Positions 1 to 64,000 of a DNA stretch of 64,000 nt are shown here, one piece after another (positions within the stretch are counted from its first letter, which is position 1; each line of letters opens with the position of its first letter). The position numbers and the translations under genes are program-made. The notes under the pieces are model-generated. The model worked only from the letters and a program-made list of their open reading frames with translations, was not told the DNA's origin and ran no database searches. Where the stretch lies: contig NZ_JACHIK010000010.1 in the NCBI RefSeq assembly GCF_014203155.1, positions 62,001-126,000 on the forward strand. Direction: 5' to 3'. The DNA comes from Shinella fusca (lineage in GTDB: Bacteria > Pseudomonadota > Alphaproteobacteria > Rhizobiales > Rhizobiaceae).

Positions 1-132
1 CTCGGAAAGCCGCATGCCGGGGGCAAGCTCCAGCCGGATGATGGATTCGCGCAGGTCCCGCTCCACCTGCGCGGCCGCCGTCTCGCCGGTGTCGATCTTC
101 ATAGATTCAAGGTTCATTTCTTTCGCCGCCAT
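1..132 (-). CDS. GntR-family regulator, N-terminus only (cut by window edge)
   Basis: This is the first 44 codons of a leftward gene that runs off the window. The visible protein has an 'LRESIIRLELAPGMRLSE' stretch, the typical opening of the winged-helix DNA-binding domain of GntR/FadR-subfamily repressors. Two in-frame starts exist, at 132 and 117; the upstream one is used here. The effector domain is not visible, so the subfamily is unknown. It diverges from the uronate catabolic operon starting at 241 and most probably represses it, releasing DNA when a sugar-acid intermediate binds. That regulatory role is inferred from position and from the repeated motif in the shared intergenic region. 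Confidence 0.8.
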   Translation of the reverse strand, partial: MAAKEMNLESMKIDTGETAAAQVERDLRESIIRLELAPGMRLSE

Positions 133-138
133 CACGCG

Positions 139-175
139 TTGACATCCAATTTAAACCACCATACAGTACCATACA
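139..175 (+). promoter_or_regulatory. Promoter with overlapping direct-repeat operator for the uronate operon
   Basis: TTGACA (139-144) lies 17 bp before TACAGT (162-167), a reasonable sigma-70 promoter pointing at the gene starting at 241. Overlapping and following the -10 are two exact copies of ACCATACA (158-165 and 168-175) separated by GT, a 10-bp repeat unit equal to one helical turn. This is a natural place for the divergent GntR protein to block transcription. The promoter elements are seen directly; binding by GntR is inference. Confidence 0.5.
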
Positions 176-240
176 ATTCAAGCCAACAGAAATCCGGCGG
201 CTGAAAACCGGATGACGCAACAGGGAGAGGCGGGCACCGC

Positions 241-1776
241 GTGGCCGGCCTGAAGACGATATTGCTGACCAATTTCATTGCGCCCGATTCCCGTGATCCC
301 CGCCTCGGCATTAAATCCCGCTACCGGATGCTTGTCGATGGCAAGTCCGTGGACGCGGCCTCGGGCAGGACCATCGACCGGGTGAGCCCCGGCCATGCCG
401 GCGTCGTGGTCGGCACCTGGCCGGACGCCTCGGCCGACGACGTTCGCACGGCGATCGCCGCCGCGCGCCGCGCCTTCGATACCGGCCCGTGGCCGCGCAT
501 GTCGGGCGCCGAGCGCTCGCGCCTGATGTTCAAGGTGGCGGACCTCATCCTTGCCCATCAGGAGGAGCTGGCGCTTGCCGAAAGCCTGGAGGTCGGCAAG
601 CCGATTGCCCAGGCGCGCGGCGAGATCGGCTTTTGCGCCGACCTCTGGTCCTATGCGGCCGGGCAGGCGCGCGCACTCGAAGGCCAGAGCCACAACAATA
701 TCGGCGAGGATCGCCTCGGCCTCGTGCTGCGCGAGCCGGTCGGCGTCGTCGGCATCATCACGCCCTGGAACTTCCCCTTCATCATCGCCTCCGAGCGCGT
801 GCCGTGGGCCATCGGCGCCGGCTGCACGGTGGTGCTGAAGCCCTCGGAATTCACCTCCGGCACCTCGATCCGCATGGCGGAGCTGGCGCGCGAGGCCGGC
901 ATTCCGGACGGCGTCTTCAACGTCGTCACCGGCTACGGCGATCCGGCGGGCCAGGTGCTGGCGGAAGACCCCGGCGTCGACATGGTAGCCTTCACCGGCT
1001 CCGTCCGCGTCGGCACGAAGCTCGGCGAGATCGCGGCGCGCAGCGTCAAGCGCGTCGGGCTGGAGCTCGGCGGCAAAGGCCCGCAGATCGTCTTCGCCGA
1101 TGCGGACCTCGATGCGGCGGCCGACGGCATCGCCTACGGCGTTTACCACAATGCCGGCCAGTGCTGCATTTCCGGCAGCCGGCTTCTCGTCGAGGAAGGT
1201 ATCCGCGATGCGCTGATGGAGCGCCTCGTCGATATTTCCCGCAAGGTCACCTTCGGCGACCCGCTCAACGAGCGTACGAAGATCGGCGCGATGATCTCGG
1301 AAGCGCATGCCGAGAAGGTGCATTCCTACGTCGAGGCCGGCGTCGCGGCGGGCGCGGAGCTGCTGCTCGGCGGCGAGAGGGTCGGCAGGGACGCCGGGCT
1401 CTATTACGCGCCGACCGTCTTTGCCGGCGTGACGCCCGACATGTCGATTGCCCGGGAGGAGATTTTCGGGCCGGTGCTCTCGACGCTGACCTTTAAAACG
1501 GCGGACGAGGCCGTCGCGATGGCCAATGCCACGGAGTTCGGCCTGTCGGCCTCGGTGTGGTCGACCAATCTGGAAACCGCGCTGCAGAGCATCCGCCGCA
1601 TCCGTGCCGGCCGCTGCTGGATCAACAGCGTGATCGACGGCACGCCGGAACTGCCGATCGGCGGCTACAAGAAGAGCGGCCTTGGCCGCGAGCTCGGCCG
1701 CTACGGCTTCGACGAATATTCCCAGTTCAAGGGCGTGCACGTCACGCTCGGGCGCCCGGCGCCCTGGTTCGCATAA
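241..1776 (+). CDS. NAD(P)-dependent aldehyde dehydrogenase
   Basis: This cytoplasmic enzyme of the ALDH superfamily (511 aa, normal length) oxidises an aldehyde to the acid. The cofactor motif ITPWNFPF, the general-base motif LELGGKG (Glu275) and NAGQCCISGSR are present; aligning the GSR with ALDH2 makes Cys309 the catalytic nucleophile. EEIFGPVL completes the signature. The GTG start at 241 is preceded by AGGGAGAGG; an internal ATG near 328 is less likely. It is the first gene of an operon with a sugar ABC transporter, kduI and kdgF. The substrate is probably a semialdehyde or sugar-derived aldehyde from uronate breakdown, but the sequence does not fix it. Confidence 0.9.
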   Translation: MAGLKTILLTNFIAPDSRDPRLGIKSRYRMLVDGKSVDAASGRTIDRVSPGHAGVVVGTWPDASADDVRTAIAAARRAFDTGPWPRMSGAERSRLMFKVADLILAHQEELALAESLEVGKPIAQARGEIGFCADLWSYAAGQARALEGQSHNNIGEDRLGLVLREPVGVVGIITPWNFPFIIASERVPWAIGAGCTVVLKPSEFTSGTSIRMAELAREAGIPDGVFNVVTGYGDPAGQVLAEDPGVDMVAFTGSVRVGTKLGEIAARSVKRVGLELGGKGPQIVFADADLDAAADGIAYGVYHNAGQCCISGSRLLVEEGIRDALMERLVDISRKVTFGDPLNERTKIGAMISEAHAEKVHSYVEAGVAAGAELLLGGERVGRDAGLYYAPTVFAGVTPDMSIAREEIFGPVLSTLTFKTADEAVAMANATEFGLSASVWSTNLETALQSIRRIRAGRCWINSVIDGTPELPIGGYKKSGLGRELGRYGFDEYSQFKGVHVTLGRPAPWFA

Positions 1777-1899
1777 CCGGCTGCCGCGAGGCGGTTCGGA
1801 GGAGGAAAATCTCGGCTGGCGAAATCTTTGGTCGGAGCCCGCCAGCCGAGACTTGGGTCTTTTGGACCCGCATTGCACATCCAAAGGGAGGATACGCAA

Positions 1900-2850
1900 A
1901 TGAAATTGACCAGGTTGAAAGCCGCGGTTCTTGCCGCGGGCGTTACCACCATGCTCGCATCGACGGCGCTCGCCGCCGACGTGAAGGCGACGATGATCAT
2001 CTACCTCGATCCGAGCGTCCAGTTCTTTAATCCCGTGGTAAAGGGCGCGCAAGATGCCGCCGCCCAGTTCGGCGTCGACCTCGACGTGCAATATGCCAAC
2101 AACGATCCGGTGCGCCAGAACGACCTGATCGAGAGCGCCACGGCAAGCGGCGTCGACGGTATCGCCGTCTCCATCTCCTCCTCGGACGCCTTCGACGAGA
2201 GCATCTGCGCGGCCGTGAAGGCCGGCATCGTCGTCATCGGCTTCAACAACGACGACCTCGACGGCGCCAAGGGCAATTGCCGCCAGGCCTATGTCGGCAT
2301 GAACGAGTTCGCCTCGGGCTACGAGCTCGGCAACCGCATGATCAAGGAATTCGGCCTGAAGTCCGGCGACGTCGTCTTCAATCCGCGCGAGATCCCGGAG
2401 GCGAGCTTCGCCGTCGCGCGCGGCGGCGGCATCGAGAAGGCGATGACGGAGGCCGGCATCAAGGTCGAGACGGTGCGCGCCGGCCTCGATCCGGCGGAAG
2501 CACAGAACATCATCGCCCAGTTCCTCATCGCCAACCCGAACGTCAAGGCGCTGTTCGGCACCGGCTCGGTCACCTCCACGGTCGGCGCGGGCGCCATCAA
2601 GGATGCCGGCGTGGATATCCCGTTCGGCGGCTTCGACCTTGCGGTCGAGATCGTCAATGCGGTGGAGAGCGGCGCGATGTTCGCGACCATGGACCAGCAG
2701 CCCTACCTCCAGGGCTACTATCCGATCGCCCAGATCGCGCTTTCCAAGAAGTACGGCCTGACCCCGACCGACATCGACACCGGGCAGGGCGCCTTCCTCG
2801 ACAAGTCGCGCATCGGTTCGGTCAAGCCGCTGATCGGCAGCTACCGCTAA
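1900..2850 (+). CDS. Sugar ABC transporter, periplasmic substrate-binding protein
   Basis: A 316-aa protein with a clear Sec signal peptide (MKLTRLKAAVLAAG...STALAA) followed by a type-I periplasmic binding fold of the RbsB/Peripla_BP_4 class. Family features include the early 'FNPVVKGAQDAA' helix, 'NDPVRQNDLIESATASGVDGIAV' and 'GFDLAVEIVNAVESG'. The ATG at 1900 is chosen because AAAGGGAGG precedes it and the signal peptide begins there, although the frame is open upstream. It delivers a sugar or sugar acid to the downstream permease and ATPase. Given kduI and kdgF in the same operon, an uronate or unsaturated uronide is the likely ligand; this is inference. Confidence 0.9.
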   Translation: MKLTRLKAAVLAAGVTTMLASTALAADVKATMIIYLDPSVQFFNPVVKGAQDAAAQFGVDLDVQYANNDPVRQNDLIESATASGVDGIAVSISSSDAFDESICAAVKAGIVVIGFNNDDLDGAKGNCRQAYVGMNEFASGYELGNRMIKEFGLKSGDVVFNPREIPEASFAVARGGGIEKAMTEAGIKVETVRAGLDPAEAQNIIAQFLIANPNVKALFGTGSVTSTVGAGAIKDAGVDIPFGGFDLAVEIVNAVESGAMFATMDQQPYLQGYYPIAQIALSKKYGLTPTDIDTGQGAFLDKSRIGSVKPLIGSYR

Positions 2851-2865
2851 TCGTGCCCCGAGGGG

Positions 2866-2886
2866 CCCGCCGGCCTTGCCGGCGGG
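2866..2886 (+). terminator. Intercistronic stem-loop after the binding-protein gene
   Basis: CCCGCCGGC (2866-2874) and GCCGGCGGG (2878-2886) form a perfect 9-bp stem with a three-base loop. No T-run follows, so it is unlikely to be a full terminator. Stem-loops placed just after binding-protein genes commonly stabilise the upstream mRNA or partly attenuate the operon, so that more binding protein than permease is made. That role is inferred here. Confidence 0.5.
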
Positions 2887-2917
2887 TTCCCGTTCCCCAA
2901 CGATCGAGTGCCAGACC

Positions 2918-3937
2918 GTGACACCCATCCTTGCAGAAAGCGCCGCGCCCCGCTCGCGCACCCAAAGACAATCCATCCTCAAGCGGATCATGGCCACGCC
3001 CGCGGGGGCGATCCTGCTCGTCTTCGTGACGTTGCAGATCGTCTGCATCGCCGGCGCGCTCCTCTATCCCGACGATTTCCGCTATCTCTCGCCGCAGAAC
3101 CTGACGATCCTGATGAAGGCTGTTCCGGTGCTCGGCTCGCTGGCGCTCGGCGCGGGCGTGCTGATGATCGCCGGCGAGTTCGACCTTTCCGTCGGCTCTG
3201 TCTACACCTTCACCGCGGTGCTGATGGCAAGCCTCGTCGGCGCAGGCCTCAGCGCCTTTCTCGCCGCGCCGCTCGGCATCCTCGCCGGCGTGCTGATCGG
3301 CCTCCTCAACGGCCAGATCACGCTCCGCTTCGGCCTGCCGTCCTTCATCGTCACGCTCGGCGGCCTCCTGTTCTGGCGGGGCGCAGTGCTGCTCTACAAC
3401 GGCGCGGTGCAGGTGCGCTTCGATCCCGAGTCGGCCTTCACCAGCCTGTTTTCCGGCACGCTTTTCGGCATCAATGCCGCCTTCATCTGGATCGTGCTCT
3501 TCGTTATCGGCTTCCATTTCCTGCTGCACCGCCACCGTTTCGGCAACCACGTCTTCGCGACGGGCGGCAACCGCGGCGCGGCGGAGGCCATCGGCATCGA
3601 CACGAACCGCGTCAAGCTCATCGCCTTCGCCATTGCCGGCGGCATGGCGGCGGTCGCCGGTATCCTCGCCACGGCCCGCGTCGGCAGCGTGCAGCCGGGG
3701 CAGGGCGCCGGGCTCGAATTGCAGGCGATTGCCGCCTGCGTCATCGGCGGGCTTTCCCTTCGAGGCGGGCGCGGCTCGATCGTCGGCGTCTTCCTCGGCG
3801 TGCTGCTCATCCACACCATCACCGACGTGCTGCTGCTCCTGCGCGCACCGGGCTTCTATCTCGACATGTTCATCGCGACGCTCATCGTGTTGGCCGCCAT
3901 CTTCAACCATCTTATCGAGCGGCGAGGGCTTGCGTGA
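2918..3937 (+). CDS. Sugar ABC transporter permease (RbsC-like)
   Basis: A 339-aa inner-membrane permease of the BPD_transp_2/RbsC family. It has many hydrophobic segments and the family-typical 'GEFDLSVGS' near residue 85, a 'LINGQITLRFGLPSFIVTLGG'-like region, and 'ATGGNRGAAEAIGIDTNRVK' before the last helices. The GTG at 2918 is taken as start; an in-frame ATG at 2990 is possible and no strong ribosome site decides. It overlaps the next gene by one base (TGATG), so translation is coupled. It forms the membrane channel of the sugar-acid importer with its neighbours. Confidence 0.87.
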   Translation: MTPILAESAAPRSRTQRQSILKRIMATPAGAILLVFVTLQIVCIAGALLYPDDFRYLSPQNLTILMKAVPVLGSLALGAGVLMIAGEFDLSVGSVYTFTAVLMASLVGAGLSAFLAAPLGILAGVLIGLLNGQITLRFGLPSFIVTLGGLLFWRGAVLLYNGAVQVRFDPESAFTSLFSGTLFGINAAFIWIVLFVIGFHFLLHRHRFGNHVFATGGNRGAAEAIGIDTNRVKLIAFAIAGGMAAVAGILATARVGSVQPGQGAGLELQAIAACVIGGLSLRGGRGSIVGVFLGVLLIHTITDVLLLLRAPGFYLDMFIATLIVLAAIFNHLIERRGLA

Positions 3938-4668
3938 TGTCTCATCTCCTCGAACTGCACAACATCTCCAAGAGCTTCGGCGCGCTCACCGCGCTGCGCA
4001 ACCTCAGCTTCCACATCGGCGAAGGGGAGGTGGTGGGCCTGCTCGGCGACAACGGCGCCGGCAAGTCGACGACGGTCAACCTCATCTCCGGCATCCACAA
4101 GCCGACCGACGGCTACCTGACCGTCGACGGCCGGAAGACCGCCTTCACCTGCCGCTCGGATTCGGCCGAGGCCGGCATCGAGACGATCTACCAGCACACC
4201 GCGCTGGTGGATTCGCTCTCGATCACCCGCAACATCTTCATGGGGCGGGAGCTGACGGACCGCTTCGGCTTCCTGCGGCAGCGCGAGATGCGCGACATCG
4301 CCATGGAGGTGCTGCAGAACGCCGTGCACATTTCCGGCATCGATTCGCCCGATACGCTGGTCGGCAACCTTTCCGGCGGGCAGAAGCAGGCCGTCGCCAT
4401 CGCCCGCGCCGTCCATTTCAAGAAGCGCGTGCTGCTGCTCGACGAGCCGACCTCGGCGCTCTCCGTGCGCGAGACCGAGGCGCTCCTGAACCAGGTGCTG
4501 AAGCTGAAGGCGGAGAACGTTTCCAGCGTATTGGTGACGCACAATATCTACCACGCCTACCAGGTCTGCGACCGGTTCGTGATCATGAGCCACGGCACGA
4601 AGGTCTTCGACGTCGCCAAGGCCGACACGACCATCAGCCAGCTCACCGACTATGTCGTGCTCACCTGA
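3937..4668 (+). CDS. Sugar ABC transporter ATP-binding protein, single domain
   Basis: A 243-aa cytoplasmic ATPase with Walker A GDNGAGKST, signature LSGGQ and Walker B VLLLDEP followed by TSALS. RbsA-type partners of RbsC permeases are usually two fused ATPase domains of about 500 aa. This one has a single domain and would act as a homodimer, as in the FrcA-like group found in rhizobia. The start ATG overlaps the permease stop. It energises import of the substrate handled by the operon's KduI and KdgF enzymes. Confidence 0.9.
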   Translation: MSHLLELHNISKSFGALTALRNLSFHIGEGEVVGLLGDNGAGKSTTVNLISGIHKPTDGYLTVDGRKTAFTCRSDSAEAGIETIYQHTALVDSLSITRNIFMGRELTDRFGFLRQREMRDIAMEVLQNAVHISGIDSPDTLVGNLSGGQKQAVAIARAVHFKKRVLLLDEPTSALSVRETEALLNQVLKLKAENVSSVLVTHNIYHAYQVCDRFVIMSHGTKVFDVAKADTTISQLTDYVVLT

Positions 4669-4696
4669 GCGTCCCCGAAAGCAGGAGGCAGATGCC

Positions 4697-5539
4697 GTGA
4701 CCATTTCCGTATCCGTACGCCAGGTCGTCGGGCCCGAGGACGCCGCAAGGCGCAACACGCAGGGCCTGCGCGAAGGCTTCGTCATCGAGGCGCTGTTCCA
4801 GCCGGGCGAAGTGAACCTCACCTACAGCCACCTCGACCGCATGGTGGTCGGCGGCATCGTTCCGACCGGCGAAACGCTCGTGATCGACCGGGTCGCCGAG
4901 ACCGGCACGGAGCGCTTTCTGGAGCGCCGCGAGGCCGCCGTCGTCAATATCGGCGGTGCCGGGCGGGTCGGCGTCGGCGGCCGGGATTACGCGCTCGGCT
5001 TTCAGGAAGCGCTTTATGTCGGCATGGGCGAGGGGGCGCTTGCCTTTTCCAGCGACGACCCGGCCGAGCCCGCCCTGTTCTATCTCCTGAGCGCGCCGGC
5101 GCACCGCGCCTGCCCGACCGTGCACATCACGCGCGAGATGGCGAGGAAGGTGCATCTCGGCTCGGCGGAGGAATCCAACGCCCGCACCATCAACCAGTAT
5201 GTGCATCCGGATGTCTGCGAGAGCTGCCAGCTCCTCGTCGGCCTCACCATGTTCGAGCCTGGCTCCGTCTGGAACACGATGCCCGCGCATGTGCACGACC
5301 GGCGCATGGAGGTCTATCTCTATTTCGGCATGGAGGAAGCGACGCGCATCTTCCATTTCATGGGCGAGCCGGGCGAGACGCGGCATGTGGTCCTCAAGAA
5401 CCATGAGGCGGTGCTGTCTCCGGGCTGGTCGATCCATTCCGGCGCGGGCACCGGGCGCTATGCCTTCATCTGGGCCATGGCCGGCGATAACATGAGCTTC
5501 ACGGACATGGACAAGGTGCCGATGGAAGCGCTCCGATGA
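4697..5539 (+). CDS. kduI: 5-dehydro-4-deoxy-D-glucuronate isomerase
   Basis: KduI interconverts 5-keto-4-deoxyuronate and 2,5-diketo-3-deoxygluconate, a step in the breakdown of pectin- or glycosaminoglycan-derived unsaturated uronates. The 280-aa length fits the 278-aa E. coli enzyme. Metal ligands His198, His200 and Glu205 in MPAHVHDRRMEVY, and His247 in SIHSG, match E. coli His196, His198, Glu203 and His245 with a constant offset of two. The FHFMGEPGETRHVVLKN segment is also characteristic. GTG start at 4697 with AGGAGG eight bases upstream. No kduD or kdgK lies in this window, so later steps must be encoded elsewhere. Confidence 0.95.
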   Translation: MTISVSVRQVVGPEDAARRNTQGLREGFVIEALFQPGEVNLTYSHLDRMVVGGIVPTGETLVIDRVAETGTERFLERREAAVVNIGGAGRVGVGGRDYALGFQEALYVGMGEGALAFSSDDPAEPALFYLLSAPAHRACPTVHITREMARKVHLGSAEESNARTINQYVHPDVCESCQLLVGLTMFEPGSVWNTMPAHVHDRRMEVYLYFGMEEATRIFHFMGEPGETRHVVLKNHEAVLSPGWSIHSGAGTGRYAFIWAMAGDNMSFTDMDKVPMEALR

Positions 5540-5547
5540 GAGGACCT

Positions 5548-5871
5548 ATGTATTATACCCTGCCTGAAGACACCGTCTGGACCGAGGTCGCGCCCGGCAA
5601 TCGCCGCGCGGTACTGAGCGAGCGCCCGGAAATGATGCTCGTCGCCTTCCGTTTCGAGAAGGGCGCCGTCGGCGCCCTCCATTCGCATCCGCATACGCAG
5701 GCAAGCTACGTCGCCGAAGGCGCCTTCGACGTCACGGTGGACGGCGTCACCACGCGGCTCGAGGCCGGAAGCAGCTTCATCGTCGCGCCGAACCTCGTGC
5801 ACGGCGTGGTCGCCCTGACGCCCGGCCTGCTGATCGACACCTTCACCCCGCGCCGGGACGATTTCCTGTAG
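5548..5871 (+). CDS. kdgF: KdgF-like cupin, uronate linearisation
   Basis: A small single-domain cupin (107 aa from this start). The segment 'FEKGAVGALHSHPH' is almost the KdgF consensus, with the cupin metal ligands in HSHPHTQ and a C-terminal His in NLVHG. KdgF converts 4,5-unsaturated monouronates into the linear keto form, directly before KduI, so adjacency makes biochemical sense. An alternative ATG at 5536 overlaps the kduI stop by four bases and would add four residues. The start at 5548 matches the family N-terminus better, but its AGAGGA site is very close. Family assignment is good; activity is inferred. Confidence 0.8.
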   Translation: MYYTLPEDTVWTEVAPGNRRAVLSERPEMMLVAFRFEKGAVGALHSHPHTQASYVAEGAFDVTVDGVTTRLEAGSSFIVAPNLVHGVVALTPGLLIDTFTPRRDDFL

Positions 5872-6232
5872 GCGAGGAGGGGTAGAGCCCGCCGCAGTAT
5901 GATTCAGCAGGAAACGACGGTGACGGGCAGAGAGAACTGCCGTTCGCGCAGCTTTCTTTTGAAAATATGTCGCGATGCGATGTTTCCGGTTGACCGCTCA
6001 ATTTCGGGATGTAATTTGCCTGCAGGCAGATCGCCGTATTGTTGCAATCAGGATATGATCCTTAAAGAACTTTACCATCGAGCTGGGGCCGGATGCGCTG
6101 ATCACCATTGTTTTCGATAGGTGACCATCCGGCAAAGGTCGCAAGTTACGGGATGCTTTTGGCGTTAAGCATCTCTTGGATTAATTTTCTATCAGGCCCT
6201 ATTGAACGTATCGGGCTGCTTCGGGGGTATCA
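5872..6232 (+). other. Intergenic region, AT-richer than surroundings
   Basis: This 361-base stretch separates the uronate operon from a small secreted-protein gene and is less GC-rich than its flanks. It holds one perfect 12-bp palindrome, TGCCTGCAGGCA (6017-6028), and a weak hairpin near 5929-5947. A 73-codon open frame at 5899-6120 has no ribosome site and an unconvincing composition. The promoter of the gene at 6233 is presumably here but no confident -35/-10 pair was found. Confidence 0.5.
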
Positions 6233-6616
6233 ATGTGCATGTCATTCAAGTGGCTGGTCGCCGCCGCGATGGCCGGCCTGACCGCCATGCCGGGTATTGC
6301 GCAGGCGGAATCCTTTTCCAAGCTTGCACGGCAGGATTACGCCGTCGGCAAACTCACAAGGGGAAAGTCCGGTGCGTATGGCTGGATCGTCTCGAACGGT
6401 AGCAAGCGGTTCTTCTGCCGGCTGAATGTCAGCCTGGCCTATGTCAACAAGAAGGAGATGGTCAGCCTCACGTCAAGCGGACGGATCGTCAAGCTGGACC
6501 GCGCCACCTTCGAGGCATCGATCGGCGGTCATGACCCGTCGATACCGCAATGGAGCGACCTTCAGGCAGGCCGCCCCAAGCCGGCCGACGTCGGGAGCTG
6601 CGCGCCCGTTCGCTGA
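6233..6616 (+). CDS. Small secreted protein of unknown function
   Basis: A 127-aa protein with a convincing Sec signal peptide (FKWLVAAAMAGLTAMPGIAQA, cleaved near residue 24) and a mature part of about 100 residues. It contains two cysteines, 'RFFCRLN' and 'VGSCAPVR', that could form a disulfide in the periplasm. The start at 6233 follows GGGGGT; an ATG at 6239 is also possible. I do not recognise the family. It stands alone between the uronate operon and a convergent antiporter gene, so context gives no role. Confidence 0.65.
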   Translation: MCMSFKWLVAAAMAGLTAMPGIAQAESFSKLARQDYAVGKLTRGKSGAYGWIVSNGSKRFFCRLNVSLAYVNKKEMVSLTSSGRIVKLDRATFEASIGGHDPSIPQWSDLQAGRPKPADVGSCAPVR

Positions 6617-6760
6617 AGAACATGGACACCGTCCGCGCCAAGGGCGACGCGGGCCTGACCAATGACGCCCTGCGCGCCGTTTCGCCATCTACCGGCTCTC
6701 CCAAGGTAAGCCAAGCCTTCTGGATGCGGCCCCGTCCGGGTTTTGAGCTTGCGCGGCGTC

Positions 6761-8404
6761 CTAGGCCATGGCGGCGTAGCGGGCTTCCATGAGGTCGGCT
6801 TCGCGCACGAGCTTGCGCACGAGGTCGTCGGAGAGCTTGCGGGCGCGTCCGAGGCGGTAGATCTCGTCGCGTTCGGCTCTCACGCCGGCCAGCCGCAGCC
6901 GCCGCTCGATCTCCTCGAGATGCTTGACCTGCTCGGCCTCGTCGCCGGTTTTGGAGCGGGTGTCGATCCTCTGGCGGTAGAGCTCCATCAGCCGGCTTCC
7001 GACATCGGCATAGAGGTCGGCGTCGCCCCGGCCTTCGCCCAGTTCGTGTTGCAGCCTTTCGATCATCCGGATCGCCGCTTCCGCCGCGGCGATGCGCGCC
7101 GCGTCCTCCTCGCGCTGATGGCCGGGCTCGGGCGGCAGTTCCAGGTCGCGAAGCAGGAACGGCAGGCCGATGCTGGCGGCAAGGAGCGATGCGATGATCA
7201 CGCCCGCCGCAAGGAAGATGGCAAGGTCGCGCGCCGGGAACGGCGTCCCGTCGTCGAGGACGAGCGGCAGCGTGAGGATACCGGCCAGCGTGATGGCGCC
7301 GCGCACGCCGGCCACCGACATCGCCACCACCAGCCGCCAGTTCGGCTTCGCGACCGTCCGTCCCTGCCGTGCGGCGCGATAGAGGGTGAAGCGCAACGAT
7401 ATCCAGACCCAGACGAGGCGCAGCAGGGCCAGCGCGAGGTTGATCGCCACGACGTAGATCGCCAGCCAGACCGGATCGTGATGACCCGTATCGACCACCA
7501 CCTGCGCCGCCCCCGCCACGATGCTCGGCAACTGTTCGCCGAGCAGCACGAAGATGATGCCGTTGAGGGCGAACTGCGCCGTGTCCCACACGGCCGCGCG
7601 GCGCACGCGCGTCACGGCGAGGGCCTGGCCGGTCTGTTCCGCATAGCTCATCGCGATTCCGGCGGCGACGGCGGCAAGGATGCCCGAGCAATGCAGCTCC
7701 TCCGCAAGGAGATAGGCGCCGAAGGGAATGAGCAGGCTGATGAGGATCTGCGAGCCCGGCTCCTCGCCGAGCTTGCGCGAGAGGTGGTCCTTGGCCTTCA
7801 TGACGATCCAGGTCATGCCCGCGCCGATGGCGATGCCGCCGAGCGCGAGCCACAGGAAGGTGCCGAGTGCCGAAACCGGCGAAAAGACGCCGGTGAGGGC
7901 GGCGGCAACGGCAAAGCGCATGCAGACGAGGCCCGAGGCGTCGTTCAGCAGGGATTCCCCTTCCAGGATATGCATCAGGCGTTTGGGGATCGGCACGCGG
8001 GCGGTGATCGCCGAGACCGCGATCGGGTCCGTGGGGGAAACGATGGCCGCGAGCGCGAAGGCAACGGGCAGCGGCATCGACGGGATCAGCCAGTTGATGA
8101 AGAAGCCCACCCCGATCACGGTGAAGACGACGAGGCCGAGCGAGAGCTCGAGGATCGTTCCCTTGTCGCGGAACAGCCCCTCCTTGGGAATGCGCCAGCC
8201 GTCGAGAAACAGGAGCGGCGGCAGGAAGAGCAGGAAGAAGAAGTGCGGTTCGAGCTCCACCCTGGACCCGGTGACGCCGGCGATGGCCGCGCCCAGCGCG
8301 ATCTGCACCAGCGGCAGGGGAACGGCGACCGGGGAGAGGCGGGCAAGCGTCCCGCTCACGACCACCGCCAGCAACAGGATCAGCGCGATACCGATATTCT
8401 CCAT
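6761..8404 (-). CDS. Na+/H+ antiporter, CPA1 family
   Basis: A 547-aa protein with a 12-13 helix antiporter domain (about residues 1-400) and a hydrophilic, charged C-terminal tail of about 120 residues. CPA1 hallmarks are SPTDPIAVSAI (the Asp pair region), GESLLNDASGLV and AGVRGAITLAG. It exchanges cytoplasmic Na+ (or K+) for protons, supporting pH and salt tolerance. ATG at 8404 is supported by AGGAGA; the frame stays open upstream but that segment is Arg-rich and unlike protein. It is monocistronic and most similar in layout to the bacterial NhaP/YjcE type. Confidence 0.9.
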   Translation of the reverse strand: MENIGIALILLLAVVVSGTLARLSPVAVPLPLVQIALGAAIAGVTGSRVELEPHFFFLLFLPPLLFLDGWRIPKEGLFRDKGTILELSLGLVVFTVIGVGFFINWLIPSMPLPVAFALAAIVSPTDPIAVSAITARVPIPKRLMHILEGESLLNDASGLVCMRFAVAAALTGVFSPVSALGTFLWLALGGIAIGAGMTWIVMKAKDHLSRKLGEEPGSQILISLLIPFGAYLLAEELHCSGILAAVAAGIAMSYAEQTGQALAVTRVRRAAVWDTAQFALNGIIFVLLGEQLPSIVAGAAQVVVDTGHHDPVWLAIYVVAINLALALLRLVWVWISLRFTLYRAARQGRTVAKPNWRLVVAMSVAGVRGAITLAGILTLPLVLDDGTPFPARDLAIFLAAGVIIASLLAASIGLPFLLRDLELPPEPGHQREEDAARIAAAEAAIRMIERLQHELGEGRGDADLYADVGSRLMELYRQRIDTRSKTGDEAEQVKHLEEIERRLRLAGVRAERDEIYRLGRARKLSDDLVRKLVREADLMEARYAAMA

Positions 8405-8709
8405 GCAATCTCCTGCCCTGCGGACCGGCGGCAACCTTGCGAGTCCCGCTTCTCCCTGAGTTTGAAAACGGCGGTTTCGACGGTCAAGTCGCCGGCACCG
8501 GAAAAGTGCCGCTATTTCCGAGCGAGGTGAGGCGATCTTCTCGCTTGCGGCGGCATATGTTCGCCTGCGGGAAAATACGTGTTCGCTGCCGGTCAAGCCA
8601 ACCTTGCGCGAATGCCTGTACAATTCCGCAAAACGGTACAGAATCGAATTCCGTGCATCCGTCGTATTTGCTGGAAACCTTCGAAGTCGCCAAACTGAAA
8701 GGATAGCGG
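8405..8709 (+). other. Divergent intergenic region with an inverted repeat
   Basis: This 305-base gap lies between the leftward antiporter gene and the rightward AraC regulator. CTGTAC (8616-8621) and GTACAG (8636-8641) form an inverted repeat with a 14-base spacer, about 70 bp before the AraC gene start. It could be an operator for that regulator or another factor. Nothing else convincing was seen. Confidence 0.4.
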
Positions 8710-9678
8710 TTGGGTTCCATCCTGTTTCCCACGCGTCGATTGTCGACGGAAGACGTCCCGCTGCGCGAGCGGCTTGCCTTCGTGCACGATTTCATGGCGC
8801 GTCATATCGGCGGGCGCCGGTTTGCCCCGGCCGACCGCGACAATGTCCGCATCGACATGGAGGCAATGCCCCTGCCCGGCGGCCTGACGGTGGCCCGGGG
8901 CCACTACAACCCGATGGGCGGCGCCCGGACGCGGGAGCTGCTGCAGGACGGCCGTGAACAATACCTGCTGCTGATCCACAACGAGGAACACGAGATTTCG
9001 ATCGACGGCAAGGCGCTGGTCAAGATCGCCCCGGGCGATATCGTTCTCCTGAACGAGGGGACCTGCCACGAATTCTGGTACGGCAGGCCGACGACCGTCG
9101 ACCTCGTGTCGCTGGATCGCCAGACGCTTGCCGATCTCGCCCCCCGCATCGAGCTGGAAGCGAGCTACCTGATACCGGCATCGGCCTGCGGCATGCCGCT
9201 GCTGGCGAACTATGTCGAGACGCTGCGCCGCCATCCGCCCGCCTCGGCCAAGGCCGGCGACATGGCGTCGCGCCACGTCTACGACCTGACGGCGCTGGTG
9301 CTCGACGGCTTCGTGCGCGGCGGGGCGGAGCGCAACGAGCGCAGCAAGGCGGCCGCGCGGCGCCGGCTGGTGCAGAGGGACGTCCTGGAGAACCTCTCCG
9401 ATCCGGGGCTTCATATCGATCTCGTCGCCCAGCGCCAGGGGGTCACCCCGCGCTACATCCAGCGCCTGTTCGAGAGCGAAGGCACGACCTTCACGGAATA
9501 TGTGCGCGACTGCCGGCTCGACCTCGCCTTCCGCCTGCTCAAGGAGCGCGAGGCGGATTCCGGCATGATCACCGCCATCGCCTACGATGTCGGCTTCTCG
9601 GACCTGTCGACATTCAGCCGGGCGTTTCGCCGGCGCTTCAACGCCACGCCGTCCGAGATCCGGCGCTCGTCCTTTTGA
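8710..9678 (+). CDS. AraC-family transcriptional regulator
   Basis: A 322-aa regulator with an N-terminal cupin-like/AraC-binding region ('ISIDGKALVKIAPGDIVLLNEGTCHEFWY', residues about 95-120) and a C-terminal double helix-turn-helix domain (residues about 215-322). The latter ends with the family signature 'AIAYDVGFSDLSTFSRAFRRRF' and 'TPSEIRR'. The start is TTG at 8710, with AAAGGA seven bases upstream. Its layout recalls AraC_binding_2 regulators of catabolic or surface genes. The autotransporter downstream is a possible target, but more than 500 bp separates them, so this is only a suggestion. Confidence 0.88.
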   Translation: MGSILFPTRRLSTEDVPLRERLAFVHDFMARHIGGRRFAPADRDNVRIDMEAMPLPGGLTVARGHYNPMGGARTRELLQDGREQYLLLIHNEEHEISIDGKALVKIAPGDIVLLNEGTCHEFWYGRPTTVDLVSLDRQTLADLAPRIELEASYLIPASACGMPLLANYVETLRRHPPASAKAGDMASRHVYDLTALVLDGFVRGGAERNERSKAAARRRLVQRDVLENLSDPGLHIDLVAQRQGVTPRYIQRLFESEGTTFTEYVRDCRLDLAFRLLKEREADSGMITAIAYDVGFSDLSTFSRAFRRRFNATPSEIRRSSF

Positions 9679-10207
9679 GATCGAGCGGCCGGATGGTCCG
9701 GCATATGTGCGTCCAGCGTCAAAAATCGGTTCCGTATTTCCCAAGAGCACCATGGCCCCGTTTCGTATCGTTCAGCGTCAACGATGCGGAATCGGTCTCC
9801 GCGTCGCAAATCCACGTTGGAGACAGTTCGACATGACCAGGGAGTTACGGAGTGCGCTCGGTATTTCATAGCAACGGCCTGCTGACGGCATCGCGTGCGG
9901 GCGCGCAAGACGATGCGCGCGCAGCCGTGTCCATCCGTTCGGTCGGCCGGCATTTCCCATGCTGCCGTGCGGCAGGCATCAGGGCGGGAAACGACAGAAG
10001 AATTGTCGCTGACCGTCTTTTCGGCCCCACAAGGAGCTTTGCGATAGACCGCGAGCGTTAGCGCCGTCCATCGGCCCGAGGGGCTGCGCCGCGTCTGCGG
10101 CAGCGCGGACCATCAAGCAGAACAATCGGTTTTCAGACTTCGGATGCGCAGGCGTCCGTCGCCGGTGTCGGCGTGTCCGCAGCCGGCAAAAAAACGGGAG
10201 CAGAAAA
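9679..10207 (+). other. Long non-coding leader before the autotransporter
   Basis: This is a 529-base gap, large for this dense window. GCCGGA/TCCGGC (9688-9702) forms a six-bp hairpin just after the AraC gene, a weak terminator without a T-run. Several short open frames exist on both strands (for example 9852-10061 on the plus strand) but none has convincing protein character. The region probably carries the promoter and a long 5' untranslated leader of the autotransporter gene; no operator was identified. Confidence 0.45.
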
Positions 10208-13200
10208 TTGCAGAACAGGACTTTCAATCCGCCGCATCCGGCCAGGGGGCCGCGTCTTCGGCATGTGCAGGCGCTTCTGGCCGGGGCCTCGATGCTGGCG
10301 CTTGGCCTTCCGGCCTCGGCCGACACGGTGGAACTGGAGAACGGCGAGGTCGAAACCGGCGCGATCTCGCAGCCGGGCAACACCACCTTCCTCGTCAAGG
10401 AAGGAGCGGGGGCGACCATGGCGGGGACGATCTCGGGAACGGGGTCGGTTTCCAAGACCGGTCCGGGTACGTTGACGATCACGGGGGAAAATTCCTATTT
10501 CGGCGGCACGGACATCGCCGGCGGCTATGTGTGGTTGACGCATGGCAGCGGTCTCGGCACCGGAACCGTCACGTTCAACGGCGGCGGCCTCGGCTTCCTG
10601 GGGCCTGACGCGCTGTCCATGTCCAACGACATGGTGTTCAACAATGCCACCGTCCTCTACACGATGCAGGACACGACATTGTCGGGCGTGCTTTCCGGCG
10701 GGTCGCTTTTCAAGAAATTCGGCGAAAAGACGTTGACGCTGACGGGCGAGAACACCTTCACGGGCGGTCTTCTCATCCACGAGGGAACCGTGCGGGCGGA
10801 AAACGGCAAGGCGCTCGGCTCCGGCACGATCACCTTCGACAGCGGGACGCTCGGGATCTACACGCCCGCCCTGACGACGCTTTCCAACGACATGGCGTTC
10901 AACGGCAATGCCACGCTCGATACCGCGCAGCACACGACGATCTCCGGCACCCTGTCGGGCGCGGGCGGCCTGACGAAGACCGGCGGGGGGACGCTGACCC
11001 TTTCGGCGGACAACAGCGCGTTTTCGGGCGGCCTGACGGTGCGCAGCGGAACCGTTCGTGCCGAGAACGACCATGCGCTCGGCACGGGAGTGTTGAGCAT
11101 CGGCCGGTTCGGATACTCGTCGGCACTGTCCTATGCGGATGGTGTCACGGTCGACAATGACGTCCTGATAACCGGGAATACGGATTTTCACGTCGCGGCG
11201 GGCACGGCGACGCAGTCGGGCCGGATCGACCAGGCCAGCGGAATGCACTTCCTGGCAAAGACCGGTGCCGGAGAGCTCGTCGTCACCAGTGCCATCGACG
11301 CCGGATATCAGTTCAGGGTCAACGAGGGCCAACTGACGGCCGCGGTCGAGGACGTCCTTGCCGGCCGCAGCTACGCCATCTTCGGTGCGGGAACCTTGAA
11401 GCTCGAAGCGGACCAGCAGGTCGCTACAGTCACCAGCGCAGGCAAGCTCGATCTCGGTTCCCGCAAGCTGACGCTCGGCACGGACGCACAAGTCGGGGCC
11501 GATTTCAGCGGGAAACTCGTCGGAGATGACGACGCGCATCTGGTGAAGGTGGGCAGAAACAGCCAGACGCTCAATGGCGACGGCCTCGACTATTATGGCC
11601 GGATCACCGTGGAAGCGGGGAACCTCTCCGTCGGCGGCAATTTCGCCGGCGCGCCCGTTCTCGTCACCGGCGGCCGCCTCAGCGGGGCCGGCCAGCTCGG
11701 CGACGTCACGGTGGACGGCGGCATCCTGGCGGGCAAGGACGGCGGCACGCTGTCCATGCGGGACCTCTACCTTACGGGCAACGCGATCGTCGAGGCCAAC
11801 CTCGGCACGGAGAACAGCGCGGCGCTCTTCGACGTCGCCGGCGACCTCGTGCTGGACGGCACGCTGAACGTGAACAACATGGGCGGCTTCGGCCCGGGCC
11901 TCTACCGCCTGATCAGCTATGCGGGCGCGCTCGACGACCGGGGCCTTGAGATCGGCACCGCGCCGATGGGCTACGATGCCGACAATCTCGCCGTGCAGAC
12001 GTCAATGGCGGGGCAGGTCAACCTCGTCGCGGACGATCCCGACTACGGCCCCGTGATGTTCTGGGATGGCGACGATCCGGCGAACCGGGACAACGGCAAG
12101 ATCGATGGCGGCGACGGCCAGTGGAGCAAGTACGGCTATTCCTTCACCGATGCATACGGCATGCAGAACGGCAAGATGGATCCGCAGCCCGGCTTCGCCG
12201 TGTTCGGCGGCAAGGCCGGCAACGTCGTCGTCTATACGGGCATCGGTGAGGTGAAGGCGACCGGCATGCAGTTCGCCACCGACGGCTATGTCATCTCGGG
12301 CGAACTGCTCGAGCTGGTGGCCGGCGATGCGTTCATCCGCGTCGGCGACGGCACGGCAGCCGGAGCGAGTTATACGGCGACCATCGCCAACAAGCTCGAC
12401 GGCGCGGGCAAGCTGATCAAGACTGACCTCGGCAAGCTCATCCTCACGGGCGACAGCGCCTATCGCGGCGGCACCGAGGTGCGCGAGGGGACGCTCCAGA
12501 TCGGCGACGAGGGTAACGAGGGCTCGATCGCCGGCCTGCTGGACGTTGGGGCCGACGGCCGCCTGACCGGCCTCGGCATGCTGGAGCAGGTCGTCGTTTC
12601 AGGCACGATCGCGCCGGGCCTGTCGATCGGCACGCTTCATGTCGCGGACATCGCCTTCAACGAAGGCTCGGTTTTCGAGGTCGAGGTGAATGCGGACGGG
12701 GAATCGGACCGTATCCTCGCCTCCGGCGTGGCAACGCTCGACGGCGGCACGGTGATGGCGCTTGGGGGCACGGGCAACTACGCCGCCGCCACCCGCTACA
12801 CCATCCTTTCCGCAGACGGCGGCTTTGCGAGCGAGGACGACCGTTTCGACGGCGTGACTTCGAACCTTGCCTTCCTCACGCCGGACCTCGAATACGACGA
12901 GAACAACGTCTACCTGACGATGACCCGCAACGGCGTCGCCTTCGAGAATGTCGGCAACACGCGCAACCAGGTCGCGACGGCCGGGGCGGTGGAAAGCCTC
13001 GGCGCGGGCAATGCGGTTTACGATGCGGCCCTCGGCCTTTCCTCGGATCAGGCGCGCGGCGCCTTCGACCGGCTCTCGGGCGAGATCCACGCTTCGGCCA
13101 AGGCCGCGCGGATCGAGGACAGCCGCTTCCTGCGCAATGCCGTCAACGACCGCCTGCGGGCGGCCTTCGACGCCGCGGGCGCTCCGGCCGGCATGGTCGT

Positions 13201-14071
13201 CACCTATGACGACGGCAGGCCGGGCGCGGCGGCGGCGAGCACGGACGGCTTTGCGCTCTGGAGCCAGGGTTTCGGCGCCTGGGATCACACCGGCGGCGAC
13301 GGCAATGCCGCGCGCCTGAACCGTTCGACCGGCGGCTTTTTCGCCGGTGCCGATGCGTCGGTGTTCGACAATTGGCGCTTCGGCGCGGTGGCCGGCTACA
13401 GCCATAGCAGCTTCGAGGTGAAGGACCGTGGTTCGTCCGGATCGAGCGACAACTACCATTTCGGCCTTTATGGCGGCGCGCAATGGGGCGAGTTCGCCTT
13501 GCGCACGGGCGGCGCCTATACGTGGCACGACATCTCGACCAGCCGCAGCGTCGCCTTCGCCGGCTTCACCGATAGCCTGAAGGCCGACTACGATGCCGGC
13601 ACGGGGCAGGTCTTCGGCGAGCTGGCCTATGGCTTCGGGATGGGCGAGGCCCGCTTCGAGCCCTTCGCGAACCTTGCCTATGTGAACCTGCATACGGACG
13701 GCTTTGCCGAAAAGGGTGGCGCGGCCGCCCTGAAGGCCGGCGCGTCCAGCACCGACATGGCCTTCACGACGCTCGGCCTGCGGGCTTCGACGAATGTCGA
13801 CCTCGACGGCACGACGGTCACCGCCAGGGGCATGGTCGGCTGGCGGCACGGCTTCGGCAACATGACGCCGACCTCGCGGATGCGCTTCGCCGGTGCCGGC
13901 GACGCCTTTACCGTCGCCGGCGTGCCGGTCGCCCGCAACGTCGCCGTCGTGGAAGCCGGCCTCGACGTCGCGCTGACGCCGGACGCCGATTTCGGCGTCT
14001 CCTATGGCGCGCAGTTCGGCTCGGGCGCCGTCGACCAGTCGCTGAAGGCCAATCTCAACATCAGGTTCTGA
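10208..14071 (+). CDS. Autotransporter (type Va) with PATR repeats and C-terminal barrel
   Basis: A 1287-aa classical autotransporter. Residues 1 to about 38 form a long signal peptide ending PASA. The passenger (about 39-1010) is a beta-helix with several passenger-associated repeats: near 75-105 'GSVSKTGPGTLTITGENSYF', then near 180, 255 and 745 with the same 'L.KTG.G.L.L.G.N.F.GG' pattern. The last 270 residues are the outer-membrane barrel, ending in 'LKANLNIRF' with a terminal Phe as expected for BAM recognition. The TTG start at 10208 follows GGGAG. It exports an extended surface stalk, probably for adhesion or aggregation; the function is inferred from fold only. Confidence 0.9.
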   Translation: MQNRTFNPPHPARGPRLRHVQALLAGASMLALGLPASADTVELENGEVETGAISQPGNTTFLVKEGAGATMAGTISGTGSVSKTGPGTLTITGENSYFGGTDIAGGYVWLTHGSGLGTGTVTFNGGGLGFLGPDALSMSNDMVFNNATVLYTMQDTTLSGVLSGGSLFKKFGEKTLTLTGENTFTGGLLIHEGTVRAENGKALGSGTITFDSGTLGIYTPALTTLSNDMAFNGNATLDTAQHTTISGTLSGAGGLTKTGGGTLTLSADNSAFSGGLTVRSGTVRAENDHALGTGVLSIGRFGYSSALSYADGVTVDNDVLITGNTDFHVAAGTATQSGRIDQASGMHFLAKTGAGELVVTSAIDAGYQFRVNEGQLTAAVEDVLAGRSYAIFGAGTLKLEADQQVATVTSAGKLDLGSRKLTLGTDAQVGADFSGKLVGDDDAHLVKVGRNSQTLNGDGLDYYGRITVEAGNLSVGGNFAGAPVLVTGGRLSGAGQLGDVTVDGGILAGKDGGTLSMRDLYLTGNAIVEANLGTENSAALFDVAGDLVLDGTLNVNNMGGFGPGLYRLISYAGALDDRGLEIGTAPMGYDADNLAVQTSMAGQVNLVADDPDYGPVMFWDGDDPANRDNGKIDGGDGQWSKYGYSFTDAYGMQNGKMDPQPGFAVFGGKAGNVVVYTGIGEVKATGMQFATDGYVISGELLELVAGDAFIRVGDGTAAGASYTATIANKLDGAGKLIKTDLGKLILTGDSAYRGGTEVREGTLQIGDEGNEGSIAGLLDVGADGRLTGLGMLEQVVVSGTIAPGLSIGTLHVADIAFNEGSVFEVEVNADGESDRILASGVATLDGGTVMALGGTGNYAAATRYTILSADGGFASEDDRFDGVTSNLAFLTPDLEYDENNVYLTMTRNGVAFENVGNTRNQVATAGAVESLGAGNAVYDAALGLSSDQARGAFDRLSGEIHASAKAARIEDSRFLRNAVNDRLRAAFDAAGAPAGMVVTYDDGRPGAAAASTDGFALWSQGFGAWDHTGGDGNAARLNRSTGGFFAGADASVFDNWRFGAVAGYSHSSFEVKDRGSSGSSDNYHFGLYGGAQWGEFALRTGGAYTWHDISTSRSVAFAGFTDSLKADYDAGTGQVFGELAYGFGMGEARFEPFANLAYVNLHTDGFAEKGGAAALKAGASSTDMAFTTLGLRASTNVDLDGTTVTARGMVGWRHGFGNMTPTSRMRFAGAGDAFTVAGVPVARNVAVVEAGLDVALTPDADFGVSYGAQFGSGAVDQSLKANLNIRF

Positions 14072-14114
14072 GGCGAAGCGGATCGCTTCTCCAGTCATAC
14101 GAACGGACAAAACC

Positions 14115-14615
14115 ATGAACTTCGACATTTCCAACGAGGCAACCACATCGGGGAGGAGCGATGCCGCCGCTTCGACGGTCTGGTTCGGCTATCTGGCCAG
14201 AACGGTGCTTACCTTCATGTTCTGGTCGAGCGCGCTCGCAAAGCTCGGCGATGCCGAGGCCGCCCTTGCCGAGATGCGGCATTTCGGGCTCGAGCCGGGC
14301 TTCTTCTACTATTTCCTCACCGTCATCACCCTGCTCATCGGCTCGCTGCTGGTGATCCTCGATAAAGGGACATGGCTGGGGGCGGGCGCCCTTGCCGTCT
14401 TTACTCTCCTGACCATCCCCATCGCCCACGATTTCTGGGCGATGGAAGAACCGCGGAAGACGGCGGAATTCCATGTCGCGATGGAGCACATCACCGTGGT
14501 CGGGGGCCTGCTCGTGGCCGTCCATGCATCGGCGGCGCTCAGGAGGCGGTCCGGCGGCGGCCCGGATACCCGGCTGTTCGAGATCGCATCGCGCAAAGGG
14601 TGGCCCGGACCATGA
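14115..14615 (+). CDS. DoxX-family membrane protein
   Basis: A 166-aa inner-membrane protein with four hydrophobic segments in the DoxX pattern: 'RTVLTFMFWSSALAKLGD' in the first helix region, 'FFYYFLTVITLLIGSLLVIL', 'GAGALAVFTLLTIPIAHDFW' and 'HITVVGGLLVAVHASA'. DoxX proteins are small and poorly understood; some work with sulfur or redox partners. The next gene starts inside its stop (ATGA), so it is translationally coupled to a lipoprotein. It starts 43 bases after the autotransporter and could be on the same transcript. Confidence 0.8.
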   Translation: MNFDISNEATTSGRSDAAASTVWFGYLARTVLTFMFWSSALAKLGDAEAALAEMRHFGLEPGFFYYFLTVITLLIGSLLVILDKGTWLGAGALAVFTLLTIPIAHDFWAMEEPRKTAEFHVAMEHITVVGGLLVAVHASAALRRRSGGGPDTRLFEIASRKGWPGP

Positions 14616-14983
14616 TCGCAGGACGCTTTCTTGCAGGCGCGCTCTGCATGCTCGCGGCCGGTTGCAGCAGCGGCGATGCGCGGATGAGCGCCCTGCGCGC
14701 CGACATGGCCGGCCGGCAGGCCGCCGCGGAACTGGCCGCCAGCCGTCCCGACGGCACGGCCGGGGACAGGGAGCGCGCAAGAGGCTACGCCTCGGCGCAG
14801 AAGTGCATCGACCAGCTTCAGGCGCATTCGCGGCGCGTGCAGGCGACGAGCATGGCCACGAGGAGCGCGCTTGCCGCCGTGAGCTTTGCGGGGCCGGGCG
14901 GTGCGCTGGCCGCCCGCTCGCTGGCTCCCGTGAGCGGCATGGCCCTGCAGAGCCAGGGCCGATATAGCGTCGCCTGCTACTAG
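14612..14983 (+). CDS. Small putative lipoprotein
   Basis: A 123-aa protein whose N-terminus, with 'GALCMLAAGCSSGDA', is a good lipoprotein signal: the lipobox LAAGC puts the lipidated Cys at position 18. The mature part is Ala/Arg-rich, with a middle 'RARGYASAQKCIDQLQAHSRR' segment that is probably helical and a C-terminal Gly/Ala-rich hydrophobic patch. No known domain recognised. The ATG at 14612 overlaps the DoxX stop codon by four bases, so the two are co-expressed. The composition and lipobox argue for a real gene. Confidence 0.65.
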   Translation: MIAGRFLAGALCMLAAGCSSGDARMSALRADMAGRQAAAELAASRPDGTAGDRERARGYASAQKCIDQLQAHSRRVQATSMATRSALAAVSFAGPGGALAARSLAPVSGMALQSQGRYSVACY

Positions 14984-15085
14984 GCGGCGCCTCATCCTCA
15001 AACCGCGCAGGTCCTATTCCGAACATGTCCCGGAACCGCTTCGCCGTCGCATTCCTCGCCGTCTCCGCGCTTTAGAAGCTTCGTC

Positions 15086-15526
15086 TCACCAACTGACGTA
15101 GAACATCGCCTTCGCCAGGAAGACGATCAGGCATATCTGGCAGAAGACGCTGAGGTGGATGAACTTGAAGTGCCTCGATCTCAGCTTGCCGCGCGCGCTC
15201 AGCGTGATGGCGGTGATGAAGTGCGCAAGGACGCTGAGGGCGAGCAGGATCTTCAGCGAGAGAAGCGTGGCGAAGCTGCTGGCGAAGGGATGGGCGAGGT
15301 CGTCGCGGTACTGCCAGGCCATGAGGATGCCGGCGCAATAGAGGACCGCGATGACGAACGGCATCAGGCGGCGGGCCCGCCGGCCGATTGCCGTCTCCAC
15401 GGTCCGCATGGCCTCGCGCCCCACGGGCTTGCGGATGCCTTCGAGAATGAGGACTTCGAAGAAGACGGTGCCGCCGAACGTGATGGCGGCGAAGAGATGC
15501 AGCGTGACGAGGGCGAAATGGCTCAT
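15086..15526 (-). CDS. CopD-like four-helix membrane protein
   Basis: A 146-aa integral membrane protein with four predicted helices. The first reads 'VTLHLFAAITFGGTVFFEVL', resembling the CopD/copper-export fold. Histidines sit in helix positions (LHLFAA, AHFITA, KFIHLSVF), which in this fold could bind heme or copper; this is not shown by sequence alone. It starts 13 bases after the ilvD stop on the same strand, so it is almost certainly cotranscribed with ilvD and shares its control by the NsrR-type operator. An alternative upstream start at 15556 would overlap ilvD. Confidence 0.7.
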   Translation of the reverse strand: MSHFALVTLHLFAAITFGGTVFFEVLILEGIRKPVGREAMRTVETAIGRRARRLMPFVIAVLYCAGILMAWQYRDDLAHPFASSFATLLSLKILLALSVLAHFITAITLSARGKLRSRHFKFIHLSVFCQICLIVFLAKAMFYVSW

Positions 15527-15539
15527 GGGCGTGGGTTCC

Positions 15540-17213
15540 CTATCCGGTGACCGCACCTTCGTCGGCCGGCCGGGCGAGGGCGGCGAACTTGGCGAGCACG
15601 CCGCGGCGATAGCGCGGCTCCGGCTGGATCCAGGCGGCGCGGCGGCGGGCGATCTCCTCTTCCGCCACTTCGAGCTGGAGCAGCCGCCGGTGCGCGTCGA
15701 TTGTCACGGTGTCGCCTTCCTCGACGAGGGCGATCGTGCCGCCGACATAGGCTTCCGGCGCGACATGGCCGACGACCATGCCCCAGGTGCCGCCGGAGAA
15801 CCGGCCGTCGGTGATGAGGCCGACGCTCTCGCCGAGCCCCCTGCCGACCAGCGCTGCGGTCGGCGCCAGCATTTCCGGCATGCCCGGCCCGCCCTTGGGG
15901 CCGAGATAGCGCAGCACCACCACGTCGCCGGGCCGGATGCGGTCGGCAAGGATCGCCTCCATGGCGGAGGCCTCGTCGTCGAAGACCCGCGCCGGGCCCG
16001 AGATGACGGGGCTCTTGAGGCCGGTGATCTTGGCGACCGCGCCCTTTTCGGCAAGGTTGCCCTTGAGGATGGCAAGATGGCCCTCGCGATAGAGCGGCCG
16101 GGTCATCGGCATGATGACGCCCTGATCGGCGCGGGGTTCGGAGGGCACGCCGGCAAGCTCCTCGGCGAGCGTGCGGCCGGTGATCGTCAGGCAGTCGCCG
16201 TGGAGAAGCCCGGCATCGAGCAGGATCTTCAGCACCTGCGGCACGCCGCCGGCCGCATGCAGGTCCACCGCCATGTAGCGGCCGGACGGTTTCAGGTCGC
16301 ACAAGACCGGCACCTTGCGGCGCACCCGCTCGAAATCGTCGAGCGTCCAGTCGATCTCCGCCGCATGGGCGATGGCGAGATAGTGCAGCACCGCATTGGT
16401 CGAGCCGCCGAGCGCCATGATCAGCGCCACCGCGTTCTCGATCGACTGGCGCGTGACGATGTCGCGCGGGCGGATGTTGCGCTTGACCGCCTCCACGAGG
16501 ACGCGGCCGGACTGCGCGGCGCTGTCGAGCTTCTCGCGGTCGGGGCTCGCCATGGTCGAGGAATAAAGGAGCGACATGCCGAGCGCCTCGAAGGAGGAGC
16601 TCATCGTGTTGGCGGTGTACATGCCGCCGCACGAGCCGGTCGTGGGGCAGGCGTTCCGCTCGATCCCCTCGAAGTCCTCCTCGCTCATCGTGCCGGCCAT
16701 GAAGGCGCCGACCGCCTCGAAGGCCGAGACGATGGAAAGGTCCTCGCCCTTCCAGCGGCCGGGCTTGATGGTGCCGCCGTAGACGTAGATGGCGGGCGCG
16801 TTGGCGCGCAGGATGCCGATCATGCCGCCCGGCATGTTCTTGTCGCAGCCGCCGAGCACCAGCACGCCGTCCATCCACTGGCCCTGCACCGAGGTCTCCA
16901 CGCAATCGGCGATCACCTCGCGCGAGACGAGCGAGTATTTCATGCCCTCCGTGCCCATCGACATGCCGTCGGAGATCGTCGGCGTGCCGAAGGTCTGCGG
17001 ATTAGCGCCCGCTTCCTTGATGGCCTGCGCGGCGGCATCGGCGAGCGGCTGGAGGCCGGCATTGCAGGGGGTGATAGTGGAATGGCCGTTAGCGATGCCG
17101 ATCATCGGCTTGTCGAAATCCGCCTTCTCGTAGCCGAGCGCGTAATACATCGCCCGGTTGGGGGAGCGGGCGATGCCTTGCGTGATGTGCCTGGAGCGTT
17201 CGTTGAAGGGCAT
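15540..17213 (-). CDS. ilvD: Dihydroxy-acid dehydratase, short (probable [2Fe-2S]) form
   Basis: IlvD dehydrates 2,3-dihydroxy-isovalerate and -methylvalerate in valine, leucine and isoleucine synthesis. The three cluster cysteines are Cys50 (TPCNAG), Cys123 (GGCDKNMPG) and Cys195 ([10 protein letters not shown]). The C-terminal [16 protein letters not shown] motif is intact. At 557 aa it matches the shorter plant/actinobacterial class, known for an oxygen-tolerant [2Fe-2S] cluster. Proteobacterial housekeeping IlvD is usually about 610-616 aa with a labile [4Fe-4S] cluster. It diverges from an NsrR-like repressor with a shared operator, which suggests a stress isozyme; a second genomic ilvD cannot be checked here. 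Confidence 0.93.
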
Positions 17214-17265
17214 GGAAACCTCGCAGGAAGACGGCGGCGTCGCACCGCCTTGTCATTTCGGCATA

Positions 17266-17288
17266 AAGATATATTTTAAATACATGTA
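17266..17288. promoter_or_regulatory. Probable NsrR operator between ilvD and nsrR
   Basis: The site reads AAGATATATTT (17266-17276), one T, then AAATACATGTA (17278-17288). The known NsrR site is an 11-1-11 inverted repeat of AAGATGYATTT and its complement. The left half matches at 10 of 11 positions and the right half at 9 of 11. It sits in a conspicuously AT-rich patch, 52 bp from the ilvD start and 50 bp from the nsrR start, well placed to repress both directions. AATACATGTATT (17279-17290) is also a perfect palindrome inside it. Confidence 0.65.
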
Positions 17289-17338
17289 TTCCTCTGTTTT
17301 CAGGAATGCAATGGCGAAAGATCAGGAGAACCCGCCGG

Positions 17339-17767
17339 ATGCGATTGACCAACTTTTCCGACTATGCGCTGCGGGTGCTGATGTTCGCGGCCGAGCGGGG
17401 CGACCGGCTGATCACCATCGAGGAGACCGCCACGCTGCACGGGATCTCGCGCGCGCATCTGATGAAGATCGCCAACCAGCTCACCCGCACGGGCTTCCTG
17501 AAGGCGGTTCGCGGCCGGTCCGGCGGGCTGACGCTCGCGAAGGCCCCCGAAGAGATCAATCTCGGCGACGTGCTGCGCGTGACGGAACTGGACTTCACGC
17601 TGGTGGAGTGCTTTGCCGCCGACGGCCGCTGCATGCTGATGCCGCGCTGCCGCCTGCGCGGCGTCCTGCACGAGGCGTTCGCCGCGTTCAGCCACACCGT
17701 CGAGCGCTATACGCTGGCAGATCTCATCTCGAATCCGATGGAGCTGGGCGCCCAGCCGGCCGCGTGA
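17339..17767 (+). CDS. nsrR: Rrf2-family nitric-oxide-sensing repressor, NsrR-like
   Basis: A 142-aa Rrf2 regulator: winged helix (residues 1-80), including 'VRGRSGGLTLAKAPEEINLGDV', then a cysteine cluster Cys91, Cys98, Cys104 for an iron-sulfur cluster. Asp8 in 'NFSDYA' corresponds to the unusual Asp ligand reported for Streptomyces NsrR and is absent from RirA, the other rhizobial Rrf2 iron regulator. NsrR loses DNA binding when NO destroys its cluster. The ATG at 17339 follows AGGAGA; 11 upstream codons are in frame but Arg-rich. Probable targets are ilvD and itself through the operator at 17266-17288. Confidence 0.82.
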   Translation: MRLTNFSDYALRVLMFAAERGDRLITIEETATLHGISRAHLMKIANQLTRTGFLKAVRGRSGGLTLAKAPEEINLGDVLRVTELDFTLVECFAADGRCMLMPRCRLRGVLHEAFAAFSHTVERYTLADLISNPMELGAQPAA

Positions 17768-17816
17768 GGCGAACGGCGAGCCGGGCACCCGGGATGAGGG
17801 GAAGCTGCGGATGCGG

Positions 17817-19007
17817 TCAGGCCTCGGCGGGCCTTCTCATTCCCGGCCGGCGCATGGACAGGACCAGCAGGAGCCCGACGGTCGCGGAAAGCCCGCCGAC
17901 CAGGAAAACCGAGGAATAGCCCCTGGCATCCGCCAGCAATCCGACGACCGGGCCGGTCGCGCCATAGGCGAGGTCCTGGAACGCGGCGAAACCGCCGACC
18001 GCCGTGCCCCTCAGATGGGCCGGCACCTGCTTGACGACTTCCGAGCCCATGGCGGGAAACACCATCGAGCAGCCGAGGCCCGTCAGCAACGCCCCGGCAA
18101 GGGCCGCATAGGGCCCCGGCGCGAGCCAGAGCAGGTATTGCCCGGCCGCTTCCACCGTCAGCGAGACCGCCGCGACGGGCAGGCCGCCGAACCGGTCCGG
18201 CATGTGGCCGAAGAACAGGCGGACCAGCACGAAGCCGGCACCGAAGAAGGTCAGCCCCAGTCCGGCATAGGGCCAGCCGCGGCTGAGGAAGGCGAGCGAG
18301 AAGAACGCGCCCAGCGCGGCAAAGCCGACGCCCTGCAATCCGACGGCTGCGCCTGGCCGCCAGATCCGGCCGATGATCCGCCAGAACGGTTCGCGGTGGC
18401 CGGACTGCGGCGCGACCGCCGGGATCGGGCTGACCGCGACCATGCCGATGATCGGCAGGAGCGTGCAGGCGATCATCAGGCCGGCAAAGCCGAGGCGGTC
18501 GAGCAGCATCAGGCCGAGCGGGCCGCCGACGGCGAAGGCGCCGTAAAGGCCCATGCCGACAAGCGACATCACCCTGCCGGACCGGGCCTGCCCCATCAGG
18601 CCGATCGCCCAGCTTATCATGCCGACCATGGCGACGCTCTCGCCGAGGCCGAGCAGGAGCCGGCCGGCGAGCAGCACGTCGTAGCGCGATATGGCGGGCA
18701 GGGCGGGCCAGCCCGCAAGAAGGCAGATCAGGCCGGCGGCGGCATAGATGAGAAGGCCGCGCTGCATGCACAGCTTGCCGCCGATCCGGTCGGCGAGCGC
18801 GCCGGCCCAGCCGCGCGTCAGGATCGTCGACAGGAAGGCGATGCCGACGGCAAGGCCGCCATAGGTGTTGCCGAGGCCGAGATTCTGCACGACGTGGACG
18901 GTCACGGCCGACAGAGACATGGCGACGGTGAGATAGGAGAGGAAAAGGGCGATCGTCAGGGCGACGACGTGGCGATAGGCCGGATCAGGCCGTTCGATGG
19001 CAGGCAT
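17817..19007 (-). CDS. MFS transporter, YhhS/YfcJ-like
   Basis: A 396-aa major-facilitator protein with 12 predicted helices. The inter-helix motif 'RGWAGALADRIGGKLC' after helix 2 matches MFS motif A, and 'GRLLLGLGESVAMVG' follows. The 'GLGCSMVFPAMGSEVVKQVP' segment resembles the YhhS/YfcJ efflux subfamily. The ATG at 19007 starts 'MPAIERPDPAYRHVVALT'. It converges with nsrR and stands alone. Substrate unknown; arabinose-efflux-like naming in databases would not be informative. Confidence 0.82.
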   Translation of the reverse strand: MPAIERPDPAYRHVVALTIALFLSYLTVAMSLSAVTVHVVQNLGLGNTYGGLAVGIAFLSTILTRGWAGALADRIGGKLCMQRGLLIYAAAGLICLLAGWPALPAISRYDVLLAGRLLLGLGESVAMVGMISWAIGLMGQARSGRVMSLVGMGLYGAFAVGGPLGLMLLDRLGFAGLMIACTLLPIIGMVAVSPIPAVAPQSGHREPFWRIIGRIWRPGAAVGLQGVGFAALGAFFSLAFLSRGWPYAGLGLTFFGAGFVLVRLFFGHMPDRFGGLPVAAVSLTVEAAGQYLLWLAPGPYAALAGALLTGLGCSMVFPAMGSEVVKQVPAHLRGTAVGGFAAFQDLAYGATGPVVGLLADARGYSSVFLVGGLSATVGLLLVLSMRRPGMRRPAEA

Positions 19008-19147
19008 GGATACGCACTCCGAATGAGGATCGTGGCGGGGAGGGGCATGAACGCCGTCTTCCCGATGGGCTGGTGAGCGCGTTGGATGACGTGAACGCTT
19101 ACGGCCGGGCGCGCGAACGCGCGCGGCATTTCAGGAGGAGGCAGCGA

Positions 19148-20014
19148 CTACGCGCCGTAGTAGGCGGGCCGGTCGATCTCTTCGAGAAGGCCGGGGCCGG
19201 CGGGCTGCCAGTTAAGGAGGGCCCGGGTCCGCCGGCTGGAGGCGGCCATGTCCGCCCCCGCCATCATGGCGAACCAGCCGAAATGCTCCCGCGGGCGTGC
19301 TGCGACCGGAAGGCCGAGCCGGCGGCCGATGACGGTGGCGATCTGCCGGAAGGGCACCGCCTCGTCGGCGATAGCGTGGTAGGCGGCTTCCGTCACGCCC
19401 TGTTCCAGCGCAAGCCGGTAGAGGCGGGCCGCATCGAGCCGGTGCACGCCCGACCAGCAGTTCTCTGCCTCCTCGATATAGGCTGACACGCCCGTCCTGC
19501 GCGCAAGGTCCGCGAGCATCGGCACGAAGCCGTGATCGCCGATGCCGTGGACCGAGGGGGCAAGGCGCACGGTCGCCGCCCGGATGCCCCGCGCGGCAAG
19601 CGCCCTTGCAGCGGCTTCGGACTTTCGCGGCGCGGCGGGGTTCGGAAGGTCCGCCTCGGTGGCGCCCCTCGGCAGGCCGGAGAGGCCCGAGGTCACCAGC
19701 AGCGGCCGGTCCGATCCCTCGAGCGCATCGCCGAGCGCTTCGATGACGCGCTGGTCCCCGGCGGCGTTCTCGAGGAATTTCGAGAAATCGTGGTTGAAGG
19801 CGGTGTGGATGACGGCGTCCGCCGCCGCGGCGGCCTCGCGCAGGATGTCGAGGTCTTCAAGCGTGCCCAGAAGCACGTCGGCGCCGGTGGCGGCAAGGCG
19901 CTCGGCCTTCTCCATGGAGCGGGCAAGGCCGGTGACGCGATGGCCGGCGTTCAACAGGTCGTCCACGACGGCCGAGCCGACCCAGCCGGTCGCTCCCGTT
20001 ACGAATATGTGCAT
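19148..20014 (-). CDS. NAD(P)-dependent SDR-type epimerase/dehydratase-like protein
   Basis: A 288-aa atypical short-chain dehydrogenase. It begins with the Rossmann motif 'MHIFVTGATGWVGSAVVDDL' (GxxGxxG at residues 7-13). The middle 'VIHTAFNHDFSKF' and 'SGLSGLPRG' regions are typical of atypical SDR proteins annotated as NAD-dependent epimerases. The classical YxxxK pair is not obvious: 'RKSEAAA' occupies the expected place with Lys but no Tyr, which suggests altered chemistry or a sensor role. It lies 43 bases downstream of a methyltransferase on the same strand, forming a two-gene operon opposite a TetR regulator. Confidence 0.8.
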   Translation of the reverse strand: MHIFVTGATGWVGSAVVDDLLNAGHRVTGLARSMEKAERLAATGADVLLGTLEDLDILREAAAAADAVIHTAFNHDFSKFLENAAGDQRVIEALGDALEGSDRPLLVTSGLSGLPRGATEADLPNPAAPRKSEAAARALAARGIRAATVRLAPSVHGIGDHGFVPMLADLARRTGVSAYIEEAENCWSGVHRLDAARLYRLALEQGVTEAAYHAIADEAVPFRQIATVIGRRLGLPVAARPREHFGWFAMMAGADMAASSRRTRALLNWQPAGPGLLEEIDRPAYYGA

Positions 20015-20057
20015 GGTGTTTTCCGATCTTGATCGTGCGAATTTCGGGAGCGGCCGG

Positions 20058-20714
20058 TCACGCCGCCCGCATGGAAAGCTCGATGTCGTCCGCGAAGGGC
20101 ACGGAGATGTAGCCCGATGCGGCCGAGCGGATGTGAGCGAGGTAGTCGGGGCAATAGTCGACATTGTCCGCGACGATCAGCGCGCCGGGCCGAAGGCGGT
20201 CCTCCACCAGGTCCAGGATATCGCGGTAGAGGGACTTGGCGCCGTCGAGCAGCAGGAGGTCGATCGTCGCCGGCAGGCCGGTGCGCAGGGTCTCCAGCGC
20301 GTCGCCTTCCCGGATCTCGACGAGGTCGATCAGGCCGCCCTCGGCAAGGTTCTGCCGGGCCCGCGCGACCTTGGAGGGCTCGAACTCGCTGGTGATCAGC
20401 CGGCCGCCGCCATTGTCGCGCAGGGCGGCGGCAAGGTGGAGCGTCGAGATGCCGAAGGATGTGCCGAACTCCACGATGGACGTCGCACCGCGGCTGCGGG
20501 CCAGCATGTAGAGCAGCGCGCCCGTCTCGCGCGATACCGGCAGCCAGAGGTCCTTCATCCGGCCGTAGAGATCGAGATATTCCGTCTTGCTGCGCATGAG
20601 GCGTTCGCGCTCGTCGTGCGGGATCGCGGCGATTGCCGGGCTGGAGGCCGTCTCGGCTTCCTCGAAAAGCCGGTCGAGAAGCGATGCGAGCGGCTCCGTC
20701 GTCAGGGTGGTCAT
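20058..20714 (-). CDS. Class I SAM-dependent O-methyltransferase
   Basis: A 218-aa cytoplasmic methyltransferase of the O-methyltransferase family 3 type. Motif I is 'IVEFGTSFGISTLHLAAAL' (residues about 80-98), followed by 'LITSEFEPSKVARARQNL' for ribose binding and 'IDLLLLDGAKSLYRDILDLV' with the metal/SAM-binding Asp. It likely methylates a small hydroxylated compound. With the SDR downstream and a divergent TetR repressor it looks like a small inducible detoxification or modification module; the substrate is not visible. Confidence 0.83.
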   Translation of the reverse strand: MTTLTTEPLASLLDRLFEEAETASSPAIAAIPHDERERLMRSKTEYLDLYGRMKDLWLPVSRETGALLYMLARSRGATSIVEFGTSFGISTLHLAAALRDNGGGRLITSEFEPSKVARARQNLAEGGLIDLVEIREGDALETLRTGLPATIDLLLLDGAKSLYRDILDLVEDRLRPGALIVADNVDYCPDYLAHIRSAASGYISVPFADDIELSMRAA

Positions 20715-20750
20715 GGAAAATGCTCCGTGGCTTGTGTTCGCGGTGAAAAT

Positions 20751-20763
20751 ACGAATAATCCGT
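20751..20763. promoter_or_regulatory. Possible TetR operator
   Basis: ACGAATAATCCGT is an imperfect 13-bp palindrome (one mismatched pair) centred in the 81-bp region between the divergent methyltransferase and TetR genes. TetR proteins commonly repress both genes from such a site. The short length makes this tentative. Confidence 0.3.
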
Positions 20764-20795
20764 CGCGTTTTCTAATCGCATTGCCGAGCGCGCCC

Positions 20796-21440
20796 ATGAC
20801 CGACCGCCCAAGTGCCCGTATATCCTCGCGAAAACAGCCGAAGCAGGCGCGCTCGGGCGCGCTCGTCCAGGCCGTCTTGCAGGCTGCTGTTCAGGTTTTG
20901 GCGGAGGAGGGGGCGCAGCGTTTCACCACCGCCCGCGTTGCGGAAAGGGCGGGCGTCAGCATCGGGTCGCTCTACCAGTATTTCCCGAACAAGGCCGCGA
21001 TCCTCTTCCGGCTGCAAAGCGACGAGTGGCAGCAGACCAACGACCTTCTCCGGCGCATCCTGGAGGACCGCGCGCAGCCGCCGTTCTCCCGGCTGCGGGC
21101 TCTCGTCCATGCCTTCATCCGGTCCGAATGCGAGGAGGCGACCGTCCGCATCGCCCTCGATGACGCGGCCCCGCTCTATCGGGATGCGCCCGAGGCCCGC
21201 GAGGCGAAGGAGGCGGGCGATCCGATCTTCGCGGGCTTCCTGCGGGAGGTCCTTCCCGATAGCACCGATGTCGTGCGGGACCTTGCCGCCGACCTGGTCA
21301 TGACGACGATGAGCACGGTCGGCAAGGAATTCTCGGAAACGCCGCGAAGCCTTGCCGAGATGGAAGCCTATGCCGATGCGATGGCCGACATGTTCTCCGC
21401 CTATATTCGCAGCCTTGCGGGCGGCCCCCTGCCGTCATAG
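20796..21440 (+). CDS. TetR/AcrR-family repressor
   Basis: A 214-aa regulator. The N-terminal helix-turn-helix reads 'FTTARVAERAGVSIGSLYQYFPNKAAILF' (residues about 44-72), the canonical TetR fingerprint. The remaining 140 residues are the helical ligand/dimer domain. Start ATG at 20796 gives 'MTDRPSARISSRK'. It diverges from the methyltransferase-SDR pair, which it most likely represses. The ligand is unknown. Confidence 0.88.
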   Translation: MTDRPSARISSRKQPKQARSGALVQAVLQAAVQVLAEEGAQRFTTARVAERAGVSIGSLYQYFPNKAAILFRLQSDEWQQTNDLLRRILEDRAQPPFSRLRALVHAFIRSECEEATVRIALDDAAPLYRDAPEAREAKEAGDPIFAGFLREVLPDSTDVVRDLAADLVMTTMSTVGKEFSETPRSLAEMEAYADAMADMFSAYIRSLAGGPLPS

Positions 21441-21449
21441 GCGCGGGGC

Positions 21450-22238
21450 CTATTCTCCGGCCACGACGAGGCCCGGCACGGCCGCGGCAAGCGCCTCGAA
21501 GCCCGGCTTCTGGCGGGCCTTCGCGTCGGTGATGAGATGGGCCATCTCGCCCGTCTCGCAGAACACCGAGCGGCTGACGACGCCGACCTTGGAATGGTCG
21601 GCGAGGATGATCGTGCGGCCGGAATTGCGCACCATGGCGCGGGCGATCTCCGCGCCGTGCAGGAAGTAGTTCATCGCCCCCATCGAGGCGTCGACCCCCC
21701 AGGGGGCTAGCAGCGCGATATCCGCCCGGTAGCGCTGGATGTCGTTGATGGTTGCCTCGCCATAGGTCTCCATCGGGTCCTGCTTGACGTTGCCGGCGAG
21801 CAGGATGACGCGCGTGCCGCGCGAAAGCTCGCCCGTGCGCTCCGCAAGCTGGCTCGCCACGTCGACGGAATTGGTGAGGATGGTGAGGTTGGTGAGGCCC
21901 GTCGGCCCGGCCAGTGCCTCCGCCATGGTGGAGCTCGTCGAGCCCGCATCCATGAAGATGGTCTGGCCGCTTTCCAGATAGCCGAGGGCCGCCGCGCAGA
22001 TCGCGCGCTTTTCCTGCAGGCGCAGCGTGATGCGCACGCCGAAGGTCGTGTCCTCGCGCGCCGCCGGCACCGCGCCGCCGCGCACCCGGCGCAGCTCGCC
22101 CGCCACCTCCATCTCCATGAGGTCGCGCCGGATCGTTTCGCGCGATACGCCGAAATCCTCGACGATGCGGTCGATCGACACCTGGCCATAGGCCGCAAGC
22201 AGCGAACGGATTTTCTGCTGACGCTCTTCTTGCCACAT
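21450..22238 (-). CDS. DeoR/GlpR-family repressor
   Basis: A 262-aa sugar-phosphate-type repressor. The N-terminal HTH reads 'VSIDRIVEDFGVSRETIRRDLMEME', followed by 'GELRRVRGGAV', the DeoR signature. The C-terminal DeoRC domain has 'IFMDAGSTSSTMAEAL' and 'ILADHSKVG', phosphate-binding elements of the NagB-like fold. The start at 22238 has a perfect AAAGGAGGTG site. It diverges from a phosphatase-ABC transporter operon, and the intergenic region carries four phased TTGCC motifs. DeoR-family effectors are normally phosphorylated sugars, in keeping with the cluster's proposed role. Confidence 0.92.
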   Translation of the reverse strand: MWQEERQQKIRSLLAAYGQVSIDRIVEDFGVSRETIRRDLMEMEVAGELRRVRGGAVPAAREDTTFGVRITLRLQEKRAICAAALGYLESGQTIFMDAGSTSSTMAEALAGPTGLTNLTILTNSVDVASQLAERTGELSRGTRVILLAGNVKQDPMETYGEATINDIQRYRADIALLAPWGVDASMGAMNYFLHGAEIARAMVRNSGRTIILADHSKVGVVSRSVFCETGEMAHLITDAKARQKPGFEALAAAVPGLVVAGE

Positions 22239-22282
22239 GCGGCACCTCCTTTGGCGGCTTCCTTGATACGTGACGCCTCGCT

Positions 22283-22357
22283 TTGCCACAAGCGCCATGT
22301 TGCTTGCCGCATAAAAACTCACTTTGCCAATAAAAACACATATTGCCACATCGGCAA
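22283..22357. promoter_or_regulatory. Phased TTGCC operator array of the DeoR repressor
   Basis: TTGCC occurs at 22283, 22304, 22324 and 22343, a spacing of 21, 20 and 19 bases, about two helical turns. The last two lie in tandem 19-bp direct repeats (22311-22329 and 22330-22348) that share 16 of 19 bases, each starting ATAAAAAC and ending TTGCCA. The final TTGCC pairs with GGCAA at 22353-22357 to form an inverted repeat. Multiple phased half-sites suit DeoR/GlpR proteins, which bind as oligomers. Repeats are seen; binding is inferred. Confidence 0.6.
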
Positions 22358-22502
22358 AATGGATGTAGGTAAATTGCAAGGGCTGGAGACGGCCCGGCCA
22401 AATCCATCAATCGGTCGCAATGCAATTGCCGGCGCGCCAACCCGCATGTCTTTGCGGGAGGGGCGGCGGCTTGCCTGAAGCCGGGAAAGCGTCGAAGCGA
22501 GA

Positions 22503-23312
22503 ATGACCAGCGCCGCCCTCATCGAAGACCAGCATGTGGCATTCGCCGTGGAACTGGCGGAGGTCGCCCGCACGGTGCTGCGCGAAAACGACGTGGCGCG
22601 CATCGACGTCTCGGTCAAGCCGGACCGCAGCCTCGTCACGGCGATGGATATTCTCATCGAGGACCGCCTGCGCGCGATGATCGCCGCGCGCTATCCCGCG
22701 CACGGCATCATCGGCGAGGAGCGCGAATGGGTGCGCCCCGGCGCCGAGCATGTCTGGGTGCTCGACCCCATCGACGGCACGACGGCCTTCATCGCGGGCA
22801 TGCCGGTCTACGGCACGCTGATCGCGCTTGCCGTCGGCGGCGTGCCGCGCCTCGGCATCATCGACATTCCGGCAATCGATTCCCGCTGGATCGGCGCGGA
22901 GGGCCGGCAGACGACGCGCAACGGCACGCCCGTGCGCACCCGCGCCTGCCCCTCGCTGGCACAGGCGATCATGACCAACAGCAACCAGGATTATTTCGCG
23001 CTGAAGGAGCGCCCCGCGCTCGACCGGCTGCGCGCCGTCACCAGCGCGCGCGTCTATGGCGGAGCGAGCCTCAATTACGGCCTGCTGGCCGACGGGCGCA
23101 CGGACCTAGCCATCGACGGCGGCCAGAAGGTCTTCGATTTCGCGCCCTTCCGGCCCATCGTGGAAGGGGCGGGCGGCGTCGTCACGGACTGGGCCGGCGC
23201 GCCGCTGACGCTCGAAAGCTCCGGCCAGCTTCTCGGCGCGGGCGATGCCAAGATCCACCGCCAGGCGCTCGACCTCATCAAGGACCTGAAGGCCGTCCCG
23301 GCCGGCGCATGA
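22503..23312 (+). CDS. Inositol-monophosphatase-family phosphatase
   Basis: A 269-aa Mg-dependent phosphatase of the IMPase superfamily. Metal-binding motifs are 'IIGEEREWV' (Glu-Glu near residue 75) and 'VLDPIDGTTAFI' (Asp-Pro-Ile-Asp-Gly, about 88-97). The second motif block is partly changed: 'IDGGQKVFDFAPFRPIVEGAGG' has Gln-Lys-Val-Phe-Asp where 'WD.aa' is usual. The family hydrolyses inositol phosphate, histidinol phosphate, fructose bisphosphate and others. Being the first gene before a phospho-solute-type ABC transporter under a DeoR repressor, it probably removes phosphate from the imported compound. Confidence 0.88.
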   Translation: MTSAALIEDQHVAFAVELAEVARTVLRENDVARIDVSVKPDRSLVTAMDILIEDRLRAMIAARYPAHGIIGEEREWVRPGAEHVWVLDPIDGTTAFIAGMPVYGTLIALAVGGVPRLGIIDIPAIDSRWIGAEGRQTTRNGTPVRTRACPSLAQAIMTNSNQDYFALKERPALDRLRAVTSARVYGGASLNYGLLADGRTDLAIDGGQKVFDFAPFRPIVEGAGGVVTDWAGAPLTLESSGQLLGAGDAKIHRQALDLIKDLKAVPAGA

Positions 23313-23341
23313 GCGAAAAGACCAAGGAGGAGGGGGAACCC

Positions 23342-24403
23342 ATGGGCATAGCGATTTCAAACCTCTCGGTGAAATACGGGGCCGAGACCGTCATCTCCGG
23401 CCTCTCCCTCGATATCCCGGAAGGCTGCTTCTTCACGCTGCTCGGCCCCTCCGGCTGCGGCAAGACCACGCTCCTGCGCACCATCGCCGGCTTTGCGCCG
23501 GCCAGCGGCGGCCAGATCCGCTTCGGCGGGCGCGACGTCACCGAGCTGCCGCCGCACAGGCGCGCCATCGGCATGGTCTTCCAGGACTACGCGCTCTTCC
23601 CCGACAAGACGGTCGCCGACAACGTCGCCTATGGGCTTCGCGCCCGCGGCGAGAAGGGCCCCGGTGTGGAAGAGAAGGTGAAGGCCGCGCTGGAGCGCGT
23701 CGGCCTCGGCCATCTGCTCTCGCGCCACCCGGCCGCCCTTTCCGGCGGCCAGCGCCAGCGCGTGGCGCTCGCCCGCGCCCTCGTCATCAAGCCGCAGGTG
23801 CTGCTGATGGACGAGCCGCTCTCCAATCTCGATGCGAAGCTGCGCGTGCAGATCCGCGAGACGATCATCGAATTGCAGCGCGAGGCCAACATCACCACCG
23901 TCTTCGTCACCCACGACCAGGAGGAGGCCCTTTCCATGTCGGACCTCATCGGCGTGATGAACAAGGGCAAGGTCGAGCAGCTCGGCACGCCGCAGGAAAT
24001 CTACGCGACGCCGCGCACCGGCTATGTCGCCGATTTCGTCGGCGCGGCGAACCGCACCGAGGTCCCTGTCCGCCCGGCTTCCGCAGGCCTCGTCGAGGTC
24101 GAGGTGGCGGGCCACCGCCTGACGGCGACGGATGCGCTGGAAGGTCCCGCCGAGCGCGGCCTCCTCGTCCTGCGCCCGGAGGACCTCAACATCTCCGCCG
24201 AACCCGCCGCGGGCCGCCAGTCGCTGCCGGCGACCGTCCGCGGCCGGCAATATCTCGGCGCGCGCACCAGCTACAGCGTCGAATGCGCCGGGGGCCTCCT
24301 GCTCAATGCCGAAATGCACGGCGCCGGGCACGATGCCTTCCTGCCGGGCGCCCATGTCCATCTCGGTTTCGAGCCGGCCGCCGCACGGGTGATCCGCTCA
24401 TGA
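23342..24403 (+). CDS. ABC transporter ATP-binding protein, AfuC/PotA-like
   Basis: A 353-aa ATPase with Walker A GPSGCGKTT, Q-loop FQDYALFP, signature LSGGQRQR, Walker B VLLMDEP and the H-loop 'VFVTHDQEEAL'. The C-terminal 110 residues form a TOBE-type regulatory domain ('GLLVLRPEDLNI'). ATG at 23342 is chosen because a strong AAGGAGGAGGGGG precedes it; an ATG at 23309 overlaps the phosphatase stop and adds 11 residues. It overlaps the permease gene by four bases. It belongs to the iron/spermidine/thiamine/phospho-sugar group of importers; the family alone does not fix the substrate. Confidence 0.9.
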   Translation: MGIAISNLSVKYGAETVISGLSLDIPEGCFFTLLGPSGCGKTTLLRTIAGFAPASGGQIRFGGRDVTELPPHRRAIGMVFQDYALFPDKTVADNVAYGLRARGEKGPGVEEKVKAALERVGLGHLLSRHPAALSGGQRQRVALARALVIKPQVLLMDEPLSNLDAKLRVQIRETIIELQREANITTVFVTHDQEEALSMSDLIGVMNKGKVEQLGTPQEIYATPRTGYVADFVGAANRTEVPVRPASAGLVEVEVAGHRLTATDALEGPAERGLLVLRPEDLNISAEPAAGRQSLPATVRGRQYLGARTSYSVECAGGLLLNAEMHGAGHDAFLPGAHVHLGFEPAAARVIRS

Positions 24404-26040
24404 ACCACTCGGCGCTCCGCACCCCCTGGCCCTGGCTTTCGGCCCTGGCGCTCGCCCTTCTCGGCGTCTTCGTCCTCTATCCGCTGCTCTATATCTTCAC
24501 GGCGAGCTTCGCCGGCGAGGGCCGGTCCGGCTGGCTCCAGCTCCTCGAAGACCGGCGCAGCCTGGAGGCCATCGGCAACACGCTTGTTCTCGCCTGCGTC
24601 GTCACGCTGTTCGCAACGCTGATCGGCGTGCCGCTCGCCTATGTCTCGGCGCGCTATCGCTTCCGCGGCAAGCTGTTCATCACGCTCCTGCCGCTCATCA
24701 CCCTCGTCATCCCGGAAGTCGTGACGGCGCAGACCTGGCTGATGATCCTCGGCAACAACGGCGTCATCACCCGCTTCCTCAAGGGCTACGGCATCCTGAT
24801 CCCGAGCTTCTACGGCTGGTTCGGCCTCATCACGTCGATGAGCTTCATCTACTACACCTATGTCTACATCGGCACGGTGGCGGCCATCGGCAAGTTCGAT
24901 GCGCAGCTCGAGGAGGCCGCCCAGAGCCTCGGCACGCCGCCGGTGCGCGCGCGCCTTCATGTCATGCTGCCGGTCATCCGCCCGGCCATCCTCGCCTCGG
25001 CGCTGCTCGTCTTCACCATGGTGGTCGGCAACTTCGCCATCTCCACCATCCTCGGCCATAACCTGCCGCTGCTGTCGGTCGCCATCTATCAGGCAGCGGT
25101 CGCCGAGGGCGCGACGAACCTCACCATGCAGAGCACGCTCGCCAGCACCTCGGTGCTGATCGTCATGGCCGTACTCTTCGTCAATCGCCGCATCATCGCC
25201 AAGGGCCGCTACGAGATCGTGCAGGGCAGGGGCGCCAAGCCCCAGCCGCTGAAGGGCGCGCAGGGCCTCCTCGTCAGCGCCGCCGCCGGCATCGTCGTCG
25301 CGGTCTCGCTTCTGCCCCTCGTCACCATCGCCGTCGGCGCCTTCACGGTCTCGCGCGGCCCGGTCATGCGCTGGGGCGAATGGACGCTCGACAACATGGC
25401 GCGCGTCTTCATCACCGCGCCCGGCCCGCTCGTCAATTCCATCGTCTATGCCGGCATCGCCACGGTCATCTCCGTCTGCTTCTCGACGCTGGTGAGCTAC
25501 CTCGTCGTCAAGAAGCCGAACCTGATGACGCCGGTGATCGACTACGTCTCGGCCATTCCGCTGGCGCTTTCCGGCACGGTGCTCGGCGTCGGGCTGCTCG
25601 CCTCGTTCAACGGCGGCTTCCTCGCGCTGACGGGCACCTCGACGATCATCGTGCTTGCCTATGTCGTGCGCCGCATGCCCTTCGGTATGCGCAACGGCCA
25701 GGCCATCCTGCACAACATTCCGAACTCCATCGAGGAGGCCTCGATCAGCCTCGGCTCGCCGCCGCTTCGCACCTTCCTGCGCGTCGTGCTGCCGATGATG
25801 CTGCCCGCCGTCGCCTCCGCCGCGATCCTCACCTGGACGACGACGGTGTCCGAGCTCTCGGCCTCGCTGCTCGTCTATTCGGGCGGGCGCGAGACCCTGC
25901 CGATCCAGATCTTCCGGCTCATCGATTCCGGCCTGATGGCCTATGCCTCGGCCTACGGCCTGGTGCTCGTCGCCGTGATCCTCGTGCCGGTGGTCGTCGC
26001 CACCACCGTGTTCAAGGTCGACCTGTTCGCCTCGAAGTGA
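24400..26040 (+). CDS. ABC transporter permease, fused double-domain (AfuB/FbpB-like)
   Basis: A 546-aa inner-membrane protein made of two homologous permease halves, each about 270 residues with six helices. The first EAA loop is 'EEAAQSLGTPPVRARLHVML' and the second 'EEASISLGSPPLRTFLRVVL'. Fused permeases of this type occur in FbpB, AfuB, ThiP and 2-aminoethylphosphonate systems. The ATG start at 24400 overlaps the ATPase stop (ATGA). One copy spans the membrane as a pseudo-dimer, working with the ATPase and the binding protein encoded downstream. Confidence 0.9.
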   Translation: MNHSALRTPWPWLSALALALLGVFVLYPLLYIFTASFAGEGRSGWLQLLEDRRSLEAIGNTLVLACVVTLFATLIGVPLAYVSARYRFRGKLFITLLPLITLVIPEVVTAQTWLMILGNNGVITRFLKGYGILIPSFYGWFGLITSMSFIYYTYVYIGTVAAIGKFDAQLEEAAQSLGTPPVRARLHVMLPVIRPAILASALLVFTMVVGNFAISTILGHNLPLLSVAIYQAAVAEGATNLTMQSTLASTSVLIVMAVLFVNRRIIAKGRYEIVQGRGAKPQPLKGAQGLLVSAAAGIVVAVSLLPLVTIAVGAFTVSRGPVMRWGEWTLDNMARVFITAPGPLVNSIVYAGIATVISVCFSTLVSYLVVKKPNLMTPVIDYVSAIPLALSGTVLGVGLLASFNGGFLALTGTSTIIVLAYVVRRMPFGMRNGQAILHNIPNSIEEASISLGSPPLRTFLRVVLPMMLPAVASAAILTWTTTVSELSASLLVYSGGRETLPIQIFRLIDSGLMAYASAYGLVLVAVILVPVVVATTVFKVDLFASK

Positions 26041-26068
26041 AACGCAAAACCAAAAGAGAGGAACTGCC

Positions 26069-27046
26069 ATGAAGAAACTTGCCGCAACCACCCTTCTGCT
26101 GGCCGGCCTTGCCGCCGGCGCGAATGCCGCCGACCCGGTCATCTACACCACCAATCCGGTGCCGGCCGTCGAGGCCGCGCAGGCCGTCATCAAGGAAAAA
26201 GCCGGCCTGACGACGGGCATCATCACCGGCGGCAGCGGCGTGCTGCTGCGCCGCATCGAGGCGGAGAAGGCCGCGCCCCAGGGCGACGTCTTCTGGTCGT
26301 CCTCGGCCAACACGATGGGCGCCTTCAAGGACGTGCTGGAGCCCTATTCCTCGCCGGAGCTTGCCAATGTGCCGGCGGACCTGCGCGTCGCCGACGACTA
26401 TTTCCAGCCGGCCAACCTCCATGTCGTCACCGTCATGGTCAACACCGACCAGCTTGACGGCGCGCCCGCGCCCGCCGACTGGAAGGACCTTGCCGATCCC
26501 GTCTGGAAGGGCCGCATCATCCTTCCCGATCCGGCCAACAGCTCGACGGGCTACACCATCGTCTGGGGCCTTTCCAAGCTGCTCGACGCGGAGACCTACA
26601 AGGCGCTCGTCGGCAACCTCGTCGTCTCGTCCTCGTCTTCCGCCGTGCCGAAGGGCGTGGCGATGGGCGAATATGCCGTGGGCCTGACCTTCGAGACCAA
26701 CAGCTACAGCTATGTCGACGGCGGCCAGACCGAGATTGCCATCGTCTACCCGTCTTCCGGCACCTTCACGACGCCGGAATATTCCGCCCTCGTCAAGGGC
26801 GCGCCGGCCGGCGACGACGCCAGGAAGGCGATCGACGCTCTGCTCTCCAAGGAAGCGCAGACGGAGCTGCTGAAGGTCGCCTTCCGCCGCCCGAGCCGCA
26901 CCGACATCAAGGTCTCCGACTACGTGAAGCTGCCGGAACTCTCCTCGATCAAGGTCTTCAAGATCGACGAGGAGGAGGCCGCCCGCAGCCGCGATGCGTT
27001 CCTCGCCGAATGGGCCGCCCTGCCGAAGGCCGGTTCGAGCGAGTAA
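26069..27046 (+). CDS. ABC transporter periplasmic binding protein, AfuA-like
   Basis: A 325-aa protein with a signal peptide (MKKLAATTLLLAGLAAGANAA) and a two-lobe type-II binding fold of the FbpA/AfuA/PhnS group. Recognisable segments are 'VIYTTNPVPAVEAAQAVI', 'ITGGSGVLLRRIEAEKAAPQGDVFWSSSANTM', and 'NSSTGYTIVWGL'. FbpA iron proteins bind Fe3+ with paired tyrosines near the C-terminal lobe; 'NSYSYVDGG' holds tyrosines but not the YY iron pair. AfuA relatives bind hexose phosphates. The phosphatase and DeoR context favours a phosphorylated solute over iron; this is inference. Confidence 0.85.
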   Translation: MKKLAATTLLLAGLAAGANAADPVIYTTNPVPAVEAAQAVIKEKAGLTTGIITGGSGVLLRRIEAEKAAPQGDVFWSSSANTMGAFKDVLEPYSSPELANVPADLRVADDYFQPANLHVVTVMVNTDQLDGAPAPADWKDLADPVWKGRIILPDPANSSTGYTIVWGLSKLLDAETYKALVGNLVVSSSSSAVPKGVAMGEYAVGLTFETNSYSYVDGGQTEIAIVYPSSGTFTTPEYSALVKGAPAGDDARKAIDALLSKEAQTELLKVAFRRPSRTDIKVSDYVKLPELSSIKVFKIDEEEAARSRDAFLAEWAALPKAGSSE

Positions 27047-27107
27047 GGGTCCTCCCGCGCGGCAGGCCGGCAGAGGTCCGCGCTTTCGTGCCGGTTTGCG
27101 CGCTCGG

Positions 27108-27143
27108 GGCAGCGTGCGGGCAATCTCCAGCCCGCACGCTGCT
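27108..27143. terminator. Strong stem-loop between convergent genes
   Basis: CAGCGTGCGGGC (27110-27121) and GCCCGCACGCTG (27130-27141) form a perfect 12-bp stem, extendable by two pairs, with an eight-base loop. It lies 61 bp after the binding-protein gene and 52 bp after the end of the convergent cupin gene. It can terminate or protect transcripts from both sides. No T-run follows, so it may act more as a 3' stabiliser. Confidence 0.55.
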
Positions 27144-27195
27144 GGGCATTTGCGGGAGGCGACGTTTCGATTACGCGCCTTGGCGGATGCAAACT

Positions 27196-27591
27196 TCAGG
27201 CGCCGTACTGGGCGTCGCTGACATGCTCCAACCAGTCGACGACCTTGCCGTCCTTGACCTCCTGGAGCGCGATATGGGTCATGGCGACATCGGGCGCGGC
27301 GCCATGCCAGTGCTTTTCGCCCGGCGCGAACCACACGACGTCGCCGGGGCGGATTTCTTCGACGGCGCCGCCCTCGCGCTGCACGCGGCCGAGGCCGGAG
27401 ACGACGATGAGCGTCTGGCCGAGCGGATGGGTATGCCAGGCGGTGCGCGCGCCCGGCTCGAAGGTCACCTGCGCGCCCTGCACCCGTTCGGCGTCGAGCG
27501 GGTTGAAGAGCGGATCGATGCGCACCGTCCCGGTGAACCAGGCCTCCGGCCCCTTTGCCGAGGATCGTGTACCTGCCCGTAGAATGTCCAT
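27196..27591 (-). CDS. Cupin protein, (R)-hydroxynitrile-lyase-like
   Basis: A 131-aa single-domain cupin. Its segments '[12 protein letters not shown]', '[22 protein letters not shown]', '[16 protein letters not shown]' and 'AMTHIALQE' closely follow the bacterial cupin hydroxynitrile lyase first described from Granulicella tundricola. The metal ligands of that enzyme (two His and a Gln in HTHPLGQ and a His in KHWHG) are all present. The physiological substrate of these proteins is not established and lyase activity may be a side reaction. The gene stands alone, convergent with the AfuA-like gene. Confidence 0.82.
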
Positions 27592-27717
27592 GGTCGTTCT
27601 CCTGTCATCGTCCTGTGCTGCCGGACCCGCGCGGCCTTGCCGCCTGAAGGAATAGCACTAAATCGGGTCGGGCGTCCTCCGCCGAGGCCGCCGGCGGCTG
27701 CGAAGGAAGGAACCGGG

Positions 27718-27927
27718 ATGGCAAAGACATTCAAGGTGGGCGATCATGTGGGCTGGAATTCCGAGGCGGGGCAGGTCTCGGGAACGATCGTCGAGGTCCA
27801 CACCCGCGATTTCGACTACAAGGGCCACACGCACCGCGCCTCCAAGGAAGACCCGCAATATGAGATCAAGAGCGACAAGACCGACCATGTCGCGGCTCAC
27901 AAAGGCAGCGCCCTCCGGCACATATAG
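27718..27927 (+). CDS. Small DUF2945 / hypervirulence-associated tudor-like protein
   Basis: A 69-aa protein: 'FKVGDHVGWNSEAGQVSGTIVEVHTRDFDYKG' followed by 'RASKEDPQYEIKSDKTDHVAAHKGSALRHI'. This matches the DUF2945 (HVA1, tudor-like barrel) pattern, in which a basic plus acidic small barrel ends in 'K.gsaLr.i'. Start at 27718 is set by GAAGGAAGGAA. Function unknown; likely cytoplasmic and possibly nucleic-acid related. It lies nine bases before a DUF488 gene, and pairs of these two small families in one transcript suggest a shared stress or housekeeping role. Confidence 0.8.
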   Translation: MAKTFKVGDHVGWNSEAGQVSGTIVEVHTRDFDYKGHTHRASKEDPQYEIKSDKTDHVAAHKGSALRHI

Positions 27928-27936
27928 GGGAGAGGC

Positions 27937-28485
27937 GTGACGCTTCCGTTCTTCACGATCGGCCACTCCAACCGGAGCATCGACACGTTCGTCGAGCTGC
28001 TGCAGGAGCCGCGGGTCGAGCGCGTGGTCGACGTGCGGAAGATGCCGATGTCGCGGGCCAATCCGCAGTTCAACCGCGACAGCCTGCCGCTTGCGCTGGA
28101 GCCGTACCAGATATCCTACGAGCATATCGCCGCGCTCGGCGGCCTTCGCGGCAGACGGCCGGCTGAGCCCTCCGACGTCAACGGATTGTGGGAGAACCGG
28201 AGCTTCCACAACTACGCCGACTACGCGCTGACGGAAGAATTCCATGCAGGGCTCGCCCACCTGATCGGGGAAGGCCGCAAGCGACGCTGCGCGGTCATGT
28301 GCTCGGAGGCCGTCTGGTGGCGGTGCCACCGCCGCCTCATCGCCGACAACCTGATCGCGCACGGCGAAACCGTGATCCACATCATGGACAAGGGCCGGCT
28401 CGAACCCGCCCGCCTGACGCCGGGGGCCGTCGTCCGGCCGGATAAATCCGTCGTCTATCCCGTAGCGCAGCCCGACCCGGCCTGA
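27937..28485 (+). CDS. DUF488 family protein
   Basis: A 182-aa cytoplasmic protein starting at GTG with GGGGAGAGG directly upstream. DUF488 hallmarks are the N-terminal 'FFTIGHSNRSIDTFVELL', 'VVDVRKMPMSRANPQFN', and the Cys/His-containing 'VMCSEAVWWRCHRRLIA'. The family is widespread but its biochemistry is not settled; the conserved C-x-E...CHR arrangement suggests a metal site or redox cysteine pair. It follows the tudor-like gene by nine bases and is probably cotranscribed. Confidence 0.85.
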   Translation: MTLPFFTIGHSNRSIDTFVELLQEPRVERVVDVRKMPMSRANPQFNRDSLPLALEPYQISYEHIAALGGLRGRRPAEPSDVNGLWENRSFHNYADYALTEEFHAGLAHLIGEGRKRRCAVMCSEAVWWRCHRRLIADNLIAHGETVIHIMDKGRLEPARLTPGAVVRPDKSVVYPVAQPDPA

Positions 28486-28598
28486 ACGCGCGAATTTTCC
28501 TCATCGCGGCAATGCGCCGGCGGTGCGAACCTGCTATTGCGGGAGAGGCGCCCGGCGCCCGCGGACTTTACGATAGCTGACCAGAACGGACCCGAACG

Positions 28599-29738
28599 AT
28601 GGCCTCCCATCCCGACAATACGACGCTTTCGACCTCGTTTGAGCCGGAGCCGGTCTCCTCGCTCGATTGTGCGGACCGCGCCTGGGCGCGGCACGCCATA
28701 GGCATCCTGGAGGGCGACGCCCGCCGTTCGGCCGACACGCACCTCGTCAATCCGGTCTTCAAGGGGCTGAAGGGCATTTCGATCTACCTGAAGGACGAGA
28801 GCACGCACCCGACCGGCAGCCTGAAGCACCGGCTGGCGCGCTCCCTCTTCCTCTACGGCATCTGCAACGGGCGGATCTGCAAGGGCACCACGCTGATCGA
28901 GGCCTCTTCCGGCTCGACCGCCGTCTCGGAAGCCTATTTCGCGAACCTTCTCGGCCTGCCTTTCATCGCCGTCATGCCGCGCAGCACCAGCCGCGCGAAG
29001 ATCGACGTCATCGAGCGCTTCGGCGGGCGCTGCGCCTTCGTCGACGCGCCGGGCGAAGTCTACGAGACGGCCGCGCGCATCGCCGCCGAGACGAACGGCC
29101 ACTATCTCGACCAGTTCACCAATGCCGAGCGCGCCACCGACTGGCGCGGCAACAACAACATCGCCGAGAGCATCTTCGGCCAGATGGAGCGGGAAGCCCA
29201 TCCGGTGCCGGCCTGGGTGATCATGGGCGCGGGTACCGGCGGCACCTCGGCGACCATCGGCCGCTATATCCGCTACCGCAACCTTGCGACCCGGCTCTGC
29301 GTCACCGACGTCGAGCATTCGGTCTTCTACGACGCCTGGAAGAGCGGGGACGCGGAAACGACCTGCACGGCGCCCTCGCGGATCGAAGGCGTCGGCCGGC
29401 CGCGCGTCGAGCCCTCCTTCATTCCCACGGTCATCGACCACATGATCAAGGTGCCGGACGCGGCCTCCATCGCCGCCGCGCACGTCCTCTCCGACCGCCT
29501 GTTCCGCCGGGTGGGCGCCTCGACGGGCACGAACTTCTTCGGGCTCCTCTCCATCGCCGACAGCATGATGAGGGAGGGCCGCGAGGGCTCGCTCGTCACG
29601 CTGATCTGCGATAGCGGCGACCGCTATTCCGGCACCTATTTCAATCCCGAATGGCTGGAGCGCAACGGCATCGACATCGCGCCGTGGAGCAACACCATCG
29701 AGACCTTCCTGGATACCGGGGTCTTCAAGGCGCCCTGA
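28599..29738 (+). CDS. PLP-dependent cysteine-synthase-like enzyme, Cds1-type
   Basis: A 379-aa fold-type II PLP enzyme. The Schiff-base lysine lies in '[20 protein letters not shown]', and the phosphate-binding Gly loop in '[14 protein letters not shown]'. The substrate loop is '[15 protein letters not shown]'. This combination resembles Cds1, the cysteine desulfhydrase of mycobacteria that makes H2S, pyruvate and ammonia from cysteine, rather than CysK. H2S release can protect respiration under oxidative or NO stress. The assignment to Cds1 is by recognised motifs and length; CysK-like synthase activity is not excluded. Monocistronic, with a hairpin after it. Confidence 0.82.
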
Positions 29739-29770
29739 GCGCGATTCGCCACGGTTTTTCCTTCCTGCGA

Positions 29771-29800
29771 GCGGCCGTCCGGCTTTCCGGCGGCCGCTTT
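29771..29800 (+). terminator. Terminator-like hairpin after the Cds1-like gene
   Basis: GCGGCCGTCCGG (29771-29782) pairs with CCGGCGGCCGC (29787-29797), with one bulged T, a very short loop and TTT after the stem. It follows the stop codon at 29738 by about 30 bases. A reasonable intrinsic terminator although the T-run is short. Confidence 0.55.
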
Positions 29801-30005
29801 CGCGTGAAAGACGTATCGTTTTCCGACATATCCCGTGTGCAAAGGGGTTGTGCGCAGGCTCGCCCGCTTGACGTGCCGAACGAGCATGAAAGAATTGCCG
29901 AATCCCAAGAGGAGCGCTGGTTTCTCGCGGGATCCGGGTACGGAGGGGTGCCCGGTGTCGTTCGAAGACGTTTTTAAGGGATTTTTTTCAAGGAGGAGAC
30001 AACCC

Positions 30006-31406
30006 ATGGAGACAGGATCAGGGGGCGGCGGCTGGTTCAGCCGCGAGCGCACGGTGGCCAAGCCCGGCTTCAGCCGCTGGATGGTGCCGCCGGCGGCATT
30101 GTGCGTCCATCTGTGCATCGGCCAAGCCTATGCCTTCAGCGTTTTCAACCTGCCGATGACCAAGCTCATCGGCATTTCTGAATCTGCGCCCGACGACTGG
30201 AAGCTGACCGAGCTGGGATGGATCTTCTCGCTCGCCATCTTCTTCCTCGGCGTCTCGTCGGCGCTGTTCGGCCGCTGGGTCGAGGAGGGCGGTCCGCGCC
30301 GGGCGATGTTCACCGCGGCCTGCTGCTGGGCCGGCGGCTTCCTCATCTCGGCCTTCGGCGTTTCCATCCATAACCTGTGGCTGATCTATCTCGGCTACGG
30401 CGTGCTCGGCGGCATCGCGCTCGGCATCGGCTACATCTCGCCGGTCTCGACCCTGATGAAGTGGTTCCCCGACCGCCCGGGCATGGCGACCGGCATGGCC
30501 ATCATGGGCTTCGGCGGCGGCGCTTTCATCGCCTCGCCCCTTTCGGTCTGGCTGATGAACAGGTTCAACACCGAGACCCATATCGGCGTCATGGAGACGT
30601 TCGTCGTCCTCGGCATCGTCTATTTCGTCTTCATGATGGTGGGCTCGATCATCGTCAGGGTTCCCGCGGCCGACTGGAAGCCGGAAGGCTATGTCGCCCC
30701 GAGGGAAAACAAGCTCATCAGCAAGAACGACGTCTACGTCTACGACGCGCTGAAGACGCCGCAGTTCTGGCTGATCTGGGTGGTGCTGTGCGTCAACACC
30801 ACGGCCGGCATCGGCGTGCTCGGCCAGGCCTCGGCCATGAGCCAGGAAATGTTCCCCGGCCAGATCACCCCCATCGCCGCCGCCGGCCTCGTCGGCCTGA
30901 TGAGCCTCTTCAACATGGGCGGGCGCTTCGCCTGGGCGACGACGTCGGACTATCTCGGCCGCAGGAACACCTATTTCGTGTTCATGACGCTGGGCTTCAT
31001 CCTCTACTGCCTCGTGCCCTATACCGGCGCGATCGGTTCCGTCGCGGGCTTCGTCCTGTGCTTCTGCATCATCATCTCGATGTATGGCGGGGGCTTTGCC
31101 ACGGTGCCGGCCTACCTGCGCGACATGTTCGGCACCCGCTATGTCGGCGCCATCCACGGCCTTCTGCTGACGGCCTGGTCGGCGGCGGGCATCTTCGGGC
31201 CGGTGCTGGTGAACTACATCCGCCAGTACAACGTCACCCACGACGTGCCCAAGGCGCAGGCCTACGGGACCACCATGTACATCATGGCGGGCCTGTTCGT
31301 GCTGGGCTTCATCTGCAACTTCCTCGTCAAGGCGGTCGACGCCCGCTTCCACATGAAGAACGAAACTCCTGCATTGGGCGCCGCCGATGCAGCGGCCAAG
31401 GCATAG
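30006..31406 (+). CDS. MFS transporter, oxalate/formate antiporter family
   Basis: A 466-aa major-facilitator protein of the OFA family. After a short Gly-rich N-terminus the first helix region is 'VPPAALCVHLCIGQAYAFSVF', followed by 'GWIFSLAIFFLGVSSALFGRWVEEGGPRRA' and 'YGVLGGIALGIGYISPVSTLMKWFPDRPGMATG', all typical. The ATG at 30006 follows AAGGAGGAGAC. The family exchanges carboxylates such as oxalate and formate; many members have other monocarboxylate substrates. A 41-residue membrane microprotein follows by nine bases and probably associates with it. Confidence 0.88.
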   Translation: METGSGGGGWFSRERTVAKPGFSRWMVPPAALCVHLCIGQAYAFSVFNLPMTKLIGISESAPDDWKLTELGWIFSLAIFFLGVSSALFGRWVEEGGPRRAMFTAACCWAGGFLISAFGVSIHNLWLIYLGYGVLGGIALGIGYISPVSTLMKWFPDRPGMATGMAIMGFGGGAFIASPLSVWLMNRFNTETHIGVMETFVVLGIVYFVFMMVGSIIVRVPAADWKPEGYVAPRENKLISKNDVYVYDALKTPQFWLIWVVLCVNTTAGIGVLGQASAMSQEMFPGQITPIAAAGLVGLMSLFNMGGRFAWATTSDYLGRRNTYFVFMTLGFILYCLVPYTGAIGSVAGFVLCFCIIISMYGGGFATVPAYLRDMFGTRYVGAIHGLLLTAWSAAGIFGPVLVNYIRQYNVTHDVPKAQAYGTTMYIMAGLFVLGFICNFLVKAVDARFHMKNETPALGAADAAAKA

Positions 31407-31415
31407 GAGGCGGTC

Positions 31416-31541
31416 ATGGAAAACACCAATCGCACCACAACCACGACCCTGCAGCTCGTCCTCGCCTGGGGCTTCGTCGGCATCCCGCTGGTCTGGGGCG
31501 TCTTCCAGACCCTTCTGAATACCCTGCAACTGTTCCAGTAA
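31416..31541 (+). CDS. MFS transporter small subunit (41 aa)
   Basis: This short gene encodes MENTNRTTTTTLQLVLAW... ending NTLQLFQ, 41 residues. A polar Thr-rich N-terminus precedes one hydrophobic helix of about 22 residues. GGAGG lies immediately upstream and the gene starts nine bases after the OFA transporter stop. Small one-helix proteins following oxalate/formate-type MFS genes are a recurring arrangement. It probably packs against the transporter, for assembly or regulation; this role is inferred. A strong terminator follows. Confidence 0.8.
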   Translation: MENTNRTTTTTLQLVLAWGFVGIPLVWGVFQTLLNTLQLFQ

Positions 31542-31558
31542 CAGGCAGCAGACAACGT

Positions 31559-31590
31559 GGCCGGGGGCATCGCCCCCGGTCATCCTTTTT
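31559..31590 (+). terminator. Rho-independent terminator
   Basis: CCGGGGGC (31561-31568) and GCCCCCGG (31572-31579) form a perfect eight-bp stem with a three-base loop, extendable by two pairs, followed by TCATCCTTTTT. It ends the MFS transcript and lies directly beside the convergent RND gene, so the same stem can also serve the opposite direction. Confidence 0.8.
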
Positions 31591-31592
31591 CG

Positions 31593-34500
31593 TCAGTGCT
31601 GCGGTGCCGGCAGGGCGTCCGGCTCGCCCGCCATCGTCGAGCGGCCGTGCTGGACGAGCGGACGGTTGCCCGCCAGCCGGCGCAGGAGGACGTAGAACAC
31701 CGGCGTCATGAAGATGCCGAAGAAGGTGACGCCGATCATGCCGCAAAAGACGGCAAGGCCCATGGCGGCGCGCATCTCGGCCCCCGCGCCGGTTGACAGC
31801 ACCAGCGGCACGACACCCATGATGAAGGCCATGGAGGTCATGAGGATCGGCCGCAGGCGAAGACGGCTCGCCTCGATCGCGGCCTTCACGGGCGTCCTTC
31901 CCTCGAATTCCAGCTCGCGCGCGAACTCGACGATGAGGATGGCGTTCTTCGCCGATAGACCCACCAGCACCACGAGGCCGATCTGGGTGAAGATGTTGTT
32001 GTCTCCGCCCGTGTACCAGACCCCCGCCAGCGCCGCGAGCACGCCCATCGGCACGATCATGATGATGGCGATCGGCAGCGTCAGGCTCTCATACTGCGCG
32101 GCGAGCACGAGGTAGACCAGCAGCAGTGCGAGCGGGAAGACGACGATGCTCGAATTGCCGGCGAGGATCTGCTGGTAGGTGAGGTCCGTCCATTCGAAGT
32201 CGATGCCCGCCGGCAGGGTTTCCGCGGCGATCTTCTCGATGGCCTCCTGCGCCTGGCCGGAGGAGAAGCCCGGCGCCGGCCCGCCGTTGATGTCGGCGGA
32301 AAGGAAGCCGTTATAGCGCGTGGTGCGCTCCGGCCCGGTCGTGGCGTCCACCTTCAGGAGGGCGGCAAGCGGGATCATCTCGCCGGACTGCGAGCGCACC
32401 TTGAGGTGGCCGATATCCTCCGGCTCCGCACGGAAGGCGGAATCGGCCTGCACGCGCACGCTGTAGGTCCGCCCGAAGGCGTTGAAGTCGTTGACGTAGA
32501 GCGAACCCAGATAGATCTGCAGCGTCTCGAACACGTCCGTCACCTTGACGCCGAGCTGCTGGGCCTTGGCCCGGTCGAGGTCGGCATAGAGCTGCGGCAC
32601 GTTGATCTGGAAGCTGGAGAACAGGCCCGCCAGCTCCGGCGTCTGGTAGGCTTTCGCAAGGAAGGCCTTCGTCGCCTCGTCGAGCGCCTTGTAGCCAAGG
32701 CCGGCGCGGTCCTCGATCTGCAGCTTGAAGCCGCCCGTCGAGCCGAGGCCGTTGACCGGCGGCGGCGGGAAGATGGCGATGAACGCGTCCTGGATGCCGG
32801 CGAATTTCTGGTTGAGCTGCATGGCGATCGCCCCGCCGGAAAGCTCCGGCGTCGTGCGCTTGTCGAAATCGTCCAGCGTGGCGAAGACGATGCCCGAATT
32901 GGAGCCGATGGTGAAGCCGTTGATCGACAGGCCCGGGAAGGCGATGGCGTGGGAGACGCCCGGCTGTTCCAGCGCGATCTCGCTCATCTTCTTGATCACC
33001 TCTTCCGTGCGGTCCAGCGTGGCGCCGTCCGGAAGCTGGGCAAAGCCGATGAGGTACTGCTTGTCCTGCGCCGGCACGAAGCCGCCGGGCACGGCGTTGA
33101 ACACCGTATAGGTCGCCCCGACCAGCACCAGATAGAGCGCCATGACGAGCGACTTTCGCGAGACGAGCCCGCCGACGCTGCGCCCGTAGCCGTTCGAGGC
33201 CGCGCCGAAGACCCGGTTGAAGCCGCGGAAGAACCAGCCGAACAGGCGGTCCATGGCGCGGGTCAGCCAGTCCTTCGGGGCGTGGTGGTCCTTCAGGAGA
33301 AGGGCCGCCAGCGCCGGCGAGAGGGTCAGCGAGTTGACCGCCGAGATCACCGTCGAGATGGCGATGGTCAGCGCGAACTGCCGGTAGAACTGGCCCGACA
33401 GGCCGCTGATGAAGGCGAGCGGCACGAAGACGGCGACGAGCACGAGCGCGATGGCGACGATCGGCCCCGAGACCTCGCGCATCGCCCGATAGGTCGCCTC
33501 GCGCGGGGAAAGGCCGTTCTCGATGTTGCGCTCGACGTTCTCGACGACGACGATCGCGTCGTCCACCACGATGCCGATGGCAAGCACGAGGCCGAACAGC
33601 GTCAGCGCGTTCACCGAGAAGCCGAAGGCATACATCACCGCGAAGGTGCCGATGATGGAGACGGGGACGGCGAGCAGCGGGATGATCGAGGCGCGCCAGG
33701 TCTGCAGGAACAGGATGACGACGAGCACGACGAGCGCCACGGCCTCCAGGAGCGTATCGACGACCTTGTCGATGGAGGCGCGGACGAACTCCGTCGTGTC
33801 GTAGACGATCTCGTATTTCACGCCGTCCGGCATGGAAAGCTGGAGCTGGTCCATGGTCGCGCGCACGTTGTCGGCGATCTCGATGGCGTTGGAGCCGGGC
33901 GCCTGGAGCACGGCTATGGCGACGGCCGGCTGGCCGTCGAGGAGCGAGCGCAGCGTATAGTCGGCTGCGCCCATCTCGATGCGGGCGACGTCCCTGAGGC
34001 GTGTGATCTGCCCTTCGGGGCCGGCCTTGACGATGATGTTGCCGAATTCCTCCGGCGTACGAAGACGGCCCTGCGCGTTGACGTTGAGCTGGAGGTTCAC
34101 GTCGGACGGCGTTGGCGAGGCGCCGATGATGCCGGCGGCGGCCTGCACGTTCTGCTCGCGGATCGCATTGGTGATGTCGCTTGCCGCAAGCGCATGCTCG
34201 GCCGCCTTCTGCGGGTCGATCCACACGCGCATCGCATAGTCGCCCGCCCCGAACACCTGCACCTGCCCGACGCCCTCGATGCGGGCGAGGCGGTCCTTGA
34301 TGTTCAGCGTCGCGTAGTTGCGCAGGTACGTGACGTCGTAGCGGTCCGTCGTCGAGACGAGGTTGACCACCATGATGAAGTCGGGCGAGCTCTTGACGGT
34401 GGTGACGCCGAGCGCGCGCACCTCCGCCGGCAGCCGCGGCTCGGCCTGCGCCACGCGGTTCTGCACGAGCTGCTGCGCCTTGTCCGCGTCCGTGCCGAGC

Positions 34501-34790
34501 TTGAAGGTGACGGTCAGCGTCAGGACGCCGTCGGACGTCGCCTGGCTGTTCATGTAGAGCATGTCCTCCACGCCGTTGATCTGCTCTTCCAGCGGCGTGG
34601 CGACGGTTTCGGAAATGACGACGGGGTTTGCGCCGGGATAGACGGCGCGCACCACGATGGATGGCGGCACGACCTCCGGATATTCGGAAATCGGCAGGGC
34701 GCGCATGCCGATCAGGCCTGCCACCACGATGAGGATCGACAGCACCCCGGCAAAGACCGGGCGATCCACGAAGAAACGGGAAATATTCAT
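31593..34790 (-). CDS. RND multidrug efflux pump, inner-membrane subunit (MexF/BepG-like)
   Basis: A 1065-aa HAE1-family proton-driven pump. The N-terminus 'FFVDRPVFAGVLSILIVVAG' and 'LPISEYPEVVPPSIVVRA' are closest to MexF/OqxB. The proton-relay Asp pair sits in 'GLVLAIGIVVDDAIVVVENVERN'. 'TLSPALAALLLKDHHAPKDW' and the second-half helices 'GLSAKNAILIVEFARELE' complete the fold. Two large periplasmic loops form the porter and docking domains. It acts with the periplasmic adaptor encoded 115 bases upstream; the outer-membrane channel is not in this operon. Confidence 0.95.
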   Translation of the reverse strand: MNISRFFVDRPVFAGVLSILIVVAGLIGMRALPISEYPEVVPPSIVVRAVYPGANPVVISETVATPLEEQINGVEDMLYMNSQATSDGVLTLTVTFKLGTDADKAQQLVQNRVAQAEPRLPAEVRALGVTTVKSSPDFIMVVNLVSTTDRYDVTYLRNYATLNIKDRLARIEGVGQVQVFGAGDYAMRVWIDPQKAAEHALAASDITNAIREQNVQAAAGIIGASPTPSDVNLQLNVNAQGRLRTPEEFGNIIVKAGPEGQITRLRDVARIEMGAADYTLRSLLDGQPAVAIAVLQAPGSNAIEIADNVRATMDQLQLSMPDGVKYEIVYDTTEFVRASIDKVVDTLLEAVALVVLVVILFLQTWRASIIPLLAVPVSIIGTFAVMYAFGFSVNALTLFGLVLAIGIVVDDAIVVVENVERNIENGLSPREATYRAMREVSGPIVAIALVLVAVFVPLAFISGLSGQFYRQFALTIAISTVISAVNSLTLSPALAALLLKDHHAPKDWLTRAMDRLFGWFFRGFNRVFGAASNGYGRSVGGLVSRKSLVMALYLVLVGATYTVFNAVPGGFVPAQDKQYLIGFAQLPDGATLDRTEEVIKKMSEIALEQPGVSHAIAFPGLSINGFTIGSNSGIVFATLDDFDKRTTPELSGGAIAMQLNQKFAGIQDAFIAIFPPPPVNGLGSTGGFKLQIEDRAGLGYKALDEATKAFLAKAYQTPELAGLFSSFQINVPQLYADLDRAKAQQLGVKVTDVFETLQIYLGSLYVNDFNAFGRTYSVRVQADSAFRAEPEDIGHLKVRSQSGEMIPLAALLKVDATTGPERTTRYNGFLSADINGGPAPGFSSGQAQEAIEKIAAETLPAGIDFEWTDLTYQQILAGNSSIVVFPLALLLVYLVLAAQYESLTLPIAIIMIVPMGVLAALAGVWYTGGDNNIFTQIGLVVLVGLSAKNAILIVEFARELEFEGRTPVKAAIEASRLRLRPILMTSMAFIMGVVPLVLSTGAGAEMRAAMGLAVFCGMIGVTFFGIFMTPVFYVLLRRLAGNRPLVQHGRSTMAGEPDALPAPQH

Positions 34791-34905
34791 GTCATGAACC
34801 CCTCTCCAGGGACGAACGGACCCGTCCGGCGGGCAAGGCTCCGCCGGCAGGCATGGGATTTCTGTGGTTGAAGGCAGGGCGCACGTTGCGCCCCGCCGGC
34901 CTGCG

Positions 34906-36096
34906 TTACTTCACGGAGGCGACGTTTTCCTGCACCTGCGGGTCGACGACGGCGCCGGGGCGGATGCGCTGCAGGCCGTTGACGACGACCTTGTCGCCGG
35001 CCGCAAGGCCGCTTTCGACCACGCGCTCGCCGTCCGACAGGCTGCCGAGCACGACGGGCCGGTAGGCCACCTTGTTGTCCTTGTCGACGACGAAGACGAA
35101 CTTCTTGTCCTGGTCGGTGCCGACCGCCTTCTCGCTGACGAGAATCTTGCTTTCGGCGCGCGGCTCGCCCATGCGGATGCGCACGAACTGGCCGGGGATC
35201 AGCCTGCCGCCGGGATTGTCGAAGACGGCGCGCACGGCGACGGTGCCGCTGGCCGCATCCACCTCGTTGCCGATGAGCTGGAGCCTGCCGCGGATCGGCG
35301 TGCCCTCGTCGGCGAGCGTGCCGACCTCGACCGGGATCTGCTCGATGGGCCGCAGCGCGCCGTCGGTGGCGGGCAGGGCGGCGAGCGCCGCGGCGACCGT
35401 CTCCTCGCTGACGTTGAAGCCCGCATAGATCGGGTCGACGGAGACGAGCGTCGTCAGCGCCGGCGAGGCGGACCCCGCCGCGACGAGATTGCCCACGGTG
35501 ATCTCCACCTTGCCGGCGCGGCCGGAAACGGGCGCGCGGACATTGGTGTAGTCGAGCTCGAGCTGGGCGGCGTGCAGGGCCGCCTGCGCGGTCTTGAGCG
35601 CCGCGTTGGCCTCGGCCAGTGCGTTCTGGCGCTGGTCGATGTCGCTCTGCGAGATGCTGTTGCTCTGGGCGAGGCGCTCGCCGCGCCCGAGCTGGACCTT
35701 CGCCAGCTTCACCCGCGCCTCGGCGGAGGCGAGCTGGCCTTCGGCCTGCGTCACCGCCGTCCTGTAGGGTTCGGGATCGATGGTGAAGAGAAGATCGCCC
35801 GCCTTCACGAGCGCGCCTTCGCGAAAGTCGACCGACTGGATGGCGCCGGCAACGCGCGAGCGGACCTGCACGCGGTCGATCGCCTCCAGCCGGCCGGAAA
35901 ATTCCTGCCATGTCACGACGTCGCGGTTCTCGACCACGGAGACCGTCACCGGCACGGCGGGCACTTCGGCAACTGCGACGGCCTCGGCCTTCGCGGCCGT
36001 GCCCGGCAGGTGCAGCATCAGGGCTGCGGCAGAAACGGACACGGCCAGTCCCAAGCCGGCGCCCGTGAGGGCCCAGCGCTTGCGCTTCGACATCAT
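34906..36096 (-). CDS. RND efflux periplasmic adaptor (MFP)
   Basis: A 396-aa membrane-fusion protein with an N-terminal signal/anchor helix (residues about 8-28). A lipoyl half-motif 'VRSRVAGAIQSVDFREGALVKAGDLLF' and its partner 'LDYTNVRAPVSGRAGKVEI' flank an alpha-hairpin coiled coil (about 115-185). Beta-barrel and membrane-proximal domains follow ('PGQFVRIRMGEPR'). It bridges the RND pump to an outer-membrane channel. AAGGAG precedes the start; ATG codons at 36096 and 36093 are adjacent. Operon order is hydrolase-fold protein, adaptor, pump, opposite a LysR gene. Confidence 0.93.
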   Translation of the reverse strand: MMSKRKRWALTGAGLGLAVSVSAAALMLHLPGTAAKAEAVAVAEVPAVPVTVSVVENRDVVTWQEFSGRLEAIDRVQVRSRVAGAIQSVDFREGALVKAGDLLFTIDPEPYRTAVTQAEGQLASAEARVKLAKVQLGRGERLAQSNSISQSDIDQRQNALAEANAALKTAQAALHAAQLELDYTNVRAPVSGRAGKVEITVGNLVAAGSASPALTTLVSVDPIYAGFNVSEETVAAALAALPATDGALRPIEQIPVEVGTLADEGTPIRGRLQLIGNEVDAASGTVAVRAVFDNPGGRLIPGQFVRIRMGEPRAESKILVSEKAVGTDQDKKFVFVVDKDNKVAYRPVVLGSLSDGERVVESGLAAGDKVVVNGLQRIRPGAVVDPQVQENVASVK

Positions 36097-36147
36097 TGTT
36101 TTCTCCTTGTGGCCTCAGGCCACGCTATGCGTTGTTTTCATATAAAA

Positions 36148-36939
36148 TCAGTGAACGCTAATATTTTGAATGAAGCCGCAGAACTGGTCGGGGAGGATGT
36201 CCGCCCAGGGTTCGGCCCCGTTGAGTGTCCCGCCGTAAATTCCCGGCCAGCCTGTTCCCGCGGGAAGGACATGCTGGCGAACCGTGACGCCCGCTTGCGT
36301 GAGGCGGGCGGCATAGCCGAGCGTCTCGTCGAGCAGCGGATCGTCCGCCGAGGAAAGGACCAGCGCCGGGGCGAGGCCCGCAAGGCGCGAGCAGAGCGAG
36401 GGCGCGGCATAGGGGTGGCAGACGCCGGCGCTGAGATAATGGCTCCAGCCGTCCGACCAGCGCTCGCGCATGCCGCTATCGGCCCTGCCGAAGGATTGCG
36501 TCGCCATGAACGGGTCGAGCAGCGGCGAGAGCAGCACCTGGCCGTCCAGCTCGTCGGCGAAGTGGTCGCGCGCCTTGAGCGCGACGCCGGCCGCGATGTT
36601 GCCGCCGGTCTCCTCGCCGCCGACGAGGAGAGGCGACTTGCGGTCGCCGAGGCCCGCGCGCTTCTTGGCGAGATGGGAGAAGATGGAGAAGCCGACCTCG
36701 AGCGGGGCGGGGAAGACGCTGCCCGCCGCGTTGTAGTCCGGCACGGCGACGATGGCGCCGGTGCCGGCGATGCATTCGGCAAGCGGGCAATGCGAAAGCC
36801 CGGTTTCCCTGAAGGCGCCGCCGTGGAAATAGAGCAGGACGGGCGCGCCCCTGGCGCACTCGGCGCCCTGGTAGACGCGCACCGGCACGGGGCCGGGGGC
36901 CACCGTGTCGAATGTCATGTCCTTGATCTCTACGGGCAT
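36148..36939 (-). CDS. Alpha/beta-hydrolase-fold protein lacking the catalytic serine
   Basis: A 263-aa protein of the hormone-sensitive-lipase (HSL) esterase family. The oxyanion motif 'YFHGGAF' is intact (residues 37-43). The nucleophile elbow, normally GDSAGG, reads GEETGG (residues 108-113), so Glu110 replaces the catalytic Ser. The Asp-bearing 'SSADDPLLDE' remains, but the usual His motif near the C-terminus is replaced by 'GTGWPGIYGG'. It is therefore probably a non-hydrolytic binding protein. A start at 37002 is possible; 36939 is preferred because the upstream DNA is AT-rich promoter-like. First gene of the RND operon. Confidence 0.8.
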   Translation of the reverse strand: MPVEIKDMTFDTVAPGPVPVRVYQGAECARGAPVLLYFHGGAFRETGLSHCPLAECIAGTGAIVAVPDYNAAGSVFPAPLEVGFSIFSHLAKKRAGLGDRKSPLLVGGEETGGNIAAGVALKARDHFADELDGQVLLSPLLDPFMATQSFGRADSGMRERWSDGWSHYLSAGVCHPYAAPSLCSRLAGLAPALVLSSADDPLLDETLGYAARLTQAGVTVRQHVLPAGTGWPGIYGGTLNGAEPWADILPDQFCGFIQNISVH

Positions 36940-37083
36940 CGATTTTGTCCTGCGGCCCGTCTGGAAATACGCGGGGCCCTCACCATTTATATCGTTCGTC
37001 ATTTTGCCTCGGATAAGTATGGTAAAACCGATTTCACTGTCCAATATTTCGAACAATCATATCTTTCAGGGCGGGAATGTTCC

Positions 37084-38007
37084 ATGGATCAGCTTTCTGC
37101 GATGCGCGCCTTCCTCCGCGTGGTGGAGACGGGCAATTTCACGCGGGCTTCCGCCGCGCTCGGCATGCCCAAGGCGACGGTCAGCAACCTCATCCAGAAT
37201 CTCGAGACCCATCTCCAGACCAAGCTCCTCAACCGCACCACGCGCCGCGTCATGGTGACGACCGACGGGGCACTCTACTACGAAAGGGCGAACCAGATCG
37301 TCAGCGAGCTCGACGAGCTGGACGGCAGCCTCACCCACTCGCGCACCAGCCCGAGCGGGCGCCTGCGCGTGGAGATGTCGGGCGCCTTCGCCGACCTTAT
37401 CGTCATCCCCGAGCTCAACGATTTCCATGAGCGCTATCCCGATATCCATATCGACCTCGGCGTCGGCGACCGGACGGTGGACTATCTTGCCGAGAACGTG
37501 GACTGCGCGTTGCGCGCCGGCTCGCCGGGCAACGTGTCGCTGATCGCCCGCCGTGTCGGGGAGATGGACATGATCGCCTGCGCCGCGCCGCGCTATCTCG
37601 AAACCTTCGGCGCGCCGGGGCACCCTTCGGAGCTGGAGGCGGCGCATCATTGCGTGAACTATTTCCTCGCGCAGACCAACCGGGTCATCCCCTTCGAGTT
37701 CGAGCGGGCGGGCGAGACGGTCGAGGTCAACGGCCGCTACATCGTCTCGGTCAACGACGCGCGCAGCTACCTTGCCGCCGCGCTTGCCGGGCTCGGCGTC
37801 GCGCCGATGCCGTGCTTCATGGCGCACGATGCGCTCGCCGGAGGCCAGCTCGTTCCCGTGCTGCCGGACTGGCGCACCGTTCCCGTCCCCCTCTATGTCG
37901 TCTATCCGCCGAACCGGCACCTCAGCAACAAGGTACGCGTCTTCGTCGACTGGCTCGCGCCCCTGCTGGCGCGCACGCATCTGGCGGCCCGGGCGGCGAA
38001 AGCCTGA
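37084..38007 (+). CDS. LysR-family regulator of the efflux operon
   Basis: A 307-aa LysR-type regulator. The HTH covers residues 1-60: 'AMRAFLRVVETGNFTRASAALGMPKATVSNLIQNLE'. The effector domain starts near residue 90 with 'GRLRVEMSGAFADLIVIPEL', the CrgA-like subgroup. It diverges from the hydrolase-adaptor-pump operon, with about 144 bp of AT-rich DNA between, the usual arrangement for a LysR activator and its target. Likely activates efflux in response to an aromatic or other small molecule; the inducer is unknown. Confidence 0.9.
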   Translation: MDQLSAMRAFLRVVETGNFTRASAALGMPKATVSNLIQNLETHLQTKLLNRTTRRVMVTTDGALYYERANQIVSELDELDGSLTHSRTSPSGRLRVEMSGAFADLIVIPELNDFHERYPDIHIDLGVGDRTVDYLAENVDCALRAGSPGNVSLIARRVGEMDMIACAAPRYLETFGAPGHPSELEAAHHCVNYFLAQTNRVIPFEFERAGETVEVNGRYIVSVNDARSYLAAALAGLGVAPMPCFMAHDALAGGQLVPVLPDWRTVPVPLYVVYPPNRHLSNKVRVFVDWLAPLLARTHLAARAAKA

Positions 38008-38126
38008 GCCCGCGGCTTTTGTCGCGCCGCGGGGCAGGTGCCCGATTGACAGCGGCGCCGCCTTCGCGCATGAAAGTTTCAGTTTATACTCCACTTATGG
38101 GGTGCGCGTTGACATTCCAGCCCCGA

Positions 38127-38990
38127 ATGAACAACCGGATCAGCGGCTTCAAGGTCGTCGGCAACATCCATAGCCGCCGGTGGAACGGCATCACCGCCGA
38201 CCTTACCGAGGTGGAATGCGCGCCGAGCGCCGGCGGCTATTATATCGCCGCCGATCCGCGGCTGTTCATCCTGCTCGAGGCGGAAGGCGAGGGGCGTCCG
38301 CTCCTGAAGATGACCGCAGACGGCGCCGCCACGCCGCATGATACCGGGCAGCGGCCGATCTCCTTCGTGCCGGCCGGCATGGACCTGTGGGTCGACGTGA
38401 TCGGCGTGCGCTCCATGCGCCATCTGGACCTTCATTTCGATACGCAGGTGATCCTCAGGCGCCTCGGCGAGGACCTCGACCCGAAGAAGCTGGACGATCC
38501 GCACCTGCTCTTCAACGATCCCGGGATCGTCGCACTCGGTGAGCTCATCGCCGCCGAATGCGCCAATCCGCAGCCGCTGCACGATCTCTACGGCGACGGG
38601 CTGGCGATGGCGCTGATCATCGACGCGATGAAGCTCGGCCGGTCCGCGCCGCGCCGGCGCAACGCCCTTGCCGCATGGCAATTGCGGCGGGCGCTGGATT
38701 TCATCGAGGCCAATTGCCTGCGCGGCATCCGCCTCGAAGAGCTCGCGGTGCTGACGGGCCTGTCGCAATCGCATTTCAGCCGGGCCTTCAAGGCATCGAC
38801 CGGCGCGGCACCGCACCAGTGGCAGATGAAGATGCGCATCCGCAGGGCGCAACAGATGCTGCTGTCGGAGGGCAATGCGCTGAGCGACATCGCGGCGGAG
38901 ACGGGCTTTTCCGACCAGGCGCATTTCACCCGCATCTTCCGCCAGGTCACCGGCCTTCCGCCCGCCCATTGGCGCAAGGCGCAGAAGTAG
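38127..38990 (+). CDS. AraC-family regulator of siderophore uptake
   Basis: A 287-aa AraC regulator from this start. The C-terminal domain holds two HTHs: 'IRLEELAVLTGLSQSHFSRAFKASTG' and 'ALSDIAAETGFSDQAHFTRIFRQVTG', ending 'PPAHWRK'. In-frame ATGs also occur at 38070 and 38097 and none has a good ribosome site, so the start is uncertain by up to 19 residues. It is followed by a TonB-dependent receptor gene with phased repeats in the intergenic region. This mirrors PchR/RhrA-type activators that switch on a siderophore receptor when ferric siderophore is present. Confidence 0.87.
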   Translation: MNNRISGFKVVGNIHSRRWNGITADLTEVECAPSAGGYYIAADPRLFILLEAEGEGRPLLKMTADGAATPHDTGQRPISFVPAGMDLWVDVIGVRSMRHLDLHFDTQVILRRLGEDLDPKKLDDPHLLFNDPGIVALGELIAAECANPQPLHDLYGDGLAMALIIDAMKLGRSAPRRRNALAAWQLRRALDFIEANCLRGIRLEELAVLTGLSQSHFSRAFKASTGAAPHQWQMKMRIRRAQQMLLSEGNALSDIAAETGFSDQAHFTRIFRQVTGLPPAHWRKAQK

Positions 38991-38993
38991 CCG

Positions 38994-39044
38994 CAAAGCG
39001 GTCAAAATTGCCCAAATCCGTTCAAGAACCGCAAATGCGTTCAA
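38994..39044. promoter_or_regulatory. Three phased direct repeats, probable AraC binding sites
   Basis: CAAAGCGGTCAA (38994-39005), CAAATCCGTTCAA (39013-39025) and CAAATGCGTTCAA (39032-39044) are three copies of one element. Their 3' TCAA ends are spaced 20 and 19 bases, about two helical turns. AraC-type activators bind such direct repeats on one face of DNA, upstream of the promoter. They sit between the AraC gene and the iron-box palindrome of the receptor gene. Confidence 0.6.
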
Positions 39045-39056
39045 TCCGCCCCGCTA

Positions 39057-39079
39057 AAGATGAGTTAATTGCTCATCTT
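39057..39079. promoter_or_regulatory. Perfect palindrome with an iron-regulatory TGA-N9-TCA box
   Basis: AAGATGAG (39057-39064) and CTCATCTT (39072-39079) form a perfect 8-bp inverted repeat with a seven-base spacer. Inside it TGA (39061-39063) and TCA (39073-39075) are separated by nine bases, the described IRO box of the RirA iron regulator in Rhizobiaceae. It is 45 bases before the receptor start, consistent with iron-dependent repression. Confidence 0.6.
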
Positions 39080-39123
39080 ATTTACGCCGCATGCAGGGGC
39101 TGCGGCATCGGTGGGGTTGTTTC

Positions 39124-41307
39124 ATGAAGACGAAAGTTCCGGGGATGATGAGGGGTCTGTTGAAGGCGAGCACGGCCGCCGCCGTGCTTGGCGCGGCCAT
39201 GCCCGCGCTGGCGCAGGAGACGCAGCTTCAGGCCGTCGTGGTCGAGGGGGCGGCCGGCAAGGCGGGCTCTGCCGTCGCGCCGGTCAAGGGCTATGTCGCC
39301 AAGGCGTCTTCGGCGGGCTCGAAGAGCGACACGGCGATCAGCGATATCCCGCAGGCGGTCTCCGTCGTCGGCCAGCAGGAGTTCCAGGATCGCGGCATCA
39401 CCAACAAGGTCGACGAGATCCTGCGCTATACGCCGGGCGTCGCGACGCAGCCGTTCGGCAGCGACCCGGATACCGACTGGTTCTATATCCGCGGCTTCGA
39501 CGTGGCACAGACCGGGGTCTATCTGGATGGCCTCAGCCTCTTCACCTACGGCTTCGGCGGCACCCAGATCGATCCGTTCATGCTGGAGCGCGTGGACGTG
39601 CTGAAGGGCCCGTCCTCCGTTCTCTACGGCGGCGCGACGCCCGGCGGCCTGATCGACATGGTGCGCAAGCGGCCGACCGACGATCCGCTCCGCTATGCCG
39701 AAACGGGCATCAACTCGAACGGCAACGCCTTCCTCGGCTTTGACATGTCCGATGCGGTGAACGCGGACGGCACCGTGAAATACCGCCTGACCGGCAAGAT
39801 CTCGGGCGGCGACAACTATTCCGACTATTCGGAAGACCTGCGCGGCTTCCTCATGCCGCAATTGACGATCACGCCGGACGCGTCCACCAGCCTTACCGTC
39901 TGGGGCTATGCCGGCGCGCTCGACCAGGTGCATGTCGGCAACGGCTTCTTCCCCTATGTGGGCACGGAGGTCGACGCGCCATTCGGCAGGATCGATCGCA
40001 AGGCCTTCTACAGCGAGCCGGGCATAGACGACGGCGATTATGTGCAGAACATGCTCGGCTATGAGTTCGAGCACACGTTCGACAACGGCTGGAAATTCTC
40101 CCAGGACGTCCGGTACGGCCACCTGCGCAAGCACGAGGACAGCCTGTTCCTCGGCGGATGGGTGGGCGGCGCTCCGACCGGCCCCGACTACGAGCTGGCG
40201 CGGTCCCGCTTCGAGCACAAGTCGGTTGCCGACAGCTTCACGATCGACAACCGCGTCGAGACCGGGTTCGATCTGGGCCCGACGAGCCACAGCTTCATGG
40301 CCGGCCTCGACTACCGCTACTATCGCCTCGACACCGAGCAGTATTGCTGCGGCACCACCCCGCCGATCAGCGCCACGGACCCGGTCCATGGCCTGCCGCT
40401 GGGCACCGGCGTGCTGTCGACCGACCAGGTCGTCAGCCTGAGCCAGATCGGCCTCTACGCGCAGGATCAGGTGCGTTTCGGCGATGGCTGGCTCGTCACC
40501 CTGAACGGCCGCTACGATGTCGTGAAGACGGACAGCGACAACGGCGTCTCGGCGTTCAACCCCGTTGCCAACAGCTACGGCTATAGCGAGAATGCCTGGA
40601 GCGGCCGCGCCGGCATCGCCTACGAATTCGACAACGGCGTCACGCCCTATGCGAGCGTCGCGACCTTCTTCAGCCCGCTCATCGCCACGACCGCCACGGG
40701 GCTGGCCGAGCCGGAGGAGGGCGAGCAGTACGAACTGGGCGTCAAGTACGAGCCCGGCTTCGTCGACGGCATGATCACCGCCTCGCTCTTCCAGATCGAC
40801 AAGAGGAATTTCACCGTCAGCGAGCCCGCTCCCTCGACGATCTCGCGCCAGTTGGGCGAGGTCCGGTCGCGCGGCTTCGAGATCGAGGGCAAGGTCAATC
40901 TGAACGAGAACTGGCGCGCCCTTGCCTCCTTCTCCTATACGGACATCGAGATCAGCAAGAACCCGCTCAATCCGTCCCTCGTCGGAAACTCGCCCTATAT
41001 CGTGCCGGCGGTCACCGCCTCGCTCTGGCTCGACTATGCCTTCACCACGGATGCGCTCGACGGGCTCAGCGTCGGCGCTGGTGTCCGCTACCAGGGCGAA
41101 TCCTGGGCGGACGAGGCGAACACGCTCAAGGTCTCCGATGCGGCGCTCGTCGATGCGGCGGTCCGCTACAAGAAGAACGACTGGACGGCGTCCCTCAACG
41201 TCGCGAACCTCTTCGACAAGGACTATGTCAGCGGGTGCCAGGGCGTGAACGTCTGCGGCTACGGCGAGGCGCGCACGATCACCTTCAAGCTCAGCAAGTC
41301 CTGGTAA
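39124..41307 (+). CDS. TonB-dependent siderophore receptor (FhuA/FoxA-like)
   Basis: A 727-aa outer-membrane receptor. A signal peptide ends at 'MPALAQE'. The plug domain (about 45-190) has 'SDIPQAVSVVGQQEFQDRG', 'FYIRGFDVAQTGVYLDGL' and 'ERVDVLKGPSSVLYGGATPGGLIDM'. The remaining 530 residues form the 22-stranded barrel, with a late Cys pair region 'SGCQGVNVCGYGEARTITFKL' as in hydroxamate receptors, and a terminal Trp. It imports a ferric siderophore, probably of the ferrichrome/ferrioxamine type. The ATG at 39124 begins the signal peptide; a start at 39091 is in frame. Confidence 0.92.
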   Translation: MKTKVPGMMRGLLKASTAAAVLGAAMPALAQETQLQAVVVEGAAGKAGSAVAPVKGYVAKASSAGSKSDTAISDIPQAVSVVGQQEFQDRGITNKVDEILRYTPGVATQPFGSDPDTDWFYIRGFDVAQTGVYLDGLSLFTYGFGGTQIDPFMLERVDVLKGPSSVLYGGATPGGLIDMVRKRPTDDPLRYAETGINSNGNAFLGFDMSDAVNADGTVKYRLTGKISGGDNYSDYSEDLRGFLMPQLTITPDASTSLTVWGYAGALDQVHVGNGFFPYVGTEVDAPFGRIDRKAFYSEPGIDDGDYVQNMLGYEFEHTFDNGWKFSQDVRYGHLRKHEDSLFLGGWVGGAPTGPDYELARSRFEHKSVADSFTIDNRVETGFDLGPTSHSFMAGLDYRYYRLDTEQYCCGTTPPISATDPVHGLPLGTGVLSTDQVVSLSQIGLYAQDQVRFGDGWLVTLNGRYDVVKTDSDNGVSAFNPVANSYGYSENAWSGRAGIAYEFDNGVTPYASVATFFSPLIATTATGLAEPEEGEQYELGVKYEPGFVDGMITASLFQIDKRNFTVSEPAPSTISRQLGEVRSRGFEIEGKVNLNENWRALASFSYTDIEISKNPLNPSLVGNSPYIVPAVTASLWLDYAFTTDALDGLSVGAGVRYQGESWADEANTLKVSDAALVDAAVRYKKNDWTASLNVANLFDKDYVSGCQGVNVCGYGEARTITFKLSKSW

Positions 41308-41320
41308 GTATAAGACTTGG

Positions 41321-41350
41321 AGGGGCCGTGCCGGATCCGGTACTGCCCCT
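41321..41350 (+). terminator. Large hairpin after the TonB receptor gene
   Basis: AGGGGC (41321-41326) pairs with GCCCCT (41345-41350) around an inner CCGGATCCGG palindrome (41331-41340), giving an interrupted stem. It lies 13 bases after the receptor stop and ends 11 bases before the FNR-type box of the nos operon. No clear T-run; probably limits read-through into nosR. Confidence 0.5.
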
Positions 41351-41360
41351 TCGCTCCGGA

Positions 41361-41374
41361 TTGATTTAGCTCAA
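41361..41374 (+). promoter_or_regulatory. FNR/NnrR-type box of the nos operon
   Basis: TTGATTTAGCTCAA matches the FNR-family consensus TTGAT-N4-ATCAA at nine of ten defined bases. Its centre is 41367.5. If it acts as a class II site at -41.5, transcription would begin near 41409 and the nosR start at 41432 would have a leader of about 23 bases. This fits activation by FnrN/FixK or NnrR under low oxygen or NO, as known for rhizobial nos genes. Confidence 0.7.
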
Positions 41375-41431
41375 CGACGGACCGCCGCGAACATTCCAAT
41401 GTCCCGCCACGACTTGCGGGAATACCCTGGA

Positions 41432-43591
41432 ATGAAATTCATCGGCTTCGTCCTTCTGCTCTGCGCCAGCCTGTGCTGCGCGGTATCTGCCAGCGCGCGC
41501 ACCGTATTGCAGGATTACCTGCCGTCCGCGGTCGCCTCAGATTTCGTCCCCGGCGCGGAGGGCTTCGGCCCGATCCGCGAGGACCTCGCGGTGGCGCCGG
41601 TCCTGAAGGGCGGCGAGACGGTGGCCTGGGTCTTCGTCACCTCCGATTTCGTCGGCACGACGGGCTATTCCGGCAAGCCCATCCACACCCTCGTGGCGGT
41701 GGGCAAGGATGCCAAGATCATCGGCGTGCGGCTCGTCAAGCACTCCGAGCCCATCGTCCTCATCGGCATTCCCGAAGCCAAGGTGAAGGCGCTGGTCGCC
41801 GGCTATGCCGGCCTCGACCTTGCCGCCGAGGCGAAATCCGGTGGCACGGCACATGAGGTGGACATCATCTCCGGCGCGACGGTGACGGTGATGGTGATCG
41901 ACGATTCCATCGTCCGCTCGGGATTGAAGGTCGCGCGTGCGCTCGGCCTTGGCGGCCTCGCCCCGGAAAAGGACGGGGAGGGCCCGCGCTTCACGGTCAA
42001 TCCCGACGCTGCCGCGCCCGCCGACTGGATCGAGGCCGAGGGCGACGGCACGCTGCGCCGGCTCTCGCTCGACGTGGCGCAGGTCAACAAGGCCTTCGCC
42101 GACCATCCGGACGCGCGCGCCCGCGACAGGGCGCTCACCGAGGCGCCGGATGCGACCTTCATCGACATGCAGGCGGCGCTCGTCTCCGTTCCCGCCATCG
42201 GCAAGGCCCTGCTCGGTCCGGCCGAGGAGGCGAACCTCAAGGGCTGGCTGAAAGAGGGCGAGAACGCCATCGCCGTGATGGGCCGCGGTCTCTATTCCTT
42301 CAAGGGCTCGGGCTATGTGCGCGGCGGCATCTTCGACCGCATCGTGCTGATCCAGGACGATGTCTCCGTGCGCTTCCGCGATCGCGATCACCGCCGCCTC
42401 GGCGCCATCGCGCTTGCCGGCGCGCCGGACTTCTCCGAGGCGGACCTGTTCCGCATTCCCGCCAATGTCGGCTTCGACCCGGCAAAGCCCTTCCGCATCC
42501 AGCTTCTTGCGCATCGCGAGGTCGGGCCAATCGAGAAGGTCTTCCACACCTTCGACCTCGCCTACCAGCTGCCGCAGAAATACCTCACCGCGGTCGCCCC
42601 GCCGGCCAAGGAGGTCGCCGTCGCCACCGAGCGCACCGAGGGCAGCGCGCAGGCCGAACTCTGGAAGCGCATCTGGCAGGACTCCAGGCTGAAGATCGCG
42701 GTGCTGGGCGCCATGCTGGTGGTGCTGACGGGGGCGTTCTTCTTCCAGACCTATGTCGTCCGCAATGCACGCGGCTTCTATATCTTCCGCATCGCCTTCC
42801 TCACGGTCACGCTGGTCTTCCTCGGCTGGTACGCCAATGCGCAGCTTTCCGTCGTCAACCTGATGGCGCTCTTCGGCAGCCTGGTGAACGGCTTCAGCTG
42901 GCAGGCCTTCCTGCTCGATCCGCTGACCTTCATCCTGTGGTTCGCCGTCGCCGCCGCGCTGCTCTTCTGGGGGCGGGGCGCCTATTGCGGCTGGCTGTGC
43001 CCCTTCGGCGCCCTGCAGGAGCTGACGAACCAGATCGCGCGCAAGCTGCATATCCCGCAATGGACGCTGCCCTGGGGCTTGCACGAGCGGCTCTGGCCGA
43101 TCAAGTACATGGTCTTCCTCGGCCTGTTCGGCGTCTCGCTGGTCAGCGTGGAGCAGGCCGAGCACCTCGCCGAGATCGAGCCCTTCAAGACGGCGATCAT
43201 CCTGAAGTTCATCCGCGCCTGGCCGTTCGTTGCCTATGCCGTGGCGCTGCTGGTCGCCGGGCTCTTCGTCGAGCGGTTCTACTGCCGCTACCTCTGCCCG
43301 CTCGGCGCGGCGCTGGCGATCCCGGCACGCATCCGCATGTTCGACTGGCTGAAGCGCTACCACGAATGCGGGAACCCCTGCCAGACCTGCGCCAACCAGT
43401 GTCCGGTGCAGGCGATCCACAAGACCGGCGAGATCAACCCGAACGAATGCATCAACTGCCTGCATTGCCAGGTGCTCTACCAGTCCGAAACCGTCTGCCC
43501 CGTCGTGATCAAGAAGATGAAGTCGCGCGCCAAGCTCGCGGCAAGTCCCGGCGGCGCTCCGGCCCATCCACAACCAACCGCCAAGGTTTAA
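41432..43591 (+). CDS. nosR: Nitrous oxide reductase expression/electron-supply protein
   Basis: NosR, 719 aa from ATG 41432 (an ATG at 41399 lies before the expected transcription start). A signal-like segment precedes a periplasmic FMN-binding domain with the flavin-attachment motif 'SGATVTV'. Several transmembrane helices then carry the CX3CP motifs 'CGWLCPFGA' and 'CRYLCPLGA'. The C-terminal cytoplasmic ferredoxin-like part has two four-Cys clusters in '[13 protein letters not shown]' and 'CINCLHCQ'. NosR passes quinol electrons to and supports maturation of NosZ. It heads the nosRZDFYLX operon. Confidence 0.96.
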
Positions 43592-43607
43592 CCACAAGGA
43601 GCCATCC

Positions 43608-45536
43608 ATGGAATCGAAGGAAAACAAGGGGCTGAGCCGCCGAGCGCTGTTCAGCGCCACCGCCGGCACGGCCGTTCTCGCCGGCACGATGGGGCCTGCC
43701 GCCCTCGGCCTCGGTGCCGCCGGCCTTGCCACCCCGGCCCGTGCCGCCAGCGGCGCCGACGGCTCGGTCGCACCGGGCAAGCTCGACGACTACTACGGCT
43801 TCTGGTCTTCCGGCCAGAGCGGCGAGATGCGCATTCTCGGCATCCCCTCGATGCGCGAGCTGATGCGCGTGCCGGTGTTCAACCGCTGCTCGGCCACCGG
43901 CTGGGGCCAGACCAATGAATCGATCCGCATCCACCAGCGCACGATGTCGGAGAAGACGAAGAAGCAGCTTGCCGCCAACGGCAAGAAGATCCACGACAAC
44001 GGCGACCTGCACCACGTCCACATGTCCTTCACCGAGGGCAAGTACGACGGCCGCTACCTCTTCATGAACGACAAGGCCAACACGCGCGTCGCCCGCGTGC
44101 GCTGCGACGTGATGAAGACCGATGCAATCCTCGAGATCCCGAACGCCAAGGGCATCCACGGCCTGCGCCCGCAGAAGTGGCCGCGCTCGAACTACGTCTT
44201 CTGCAACGGCGAGGACGAAGCGCCGCTCGTCAACGACGGCTCGACCATGACGGACGTGTCGACCTACGTGAACATCTTCACCGCGGTCGATGCCGACAAG
44301 TGGGAAGTCGCCTGGCAGGTTCAGGTCTCGGGCAACCTCGACAACTGCGATGCCGACTACGAGGGCAAGTGGGCCTTCTCGACCTCCTACAACTCGGAAA
44401 TGGGCATGTCGCTGGAGGAGATGACCAAGTCCGAGATGGACCACGTCGTCGTCTTCAACCTCGCCGAGATCGAGAAGGCGATTGCCGCCGGGAAGTACGA
44501 GGAGATCAACGGCGTCAAGGTGCTCGACGGGCGCAAGGAGGCCAAGTCCCTCTTCACCCGCTACATCCCCGTCGCCAACAACCCGCACGGCTGCAACATG
44601 GCGCCGGACAGGAAGCACCTGTGCGTCGCCGGCAAGCTCTCGCCGACGGTCACGGTGCTCGACGTGACGAAGTTCGACGCGATCTTCTACGAGAACGCCG
44701 AACCGCGCAGCGCCGTCGTCGCCGAACCGGAACTCGGCCTCGGCCCGCTCCACACCGCCTTCGACGGGCGGGGCAACGCCTATACCTCGCTCTTCCTCGA
44801 CAGCCAGGTGGTCAAGTGGAACATCGAGGAGGCCATCCGCGCCTATGCCGGCGAGAAGATCGATCCGATCAAGGACAAGCTCGACGTCCAGTACCAGCCG
44901 GGCCACCTGAAGATCGTTATGGGCGAGACGCTGGATGCGGCCAACGACTGGCTGGTGTGCCTGTGCAAGTTCTCCAAGGACCGCTTCCTCAATGTCGGCC
45001 CCCTGAAGCCGGAGAACGACCAGCTCATCGACATTTCCGGCGACAAGATGAAGCTGGTGCACGACGGCCCGACCTTCGCCGAGCCGCACGACGCCATCGC
45101 CGTCGCGCCGTCGATCCTGCCGAACATCAAGTCGGTCTGGGATCGCCAGGACAAGCACTGGGCCGAGACGCGCAAGCAGGCCGAGGCCGACGGCGTCAAC
45201 ATCGACGAGTGGACCGACGCCGTCATCCGCGACGGCAACAAGGTGCGCGTCTACATGACCTCCGTCGCGCCGAGCTTCAGCCAGGAGAGCTTCACGGTGA
45301 AGGAAGGCGACGAGGTCACGGTGATCGTCACCAACCTCGACGAGATCGACGACCTGACGCACGGCTTCACCATGGGCAACCATGGCGTGGCCATGGAGGT
45401 CGGGCCGCAGATGACGAGCTCCGTCACCTTCGTCGCGGCCAATGCGGGCGTTTACTGGTACTATTGCCAGTGGTTCTGCCATGCCCTGCACATGGAAATG
45501 CGCGGGCGCATGTTCGTGGAACCGAAGGACGCCTGA
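43608..45536 (+). CDS. nosZ: Nitrous oxide reductase, clade I
   Basis: The 642-aa periplasmic enzyme reduces N2O to N2, the last step of denitrification. The twin-arginine signal '[18 protein letters not shown]' marks clade I and Tat export of folded protein. The N-terminal seven-bladed propeller binds CuZ through seven His residues ('LHHVHMSF' among them). The C-terminal cupredoxin holds CuA: Cys620, Trp622, Cys624, His628 and Met631 in '[12 protein letters not shown]'. It begins 16 bases after nosR. Length and motifs are complete, so the enzyme should be functional. Confidence 0.98.
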
Positions 45537-45539
45537 GCC

Positions 45540-46868
45540 ATGCGCCTGCCCGTCCTCCTCATCGGCCTTCTTCTCGCCTCGCCGCTTGCCGCGGCGGAGC
45601 GTGTGGTCGCGCCCGGGGCGGGCAGCCTCGCTATCGCCATCGCCGCGGCCGCCCCCGGCGATGTGCTGACGCTATCCGGCGGGACCTATGCCGGCCCCGT
45701 CGTCATCGACCGGCCGCTCACCATCACCGGCCCGCGCGGGGCCGTGGTCGACGGGCTCGGCAAGGGCAGCGTGATGACGATCGCCGCGCCGGACGTGCGG
45801 CTTTCCGGCTTCACCGTCACCGGCTCCGGCCGCATCAACGAGGACCTCGACGCCGGCGTGAAGATCGTCAAGGGCGCCGACCGCGCCCGCATCGAAAAGC
45901 TGCTCGTTACCGGCAACATGCACGGCATCGACGTGCACGGCGGGCGCGATGCCGCCGTCATAGCAAACGAGATCGTCGGCACGCGCGACGCCCGCATGAA
46001 CGAGCGCGGCAACGGCATCTATGTGTGGAACAGCCCCGGCACGCTGCTGGAAGGTAACCTCATCCGCTACGGCCGCGACGGCATCTTCTCCAATGCCAGC
46101 TCGAACAGCATCTATCGCGGCAACGTGATGCGCGACCTGCGTTTCGCCGTGCATTTCATGTACACGCGCAATACCGAGGTTTCCGGCAATGTCTCCGTCG
46201 GCAACCATCTCGGCTTCGCCATCATGTTCTCCGACCGCACGAAGATCCGGGGCAATCTCAGCCTCGGCGACCGCGAGCACGGGCTGATGCTCAACTATGC
46301 CAACAATGCCAACGTCACCGGCAACCTCGTGCGCGGCGGCACAAAGAAATGCCTCTTCATCTACAATGCCCACAAGAACCTCATCTGGAACAACCGCTTC
46401 GAGGGCTGCGGCATCGGCATCCATTTCACCGCCGGCTCCGAGAAGAACGTGCTCACCGGCAACGCCTTCATCGCCAACCGCGAACAGGTGAAATATGTCG
46501 GCACGCGCAACATGGAATGGAGCCATGAGGGCAGGGGCAATTTCTGGTCCGATCACCCGGCCTTCGACCTCAACGGCGACGGCATCGCCGACAGTTTCTA
46601 CCGCCCCAACGACCTGATGGACCAGATCCTCTGGTCGCAGCCGGCGGCAAGCCTCCTCATCGGCTCGCCCGCCGTGCAGCTCGTGCGCTGGAGCCAGCGG
46701 GACTTTCCCGCCACGCTCCCCGGCGGCGTGCGCGACAGCGCACCGCTGATGCGCCCCCTTGCCATATCCGTCCCGCCCGAAATCCTCGGCTACGAAGCCG
46801 AGGCCGCCGGCCGCTGGGCCGAAGGAAATAACGATGACACCGACACTGACGATCTCGCGGCTCACTAA
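45540..46868 (+). CDS. nosD: Copper-cluster maturation protein, periplasmic beta-helix
   Basis: A 442-aa protein with an N-terminal signal peptide (to about residue 20, 'LASPLAAAE'). It then has a right-handed parallel beta-helix (CASH domain) seen as repeated 'GN.....G...' turns such as 'GNMHGIDVHGG', 'GNLIRYGRDGIF' and 'GNLSLGDREHGLML'. NosD works with the NosFY ABC transporter to build the CuZ site of NosZ. It starts three bases after nosZ and its end overlaps nosF by 35 bases, so the genes are tightly coupled. Confidence 0.95.
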   Translation: MRLPVLLIGLLLASPLAAAERVVAPGAGSLAIAIAAAAPGDVLTLSGGTYAGPVVIDRPLTITGPRGAVVDGLGKGSVMTIAAPDVRLSGFTVTGSGRINEDLDAGVKIVKGADRARIEKLLVTGNMHGIDVHGGRDAAVIANEIVGTRDARMNERGNGIYVWNSPGTLLEGNLIRYGRDGIFSNASSNSIYRGNVMRDLRFAVHFMYTRNTEVSGNVSVGNHLGFAIMFSDRTKIRGNLSLGDREHGLMLNYANNANVTGNLVRGGTKKCLFIYNAHKNLIWNNRFEGCGIGIHFTAGSEKNVLTGNAFIANREQVKYVGTRNMEWSHEGRGNFWSDHPAFDLNGDGIADSFYRPNDLMDQILWSQPAASLLIGSPAVQLVRWSQRDFPATLPGGVRDSAPLMRPLAISVPPEILGYEAEAAGRWAEGNNDDTDTDDLAAH

Positions 46869-47733
46869 GCGCTTCGGCGCGGTGGAGGCGCTGAAGGCGG
46901 TCTCGCTCGCGCTGGAGCCGGGAAAGCGCGCGGCCCTGCTCGGCCATAACGGCGCGGGCAAGTCGACGATGATGAAGATCGTCCTCGGCCTCATTCCCTT
47001 CGACAGCGGCGAGGTTTCCGTTTGCGGCCTGCGCCCCGGCTCGCCCGCCGCGCGGGTCGAGGTTGCTTACCTGCCGGAAAACGTCGCCTTCCACCCGGCG
47101 CTGACGGGCGAAGAGCAACTTCGCTATTATCTGGCATTGCGCGGCGAGAGCCCGCGCCAGGCCATGGACCTTCTTGCGCGCGTCGGCCTTGCCCATGCCG
47201 CGCGGCGGCGGATCGGCACCTATTCCAAGGGCATGCGTCAGCGCGTGGGCCTTGCCCAGACGCTGATCGGCAAGCCGCGCCTCCTCGTGCTCGACGAGCC
47301 GACCTCCGGCCTCGACCCGGTCTCCCGGCGCGATTTCTACGATCTCCTCGACGGCCTTGCCGCCGAGGGGACGGCGATCCTCCTCTCCTCCCATGTGCTG
47401 ACGGAAGTCGAGGCGCGCACCGACAGCATCCTCATCCTGTCCGGCGGCGTGCTGGTGGCCGAGGGCACGCTTGCCGACCTGCGCGCCCGCGCCGCGCTGC
47501 CGGTCGCCTTCTCCGTCCGCCCCGCGCCCGGCCACGCTCCGGTGCTGGCGGCGGCCTTTCCGGAAGCCGCCCTGGGTGAGGACGGGGTCCTGCGCCTTTC
47601 CTGCGCGCAGAAGGACAAGCTGCCGCTCCTTGCCCGTATCGCCTCCCATGGCGCGGCGGTCGCCGATATCGACGTGATCCCGCCGAGCCTCGAGGACATC
47701 TACAGCCATTTCAGCCGGAGGGACGGGCAATGA
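46834..47733 (+). CDS. nosF: ABC transporter ATPase for NosZ copper-site maturation
   Basis: A 299-aa ATPase with Walker A GHNGAGKST, a signature-loop variant 'YSKGMRQRVGLAQ' and Walker B 'LLVLDEPTSGLDP'. The 'SKGM' form instead of SGGQ is common in NosF and related CcmA-like ATPases. The start at 46834 follows GAAGGAAAT and lies within the end of nosD. With the membrane partner NosY and periplasmic NosD it supplies sulfur and assembles CuZ in NosZ. Confidence 0.95.
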   Translation: MTPTLTISRLTKRFGAVEALKAVSLALEPGKRAALLGHNGAGKSTMMKIVLGLIPFDSGEVSVCGLRPGSPAARVEVAYLPENVAFHPALTGEEQLRYYLALRGESPRQAMDLLARVGLAHAARRRIGTYSKGMRQRVGLAQTLIGKPRLLVLDEPTSGLDPVSRRDFYDLLDGLAAEGTAILLSSHVLTEVEARTDSILILSGGVLVAEGTLADLRARAALPVAFSVRPAPGHAPVLAAAFPEAALGEDGVLRLSCAQKDKLPLLARIASHGAAVADIDVIPPSLEDIYSHFSRRDGQ

Positions 47734-48554
47734 CGAGCCGCATCCTCGCCACCGCGCTCTCGGAATTCCGTATCGCCTTCCGCAACCGCTGGGTCGCCAT
47801 CGCCACCGGCATGATGGTGCTGTTCGCGCTGGTGCTTGCCGCCGCCGGCGCCGCCCCGACCGGCGATGTCGGCGTCGACCGGCTCTCGGTGACCGTCGCC
47901 TCGCTGACGTCGCTTGCCGTCTATCTCGTGCCGCTGCTCGCGCTGCTGATGAGCTTCGATGCGGTGGCGGGCGAGGTGGAGCGCGGCACGCTGCCGCTGC
48001 TGCTCACCTATCCCGTCTCGCGCCTCGAAATCCTCATCGGCAAGCTCGCCGCGCATCTCGCCATTCTCGGCCTTGCGGCCTGCCTCGGCTACGGCGCGGC
48101 GGCGCTGGTGGCGGTATGGGCCGATCCGGCCGCGATCAAGGGGCTCGGCGCGCTCTGGCGGCTGATCTGGTCCTCGGTGCTGCTGGGGGCGACCTTCCTC
48201 GGCGCGGGCTATGCGCTCTCGGCGCTCTCGCGCCGGCCCTCCGGCGCGGCGGGGCTTGCCATCGCTCTCTGGCTCGCCGCTGTGGTGCTCTACGATCTCG
48301 CCCTGCTGGCGCTTATCGTCAGCGACGGCGGCGGGGCCTTCACCACCGGGGCGCTGCCCGTCGCCCTCCTCGCCAACCCGGCCGATGCCTTCCGCGTCTT
48401 CAATCTCTCTGCTGCCGAGGCGGTCGCGGCTGCCGGCGGCATCGGCGGGGCGGCCGGGGCGATCCCGCTCTGGCAATCGGCCGCCTCGCTCTTCCTCTGG
48501 CCGCTCGCCGCCCTCGCGCTCGCCGTTGCCGCCTTCCGCAAGGTGACGCCATGA
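47730..48554 (+). CDS. nosY: ABC transporter permease for NosZ maturation
   Basis: A 274-aa inner-membrane protein with six predicted helices, typical of ABC-2-type permeases. The segment 'ALLMSFDAVAGEVERGTLPLLLTYPVSRLEILIGKL' is diagnostic of NosY-like permeases. It overlaps nosF and nosL by four bases on each side. It forms the NosF2Y2 transporter core whose periplasmic partner is NosD. Confidence 0.95.
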   Translation: MTSRILATALSEFRIAFRNRWVAIATGMMVLFALVLAAAGAAPTGDVGVDRLSVTVASLTSLAVYLVPLLALLMSFDAVAGEVERGTLPLLLTYPVSRLEILIGKLAAHLAILGLAACLGYGAAALVAVWADPAAIKGLGALWRLIWSSVLLGATFLGAGYALSALSRRPSGAAGLAIALWLAAVVLYDLALLALIVSDGGGAFTTGALPVALLANPADAFRVFNLSAAEAVAAAGGIGGAAGAIPLWQSAASLFLWPLAALALAVAAFRKVTP

Positions 48555-49135
48555 GAAGCCGCCTTCGCCCCGTGCTGCTCCTTGCCGCCCTCGCGCTGCT
48601 GTCCGCCTGCAAGGAGGATGTGGCGCAGAATATCGTGCCGCAGGAGATGACGCCGGAAACCCTCGGCCACTATTGCCAGATGAACCTCCTGGAGCATCCC
48701 GGCCCCAAGGCGCAGGTCTTCCTCGAAGGCAATGCCGCACCGCTGTTCTTCAGCCAGGTGCGCGACGCCATCGCCTATATGCGCGGGCCCGAGCAGGTCG
48801 CGCCGATCCTCGCCGTCTATGTCAACGACATGGGCGCGGCCGGGGCGACCTGGGACCAGCCCGGCAAGGGCAACTGGATCGCCGCGGACGCCGCCTTCTA
48901 TGTCGTCGGCTCCGACAGGCGCGGCGGCATGGGCGCGCCGGAGACCGCGCCCTTCTCCAGCCGGGAAAAGGCCGAGGCCTTCGCCCGTGCGGAGGGCGGC
49001 CGCGTGCTGGCGCTCGCCGAGATCACCGATGCCATGGTGCTGACGCCGGTGGAGACCGGCGCGGACGACCAGAAGGAGGGCGACGAGGACTACCTCGACC
49101 GCCTGCGCACCCTGCCACAAAAAGACGGAGATTGA
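48551..49135 (+). CDS. nosL: Copper chaperone lipoprotein of the nos system
   Basis: A 194-aa lipoprotein with lipobox 'LLSACKED', so the lipidated Cys is at about residue 20. The copper-binding segment 'GHYCQMNLLEHPGPKAQVF' carries the Cys-x-Met pair found in NosL. The acidic C-terminal tail 'GADDQKEGDEDYLDRL' is also normal. It delivers Cu(I) to the NosDFY complex for the CuZ and CuA sites. ATG at 48551 overlaps the nosY stop. Confidence 0.94.
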   Translation: MRSRLRPVLLLAALALLSACKEDVAQNIVPQEMTPETLGHYCQMNLLEHPGPKAQVFLEGNAAPLFFSQVRDAIAYMRGPEQVAPILAVYVNDMGAAGATWDQPGKGNWIAADAAFYVVGSDRRGGMGAPETAPFSSREKAEAFARAEGGRVLALAEITDAMVLTPVETGADDQKEGDEDYLDRLRTLPQKDGD

Positions 49136-49139
49136 TCCC

Positions 49140-50057
49140 ATGATGCTGACCCGCCGCCGCCTGATCGCGATTTCCGCCGCTCTCGCCGTCCTGCCCGCCG
49201 CCGCCCGCGCCGGCACGGGGACCGCGCATCTGTGGACCGGGCAGGCGCTCGGCGCGCGCGCCTCGATCCGCATCGACCACCCGGACGGCGCGGCCATCGC
49301 CGCCCGCGTCATGGCCGAGATCGACCGGCTGGAAAACATCCTCAGCCTCTATCGCCCGAATAGCACCCTCTCGCGGCTGAACGCCGAAGGGCATCTTGCC
49401 GAACCGCCCTTCGAGCTTCTCGAATGCCTGTCGCTGGCCGGCGCGGTGCATGCGGCAAGCGCCGGCCGGTTCGACCCGACCGTGCAGCCGTTCTGGGCGC
49501 TCTGGGCGGAAGCGGCGGTCCGCGGCGAGCGGCCGTCGGAAAAGGCCGTCAAGGCCGTGCTGAAAAAGACCGGCTGGCAGAAGGTGGCGCTCGACGCCGG
49601 CGCAGTCACCCTCCGGCCCGGCATGGCGCTCACCCTCAACGGGATCGGCCAGGGCTATGTCGCCGACAGGGTCGCCACGCTGCTGGAGGCCGAGGGCCTC
49701 ACCGATATCCTGATCGACACCGGCGAGTTCCGCGCCCTCGGTGGTGAGCCGCGGGGCGGCGACTGGCCGGTGCGGCTGGAGACCGGCGAGCGCGTGGCGC
49801 TGCGCCAGCGCGCGCTTGCCACCTCCGCCCCGCTCGGCACGACCTTCGACCAGGCCGGACATGACGGCCATATCATCGATCCTGCGACGGGAATGCCGGC
49901 GCCCGCGAAATGGCGGGCGATTTCCATCTCCGCCCCCTCGGCGGCAATCGCCGACGCCCTGGCGACGGCCGCCTGCCTCATGCCGGATACCGGCACGATC
50001 CTCGCCATGCTCGACCGCTTTGACGGCGCGCGCCTTGAAGCCGGAACGGCGGCCTGA
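49140..50057 (+). CDS. nosX: Periplasmic FAD:protein FMN transferase of the nos system
   Basis: An ApbE-family protein of 305 aa that attaches FMN to NosR through a phosphoester bond. A twin-arginine-like N-terminus 'TRRRLIAISAALAVLPAAARA' directs it to the periplasm. Family motifs are 'EIDRLENILSLYRPNSTLSRLN', 'FDPTVQPF', 'LNGIGQGYVAD' and the C-terminal 'HIIDPATGMPA' with the metal-binding region. It is the last nos gene and begins four bases after nosL. Its flavin substrate site is the SGAT motif of NosR in the same operon. Confidence 0.94.
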   Translation: MMLTRRRLIAISAALAVLPAAARAGTGTAHLWTGQALGARASIRIDHPDGAAIAARVMAEIDRLENILSLYRPNSTLSRLNAEGHLAEPPFELLECLSLAGAVHAASAGRFDPTVQPFWALWAEAAVRGERPSEKAVKAVLKKTGWQKVALDAGAVTLRPGMALTLNGIGQGYVADRVATLLEAEGLTDILIDTGEFRALGGEPRGGDWPVRLETGERVALRQRALATSAPLGTTFDQAGHDGHIIDPATGMPAPAKWRAISISAPSAAIADALATAACLMPDTGTILAMLDRFDGARLEAGTAA

Positions 50058-50144
50058 CCCGTTCCGGCACATCTTCTTGGTTAACCGTCCGTTGCGCCAT
50101 CGCGTAGAATTTTAGTCAAGTTGCATTTCGAAATAAAGCGCACG

Positions 50145-50174
50145 TTCACCGTGTATTTTAGCGGGATATATAAT
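50145..50174 (+). promoter_or_regulatory. Sigma-70-type promoter for the LapG-like gene
   Basis: TTCACC (50145-50150) and a perfect TATAAT (50169-50174) are 18 bases apart in the AT-rich 157-bp gap after nosX. The -10 lies 40 bases before the start at 50215. A good candidate, indicating that the gene is transcribed separately from the nos operon. Confidence 0.55.
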
Positions 50175-50214
50175 TCGGTCGGGTAGTTTGTTCTCAACCT
50201 TGGAGAGCAGACCG

Positions 50215-51075
50215 ATGGCAAAGAAACAGGCATTTTCGGCAGGACGGCATTACATCGCAGCGGTAAGCGGCATCGTGCTCGGCGGCTTTCTCTTCGCCGA
50301 CAGCGTCGCCAATGGCGACATGAGCGCCGATGTCCCGCTCCCCGCGATCCCGGCAGGCGTCGAGATGAGCGCGAACCTTGGCGCGGCGAACGATCTCGAC
50401 CTCGGCCTCGACATGACGACGACGAGCACCGTGACGACCGGCCTCTTCGGCTCCGTCGCCTTCCCCTTCAAGCCGGGGGCTCTCTCGCGCTGGAAGCAGA
50501 TCGAACAGGCCGCCGCCGGCCTTTCGCAGGAAGACTGCGGCGAGCAGGTCACCTGCCGGATCCGCTCGAAGATGCTGCGCGAGACGATCGACGCTTCGGC
50601 GGACCAGCCGCTCCTGCGCAGGATCGAGGCGGTCAACGTCGCGGTGAACCGGATGGTCCGCTACGGCAAGGACATCGACGTGCACGGCAAGTTCGACTAC
50701 TGGGCCATGCCGACGGAAATCCTCGCTTCCGGCCGCGGCGACTGCGAGGACTATGCGATCCTCAAGCTCGCCGCCCTGCGTCAGGCGGGCGTCGAGGCCG
50801 ACGACATGACGCTGGTCGTGCTGCGGGAATCGCGGCGCAATTTCTACCACGCCGTCCTCACCGTCTCGGTCGATGGCCGCAACTACGTGCTCGACAACAT
50901 GCGCGATGCGGTCCTGACCGACCGGCAACTGCCGGAATACCAGGCGCTCTATTCGCTCGGAACCGAGCGGGCCTGGGTGCACGGTTACAAGCGCGGCTCG
51001 GAATACGCCATGCAGAAGCGCCCCGCTTCGCTCGATGCGGTGCAGCCGGGCGAGGGCATCCCCGTCTCGTTCTGA
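50215..51075 (+). CDS. Transglutaminase-like periplasmic cysteine protease, LapG-like (peptidase C93)
   Basis: A 286-aa protein with an N-terminal hydrophobic export segment (about residues 12-30) and a bacterial transglutaminase-like cysteine proteinase domain. The catalytic triad is Cys177 in 'GRGDCEDYA', His212 in 'FYHAVLTV' and Asp227 in 'VLDNM'. The LapG family cuts giant adhesins near their N-terminus to release biofilm cells, controlled by the c-di-GMP receptor LapD. The convergent type I secretion operon supports this. Neither the adhesin nor lapD is in this window. ATG 50215 has GGAGAG upstream. Confidence 0.85.
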   Translation: MAKKQAFSAGRHYIAAVSGIVLGGFLFADSVANGDMSADVPLPAIPAGVEMSANLGAANDLDLGLDMTTTSTVTTGLFGSVAFPFKPGALSRWKQIEQAAAGLSQEDCGEQVTCRIRSKMLRETIDASADQPLLRRIEAVNVAVNRMVRYGKDIDVHGKFDYWAMPTEILASGRGDCEDYAILKLAALRQAGVEADDMTLVVLRESRRNFYHAVLTVSVDGRNYVLDNMRDAVLTDRQLPEYQALYSLGTERAWVHGYKRGSEYAMQKRPASLDAVQPGEGIPVSF

Positions 51076-51096
51076 CGGGGCGTCGGCCCTGCCCGC

Positions 51097-51714
51097 TCAG
51101 GGCAGGACGTAGCAGAGGATGATGGTCCGGTCCGAGGCCGGCGCCAGCAGGGCATTGAGCTGCCCGCGCATGCGCCGGCCGCCGAACCCGACCGTAAAGC
51201 CCACGCCCAGCGGCCGGTTGCCGCTCTCCTTCAGGATGGCGGCGAGAGCGCTCAGTTGCACGTCGAGCGCAAGGCGGAGGTCGCGGTTGACCGGCTCCGT
51301 TTCCGCAGTCGGGAACCGGGCCTGGATATAGCCGAGGAAAGCCTGGTTGTAGGCGACGAGCTGCCTGTCCGGCCCGAGGGCGAATGCCGGACCGGGCGAA
51401 GCCCGCACGAGGTTGGCGATGCCGGAGGGATCGGTGATCCTGCGCTCGGCGGCCAGTTTGTCGAGCGCCCAGCGCAGGCAATGGACCCGCAGGAGCGATG
51501 TCGCGTTGGCCGATTGCGGCGCATCCGCGAGAAGGACGCCGACCAGCGCGCCGATCTTCTTCTGCCGGGCGTCGGCGATCTCCTTCAGCACCTGCCAGTA
51601 GACCGCTTCGAGGCGGATGCCGCGGCGAACGCCGTCAACCTCCACGACGCGGAAGACGAGATCCGTATCCCGCGTCGGCGGGCGGTCTCCCGCCGTGTCG
51701 GAAGGACGCTCCAT
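51097..51714 (-). CDS. Ribbon-helix-helix protein with PAS-like C-terminal domain
   Basis: A 205-aa protein. Residues about 20-85 fit the RHH_4 family: 'VVEVDGVRRGIRLEAVYWQVLKEIADARQKKIGALVGVLL' followed by 'LRVHCLRWALDKL'. Residues about 95-200 look like a PAS domain ('RASPGPAFALGPDRQLVAYNQAFLGY'). It starts two bases after the hlyD-like gene, so it is the fourth gene of the type I secretion operon. It may be a DNA-binding sensor that adjusts adhesin secretion; the function is not known. Domain calls are from pattern recognition. Confidence 0.65.
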   Translation of the reverse strand: MERPSDTAGDRPPTRDTDLVFRVVEVDGVRRGIRLEAVYWQVLKEIADARQKKIGALVGVLLADAPQSANATSLLRVHCLRWALDKLAAERRITDPSGIANLVRASPGPAFALGPDRQLVAYNQAFLGYIQARFPTAETEPVNRDLRLALDVQLSALAAILKESGNRPLGVGFTVGFGGRRMRGQLNALLAPASDRTIILCYVLP

Positions 51715-51716
51715 GG

Positions 51717-53000
51717 CTACCGTTCCCGCATGGCCTCGGTGCGCGCCTTGTTGATCGGCTTCAGGAGATATTGCAGGATCGTCTTGCGGCCGGTCATGAT
51801 GTCGACCGAGGCCACCATGCCGGGAATGATGGCATGGGACTTGCCGTTGCGGAAGATCTCGGATTTGTCCGTCTTCACCTGCGCGAGATAATAGGTCTCG
51901 TTGGACTTCTCGTCGAACATGGAATCGGCGGAAACGTTGGACACCTCGCCCTGCAGGCCCCCGTAGATGGAGAAGTCGAAGGCGGTGACCTTCACCAGCG
52001 CCGGCTGCCCGACGCGGATGAAGGCGATATCGTTGGGCGATATGCGCGCTTCCACGAGCAGCGTGTCGGAGGTCGGCACCACCTCGGCGACGACCGTGCC
52101 GGGCTGCACGTAGCCGCCGATCGTGGTGATCTCCAGCCGGTTGACGACGCCGTCCACCGGCGAGCGCAGGTCGGTGCGCTGCACCCGGTCGGACGCCCCG
52201 CGCACGGTTTCCGTGACGACGGAAAGGTCGGCGAGCGCCTTGGTCTTCTCCGCCAGCGCCTCCTGCTGGAAGGTGAGCATCAGTTCGTCGACCTGGAGAG
52301 AGGCTTCCTTGATGGCGGCGCGAAGGCGGTCGAGCGATTCCTGCAGCAGCTTGAGCTGGCCGGTGGCGTCGGTCAGCTCCTTCTGCACGCGCAGAAGATC
52401 GGTCTGCGGGGCGAGCTTGCGCTGGACGAGCGGCTCCAGAAGGCCGGCCTCCTTCTGCGAGAGGGCGACGTTCTCCTCAAGCCGGCGAATGCTCACCAGC
52501 GCCTCGTCGAGTTCCTTGCGCCGCTGCAGGTGGCGTTCCTGCAGCACCGAAAGCTTGTTCTGGAAGGCATCGCGCCGCGCCTTGAGAAGCTGGGCCTCGT
52601 TCTCGCAGATTTCCGGGCTCGTCTTGGCGACCTCCTGCGGGCAGGTCATCGGCGAGGTCATGTCGCCGGCCTGCTCCACTTCCAGGCGGGCGATCTGCAC
52701 GCGCAGCGCCCGGGCGCGCGCCTCCAGCTCGCCGAGCGTGGAGGTCGTCGCGGTGTCGTCGAGCCGCACGAGAAGGTCGCCCTTCTTGACGATCTGGCCG
52801 AGCTTGACCGCGATTTCCTGCACCACGCTCGCCTCGCTCGCCTGGATGAGCTGGGTGCGGGAGACCGGCACGACCTTGCCCTGTCCGCGCGCGATCTCGT
52901 CCACCTCGGTGAATGCCGCCCAGACGACGAAGCTCACGATCAGCAGGGCGACCGAAACGAGGCTCATGCGAGCCCAGAGGGGAGGGGCGTCCGTCGTCAT
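51717..53000 (-). CDS. Type I secretion periplasmic adaptor (HlyD family)
   Basis: A 427-aa membrane-fusion protein. A short cytoplasmic N-terminus and one helix ('LVSVALLIVSFVVWAAF', residues 13-29) precede the lipoyl half 'EIAVKLGQIVKKGDLLVRLDD'. A long coiled coil (about 85-270) and the second lipoyl half 'TDLRSPVDGVVNRLEITTIGG' follow. The C-terminal 'PGMVASVDIMTGRKTILQYLLKPINKA' is the HlyD/LapC signature. It overlaps the ABC gene by four bases. It links the ABC exporter with the TolC-like channel of the same operon. Confidence 0.93.
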   Translation of the reverse strand: MTTDAPPLWARMSLVSVALLIVSFVVWAAFTEVDEIARGQGKVVPVSRTQLIQASEASVVQEIAVKLGQIVKKGDLLVRLDDTATTSTLGELEARARALRVQIARLEVEQAGDMTSPMTCPQEVAKTSPEICENEAQLLKARRDAFQNKLSVLQERHLQRRKELDEALVSIRRLEENVALSQKEAGLLEPLVQRKLAPQTDLLRVQKELTDATGQLKLLQESLDRLRAAIKEASLQVDELMLTFQQEALAEKTKALADLSVVTETVRGASDRVQRTDLRSPVDGVVNRLEITTIGGYVQPGTVVAEVVPTSDTLLVEARISPNDIAFIRVGQPALVKVTAFDFSIYGGLQGEVSNVSADSMFDEKSNETYYLAQVKTDKSEIFRNGKSHAIIPGMVASVDIMTGRKTILQYLLKPINKARTEAMRER

Positions 53001-55168
53001 GCGGGGCGCCCCGCTTTCTTCTGCAGCTCCTCGATGACCGCGGCCTTGGGCCCGTCCGCGATGACGCGGCCGGCATCGAGGACGATCAGGCGGTCGACGA
53101 GTTCGAGCATGCTGTATCGGTGGGTGGAGATGACGATGGTCGTTTCCGGGCCGAAGGCGGTGGCGAGGTTGTTGATCAGCCGGCGCTCCGAGGCGAGGTC
53201 CATCGCGCCGGAAGGCTCGTCGAGGAAGATGATCTTCGGCCGGGCAAGAAGCAGCCGGGCGATGGCCACGGCCTGCCGCTGGCCGCCGGAAAGGTTGCCG
53301 CCGCGCTCGCCGACCGGCATGTCGTAGCCGCGGGGATGGCGCGAGACGAATTCGTCGACGCCCGTGCGGCGCGCCACCTCGATGATCTCCGCGTCGCTCG
53401 CCTCCGGATTGCCCATGAGGAGGTTTTCCTTCACGGAGCCGGAGAAGAGGTCGGCGGCCTGCGAGGCCACGGCGACCGCCGTGCGCACCACGGCGGGGTG
53501 ATACTGGCGGATGTCGATGCCGTCGATCATCAGGCTGCCGGCGGTCGGCGGATAGAGCGCGCCGAGAAGGCGCCCGATGGTCGTCTTGCCCGAACCGATG
53601 CGGCCGATGACCCCGACGCGCTCGCCCGGCTGGACGGAGAACGACAGCCCGCTCAGCACCTTCTGGTCCGACCCCGGATAGACGAAATCCACCTGGTGGA
53701 AGGCGAAGCCGCCGCGGTCGATATCGCGGTTGACGAAGCCGGTGGCGCTCGGCAGGTCCTCGGGCATCGACATGATGGAATTGAGGATGCGCAGCGACAG
53801 GAGCGCCTGGCGCAGGCGCGCGAGCGTCATGGCGATCTGCCCCATCGGCGCGACCGCGCGGCCGGACAGCATGACCGCCGCGATGATGGCGCCCGACGAC
53901 ATCTTGCCCTGCGAGAACGCATAGGCGCCGGCAAGAATGATGACCACGGAAACGAGCTGGGAAACGAACTGCGTCCAGTTGGCCGCCGAGGCGGAAAGCT
54001 GCTTGATCTCCTCCGAGGTGAGGGCCGCCTTCTTGGAGAGCTCGTGCCACTTGCGCAGGAGATGGCGCTCGGCCTTCAGCGACTTGACCGTCTCGATGGT
54101 CGAGATCGTCTCGACCAGCAGCGATTGCTTCATGGACGATTCGTTCGTCGCCGCCGCGACCCGCCGGCCGATCCGGTGCTGCGCGATGAGGCCGATCGTC
54201 AGCGCCAGAAGGAAGGCGCAGGTCGGAACGATGACGATCCAGCCCGCCACGAGGTAGATGACGATCAGGAAGACGAAGACGAAGACCGTGTCGATGAGCA
54301 CGCTGATCGTGTTGGAGGTGAAGAACTCGCGGACGAACTCGTACTGCGTGATGCGGCTGGCATATTCGCCGGTCTGCATCGGCCGCGACGACATGCTCGC
54401 GTTGAGGACCTTTTCGAAGAGCAGGTAGGACAGCTTGAGGTCGGCGCGCCGGCCGGCATAGTCGATCAGCGCGGCGCGCGCGGTCTTCAGCACGAGGTCG
54501 AAGACCACGGCGCCCGAGACGCCGAGCGCCAGCACCCAGAGCGTCGCCTTGGCGTCGTTCGGCAGGATGCGGTCGTAGACGTTCATGGTGAAGAGCGGCG
54601 AGGTCAGCGCCAGCAGGTTGATGAAGAGCGCCGCGACCGCGACCTGCGCATAGGAGCGCCAGAACGGCACGAGCGCGCTCACCAGCCAGTGCTGGCGGAC
54701 GATGGCGCCGTCCATGCCCTCGACGGCGGACTTCATCGTGTCCGCGCTGACGGCGCTGAAGGCGAGCACCATCCGGATATCGTCCCTGGCCGGCAGGCGG
54801 CCCTGCAACTGGCTGCGCATCGCCTCGATATAGGACGAGCCGCCGCCATGGAGCTCAAGCAGCGTGACGGCGGAGCCGTCGTTGAGGAGGACGACGGCGG
54901 GAAGATCGAAATTGCCGGCGGCAAGGTCGCGCCAGCCGAAGCTGCGTACGTCGAGGCCGATCCTGTCGCTCAGGCGCTGCACGTCCTCGAAGGACGGGGA
55001 CGCTTCGTCGAAGGGCACGCCGGAAAAGAGGACGACATCAGACCCGGGCCGGCCGAGAAAGACGGCGACCCGCTGGAAGGCTGTTCTGAAGGCTTCTCCA
55101 CCGGCCGAGGCCGGCTGGCGGATGGATTGCGCGATGCCGGCCGCTTCGGGGACCGACGTCATGGGCAT
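52997..55168 (-). CDS. Type I secretion ABC exporter, LapB-like, with degenerate C39-like domain
   Basis: A 723-aa exporter. The N-terminal 140 residues resemble the peptidase C39-like domain of LapB, which lacks catalytic cysteine ('NFDLPAVVLLNDGSAVTLLEL'). A six-helix membrane domain follows (about 170-450). The ATPase has Walker A 'GRIGSGKTT', signature 'LSGGQRQAV' and Walker B 'IIFLDEPSGAMDLASE'. Starts are possible at 55162, 55168 or 55249; none has a good ribosome site. LapB-type exporters secrete large RTX adhesins, matching the LapG-like gene nearby. Confidence 0.92.
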   Translation of the reverse strand: MPMTSVPEAAGIAQSIRQPASAGGEAFRTAFQRVAVFLGRPGSDVVLFSGVPFDEASPSFEDVQRLSDRIGLDVRSFGWRDLAAGNFDLPAVVLLNDGSAVTLLELHGGGSSYIEAMRSQLQGRLPARDDIRMVLAFSAVSADTMKSAVEGMDGAIVRQHWLVSALVPFWRSYAQVAVAALFINLLALTSPLFTMNVYDRILPNDAKATLWVLALGVSGAVVFDLVLKTARAALIDYAGRRADLKLSYLLFEKVLNASMSSRPMQTGEYASRITQYEFVREFFTSNTISVLIDTVFVFVFLIVIYLVAGWIVIVPTCAFLLALTIGLIAQHRIGRRVAAATNESSMKQSLLVETISTIETVKSLKAERHLLRKWHELSKKAALTSEEIKQLSASAANWTQFVSQLVSVVIILAGAYAFSQGKMSSGAIIAAVMLSGRAVAPMGQIAMTLARLRQALLSLRILNSIMSMPEDLPSATGFVNRDIDRGGFAFHQVDFVYPGSDQKVLSGLSFSVQPGERVGVIGRIGSGKTTIGRLLGALYPPTAGSLMIDGIDIRQYHPAVVRTAVAVASQAADLFSGSVKENLLMGNPEASDAEIIEVARRTGVDEFVSRHPRGYDMPVGERGGNLSGGQRQAVAIARLLLARPKIIFLDEPSGAMDLASERRLINNLATAFGPETTIVISTHRYSMLELVDRLIVLDAGRVIADGPKAAVIEELQKKAGRPA

Positions 55169-55273
55169 TGCCCGCAGCGAAGCGATGGCCCGGCGCTTTT
55201 CGCAAAAAGCGTCGATGCGCTCCGGCTCACGCCAATCGGGTCGCGGCAAGGCATGCGTGCTGCTTTCGGCTCG

Positions 55274-56707
55274 TCACTTCATGGTCGCCAGGAGGTCGAG
55301 GGGCAGGTCGTTGACCTGCCTCGACGGCATGCGGCGATAGGTTTCGGCCGGCGCGGTTTCCGGAACGTGGAATTCCTCGCGCGCATAGGCCTCGGACTGC
55401 TTGGCCGCGGCAAGGTTCATGCTGGAAAGCAGCATGCCGCTGGCGGCAAGGATGCGGTATTCGGCAAAGCGCGCGGCATATTGCGCCGTCTTCGACAGCA
55501 CGTTGACGGTGTAGCGCGAGTTCTGCGCGCCGAGCACGTCGAGCAGCGAGCGCCGGCCGACGGAAAGCTGCTCGCGGTAGGATTCCACCAGGTTGCCGTT
55601 CGCCTGCGCCTGCTGCCTGAGCGTTGCGGCCAGTTCCGTCTGGCGGATGCGGCGATCCCAGGAGATACGCACCGCTTCCTCCACTTCACGGAAGCTCTGG
55701 TGCAGCACGAGGCGCTGCTCGCTGGCGCGCCGGATCTGCTCCTGCTCGTTGGCGATGTCGATGCCGCCGCGGTAGAGGTTCCACTTGGCCACGACACGGG
55801 CCTGCAGGCTCGACGTGCGACCGTCGGCACCGTCGATGTCCATGCCGGTGCGCGCGCGCCCTTCCAGGTAGATCTCCGGGAAGAGGTTGGAGCGCGAGGC
55901 CTTCACCATCGCGTCGGCCGCGTCGATATCGGCATTGGCGACCTTGATGCGCGGATTGTTGGCCCGCGCCATGCCGATCGCCTCGTCGAGCGATTTGGGA
56001 AGGAAGGAGGCCATGGACGGCGGCATGGAGGCATTGCTGAACGGCTTGCCGACGAGGCGCAGGAAGCGCGTCTTGGCCCCTTCGAGCTCCTCTTCGGCTT
56101 CCTTCGTGCGGGCCTTGGCGGCCAGGAGCCGCTCCTGTGCCTGCTGGCGGTCGGCGTCGGTCAGCGTGCCGCCGGAGATGAGCGCGCCGATGTCGCCGAG
56201 CATCTGCTGGTGGACGGCCATGTTGCGGCGCGATTCCTGGACGATCTCGCCCTGCAGCATGATTTCGAGATATTCGCGCACGACCTGGAGGCCGATGGTC
56301 TCGGAGCGCTCGAGCACGCGGAACGAGGCGCTGTCGACGCGGGCGGCCTGGCGCTCCAGCTCGGCCCGGCGCGCGCCGCCGTCGAAGAGCTTCTGCGTCA
56401 CGGAAAGGCCGACATCGGCGGGATAGAGCGGGTCGTCGTCAAGCCCGCCAAGGCGCCGCGAGGCACTGTCGAGCCGTTCGATGCCGACCCCGCTTTCGAG
56501 GTCGATGCTGGGAAGGTAAAGGCCGCGCGCCTGGCGCAGCTCGAATTCGGTGGCCTCGCGGTTCTCGTTGGCCTGTCCGATCTCGGGATTGGACTCAAGC
56601 GTGACCGCCATCGCTTCTTTCAGCGTGAGGGCATTCGCGTTGACCGGCGAAAACGCCACCCCAACCAGCAGAGCTGCCGAAACGGCGCCCAGTAACGACT
56701 TATGCAT
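55274..56707 (-). CDS. TolC-family outer-membrane channel of type I secretion
   Basis: A 477-aa outer-membrane protein. A signal peptide 'MHKSLLGAVSAALLVGVAF' to 'NANA' precedes two OEP repeats: 'TLKEAMAVTLESNPEIGQANENREATEFELRQAR' and the second 'SLDEAIGMARANNPRIKVANADIDAADAMVKASRS'. 'VGRRSLLDVLGAQNSRY' is typical of AggA/LapE channels. It is the first gene of the operon tolC-like, ABC, hlyD, RHH. The ATG at 56707 is used since the signal peptide starts there. Confidence 0.92.
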   Translation of the reverse strand: MHKSLLGAVSAALLVGVAFSPVNANALTLKEAMAVTLESNPEIGQANENREATEFELRQARGLYLPSIDLESGVGIERLDSASRRLGGLDDDPLYPADVGLSVTQKLFDGGARRAELERQAARVDSASFRVLERSETIGLQVVREYLEIMLQGEIVQESRRNMAVHQQMLGDIGALISGGTLTDADRQQAQERLLAAKARTKEAEEELEGAKTRFLRLVGKPFSNASMPPSMASFLPKSLDEAIGMARANNPRIKVANADIDAADAMVKASRSNLFPEIYLEGRARTGMDIDGADGRTSSLQARVVAKWNLYRGGIDIANEQEQIRRASEQRLVLHQSFREVEEAVRISWDRRIRQTELAATLRQQAQANGNLVESYREQLSVGRRSLLDVLGAQNSRYTVNVLSKTAQYAARFAEYRILAASGMLLSSMNLAAAKQSEAYAREEFHVPETAPAETYRRMPSRQVNDLPLDLLATMK

Positions 56708-56875
56708 GCCCCCAACCCCATTACATATGCCAGACGTGCAAAGCCGGCATCCAGATTCTCTTAACTTCATCTTAGGCATGCCCAAAGGCAAGCGGCAATC
56801 GGTCCCCGCACGAGCATCAGAACAATGCGATATTATCTACAACCTTGTGGCGATTCTGCCACATTTTCCCGCGTA

Positions 56876-57508
56876 TTACCGCACGACGACAAGGCTTCCG
56901 ACATCCACTTTATCGAACAGTTCGACCACATCGTCGTTGGCCATCCGGATGCAACCCGAGGATACGGCCTTGCCGAGTGTCCACGGTTCGTTGGTTCCAT
57001 GGATGCGGTAGAGGGTATCGCCGAGGTAGATCGCCCGGGCCCCGAGGGGATTTTCGGGGCCGCCCTCCATCGATGCCGGCAATATCCGCCCCTTCGCCGC
57101 CTCCCGGCTCACCATCTCGGCCGGCGGCGTCCAGACGGGCCATTCCGCCTTGCGGCTGATCCTCTCGCGCCCTTTCCAGGCGAAGCCCTCGCGGCCGACG
57201 CCGATCACGTATTCGCGCGCGGTGCCGTTCCCGTTGACGTAGAAGAGACGCCGCTTCTGCGTATCGACGATAACGGTGCCGGCCTTGAATTCCCCGGCAT
57301 AGGCGACGTTCCGCGCTGCGATCGGCGCGGCGTTCAGGCGCCCGGCGAGCCTGGCGTTGTCGATGCGCCGCACGACCCATTTGCCGGCCCTCGCGTCGAA
57401 CTGGCGGACCGTCTGTTCCGCTGGGGCGGGAAAGGCGAGCAGCAGGGCCGGCAGGGCGGAAAGGATCGCAAGGCGACCGGGCGAAAGACGAGACCGAAAC
57501 GCCGGCAT
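56876..57508 (-). CDS. L,D-transpeptidase (YkuD domain)
   Basis: A 210-aa exported enzyme. The signal peptide runs to about residue 30 ('LLLAFPAPAEQ'). The YkuD catalytic motif 'IHGTNEPWTLGKAVSSGCIRM' holds the active Cys and the preceding His. 'TVIVDTQKRRLFYVNGNGTAREYVIGVGREGFAWKG' is the N-terminal part of the domain. It makes 3-3 peptidoglycan cross-links or anchors outer-membrane proteins to the wall, important in Rhizobiales that grow from the pole. Monocistronic, starting at 57508. Confidence 0.92.
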   Translation of the reverse strand: MPAFRSRLSPGRLAILSALPALLLAFPAPAEQTVRQFDARAGKWVVRRIDNARLAGRLNAAPIAARNVAYAGEFKAGTVIVDTQKRRLFYVNGNGTAREYVIGVGREGFAWKGRERISRKAEWPVWTPPAEMVSREAAKGRILPASMEGGPENPLGARAIYLGDTLYRIHGTNEPWTLGKAVSSGCIRMANDDVVELFDKVDVGSLVVVR

Positions 57509-57640
57509 GGAAGGGCTCTCCGTTGAACTGGCCCGATTTATATCGCTTATTGCTAGAATTCGACAGGTATCGGAAACCGCGGTTTTACCCCCCTGCCTTA
57601 TAGCTCTCGCCAATACAGGGACATCGGAGAGAGACGGACG

Positions 57641-58426
57641 ATGGGCATGCGAGATCTGCAGGAAACCTTTTCCCCGCGAGGAACCACGGCCACATGGCTG
57701 GCCGGCGGCGGCGCGGCCGCGCTCGGGCTGGGGCTTGCCGTCTCCGCCATCGCCAATGCGGTTTCGCCCACGGCATCCGTGACGGGCAGCACCATCCTTG
57801 CCGGCGTTGCGGCCCTCGTCGTCGCGCTGCCGCTCCTTTACGTCTGCAGCCGCATGGCGAACCGGGTCGAGCTCCTGCGCCGGGAAGTCCAGCGCCTCGG
57901 CCAGCGCGACGGGCTGACGGCCTGCCTCAACGAGCCCACCTTCTCGGCGCTCGTCGAGACCTATGCCGGCCGCCGCACCGTCGAGGACGGCGCCACTCGC
58001 GGCACCATCCTCCTCATCCATCTCGACGATATCCCGGTGGTCAACGACCGCTTCGGCTATAGCTGGGGCAACGAGGCGCTTGCCCGGGTGGCCGGGGCGA
58101 TCCGCGGCACCGTCCGCCAGGGCGATATCGTCGGCCGCATCTCCGGCAACCAGTTCGGCGTCTTCCTGCCGGGCGCGGGAGAGGCGGATGCCAGGGGCGT
58201 CGCCAACCGCATCCACGACAATGTCACCGGCCTCGATTTCTTCCCGGCCGGCGTGCGCTATCCCCTGTCGATCCGGGCCGGCGCGGTGATCCTCGCCGAC
58301 CAGGCGAAGTTCGACGACCTCCTGAAGACGGCTGCAGACACGCTTGAAACGACCCGCGGCGAGGACTGGATCCGCTACGCCTCGATGGGCGGCTGGCCGC
58401 AGGAAGGCGCGGCGAAGCTCCAGTAG
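57641..58426 (+). CDS. Membrane protein with degenerate GGDEF domain
   Basis: A 261-aa protein. Two hydrophobic segments (about 18-40 and 48-70) anchor it; a GGDEF-like domain follows from about residue 85. The signature GG(D/E)EF is replaced by SGNQF (residues 168-172), while surrounding landmarks such as 'RDGLTACLNEPTF' and 'LLIHLDDIPVVNDRFGYSWGNEAL' remain recognisable. Without the catalytic Glu it cannot make c-di-GMP in the normal way; it may bind nucleotide or act as a scaffold. GGAGAGAG precedes ATG 57641. It converges with an intact diguanylate cyclase. Confidence 0.75.
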   Translation: MGMRDLQETFSPRGTTATWLAGGGAAALGLGLAVSAIANAVSPTASVTGSTILAGVAALVVALPLLYVCSRMANRVELLRREVQRLGQRDGLTACLNEPTFSALVETYAGRRTVEDGATRGTILLIHLDDIPVVNDRFGYSWGNEALARVAGAIRGTVRQGDIVGRISGNQFGVFLPGAGEADARGVANRIHDNVTGLDFFPAGVRYPLSIRAGAVILADQAKFDDLLKTAADTLETTRGEDWIRYASMGGWPQEGAAKLQ

Positions 58427-58493
58427 CCCGCCTCAACTCCCGACATTGGACCATATGCGGCCGGGCTGGATATCCGCCCCGGCCGCAGCGCCG

Positions 58494-59558
58494 TCAGGCG
58501 GATCGCTGGAACGTGTCGCCGCCGGCGGCCTTGGCGGCGTAGAGCGCGAGGTCCGCCCGCATGAAGAGGGCGTCCGGCGTCTCCTCTCCGGCAAAGGCGA
58601 TGCCGAGGGAGGCGCTGATGGTGAAGACTCGCCCCGAGCAGGTCATCGGCGCCCTTGCCGCCTCGACCACGCGCTGCGCGCTGCGCTCGACCGTCCGCAG
58701 GTCCGCGGAGGGGCCGAAGAGCACCGCGAACTCGTCGCCGCCGATCCGGGCGATCAGGTCGGCCGAGGCGCAGGTCGCCGAAAGCCGGCGGGTGAACTCG
58801 ATCAGGCATTCGTCGCCGAAGGCGTGGCCGAGCGTATCGTTGATCTCCTTGAACCCGTCGAGGTCGATGAGCATCAGCGCGCCGCCCGTCTCGCAGAGGT
58901 CGGCGAGCCGCACCTGGAACTGCGTGCGGTTGGCAAGGCCCGTCATCACGTCGTGTTCGGCAAGCTGGCGCATGTGCTCGAACACCGTCCGTTCCTCGGT
59001 GATGTCCTGCTTGACGCCGAAAAGGCGGACCGGCTCGCCGTTCCGCCGCTCGACGGTGGCGGATATCCGGATCCAGCGCGTGCCGAATTCGGCGCTGTGG
59101 ATTTCGGCATCGAGCCGGAAGCCGGCCCCGGCCGCGATGGCGCCGCCCCGCACCTTCTGCAGGCGGGCGAGCGATTCCTCCGAATAGCTTTTCAGGATGT
59201 CGCTGCGCACGAGGCCGTGGCTGTGCCGGACGCCGAAGATGTCGTAGGTCCCGCCGCTCCAGGTAAGCCGCTCGCCGGGCAGCTCGCATTGCCACATGCC
59301 CATGCGGGCGGCCGCGGAGGCGCGCTCGAAGATGTCGACGCCGGCAAGCGCCGCCTCGGCCCGGCGCAGGAGTGCTGCCTGATGCTCGACCTGCCGCTGC
59401 AATTGGTCGATGGCCTTCGTGTCGGACGGGCCCGTGAGGGCGGCGCGCAGGCGGCCCAGCAGGGAATAGAGCGTGGATTGCGGCGCCGAAGCCAGATCGC
59501 AAACGGGCTGGAGAACGTCCCGTTCCGCGTCTTCTGCTGGGTTTCCCATATTCGCCAC
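58494..59558 (-). CDS. PAS-GGDEF diguanylate cyclase
   Basis: About 354 aa from GTG 59558; ATG 59549 and TTG 59585 are alternatives with no decisive ribosome site. A short N-terminal helix/coiled region is followed by a PAS domain ('AARMGMWQCELPGERLTWSGGTYDIFGV', ending 'VRLFGVKQDITEERTVFEHM'). A canonical GGDEF domain follows: 'EHDVMTGLANRTQF' and 'ADLIARIGGDEFAVLFG'. No I-site RxxD is visible just before GGDEF. It makes c-di-GMP in the cytoplasm in response to a PAS-sensed signal, plausibly linked to the adhesin system nearby. Confidence 0.9.
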   Translation of the reverse strand: MANMGNPAEDAERDVLQPVCDLASAPQSTLYSLLGRLRAALTGPSDTKAIDQLQRQVEHQAALLRRAEAALAGVDIFERASAAARMGMWQCELPGERLTWSGGTYDIFGVRHSHGLVRSDILKSYSEESLARLQKVRGGAIAAGAGFRLDAEIHSAEFGTRWIRISATVERRNGEPVRLFGVKQDITEERTVFEHMRQLAEHDVMTGLANRTQFQVRLADLCETGGALMLIDLDGFKEINDTLGHAFGDECLIEFTRRLSATCASADLIARIGGDEFAVLFGPSADLRTVERSAQRVVEAARAPMTCSGRVFTISASLGIAFAGEETPDALFMRADLALYAAKAAGGDTFQRSA

Positions 59559-59634
59559 CGACGTGCTGAGGCTTCCTTTTGTCAATTCCTATCGTGAAAT
59601 CGTTAACCGCCGGTGAGAAGCGGCCGGCCTCCGC

Positions 59635-60333
59635 CTAGAGAAAGAGGTGGACGATGAGGGAGGTGAGGACGGCGTTGAGCCCCATCGCGATGCCGGAGAA
59701 GAGCCCCGCCACCGGATCGACGGAATAGGCGCGCGCCGTGCCGATGCCGTGCGAGGCAAGGCCGGCGGCAAAGCCGCGGGCGCTGTAGTCCCTGATGCGC
59801 ATGGCGTTCATCATCGGCGTGACGACGATGGCCCCGCAGATGCCGGTGAGGACGACGACCGCCGCCGTCAGCGCCGGATCGCCGTCAAGGCCCGAGGAGA
59901 TGGCCATGGCGACGGCCGCCGTGGTGGATTTCGGCGCGAGCGAGGCGACGACCGAGGGCGAGAAGCCGAAGAGGTGGCTGAGGAAGACGGTGGAGCCGAC
60001 GGCTGCAAGGCTGCCGGCGATAAGCGCGGCGAGCATCGGCAGGAGGTTGGTCTTCACCAGCGCGAGCTTCTCGTAAAGCGGAATGCCGAGCGCGACGGTC
60101 GCCGGCCCCAGCAGGAAATGGATGAACTGCGCGCCCTCGAAATAGGTGCCGTACTGGACGCCGGAAAGAAGAAGCACCGCGGCGATGGCGGCGATCGACA
60201 GCATGATCGGGTTGAGCAGCGGATTGCCGGGACTGAGCGCGGCGATGCGCGTGGCGGCGAGCCACACGACCAGCGTGCCGGCGAGCCAGAGGAGGGGCGA
60301 GGTGGCGAGATAGACCCAGAGACCGCTATTCAT
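59635..60333 (-). CDS. lrgB: LrgB-family membrane protein
   Basis: A 232-aa protein of the LrgB/CidB/YohK family with six to eight helices. 'FIHFLLGPATVALGIPLYEKL', 'SPSVVASLAPKSTTAAVAMAIS' and 'ASHGIGTARAYSVDPVAGLFSGIAMGLNAV' are the family's key blocks. Related plant and bacterial proteins export glycolate, lactate or pyruvate, while the Staphylococcus pair was described as holin-like. Its first eight bases overlap the upstream lrgA-type gene, so both are made together. The role here is unknown. Confidence 0.9.
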   Translation of the reverse strand: MNSGLWVYLATSPLLWLAGTLVVWLAATRIAALSPGNPLLNPIMLSIAAIAAVLLLSGVQYGTYFEGAQFIHFLLGPATVALGIPLYEKLALVKTNLLPMLAALIAGSLAAVGSTVFLSHLFGFSPSVVASLAPKSTTAAVAMAISSGLDGDPALTAAVVVLTGICGAIVVTPMMNAMRIRDYSARGFAAGLASHGIGTARAYSVDPVAGLFSGIAMGLNAVLTSLIVHLFL

Positions 60334-60700
60334 CGACAGAACCTCCGGTCAGCCGTTTGACGAGGAGGAAGGCCCAGACCGTCACCGCCAGCGTGATCAC
60401 CGTCGACAGGACGATGATGGCAAGAAGCGCCAGGCCCCGGTCGCGGATGAGGTCGAAGTGCTGGATGATGCCGACGCCGGCCGGCACGAAGAGGATGCCG
60501 AGATTGGCAAGGATCGCCCGCGAGGTTTCGAGGGTCTGCCGGTGGGCCGGCTGCAGCGGCGCCACGCCGCCGGTCGCCACGAGCGCCACGGCCACCATCG
60601 CCATGCCGATGACCGGCCCGGGCACGAAGCCGCCGAGGAAATAGGCGGCGGTTTCGCCGATCAACTGAAAGACGAGAAGGATGGTGATTCCAACGAGCAT
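60326..60700 (-). CDS. lrgA: LrgA/CidA-family holin-like membrane protein
   Basis: A 124-aa protein with four helices. 'LLVFQLIGETAAYFLGGFVPGPVIGMAMVAVAL' and 'ILANLGILFVPAGVGIIQHFDLI' are the conserved blocks. The ATG at 60700 follows GGAGGTG; upstream in-frame codons are ignored. It forms a two-gene operon with lrgB, the universal arrangement of this system. Confidence 0.9.
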   Translation of the reverse strand: MLVGITILLVFQLIGETAAYFLGGFVPGPVIGMAMVAVALVATGGVAPLQPAHRQTLETSRAILANLGILFVPAGVGIIQHFDLIRDRGLALLAIIVLSTVITLAVTVWAFLLVKRLTGGSVDE

Positions 60701-60775
60701 CCGCACCTCCGTGGCTGGGCCGCTCACTATGCCTTTTTTCACGGAAAGCGGGAGAGGGAACATGAGCCTGTGGAA

Positions 60776-60804
60776 AGGCCCCGGCTGCGACGCATCCGGG
60801 GCCT
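60776..60804 (-). terminator. Terminator of the NCS1 permease gene
   Basis: On the minus strand AGGCCCCGG and CCGGGGCCT (60804-60796 and 60784-60776) form a perfect nine-bp stem with an 11-base loop, followed by TTTCC. It lies about 30 bases beyond the permease stop and separates it from the lrgAB operon on the same strand. Confidence 0.65.
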
Positions 60805-60832
60805 CGGTTGTCGGCGGTTGCCGTGCGGCCGG

Positions 60833-62284
60833 TCAGGCCGGCAGGGGCTTGCCCATCTTGGCGGTGCGCAGGCCGTAATAGATCACGCCTGCGATGGCGA
60901 CGCCGAAGAACCAGCCGTAGACGCCCCACCACGACGGCATGATGGACGTCAGGCCCGGCAGGATCGAGGAGAAGACGATGCCGATGCCGGCGGCGATCAG
61001 CGCGTTGACGTGCCAGCCGTTCTCGAAGCGGAACTCACCGTCTTCCCGGTAGAGCGCCTCGACGTTCACCCGGCCTTTGCGGATGAGGTAGTAGTCGACC
61101 ATCATCACGCCGAAGATCGGGCCCATCGTGTTGCCGACCATGTTGACGAAGTGCGCCGCGCCGCCTTCCCACGGGGCGAAGGGGTAGAGCACGAGCGCGA
61201 TCAGCGCCGCGATGTAGCCGCCCTTCTTGAAGTCGATGTGCTTGGGGAAGACGTTGGCGAAGTCGAAGGCCGGCGAGACGAAGTTGGCGACGACGTTGAT
61301 GCCGAGCGTTGCCACCGCGAAGGTCACCGCGGCAAGCAGCGCCAGGAAGACGCTGTCGAACTTGGCCGAGATCTGGTCGGGGTAGAGCAGCACTTCGCCG
61401 TAGACGTTGTAGGCGGCGATGGTGGTCACGCCGGCGACCAGCGAGAACAGCACGAGGTTGACCGGCAGGCCCCACAGGTTGCCGACCGTCAGCGACCGTT
61501 CGCTCGGGCAATAGCGCGAGAAGTCGCAGAAATTGAGGTAGAGCGCCGAGAAATAGGTGACCCAGATCGCGGCGACCGCCGTGAGCGCGGCGAACGATCC
61601 CGGCGTGCCCGGCACGCCCGCGTCCTTGGTCTTGTCGAGCAGCACGTCCATCGGAATCGTGTGGCTGAAGGAGAAGCCGCCGGACTTGACGACGAGATAG
61701 ACGGCGAGAAGCAGCATCATGATCCAGACGGCGGGCCCCGCCCAGTCCTGGAACTTGCGCACCGTCTCCATGCCGTTCTGGATGATCAGGAGCTGCAGGG
61801 CCCATACGATGATGTAGCAGATGAGCTCCAGCGTCGAATGGCCGAGCATGTGGCTCGACTGGTGGAACTGCAGGATGCTTTCGTTGCGGATGAGCAGCGC
61901 GACGATGGCACCCGAGGCGGCCGCCGTCTGCGCGCCATACCAGAAGCAGGCGACGATGGCGCGCACCAGCGCCGGGAAGTTCGCGCCCCAGATGCCGAAG
62001 GAGGCGCGGGCGAGGACCGGGAAGGGCACGCCCGTGCGCACGCCGGCAAGGCCGACCATGTGCATCAGGGCGAAAATGATCAGCGAGCCGATGCCGATGG
62101 CCACGATGAAGTTCAGGAAGCTCCCGCAGAACAGGAACAGGCTGGCGGCGAGGTAGTAGCCCCACAGGCTATGCACGTCCGACGTCCAGACGTTGAAGAT
62201 CGAGAAGGCCCCCCAGTTGCGCACTTTCGCGGGCGCGAGGTCCTCGTTGTACAGTTGTGGCGATGCATCGAGTGGTAGCGTCAT
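60833..62284 (-). CDS. NCS1-family nucleobase/hydantoin/allantoin permease
   Basis: A 483-aa inner-membrane transporter with 12 helices. The start 'LYNEDLAPAKVRNWGAFSIFNVWTSDVHSLWGYYLA' is typical of NCS1 proteins, and 'FGIWGANFPALVRAIVACFWYGAQT' forms the helix-3 region that contacts the nucleobase. 'NFCDFSRYCPSERSLTVGN' is another hallmark. It probably imports a pyrimidine, hydantoin or allantoin with Na+ or H+. ATG at 62284 has GGGAGGGGACAAGG just before it. Monocistronic, with a terminator after it. Confidence 0.9.
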   Translation of the reverse strand: MTLPLDASPQLYNEDLAPAKVRNWGAFSIFNVWTSDVHSLWGYYLAASLFLFCGSFLNFIVAIGIGSLIIFALMHMVGLAGVRTGVPFPVLARASFGIWGANFPALVRAIVACFWYGAQTAAASGAIVALLIRNESILQFHQSSHMLGHSTLELICYIIVWALQLLIIQNGMETVRKFQDWAGPAVWIMMLLLAVYLVVKSGGFSFSHTIPMDVLLDKTKDAGVPGTPGSFAALTAVAAIWVTYFSALYLNFCDFSRYCPSERSLTVGNLWGLPVNLVLFSLVAGVTTIAAYNVYGEVLLYPDQISAKFDSVFLALLAAVTFAVATLGINVVANFVSPAFDFANVFPKHIDFKKGGYIAALIALVLYPFAPWEGGAAHFVNMVGNTMGPIFGVMMVDYYLIRKGRVNVEALYREDGEFRFENGWHVNALIAAGIGIVFSSILPGLTSIMPSWWGVYGWFFGVAIAGVIYYGLRTAKMGKPLPA

Positions 62285-63290
<1,006 letters not shown>

Positions 63291-63305
63291 GAGAAGGAAC
63301 GACGG

Positions 63306-63335
63306 GGCCGGGGACCGCAAGTCTCCGGCCTTTTT
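63306..63335 (+). terminator. Rho-independent terminator after gst
   Basis: GGCCGGGGAC (63306-63315) and GTCTCCGGCC (63321-63330) form a ten-bp stem with one G-T pair and a five-base loop, followed by TTTTT. A textbook intrinsic terminator 15 bases after the gst stop. Confidence 0.88.
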
Positions 63336-63360
63336 GTTTGGCGTGGGGAGAAGGCGCGGC

Positions 63361-63402
63361 ACAGCAAAATGATTTGTATTGCAATTCAAATCATTTTGCT
63401 GT
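63361..63402. promoter_or_regulatory. Near-perfect 42-bp palindrome, probable MarR operator
   Basis: ACAGCAAAATGATTTG (63361-63376) is repeated exactly in inverse at 63387-63402 (CAAATCATTTTGCTGT). The ten-base middle, TATTGCAATT, is itself palindromic except for one T-T pair, so 40 of 42 bases pair. It ends 11 bases before the MarR start and so covers its promoter. The size suggests two adjacent dimer sites or very tight autoregulation. Confidence 0.75.
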
Positions 63403-63413
63403 TTAACGGCTCC

Positions 63414-63887
63414 ATGAACACGAAACCATCATCGCCCCGCGCCCGCTTCGGCATCCGTTTCTCCCTGCTCGCCCGCCGCTGGCGGCGTGCGCTCGACGAG
63501 CGCCTTGCCGAGGCCGGCCTGTCGGACGCCACCTGGGCGCCGCTGATCCATCTTCAGGAAACCGGCGGCGGCGTGACGCAGAAGGAGCTTGCCGCGCTGG
63601 TCGGCATCGACGGCTCCAGCCTCGTGCGCCTGCTCGATATCCTCTGCCGGCAGGGGCTGGCCGAGCGGCGCGTCGACGAGAACGACAGCCGTGCCCGGCT
63701 GATCTTCCTCACCGAAGACGGCGAGAAGCGGGTCGCCGCGATCCGCCGGGAGCTGGCCAGGGGCGAGGAGGAGATGCTGGCCGATATTTCGGACGCCGAC
63801 ATCGCGGCCATGCTGCGGCATTTCGAGAAGATCGAGGAGCGCCTTGCCGCCATGCAGGTGCGCCGCCGCAAGGAGACGTCGAAATGA
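63414..63887 (+). CDS. MarR-family transcriptional regulator
   Basis: A 157-aa winged-helix repressor. The core 'GVTQKELAALVGIDGSSLVRLLDILCRQGLAERRVDENDSRARLIFLTEDG' (residues about 55-105) includes the recognition helix and the wing with the D-x-R-x-R motif. The ATG at 63414 gives 'MNTKPSSPRARFG'; the ORF is open upstream through the palindrome. SlyA-like. It overlaps the next gene by four bases (ATGA), so it probably regulates that gene and itself from the palindrome at 63361-63402. Confidence 0.9.
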   Translation: MNTKPSSPRARFGIRFSLLARRWRRALDERLAEAGLSDATWAPLIHLQETGGGVTQKELAALVGIDGSSLVRLLDILCRQGLAERRVDENDSRARLIFLTEDGEKRVAAIRRELARGEEEMLADISDADIAAMLRHFEKIEERLAAMQVRRRKETSK

Positions 63888-64000
63888 GCGCGCAGGGCCC
63901 ATCGAGCGCGGCATTTCCCGCCCGGCGGATCGACGCCGCGCGCCACCTGCTGCAGCCGCGGCAGTTCCGCGAAAGCATGGCGCTCTCGGCCCAGCAGGCC
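63884..64000 (+). CDS. Start of an unidentified protein coupled to marR (cut by window edge)
   Basis: Only 39 codons are visible: MSAQGPSSAAFPARRIDA and onwards to LSAQQA at the window edge. The ATG overlaps the marR stop, so it is translationally coupled. The visible part is a polar N-terminus before what could be a membrane domain. MarR/SlyA genes are often followed by efflux proteins such as FUSC or MFS transporters, but the visible part is not enough to assign a family. Confidence 0.5.
   Translation, partial: MSAQGPSSAAFPARRIDAARHLLQPRQFRESMALSAQQA

Follow-up and report, generated by a model that had tools for sequence, protein, structure and literature searches.

Organization of the ilvD locus

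The window, i.e., the whole 64,000-nucleotide stretch of Shinella fusca DNA analysed here, belongs to an assembly of 39 contigs with a total length of 4.85 Mb. A gene for a dihydroxy-acid dehydratase (DHAD), ilvD, and a repressor gene, nsrR, are divergent, with start codons 125 bp apart, and a gene for a CopD-like protein lies behind ilvD after 13 nt. The features are:

15086–15526 (likely start 15526), minus strand: gene for a CopD-like small membrane protein; match to PF05425 below cut-off
15540–17213, minus strand: ilvD, encoding a 557-residue DHAD; NCBIfam models above cut-off, nearest solved structure 6nte
17250–17277, plus strand: promoter-like match pointing to nsrR, from a consensus scan; overlaps the palindrome
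17266–17288, no strand: NsrR-type palindrome between the divergent ilvD and nsrR genes (125-bp gap), from pattern scans
17339–17767 (alternative start 17306), plus strand: gene for an NsrR-type Rrf2 repressor; Rrf2 superfamily model above cut-off
41399–50057, plus strand: nos gene cluster, genes read by eye; context only, outside the ilvD unit

The sequence-only reading that preceded this work had placed an NsrR-like repressor with Asp8 and three cysteines divergent from ilvD, which is borne out by the gene layout and by alignment. It had also named a nitrous oxide reductase in the same genome, and nosZ is indeed present in the nos cluster (43608–45536), 26 kb from ilvD, with a product scoring 1088.7 bits (cut-off 625). 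Upstream of the ilvD locus, an autotransporter-like gene (1287 aa; 10208–14071) is followed by a gene of the DoxX family (14115–14615).

Two DHAD classes in one genome

The window DHAD passes both TIGR00110 (747.1; cut-off 618.15) and NF002068 (843.5; cut-off 644), and 6nte, at 822 bits, is the solved structure closest to it. The catalytic serine and the magnesium ligands are kept in the aligned columns (D82, the CDK starting at C123, E447, and S473), and the cysteine columns are occupied by C50, C123, and C195. The motif GCDKNM, which marks branched-chain DHADs (PMC9314677), is present as GGCDKNM. An identity as sugar-acid dehydratase was considered and is ruled out by the IlvD equivalog score together with this motif.

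A second DHAD in the same genome has 611 residues, carries Gly in the column of C50 of the window enzyme, and reaches 1175 bits with the E. coli-type equivalog, in agreement with an earlier prediction of a second ilvD product of about 612 residues. In PMC9543379, the class mark is given as alignment position 48, the first ligand column, with Cys in [2Fe-2S] and Gly in [4Fe-4S] DHADs. By these published cysteine criteria, the sequences assign the window DHAD to the [2Fe-2S] class and the 611-residue enzyme to the [4Fe-4S] class. The [2Fe-2S] assignment had originally been made from the length of 557 residues; the cysteine columns (C50) agree with it, and were used instead because length alone is a weak class marker. 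Four further PF00920 proteins are encoded in the genome, one Edd (L006) and three of sugar-acid types as judged by eye and alignment. Against three relatives in the genus, dN/dS for the window ilvD is 0.07–0.09, as estimated from sequence a sign of purifying selection.

The repressor

The window repressor scores above the cut-off of the Rrf2 superfamily model, and below those of the NsrR equivalog NF008240 (117.3; cut-off 182) and the RirA equivalog NF008886 (120.9; cut-off 193). Five relatives of the repressor score 112.8–133.2 with NF008240, likewise under 182, so that this model appears narrow for the group; given its own score, the protein is here called NsrR-type and not a certified NsrR. 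Asp8 and the three cysteines align with those of Streptomyces NsrR (5n07), where we take them to be the Fe-S cluster ligands. In the tree, L015 and L016 are nearest to the window repressor, and no strongly supported small group contains it. Both L015 and L016 adjoin DUF2478-like and globin-like genes, the latter read by eye and without a Pfam match, and an NnrS-like gene lies in the neighbourhood of L015 (L066). By sequence, the window repressor groups with NsrR-type proteins the genes of which have DUF2478 and globin-like genes as neighbours, joined at one locus by an NnrS-like gene.

Iron control by RirA is ruled out, since the genome has its own RirA (L007; 285.9 bits, cut-off 193) with Asn8, and the window repressor carries Asp8. 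An Asp8-like residue is also found in the product of a second Rrf2 gene (L009:1486–1932), which is located directly before a gene read as ccoN, with napF nearby (111.7 bits; cut-off 102.2).

The palindrome and a second box in the genome

The repeat at 17266–17288 reads AAGATATATTT-T-AAATACATGTA, with arms agreeing at 8/11 positions (full palindrome, AAGATATATTTTAAATACATGTA). The 17-letter pattern ATRYATTTNAAATRYAT, based on the NsrR consensus and made wide enough to include this site, occurs once in the window when up to 3 mismatches are allowed, and this occurrence is exact (shuffles, 0.14). Genome-wide it has one exact place and five places at 2 mismatches, against a first-order expectation of 0.0005 exact matches; the pattern was written after the site was seen, and these counts and the expectation therefore flatter the palindrome. 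A reversed control pattern has no match in the genome. The 11-1-11 repeat resembling the NsrR consensus, noted at the outset between nsrR and ilvD, is accordingly present and is the only exact pattern match in the genome. A second pattern, derived from boxes at the loci of relatives, finds two places in the whole genome at up to 2 mismatches, namely 17266–17288 (1 mismatch) and a site on contig C2.

The latter is a perfect 23-bp NsrR-type palindrome (L068:7899–7921, corresponding to C2:381899–381921 of the window genome, G000). On one side it is flanked by a small gene, presumably yeaR-like, that matches TehB weakly, and then by hutW (430.9 bits; cut-off 400). On the other side, a 72-residue gene is accompanied by one read by eye as FmdE-like and by one for copper nitrite reductase (349 bits; cut-off 296.3). 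From this position at a hutW/nirK cluster, the C2 box is likely a second target of the window repressor, of the usual NsrR kind.

The 72-residue gene of the C2 cluster belongs to a family of small proteins, p72/p105 (72–105 residues), with a motif like YDRCHP..SF..L.RRARFSKEDQGLLKDWL. Copies are found at L061:10584–10901, L245:3470–3718, L068:8135–8353, and near L063:1692. They come after NsrR-type boxes in genomes G156 and G152, and inside the boxed nirK cluster in the window genome. A Pfam search with the G156 copy gave no match, and p72/p105 is possibly an uncharacterised protein of the NO regulon.

At the window locus, an NsrR-type palindrome is thus present at the repressor's own gene. 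The promoter-like site toward nsrR agrees with the consensus at 9/12 letters (1 found; 0.3 in shuffles). The consensus scan of the gap gave no promoter-like match toward ilvD, the start codon of which is 52 bp from the palindrome; for this reason, direct NsrR control of ilvD is something that we infer, plausible from the sequence and limited to the genome of the window.

Relatives of the window DHAD and their neighbours

Short DHADs are found in 5 of 21 genomes of the genus, and in 24/394 genomes of the family at E 1e-180, the window genome counted in both cases. A scan of named genomes gave a best 80 loci among the matches listed, mainly from Burkholderiales. These and two plasmid loci were included in a quick DHAD tree of 112 rows; a more careful tree of 57 rows has 19 new loci from the order and class. 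One clade (support 92/88) unites the window DHAD with nine others. The comparison set consists of 119 other loci, where L193 and L074, as well as L235 and L075, are the same DNA and are each counted once. A LysR gene adjoins ilvD at none of the ten clade loci, compared with 51/119 of the others (P 0.005); clade loci share history and are not independent, which makes the P values of these neighbour comparisons a rough guide only.

Two panels of marker genes were used. The main panel has eleven markers (NnrS, globin, DUF2478, NsrR, nirK, fmdE, p72, hutW, yeaR, nosZ, and nosR), taken either from loci that lack a short ilvD or from the nos cluster, at a distance of 26 kb. Within 3 kb, it matches at 5/10 clade loci, one of which (L173) is only a 36-residue match to p72, compared with 0/119 of the other loci, or 0/96 of those where both flanks are at least 3 kb. 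No strict-panel gene lies within 3 kb at any of the best 80 named loci of the matches listed. The wider panel adds narG, narH, pseudoazurin, DUF2249, and ccoN, picked after the clade loci were seen, and within 10 kb it matches at 7/10 clade loci compared with 3/119 others (ccoN at L140, and distant Rrf2 proteins at L195 and L231). The clade loci with nitrogen-oxide neighbours are:

Window (G000): NsrR-type gene beside ilvD
G156: box starting 12 bp past the ilvD stop, before another operon with p105, DUF2478, and an nsrR gene
G152: DUF2478-like gene 1 kb from ilvD
G152, same contig, 15–20 kb off: perfect palindrome, p105, nsrR gene, and second nirK
G158: divergent NnrS gene (325 bits); p105-like stretch before ilvD; copD after
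G258: narG 4.4 kb from ilvD, then narH
G170: pseudoazurin gene 4.0 kb from ilvD
G030: p72-like stretch; ccoN, NsrR-like gene, and globin-like gene 7–9 kb off

Nitrogen-oxide neighbours are absent at the remaining 3/10 loci, i.e., in G289 (L179), at a second copy in G258 (L180), and in G737 (L226). L226, which also lacks LysR, is the one clade member to have turned up after the pattern had been noticed, in the look at order and class, and this small out-of-sample look is therefore unsupportive and speaks against generality. Taken as counted, nitrogen-oxide genes are commoner in the vicinity of the window DHAD's relatives than near the other short DHADs. The second clade copy of G258 (L180:5287–9252) comes after genes read by eye as phage packaging, a hint of mobility.

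Within the genus, NirK is encoded in 18/21 genomes and NosZ in 15/21, in both cases including all four genomes with a clade DHAD. A second, distinct NirK occurs only in G000, G152, and G156, that is in 3/4 clade genomes compared with 0/17 other genomes of the genus (P 0.003). Its cluster carries a perfect box in G000 and G152, and no box was found around the second nirK of G156. In G156, nosZ and ilvD share a contig, 16 kb apart. The NosZ proteins of the genus fall into two sets, one 90–97% identical to that of the window and the other 62–63% identical (G152, G156, G158, and G164).

The order nsrR–ilvD–copD is found in the window only among the ten clade loci. At 29 Rrf2 loci of other genomes, none has ilvD within about 1.5 kb, with shorter flanks at three of them. 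A box between nsrR and ilvD is likewise restricted to the window among the four clade members of the genus, and the stretches scanned at the other nine clade loci contain no box upstream of ilvD at up to 3 mismatches. The idea of a conserved three-gene module is ruled out by these gene orders, and the module put forward in the sequence-only reading should give way to a wider and looser idea, namely that the short-DHAD clade is often accompanied by nitrogen-oxide genes. As judged from the sequences in hand, the window is the sole case with an NsrR-type box in the ilvD promoter region.

The CopD-like protein had been proposed as a co-induced partner. It scores 21.0 bits with PF05425, below the gathering cut-off of 32.1. 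A copD gene is also located behind ilvD in G152 and G158, and is absent there in G156. Relatives were found in four other genomes of a 297-genome sample, one of them at E 9e-4, with mostly different neighbours, which leaves no steady link and a standing role as NO partner unsupported. In G255, a truncated relative has an FmdE-like gene at a distance of about 400 bp.

A possible role under nitric oxide

In E. coli, IlvD is inactivated by NO (Ren et al. as cited in PMC3963858). PMC6805990 reports it as a crucial growth-stopping target, including when the NO originates from nitrate respiration by the cell itself. In the same study, branched-chain amino acids reverted the growth defect that an nirBD deletion strain shows during nitrate respiration, a defect ascribed to loss of IlvD. 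This raises the question of how denitrifiers keep up branched-chain amino acid synthesis. Judging from sequence and setting, the window DHAD is probably an NO-tolerant backup kept near denitrification genes. More specifically, we give about even chances to an accessory [2Fe-2S] DHAD that sustains synthesis of valine, leucine, and isoleucine under NO from denitrification, and whose gene in this genome has a divergent promoter region in common with an NsrR-type repressor gene. What sequence shows within this reading is the layout of the locus, the presence of two enzyme classes, an NsrR-type lineage for the repressor, the palindrome itself, the association with neighbouring genes, and the purifying selection.

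Without NO, cluster-bearing NsrR would sit on the palindrome, where it would cover the promoter-like site of nsrR and keep both nsrR and ilvD–copD low. NO from denitrification would damage the housekeeping [4Fe-4S] DHAD and also the cluster of NsrR, the DNA would be freed, and nsrR and ilvD–copD would both rise. The cell could then fall back on the [2Fe-2S] DHAD, and synthesis of valine, leucine, and isoleucine would continue. Binding of NsrR, induction of ilvD, better NO tolerance, and any role for the CopD-like protein are the steps that we infer. As to tolerance, PMC9490426 reports that mitoNEET's [2Fe-2S] cluster, in its oxidised form, shows no binding of NO and that the cluster of SoxR is destroyed by it; because of the latter, the predicted NO robustness of the window DHAD is not assured. 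Extended to the whole lineage, the proposal would be that this [2Fe-2S] DHAD is a regular denitrification helper that moves between nitrogen-oxide islands, here under NsrR, and sustains branched-chain synthesis amid self-made NO. We put this forward tentatively, and consider it somewhat less probable than its opposite.

Another arrangement would be that the palindrome serves autoregulation of nsrR only, and that ilvD–copD is a neighbour with its own promoter, encoding a plain second DHAD. The promoter-like match points just to nsrR, the boxes in G156 and G152 precede p105 and nsrR and not ilvD, and ilvD is absent within about 1.5 kb of the 29 Rrf2 loci of other genomes, all of which fit this arrangement. 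However, the ilvD promoter has to lie in the same 125 bp as the box, unless it is located inside nsrR, and clade DHADs often keep nitrogen-oxide neighbours. We regard autoregulation alone as rather unlikely, though a serious contender. Hitch-hiking, in which short ilvD, like the denitrification genes, belongs to the mobile accessory gene pool and ends up in the same islands without a functional tie, would account for the patchy occurrence of the short DHAD in the family, for the non-clade relatives on Ensifer plasmids (the best plasmid matches are four Ensifer records), and for the phage-packaging neighbours of L180. Some of the other short DHADs are equally patchy, but none of the 119 has a panel match within 3 kb, and the neighbours in the clade vary by locus, as expected from repeated association; hitch-hiking is doubtful. 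A role in shifts between anoxic and oxic conditions instead of under NO, with nitrogen-oxide neighbours as mere marks of life style, could draw on the greater oxygen stability described for [2Fe-2S] DHADs (PMC9543379) and on ccoN, a microaerobic oxidase gene, at the G030 locus, but is highly improbable given that the adjoining repressor and box in the window are NsrR-type.

If the helper reading of the lineage is true, it represents a defence against NO that works by replacing the enzyme, as opposed to removing NO or repairing clusters. With a [2Fe-2S] spare beside an NO-sensor-type gene and a [4Fe-4S] DHAD elsewhere in the genome, the question of branched-chain synthesis in denitrifiers becomes testable. 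In the open-licence PMC literature, we found no description of an NsrR-controlled ilvD or an NO-resistant DHAD isozyme, nor of a short-DHAD clade with nitrogen-oxide neighbours.

Comparison with known systems

The branched-chain [2Fe-2S] DHADs of Fontimonas thermophila (6nte), M. tuberculosis (6ovt), and A. thaliana (5ze4) are full-length homologues of the window DHAD, and share with it C50, C123, C195, and GCDKNM. To our knowledge, none of the three is located beside an NO-sensor gene or serves as the second DHAD of a denitrifier. For regulation, the closest likeness is to the NsrR regulons of beta- and gammaproteobacteria (Rodionov 2005, PMC1274295), which have the same Rrf2 repressor type, a palindrome close to gATGyAT-N5-ATrCATc and, as in the window genome, a boxed nirK cluster. 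That study found alphaproteobacterial NsrR only in R. capsulatus E1F1, and the term ilv is absent from it, unlike the nsrR–ilvD pairing of the window. Divergent LysR–ilvD pairs of Burkholderiales and rhizobia contain a homologous short ilvD, but a LysR gene is found beside none of the ten clade members.

The principle of a replacement enzyme has precedents. FumC is a stable spare enzyme for a damaged Fe-S enzyme. E. coli AcnA is a sturdier, stress-expressed isozyme for a damaged Fe-S enzyme (PMC11138216), as proposed here for the window DHAD. With the expression of the window DHAD being a prediction, this case would differ from AcnA and FumC in that it concerns the synthesis of branched-chain amino acids, and NO.
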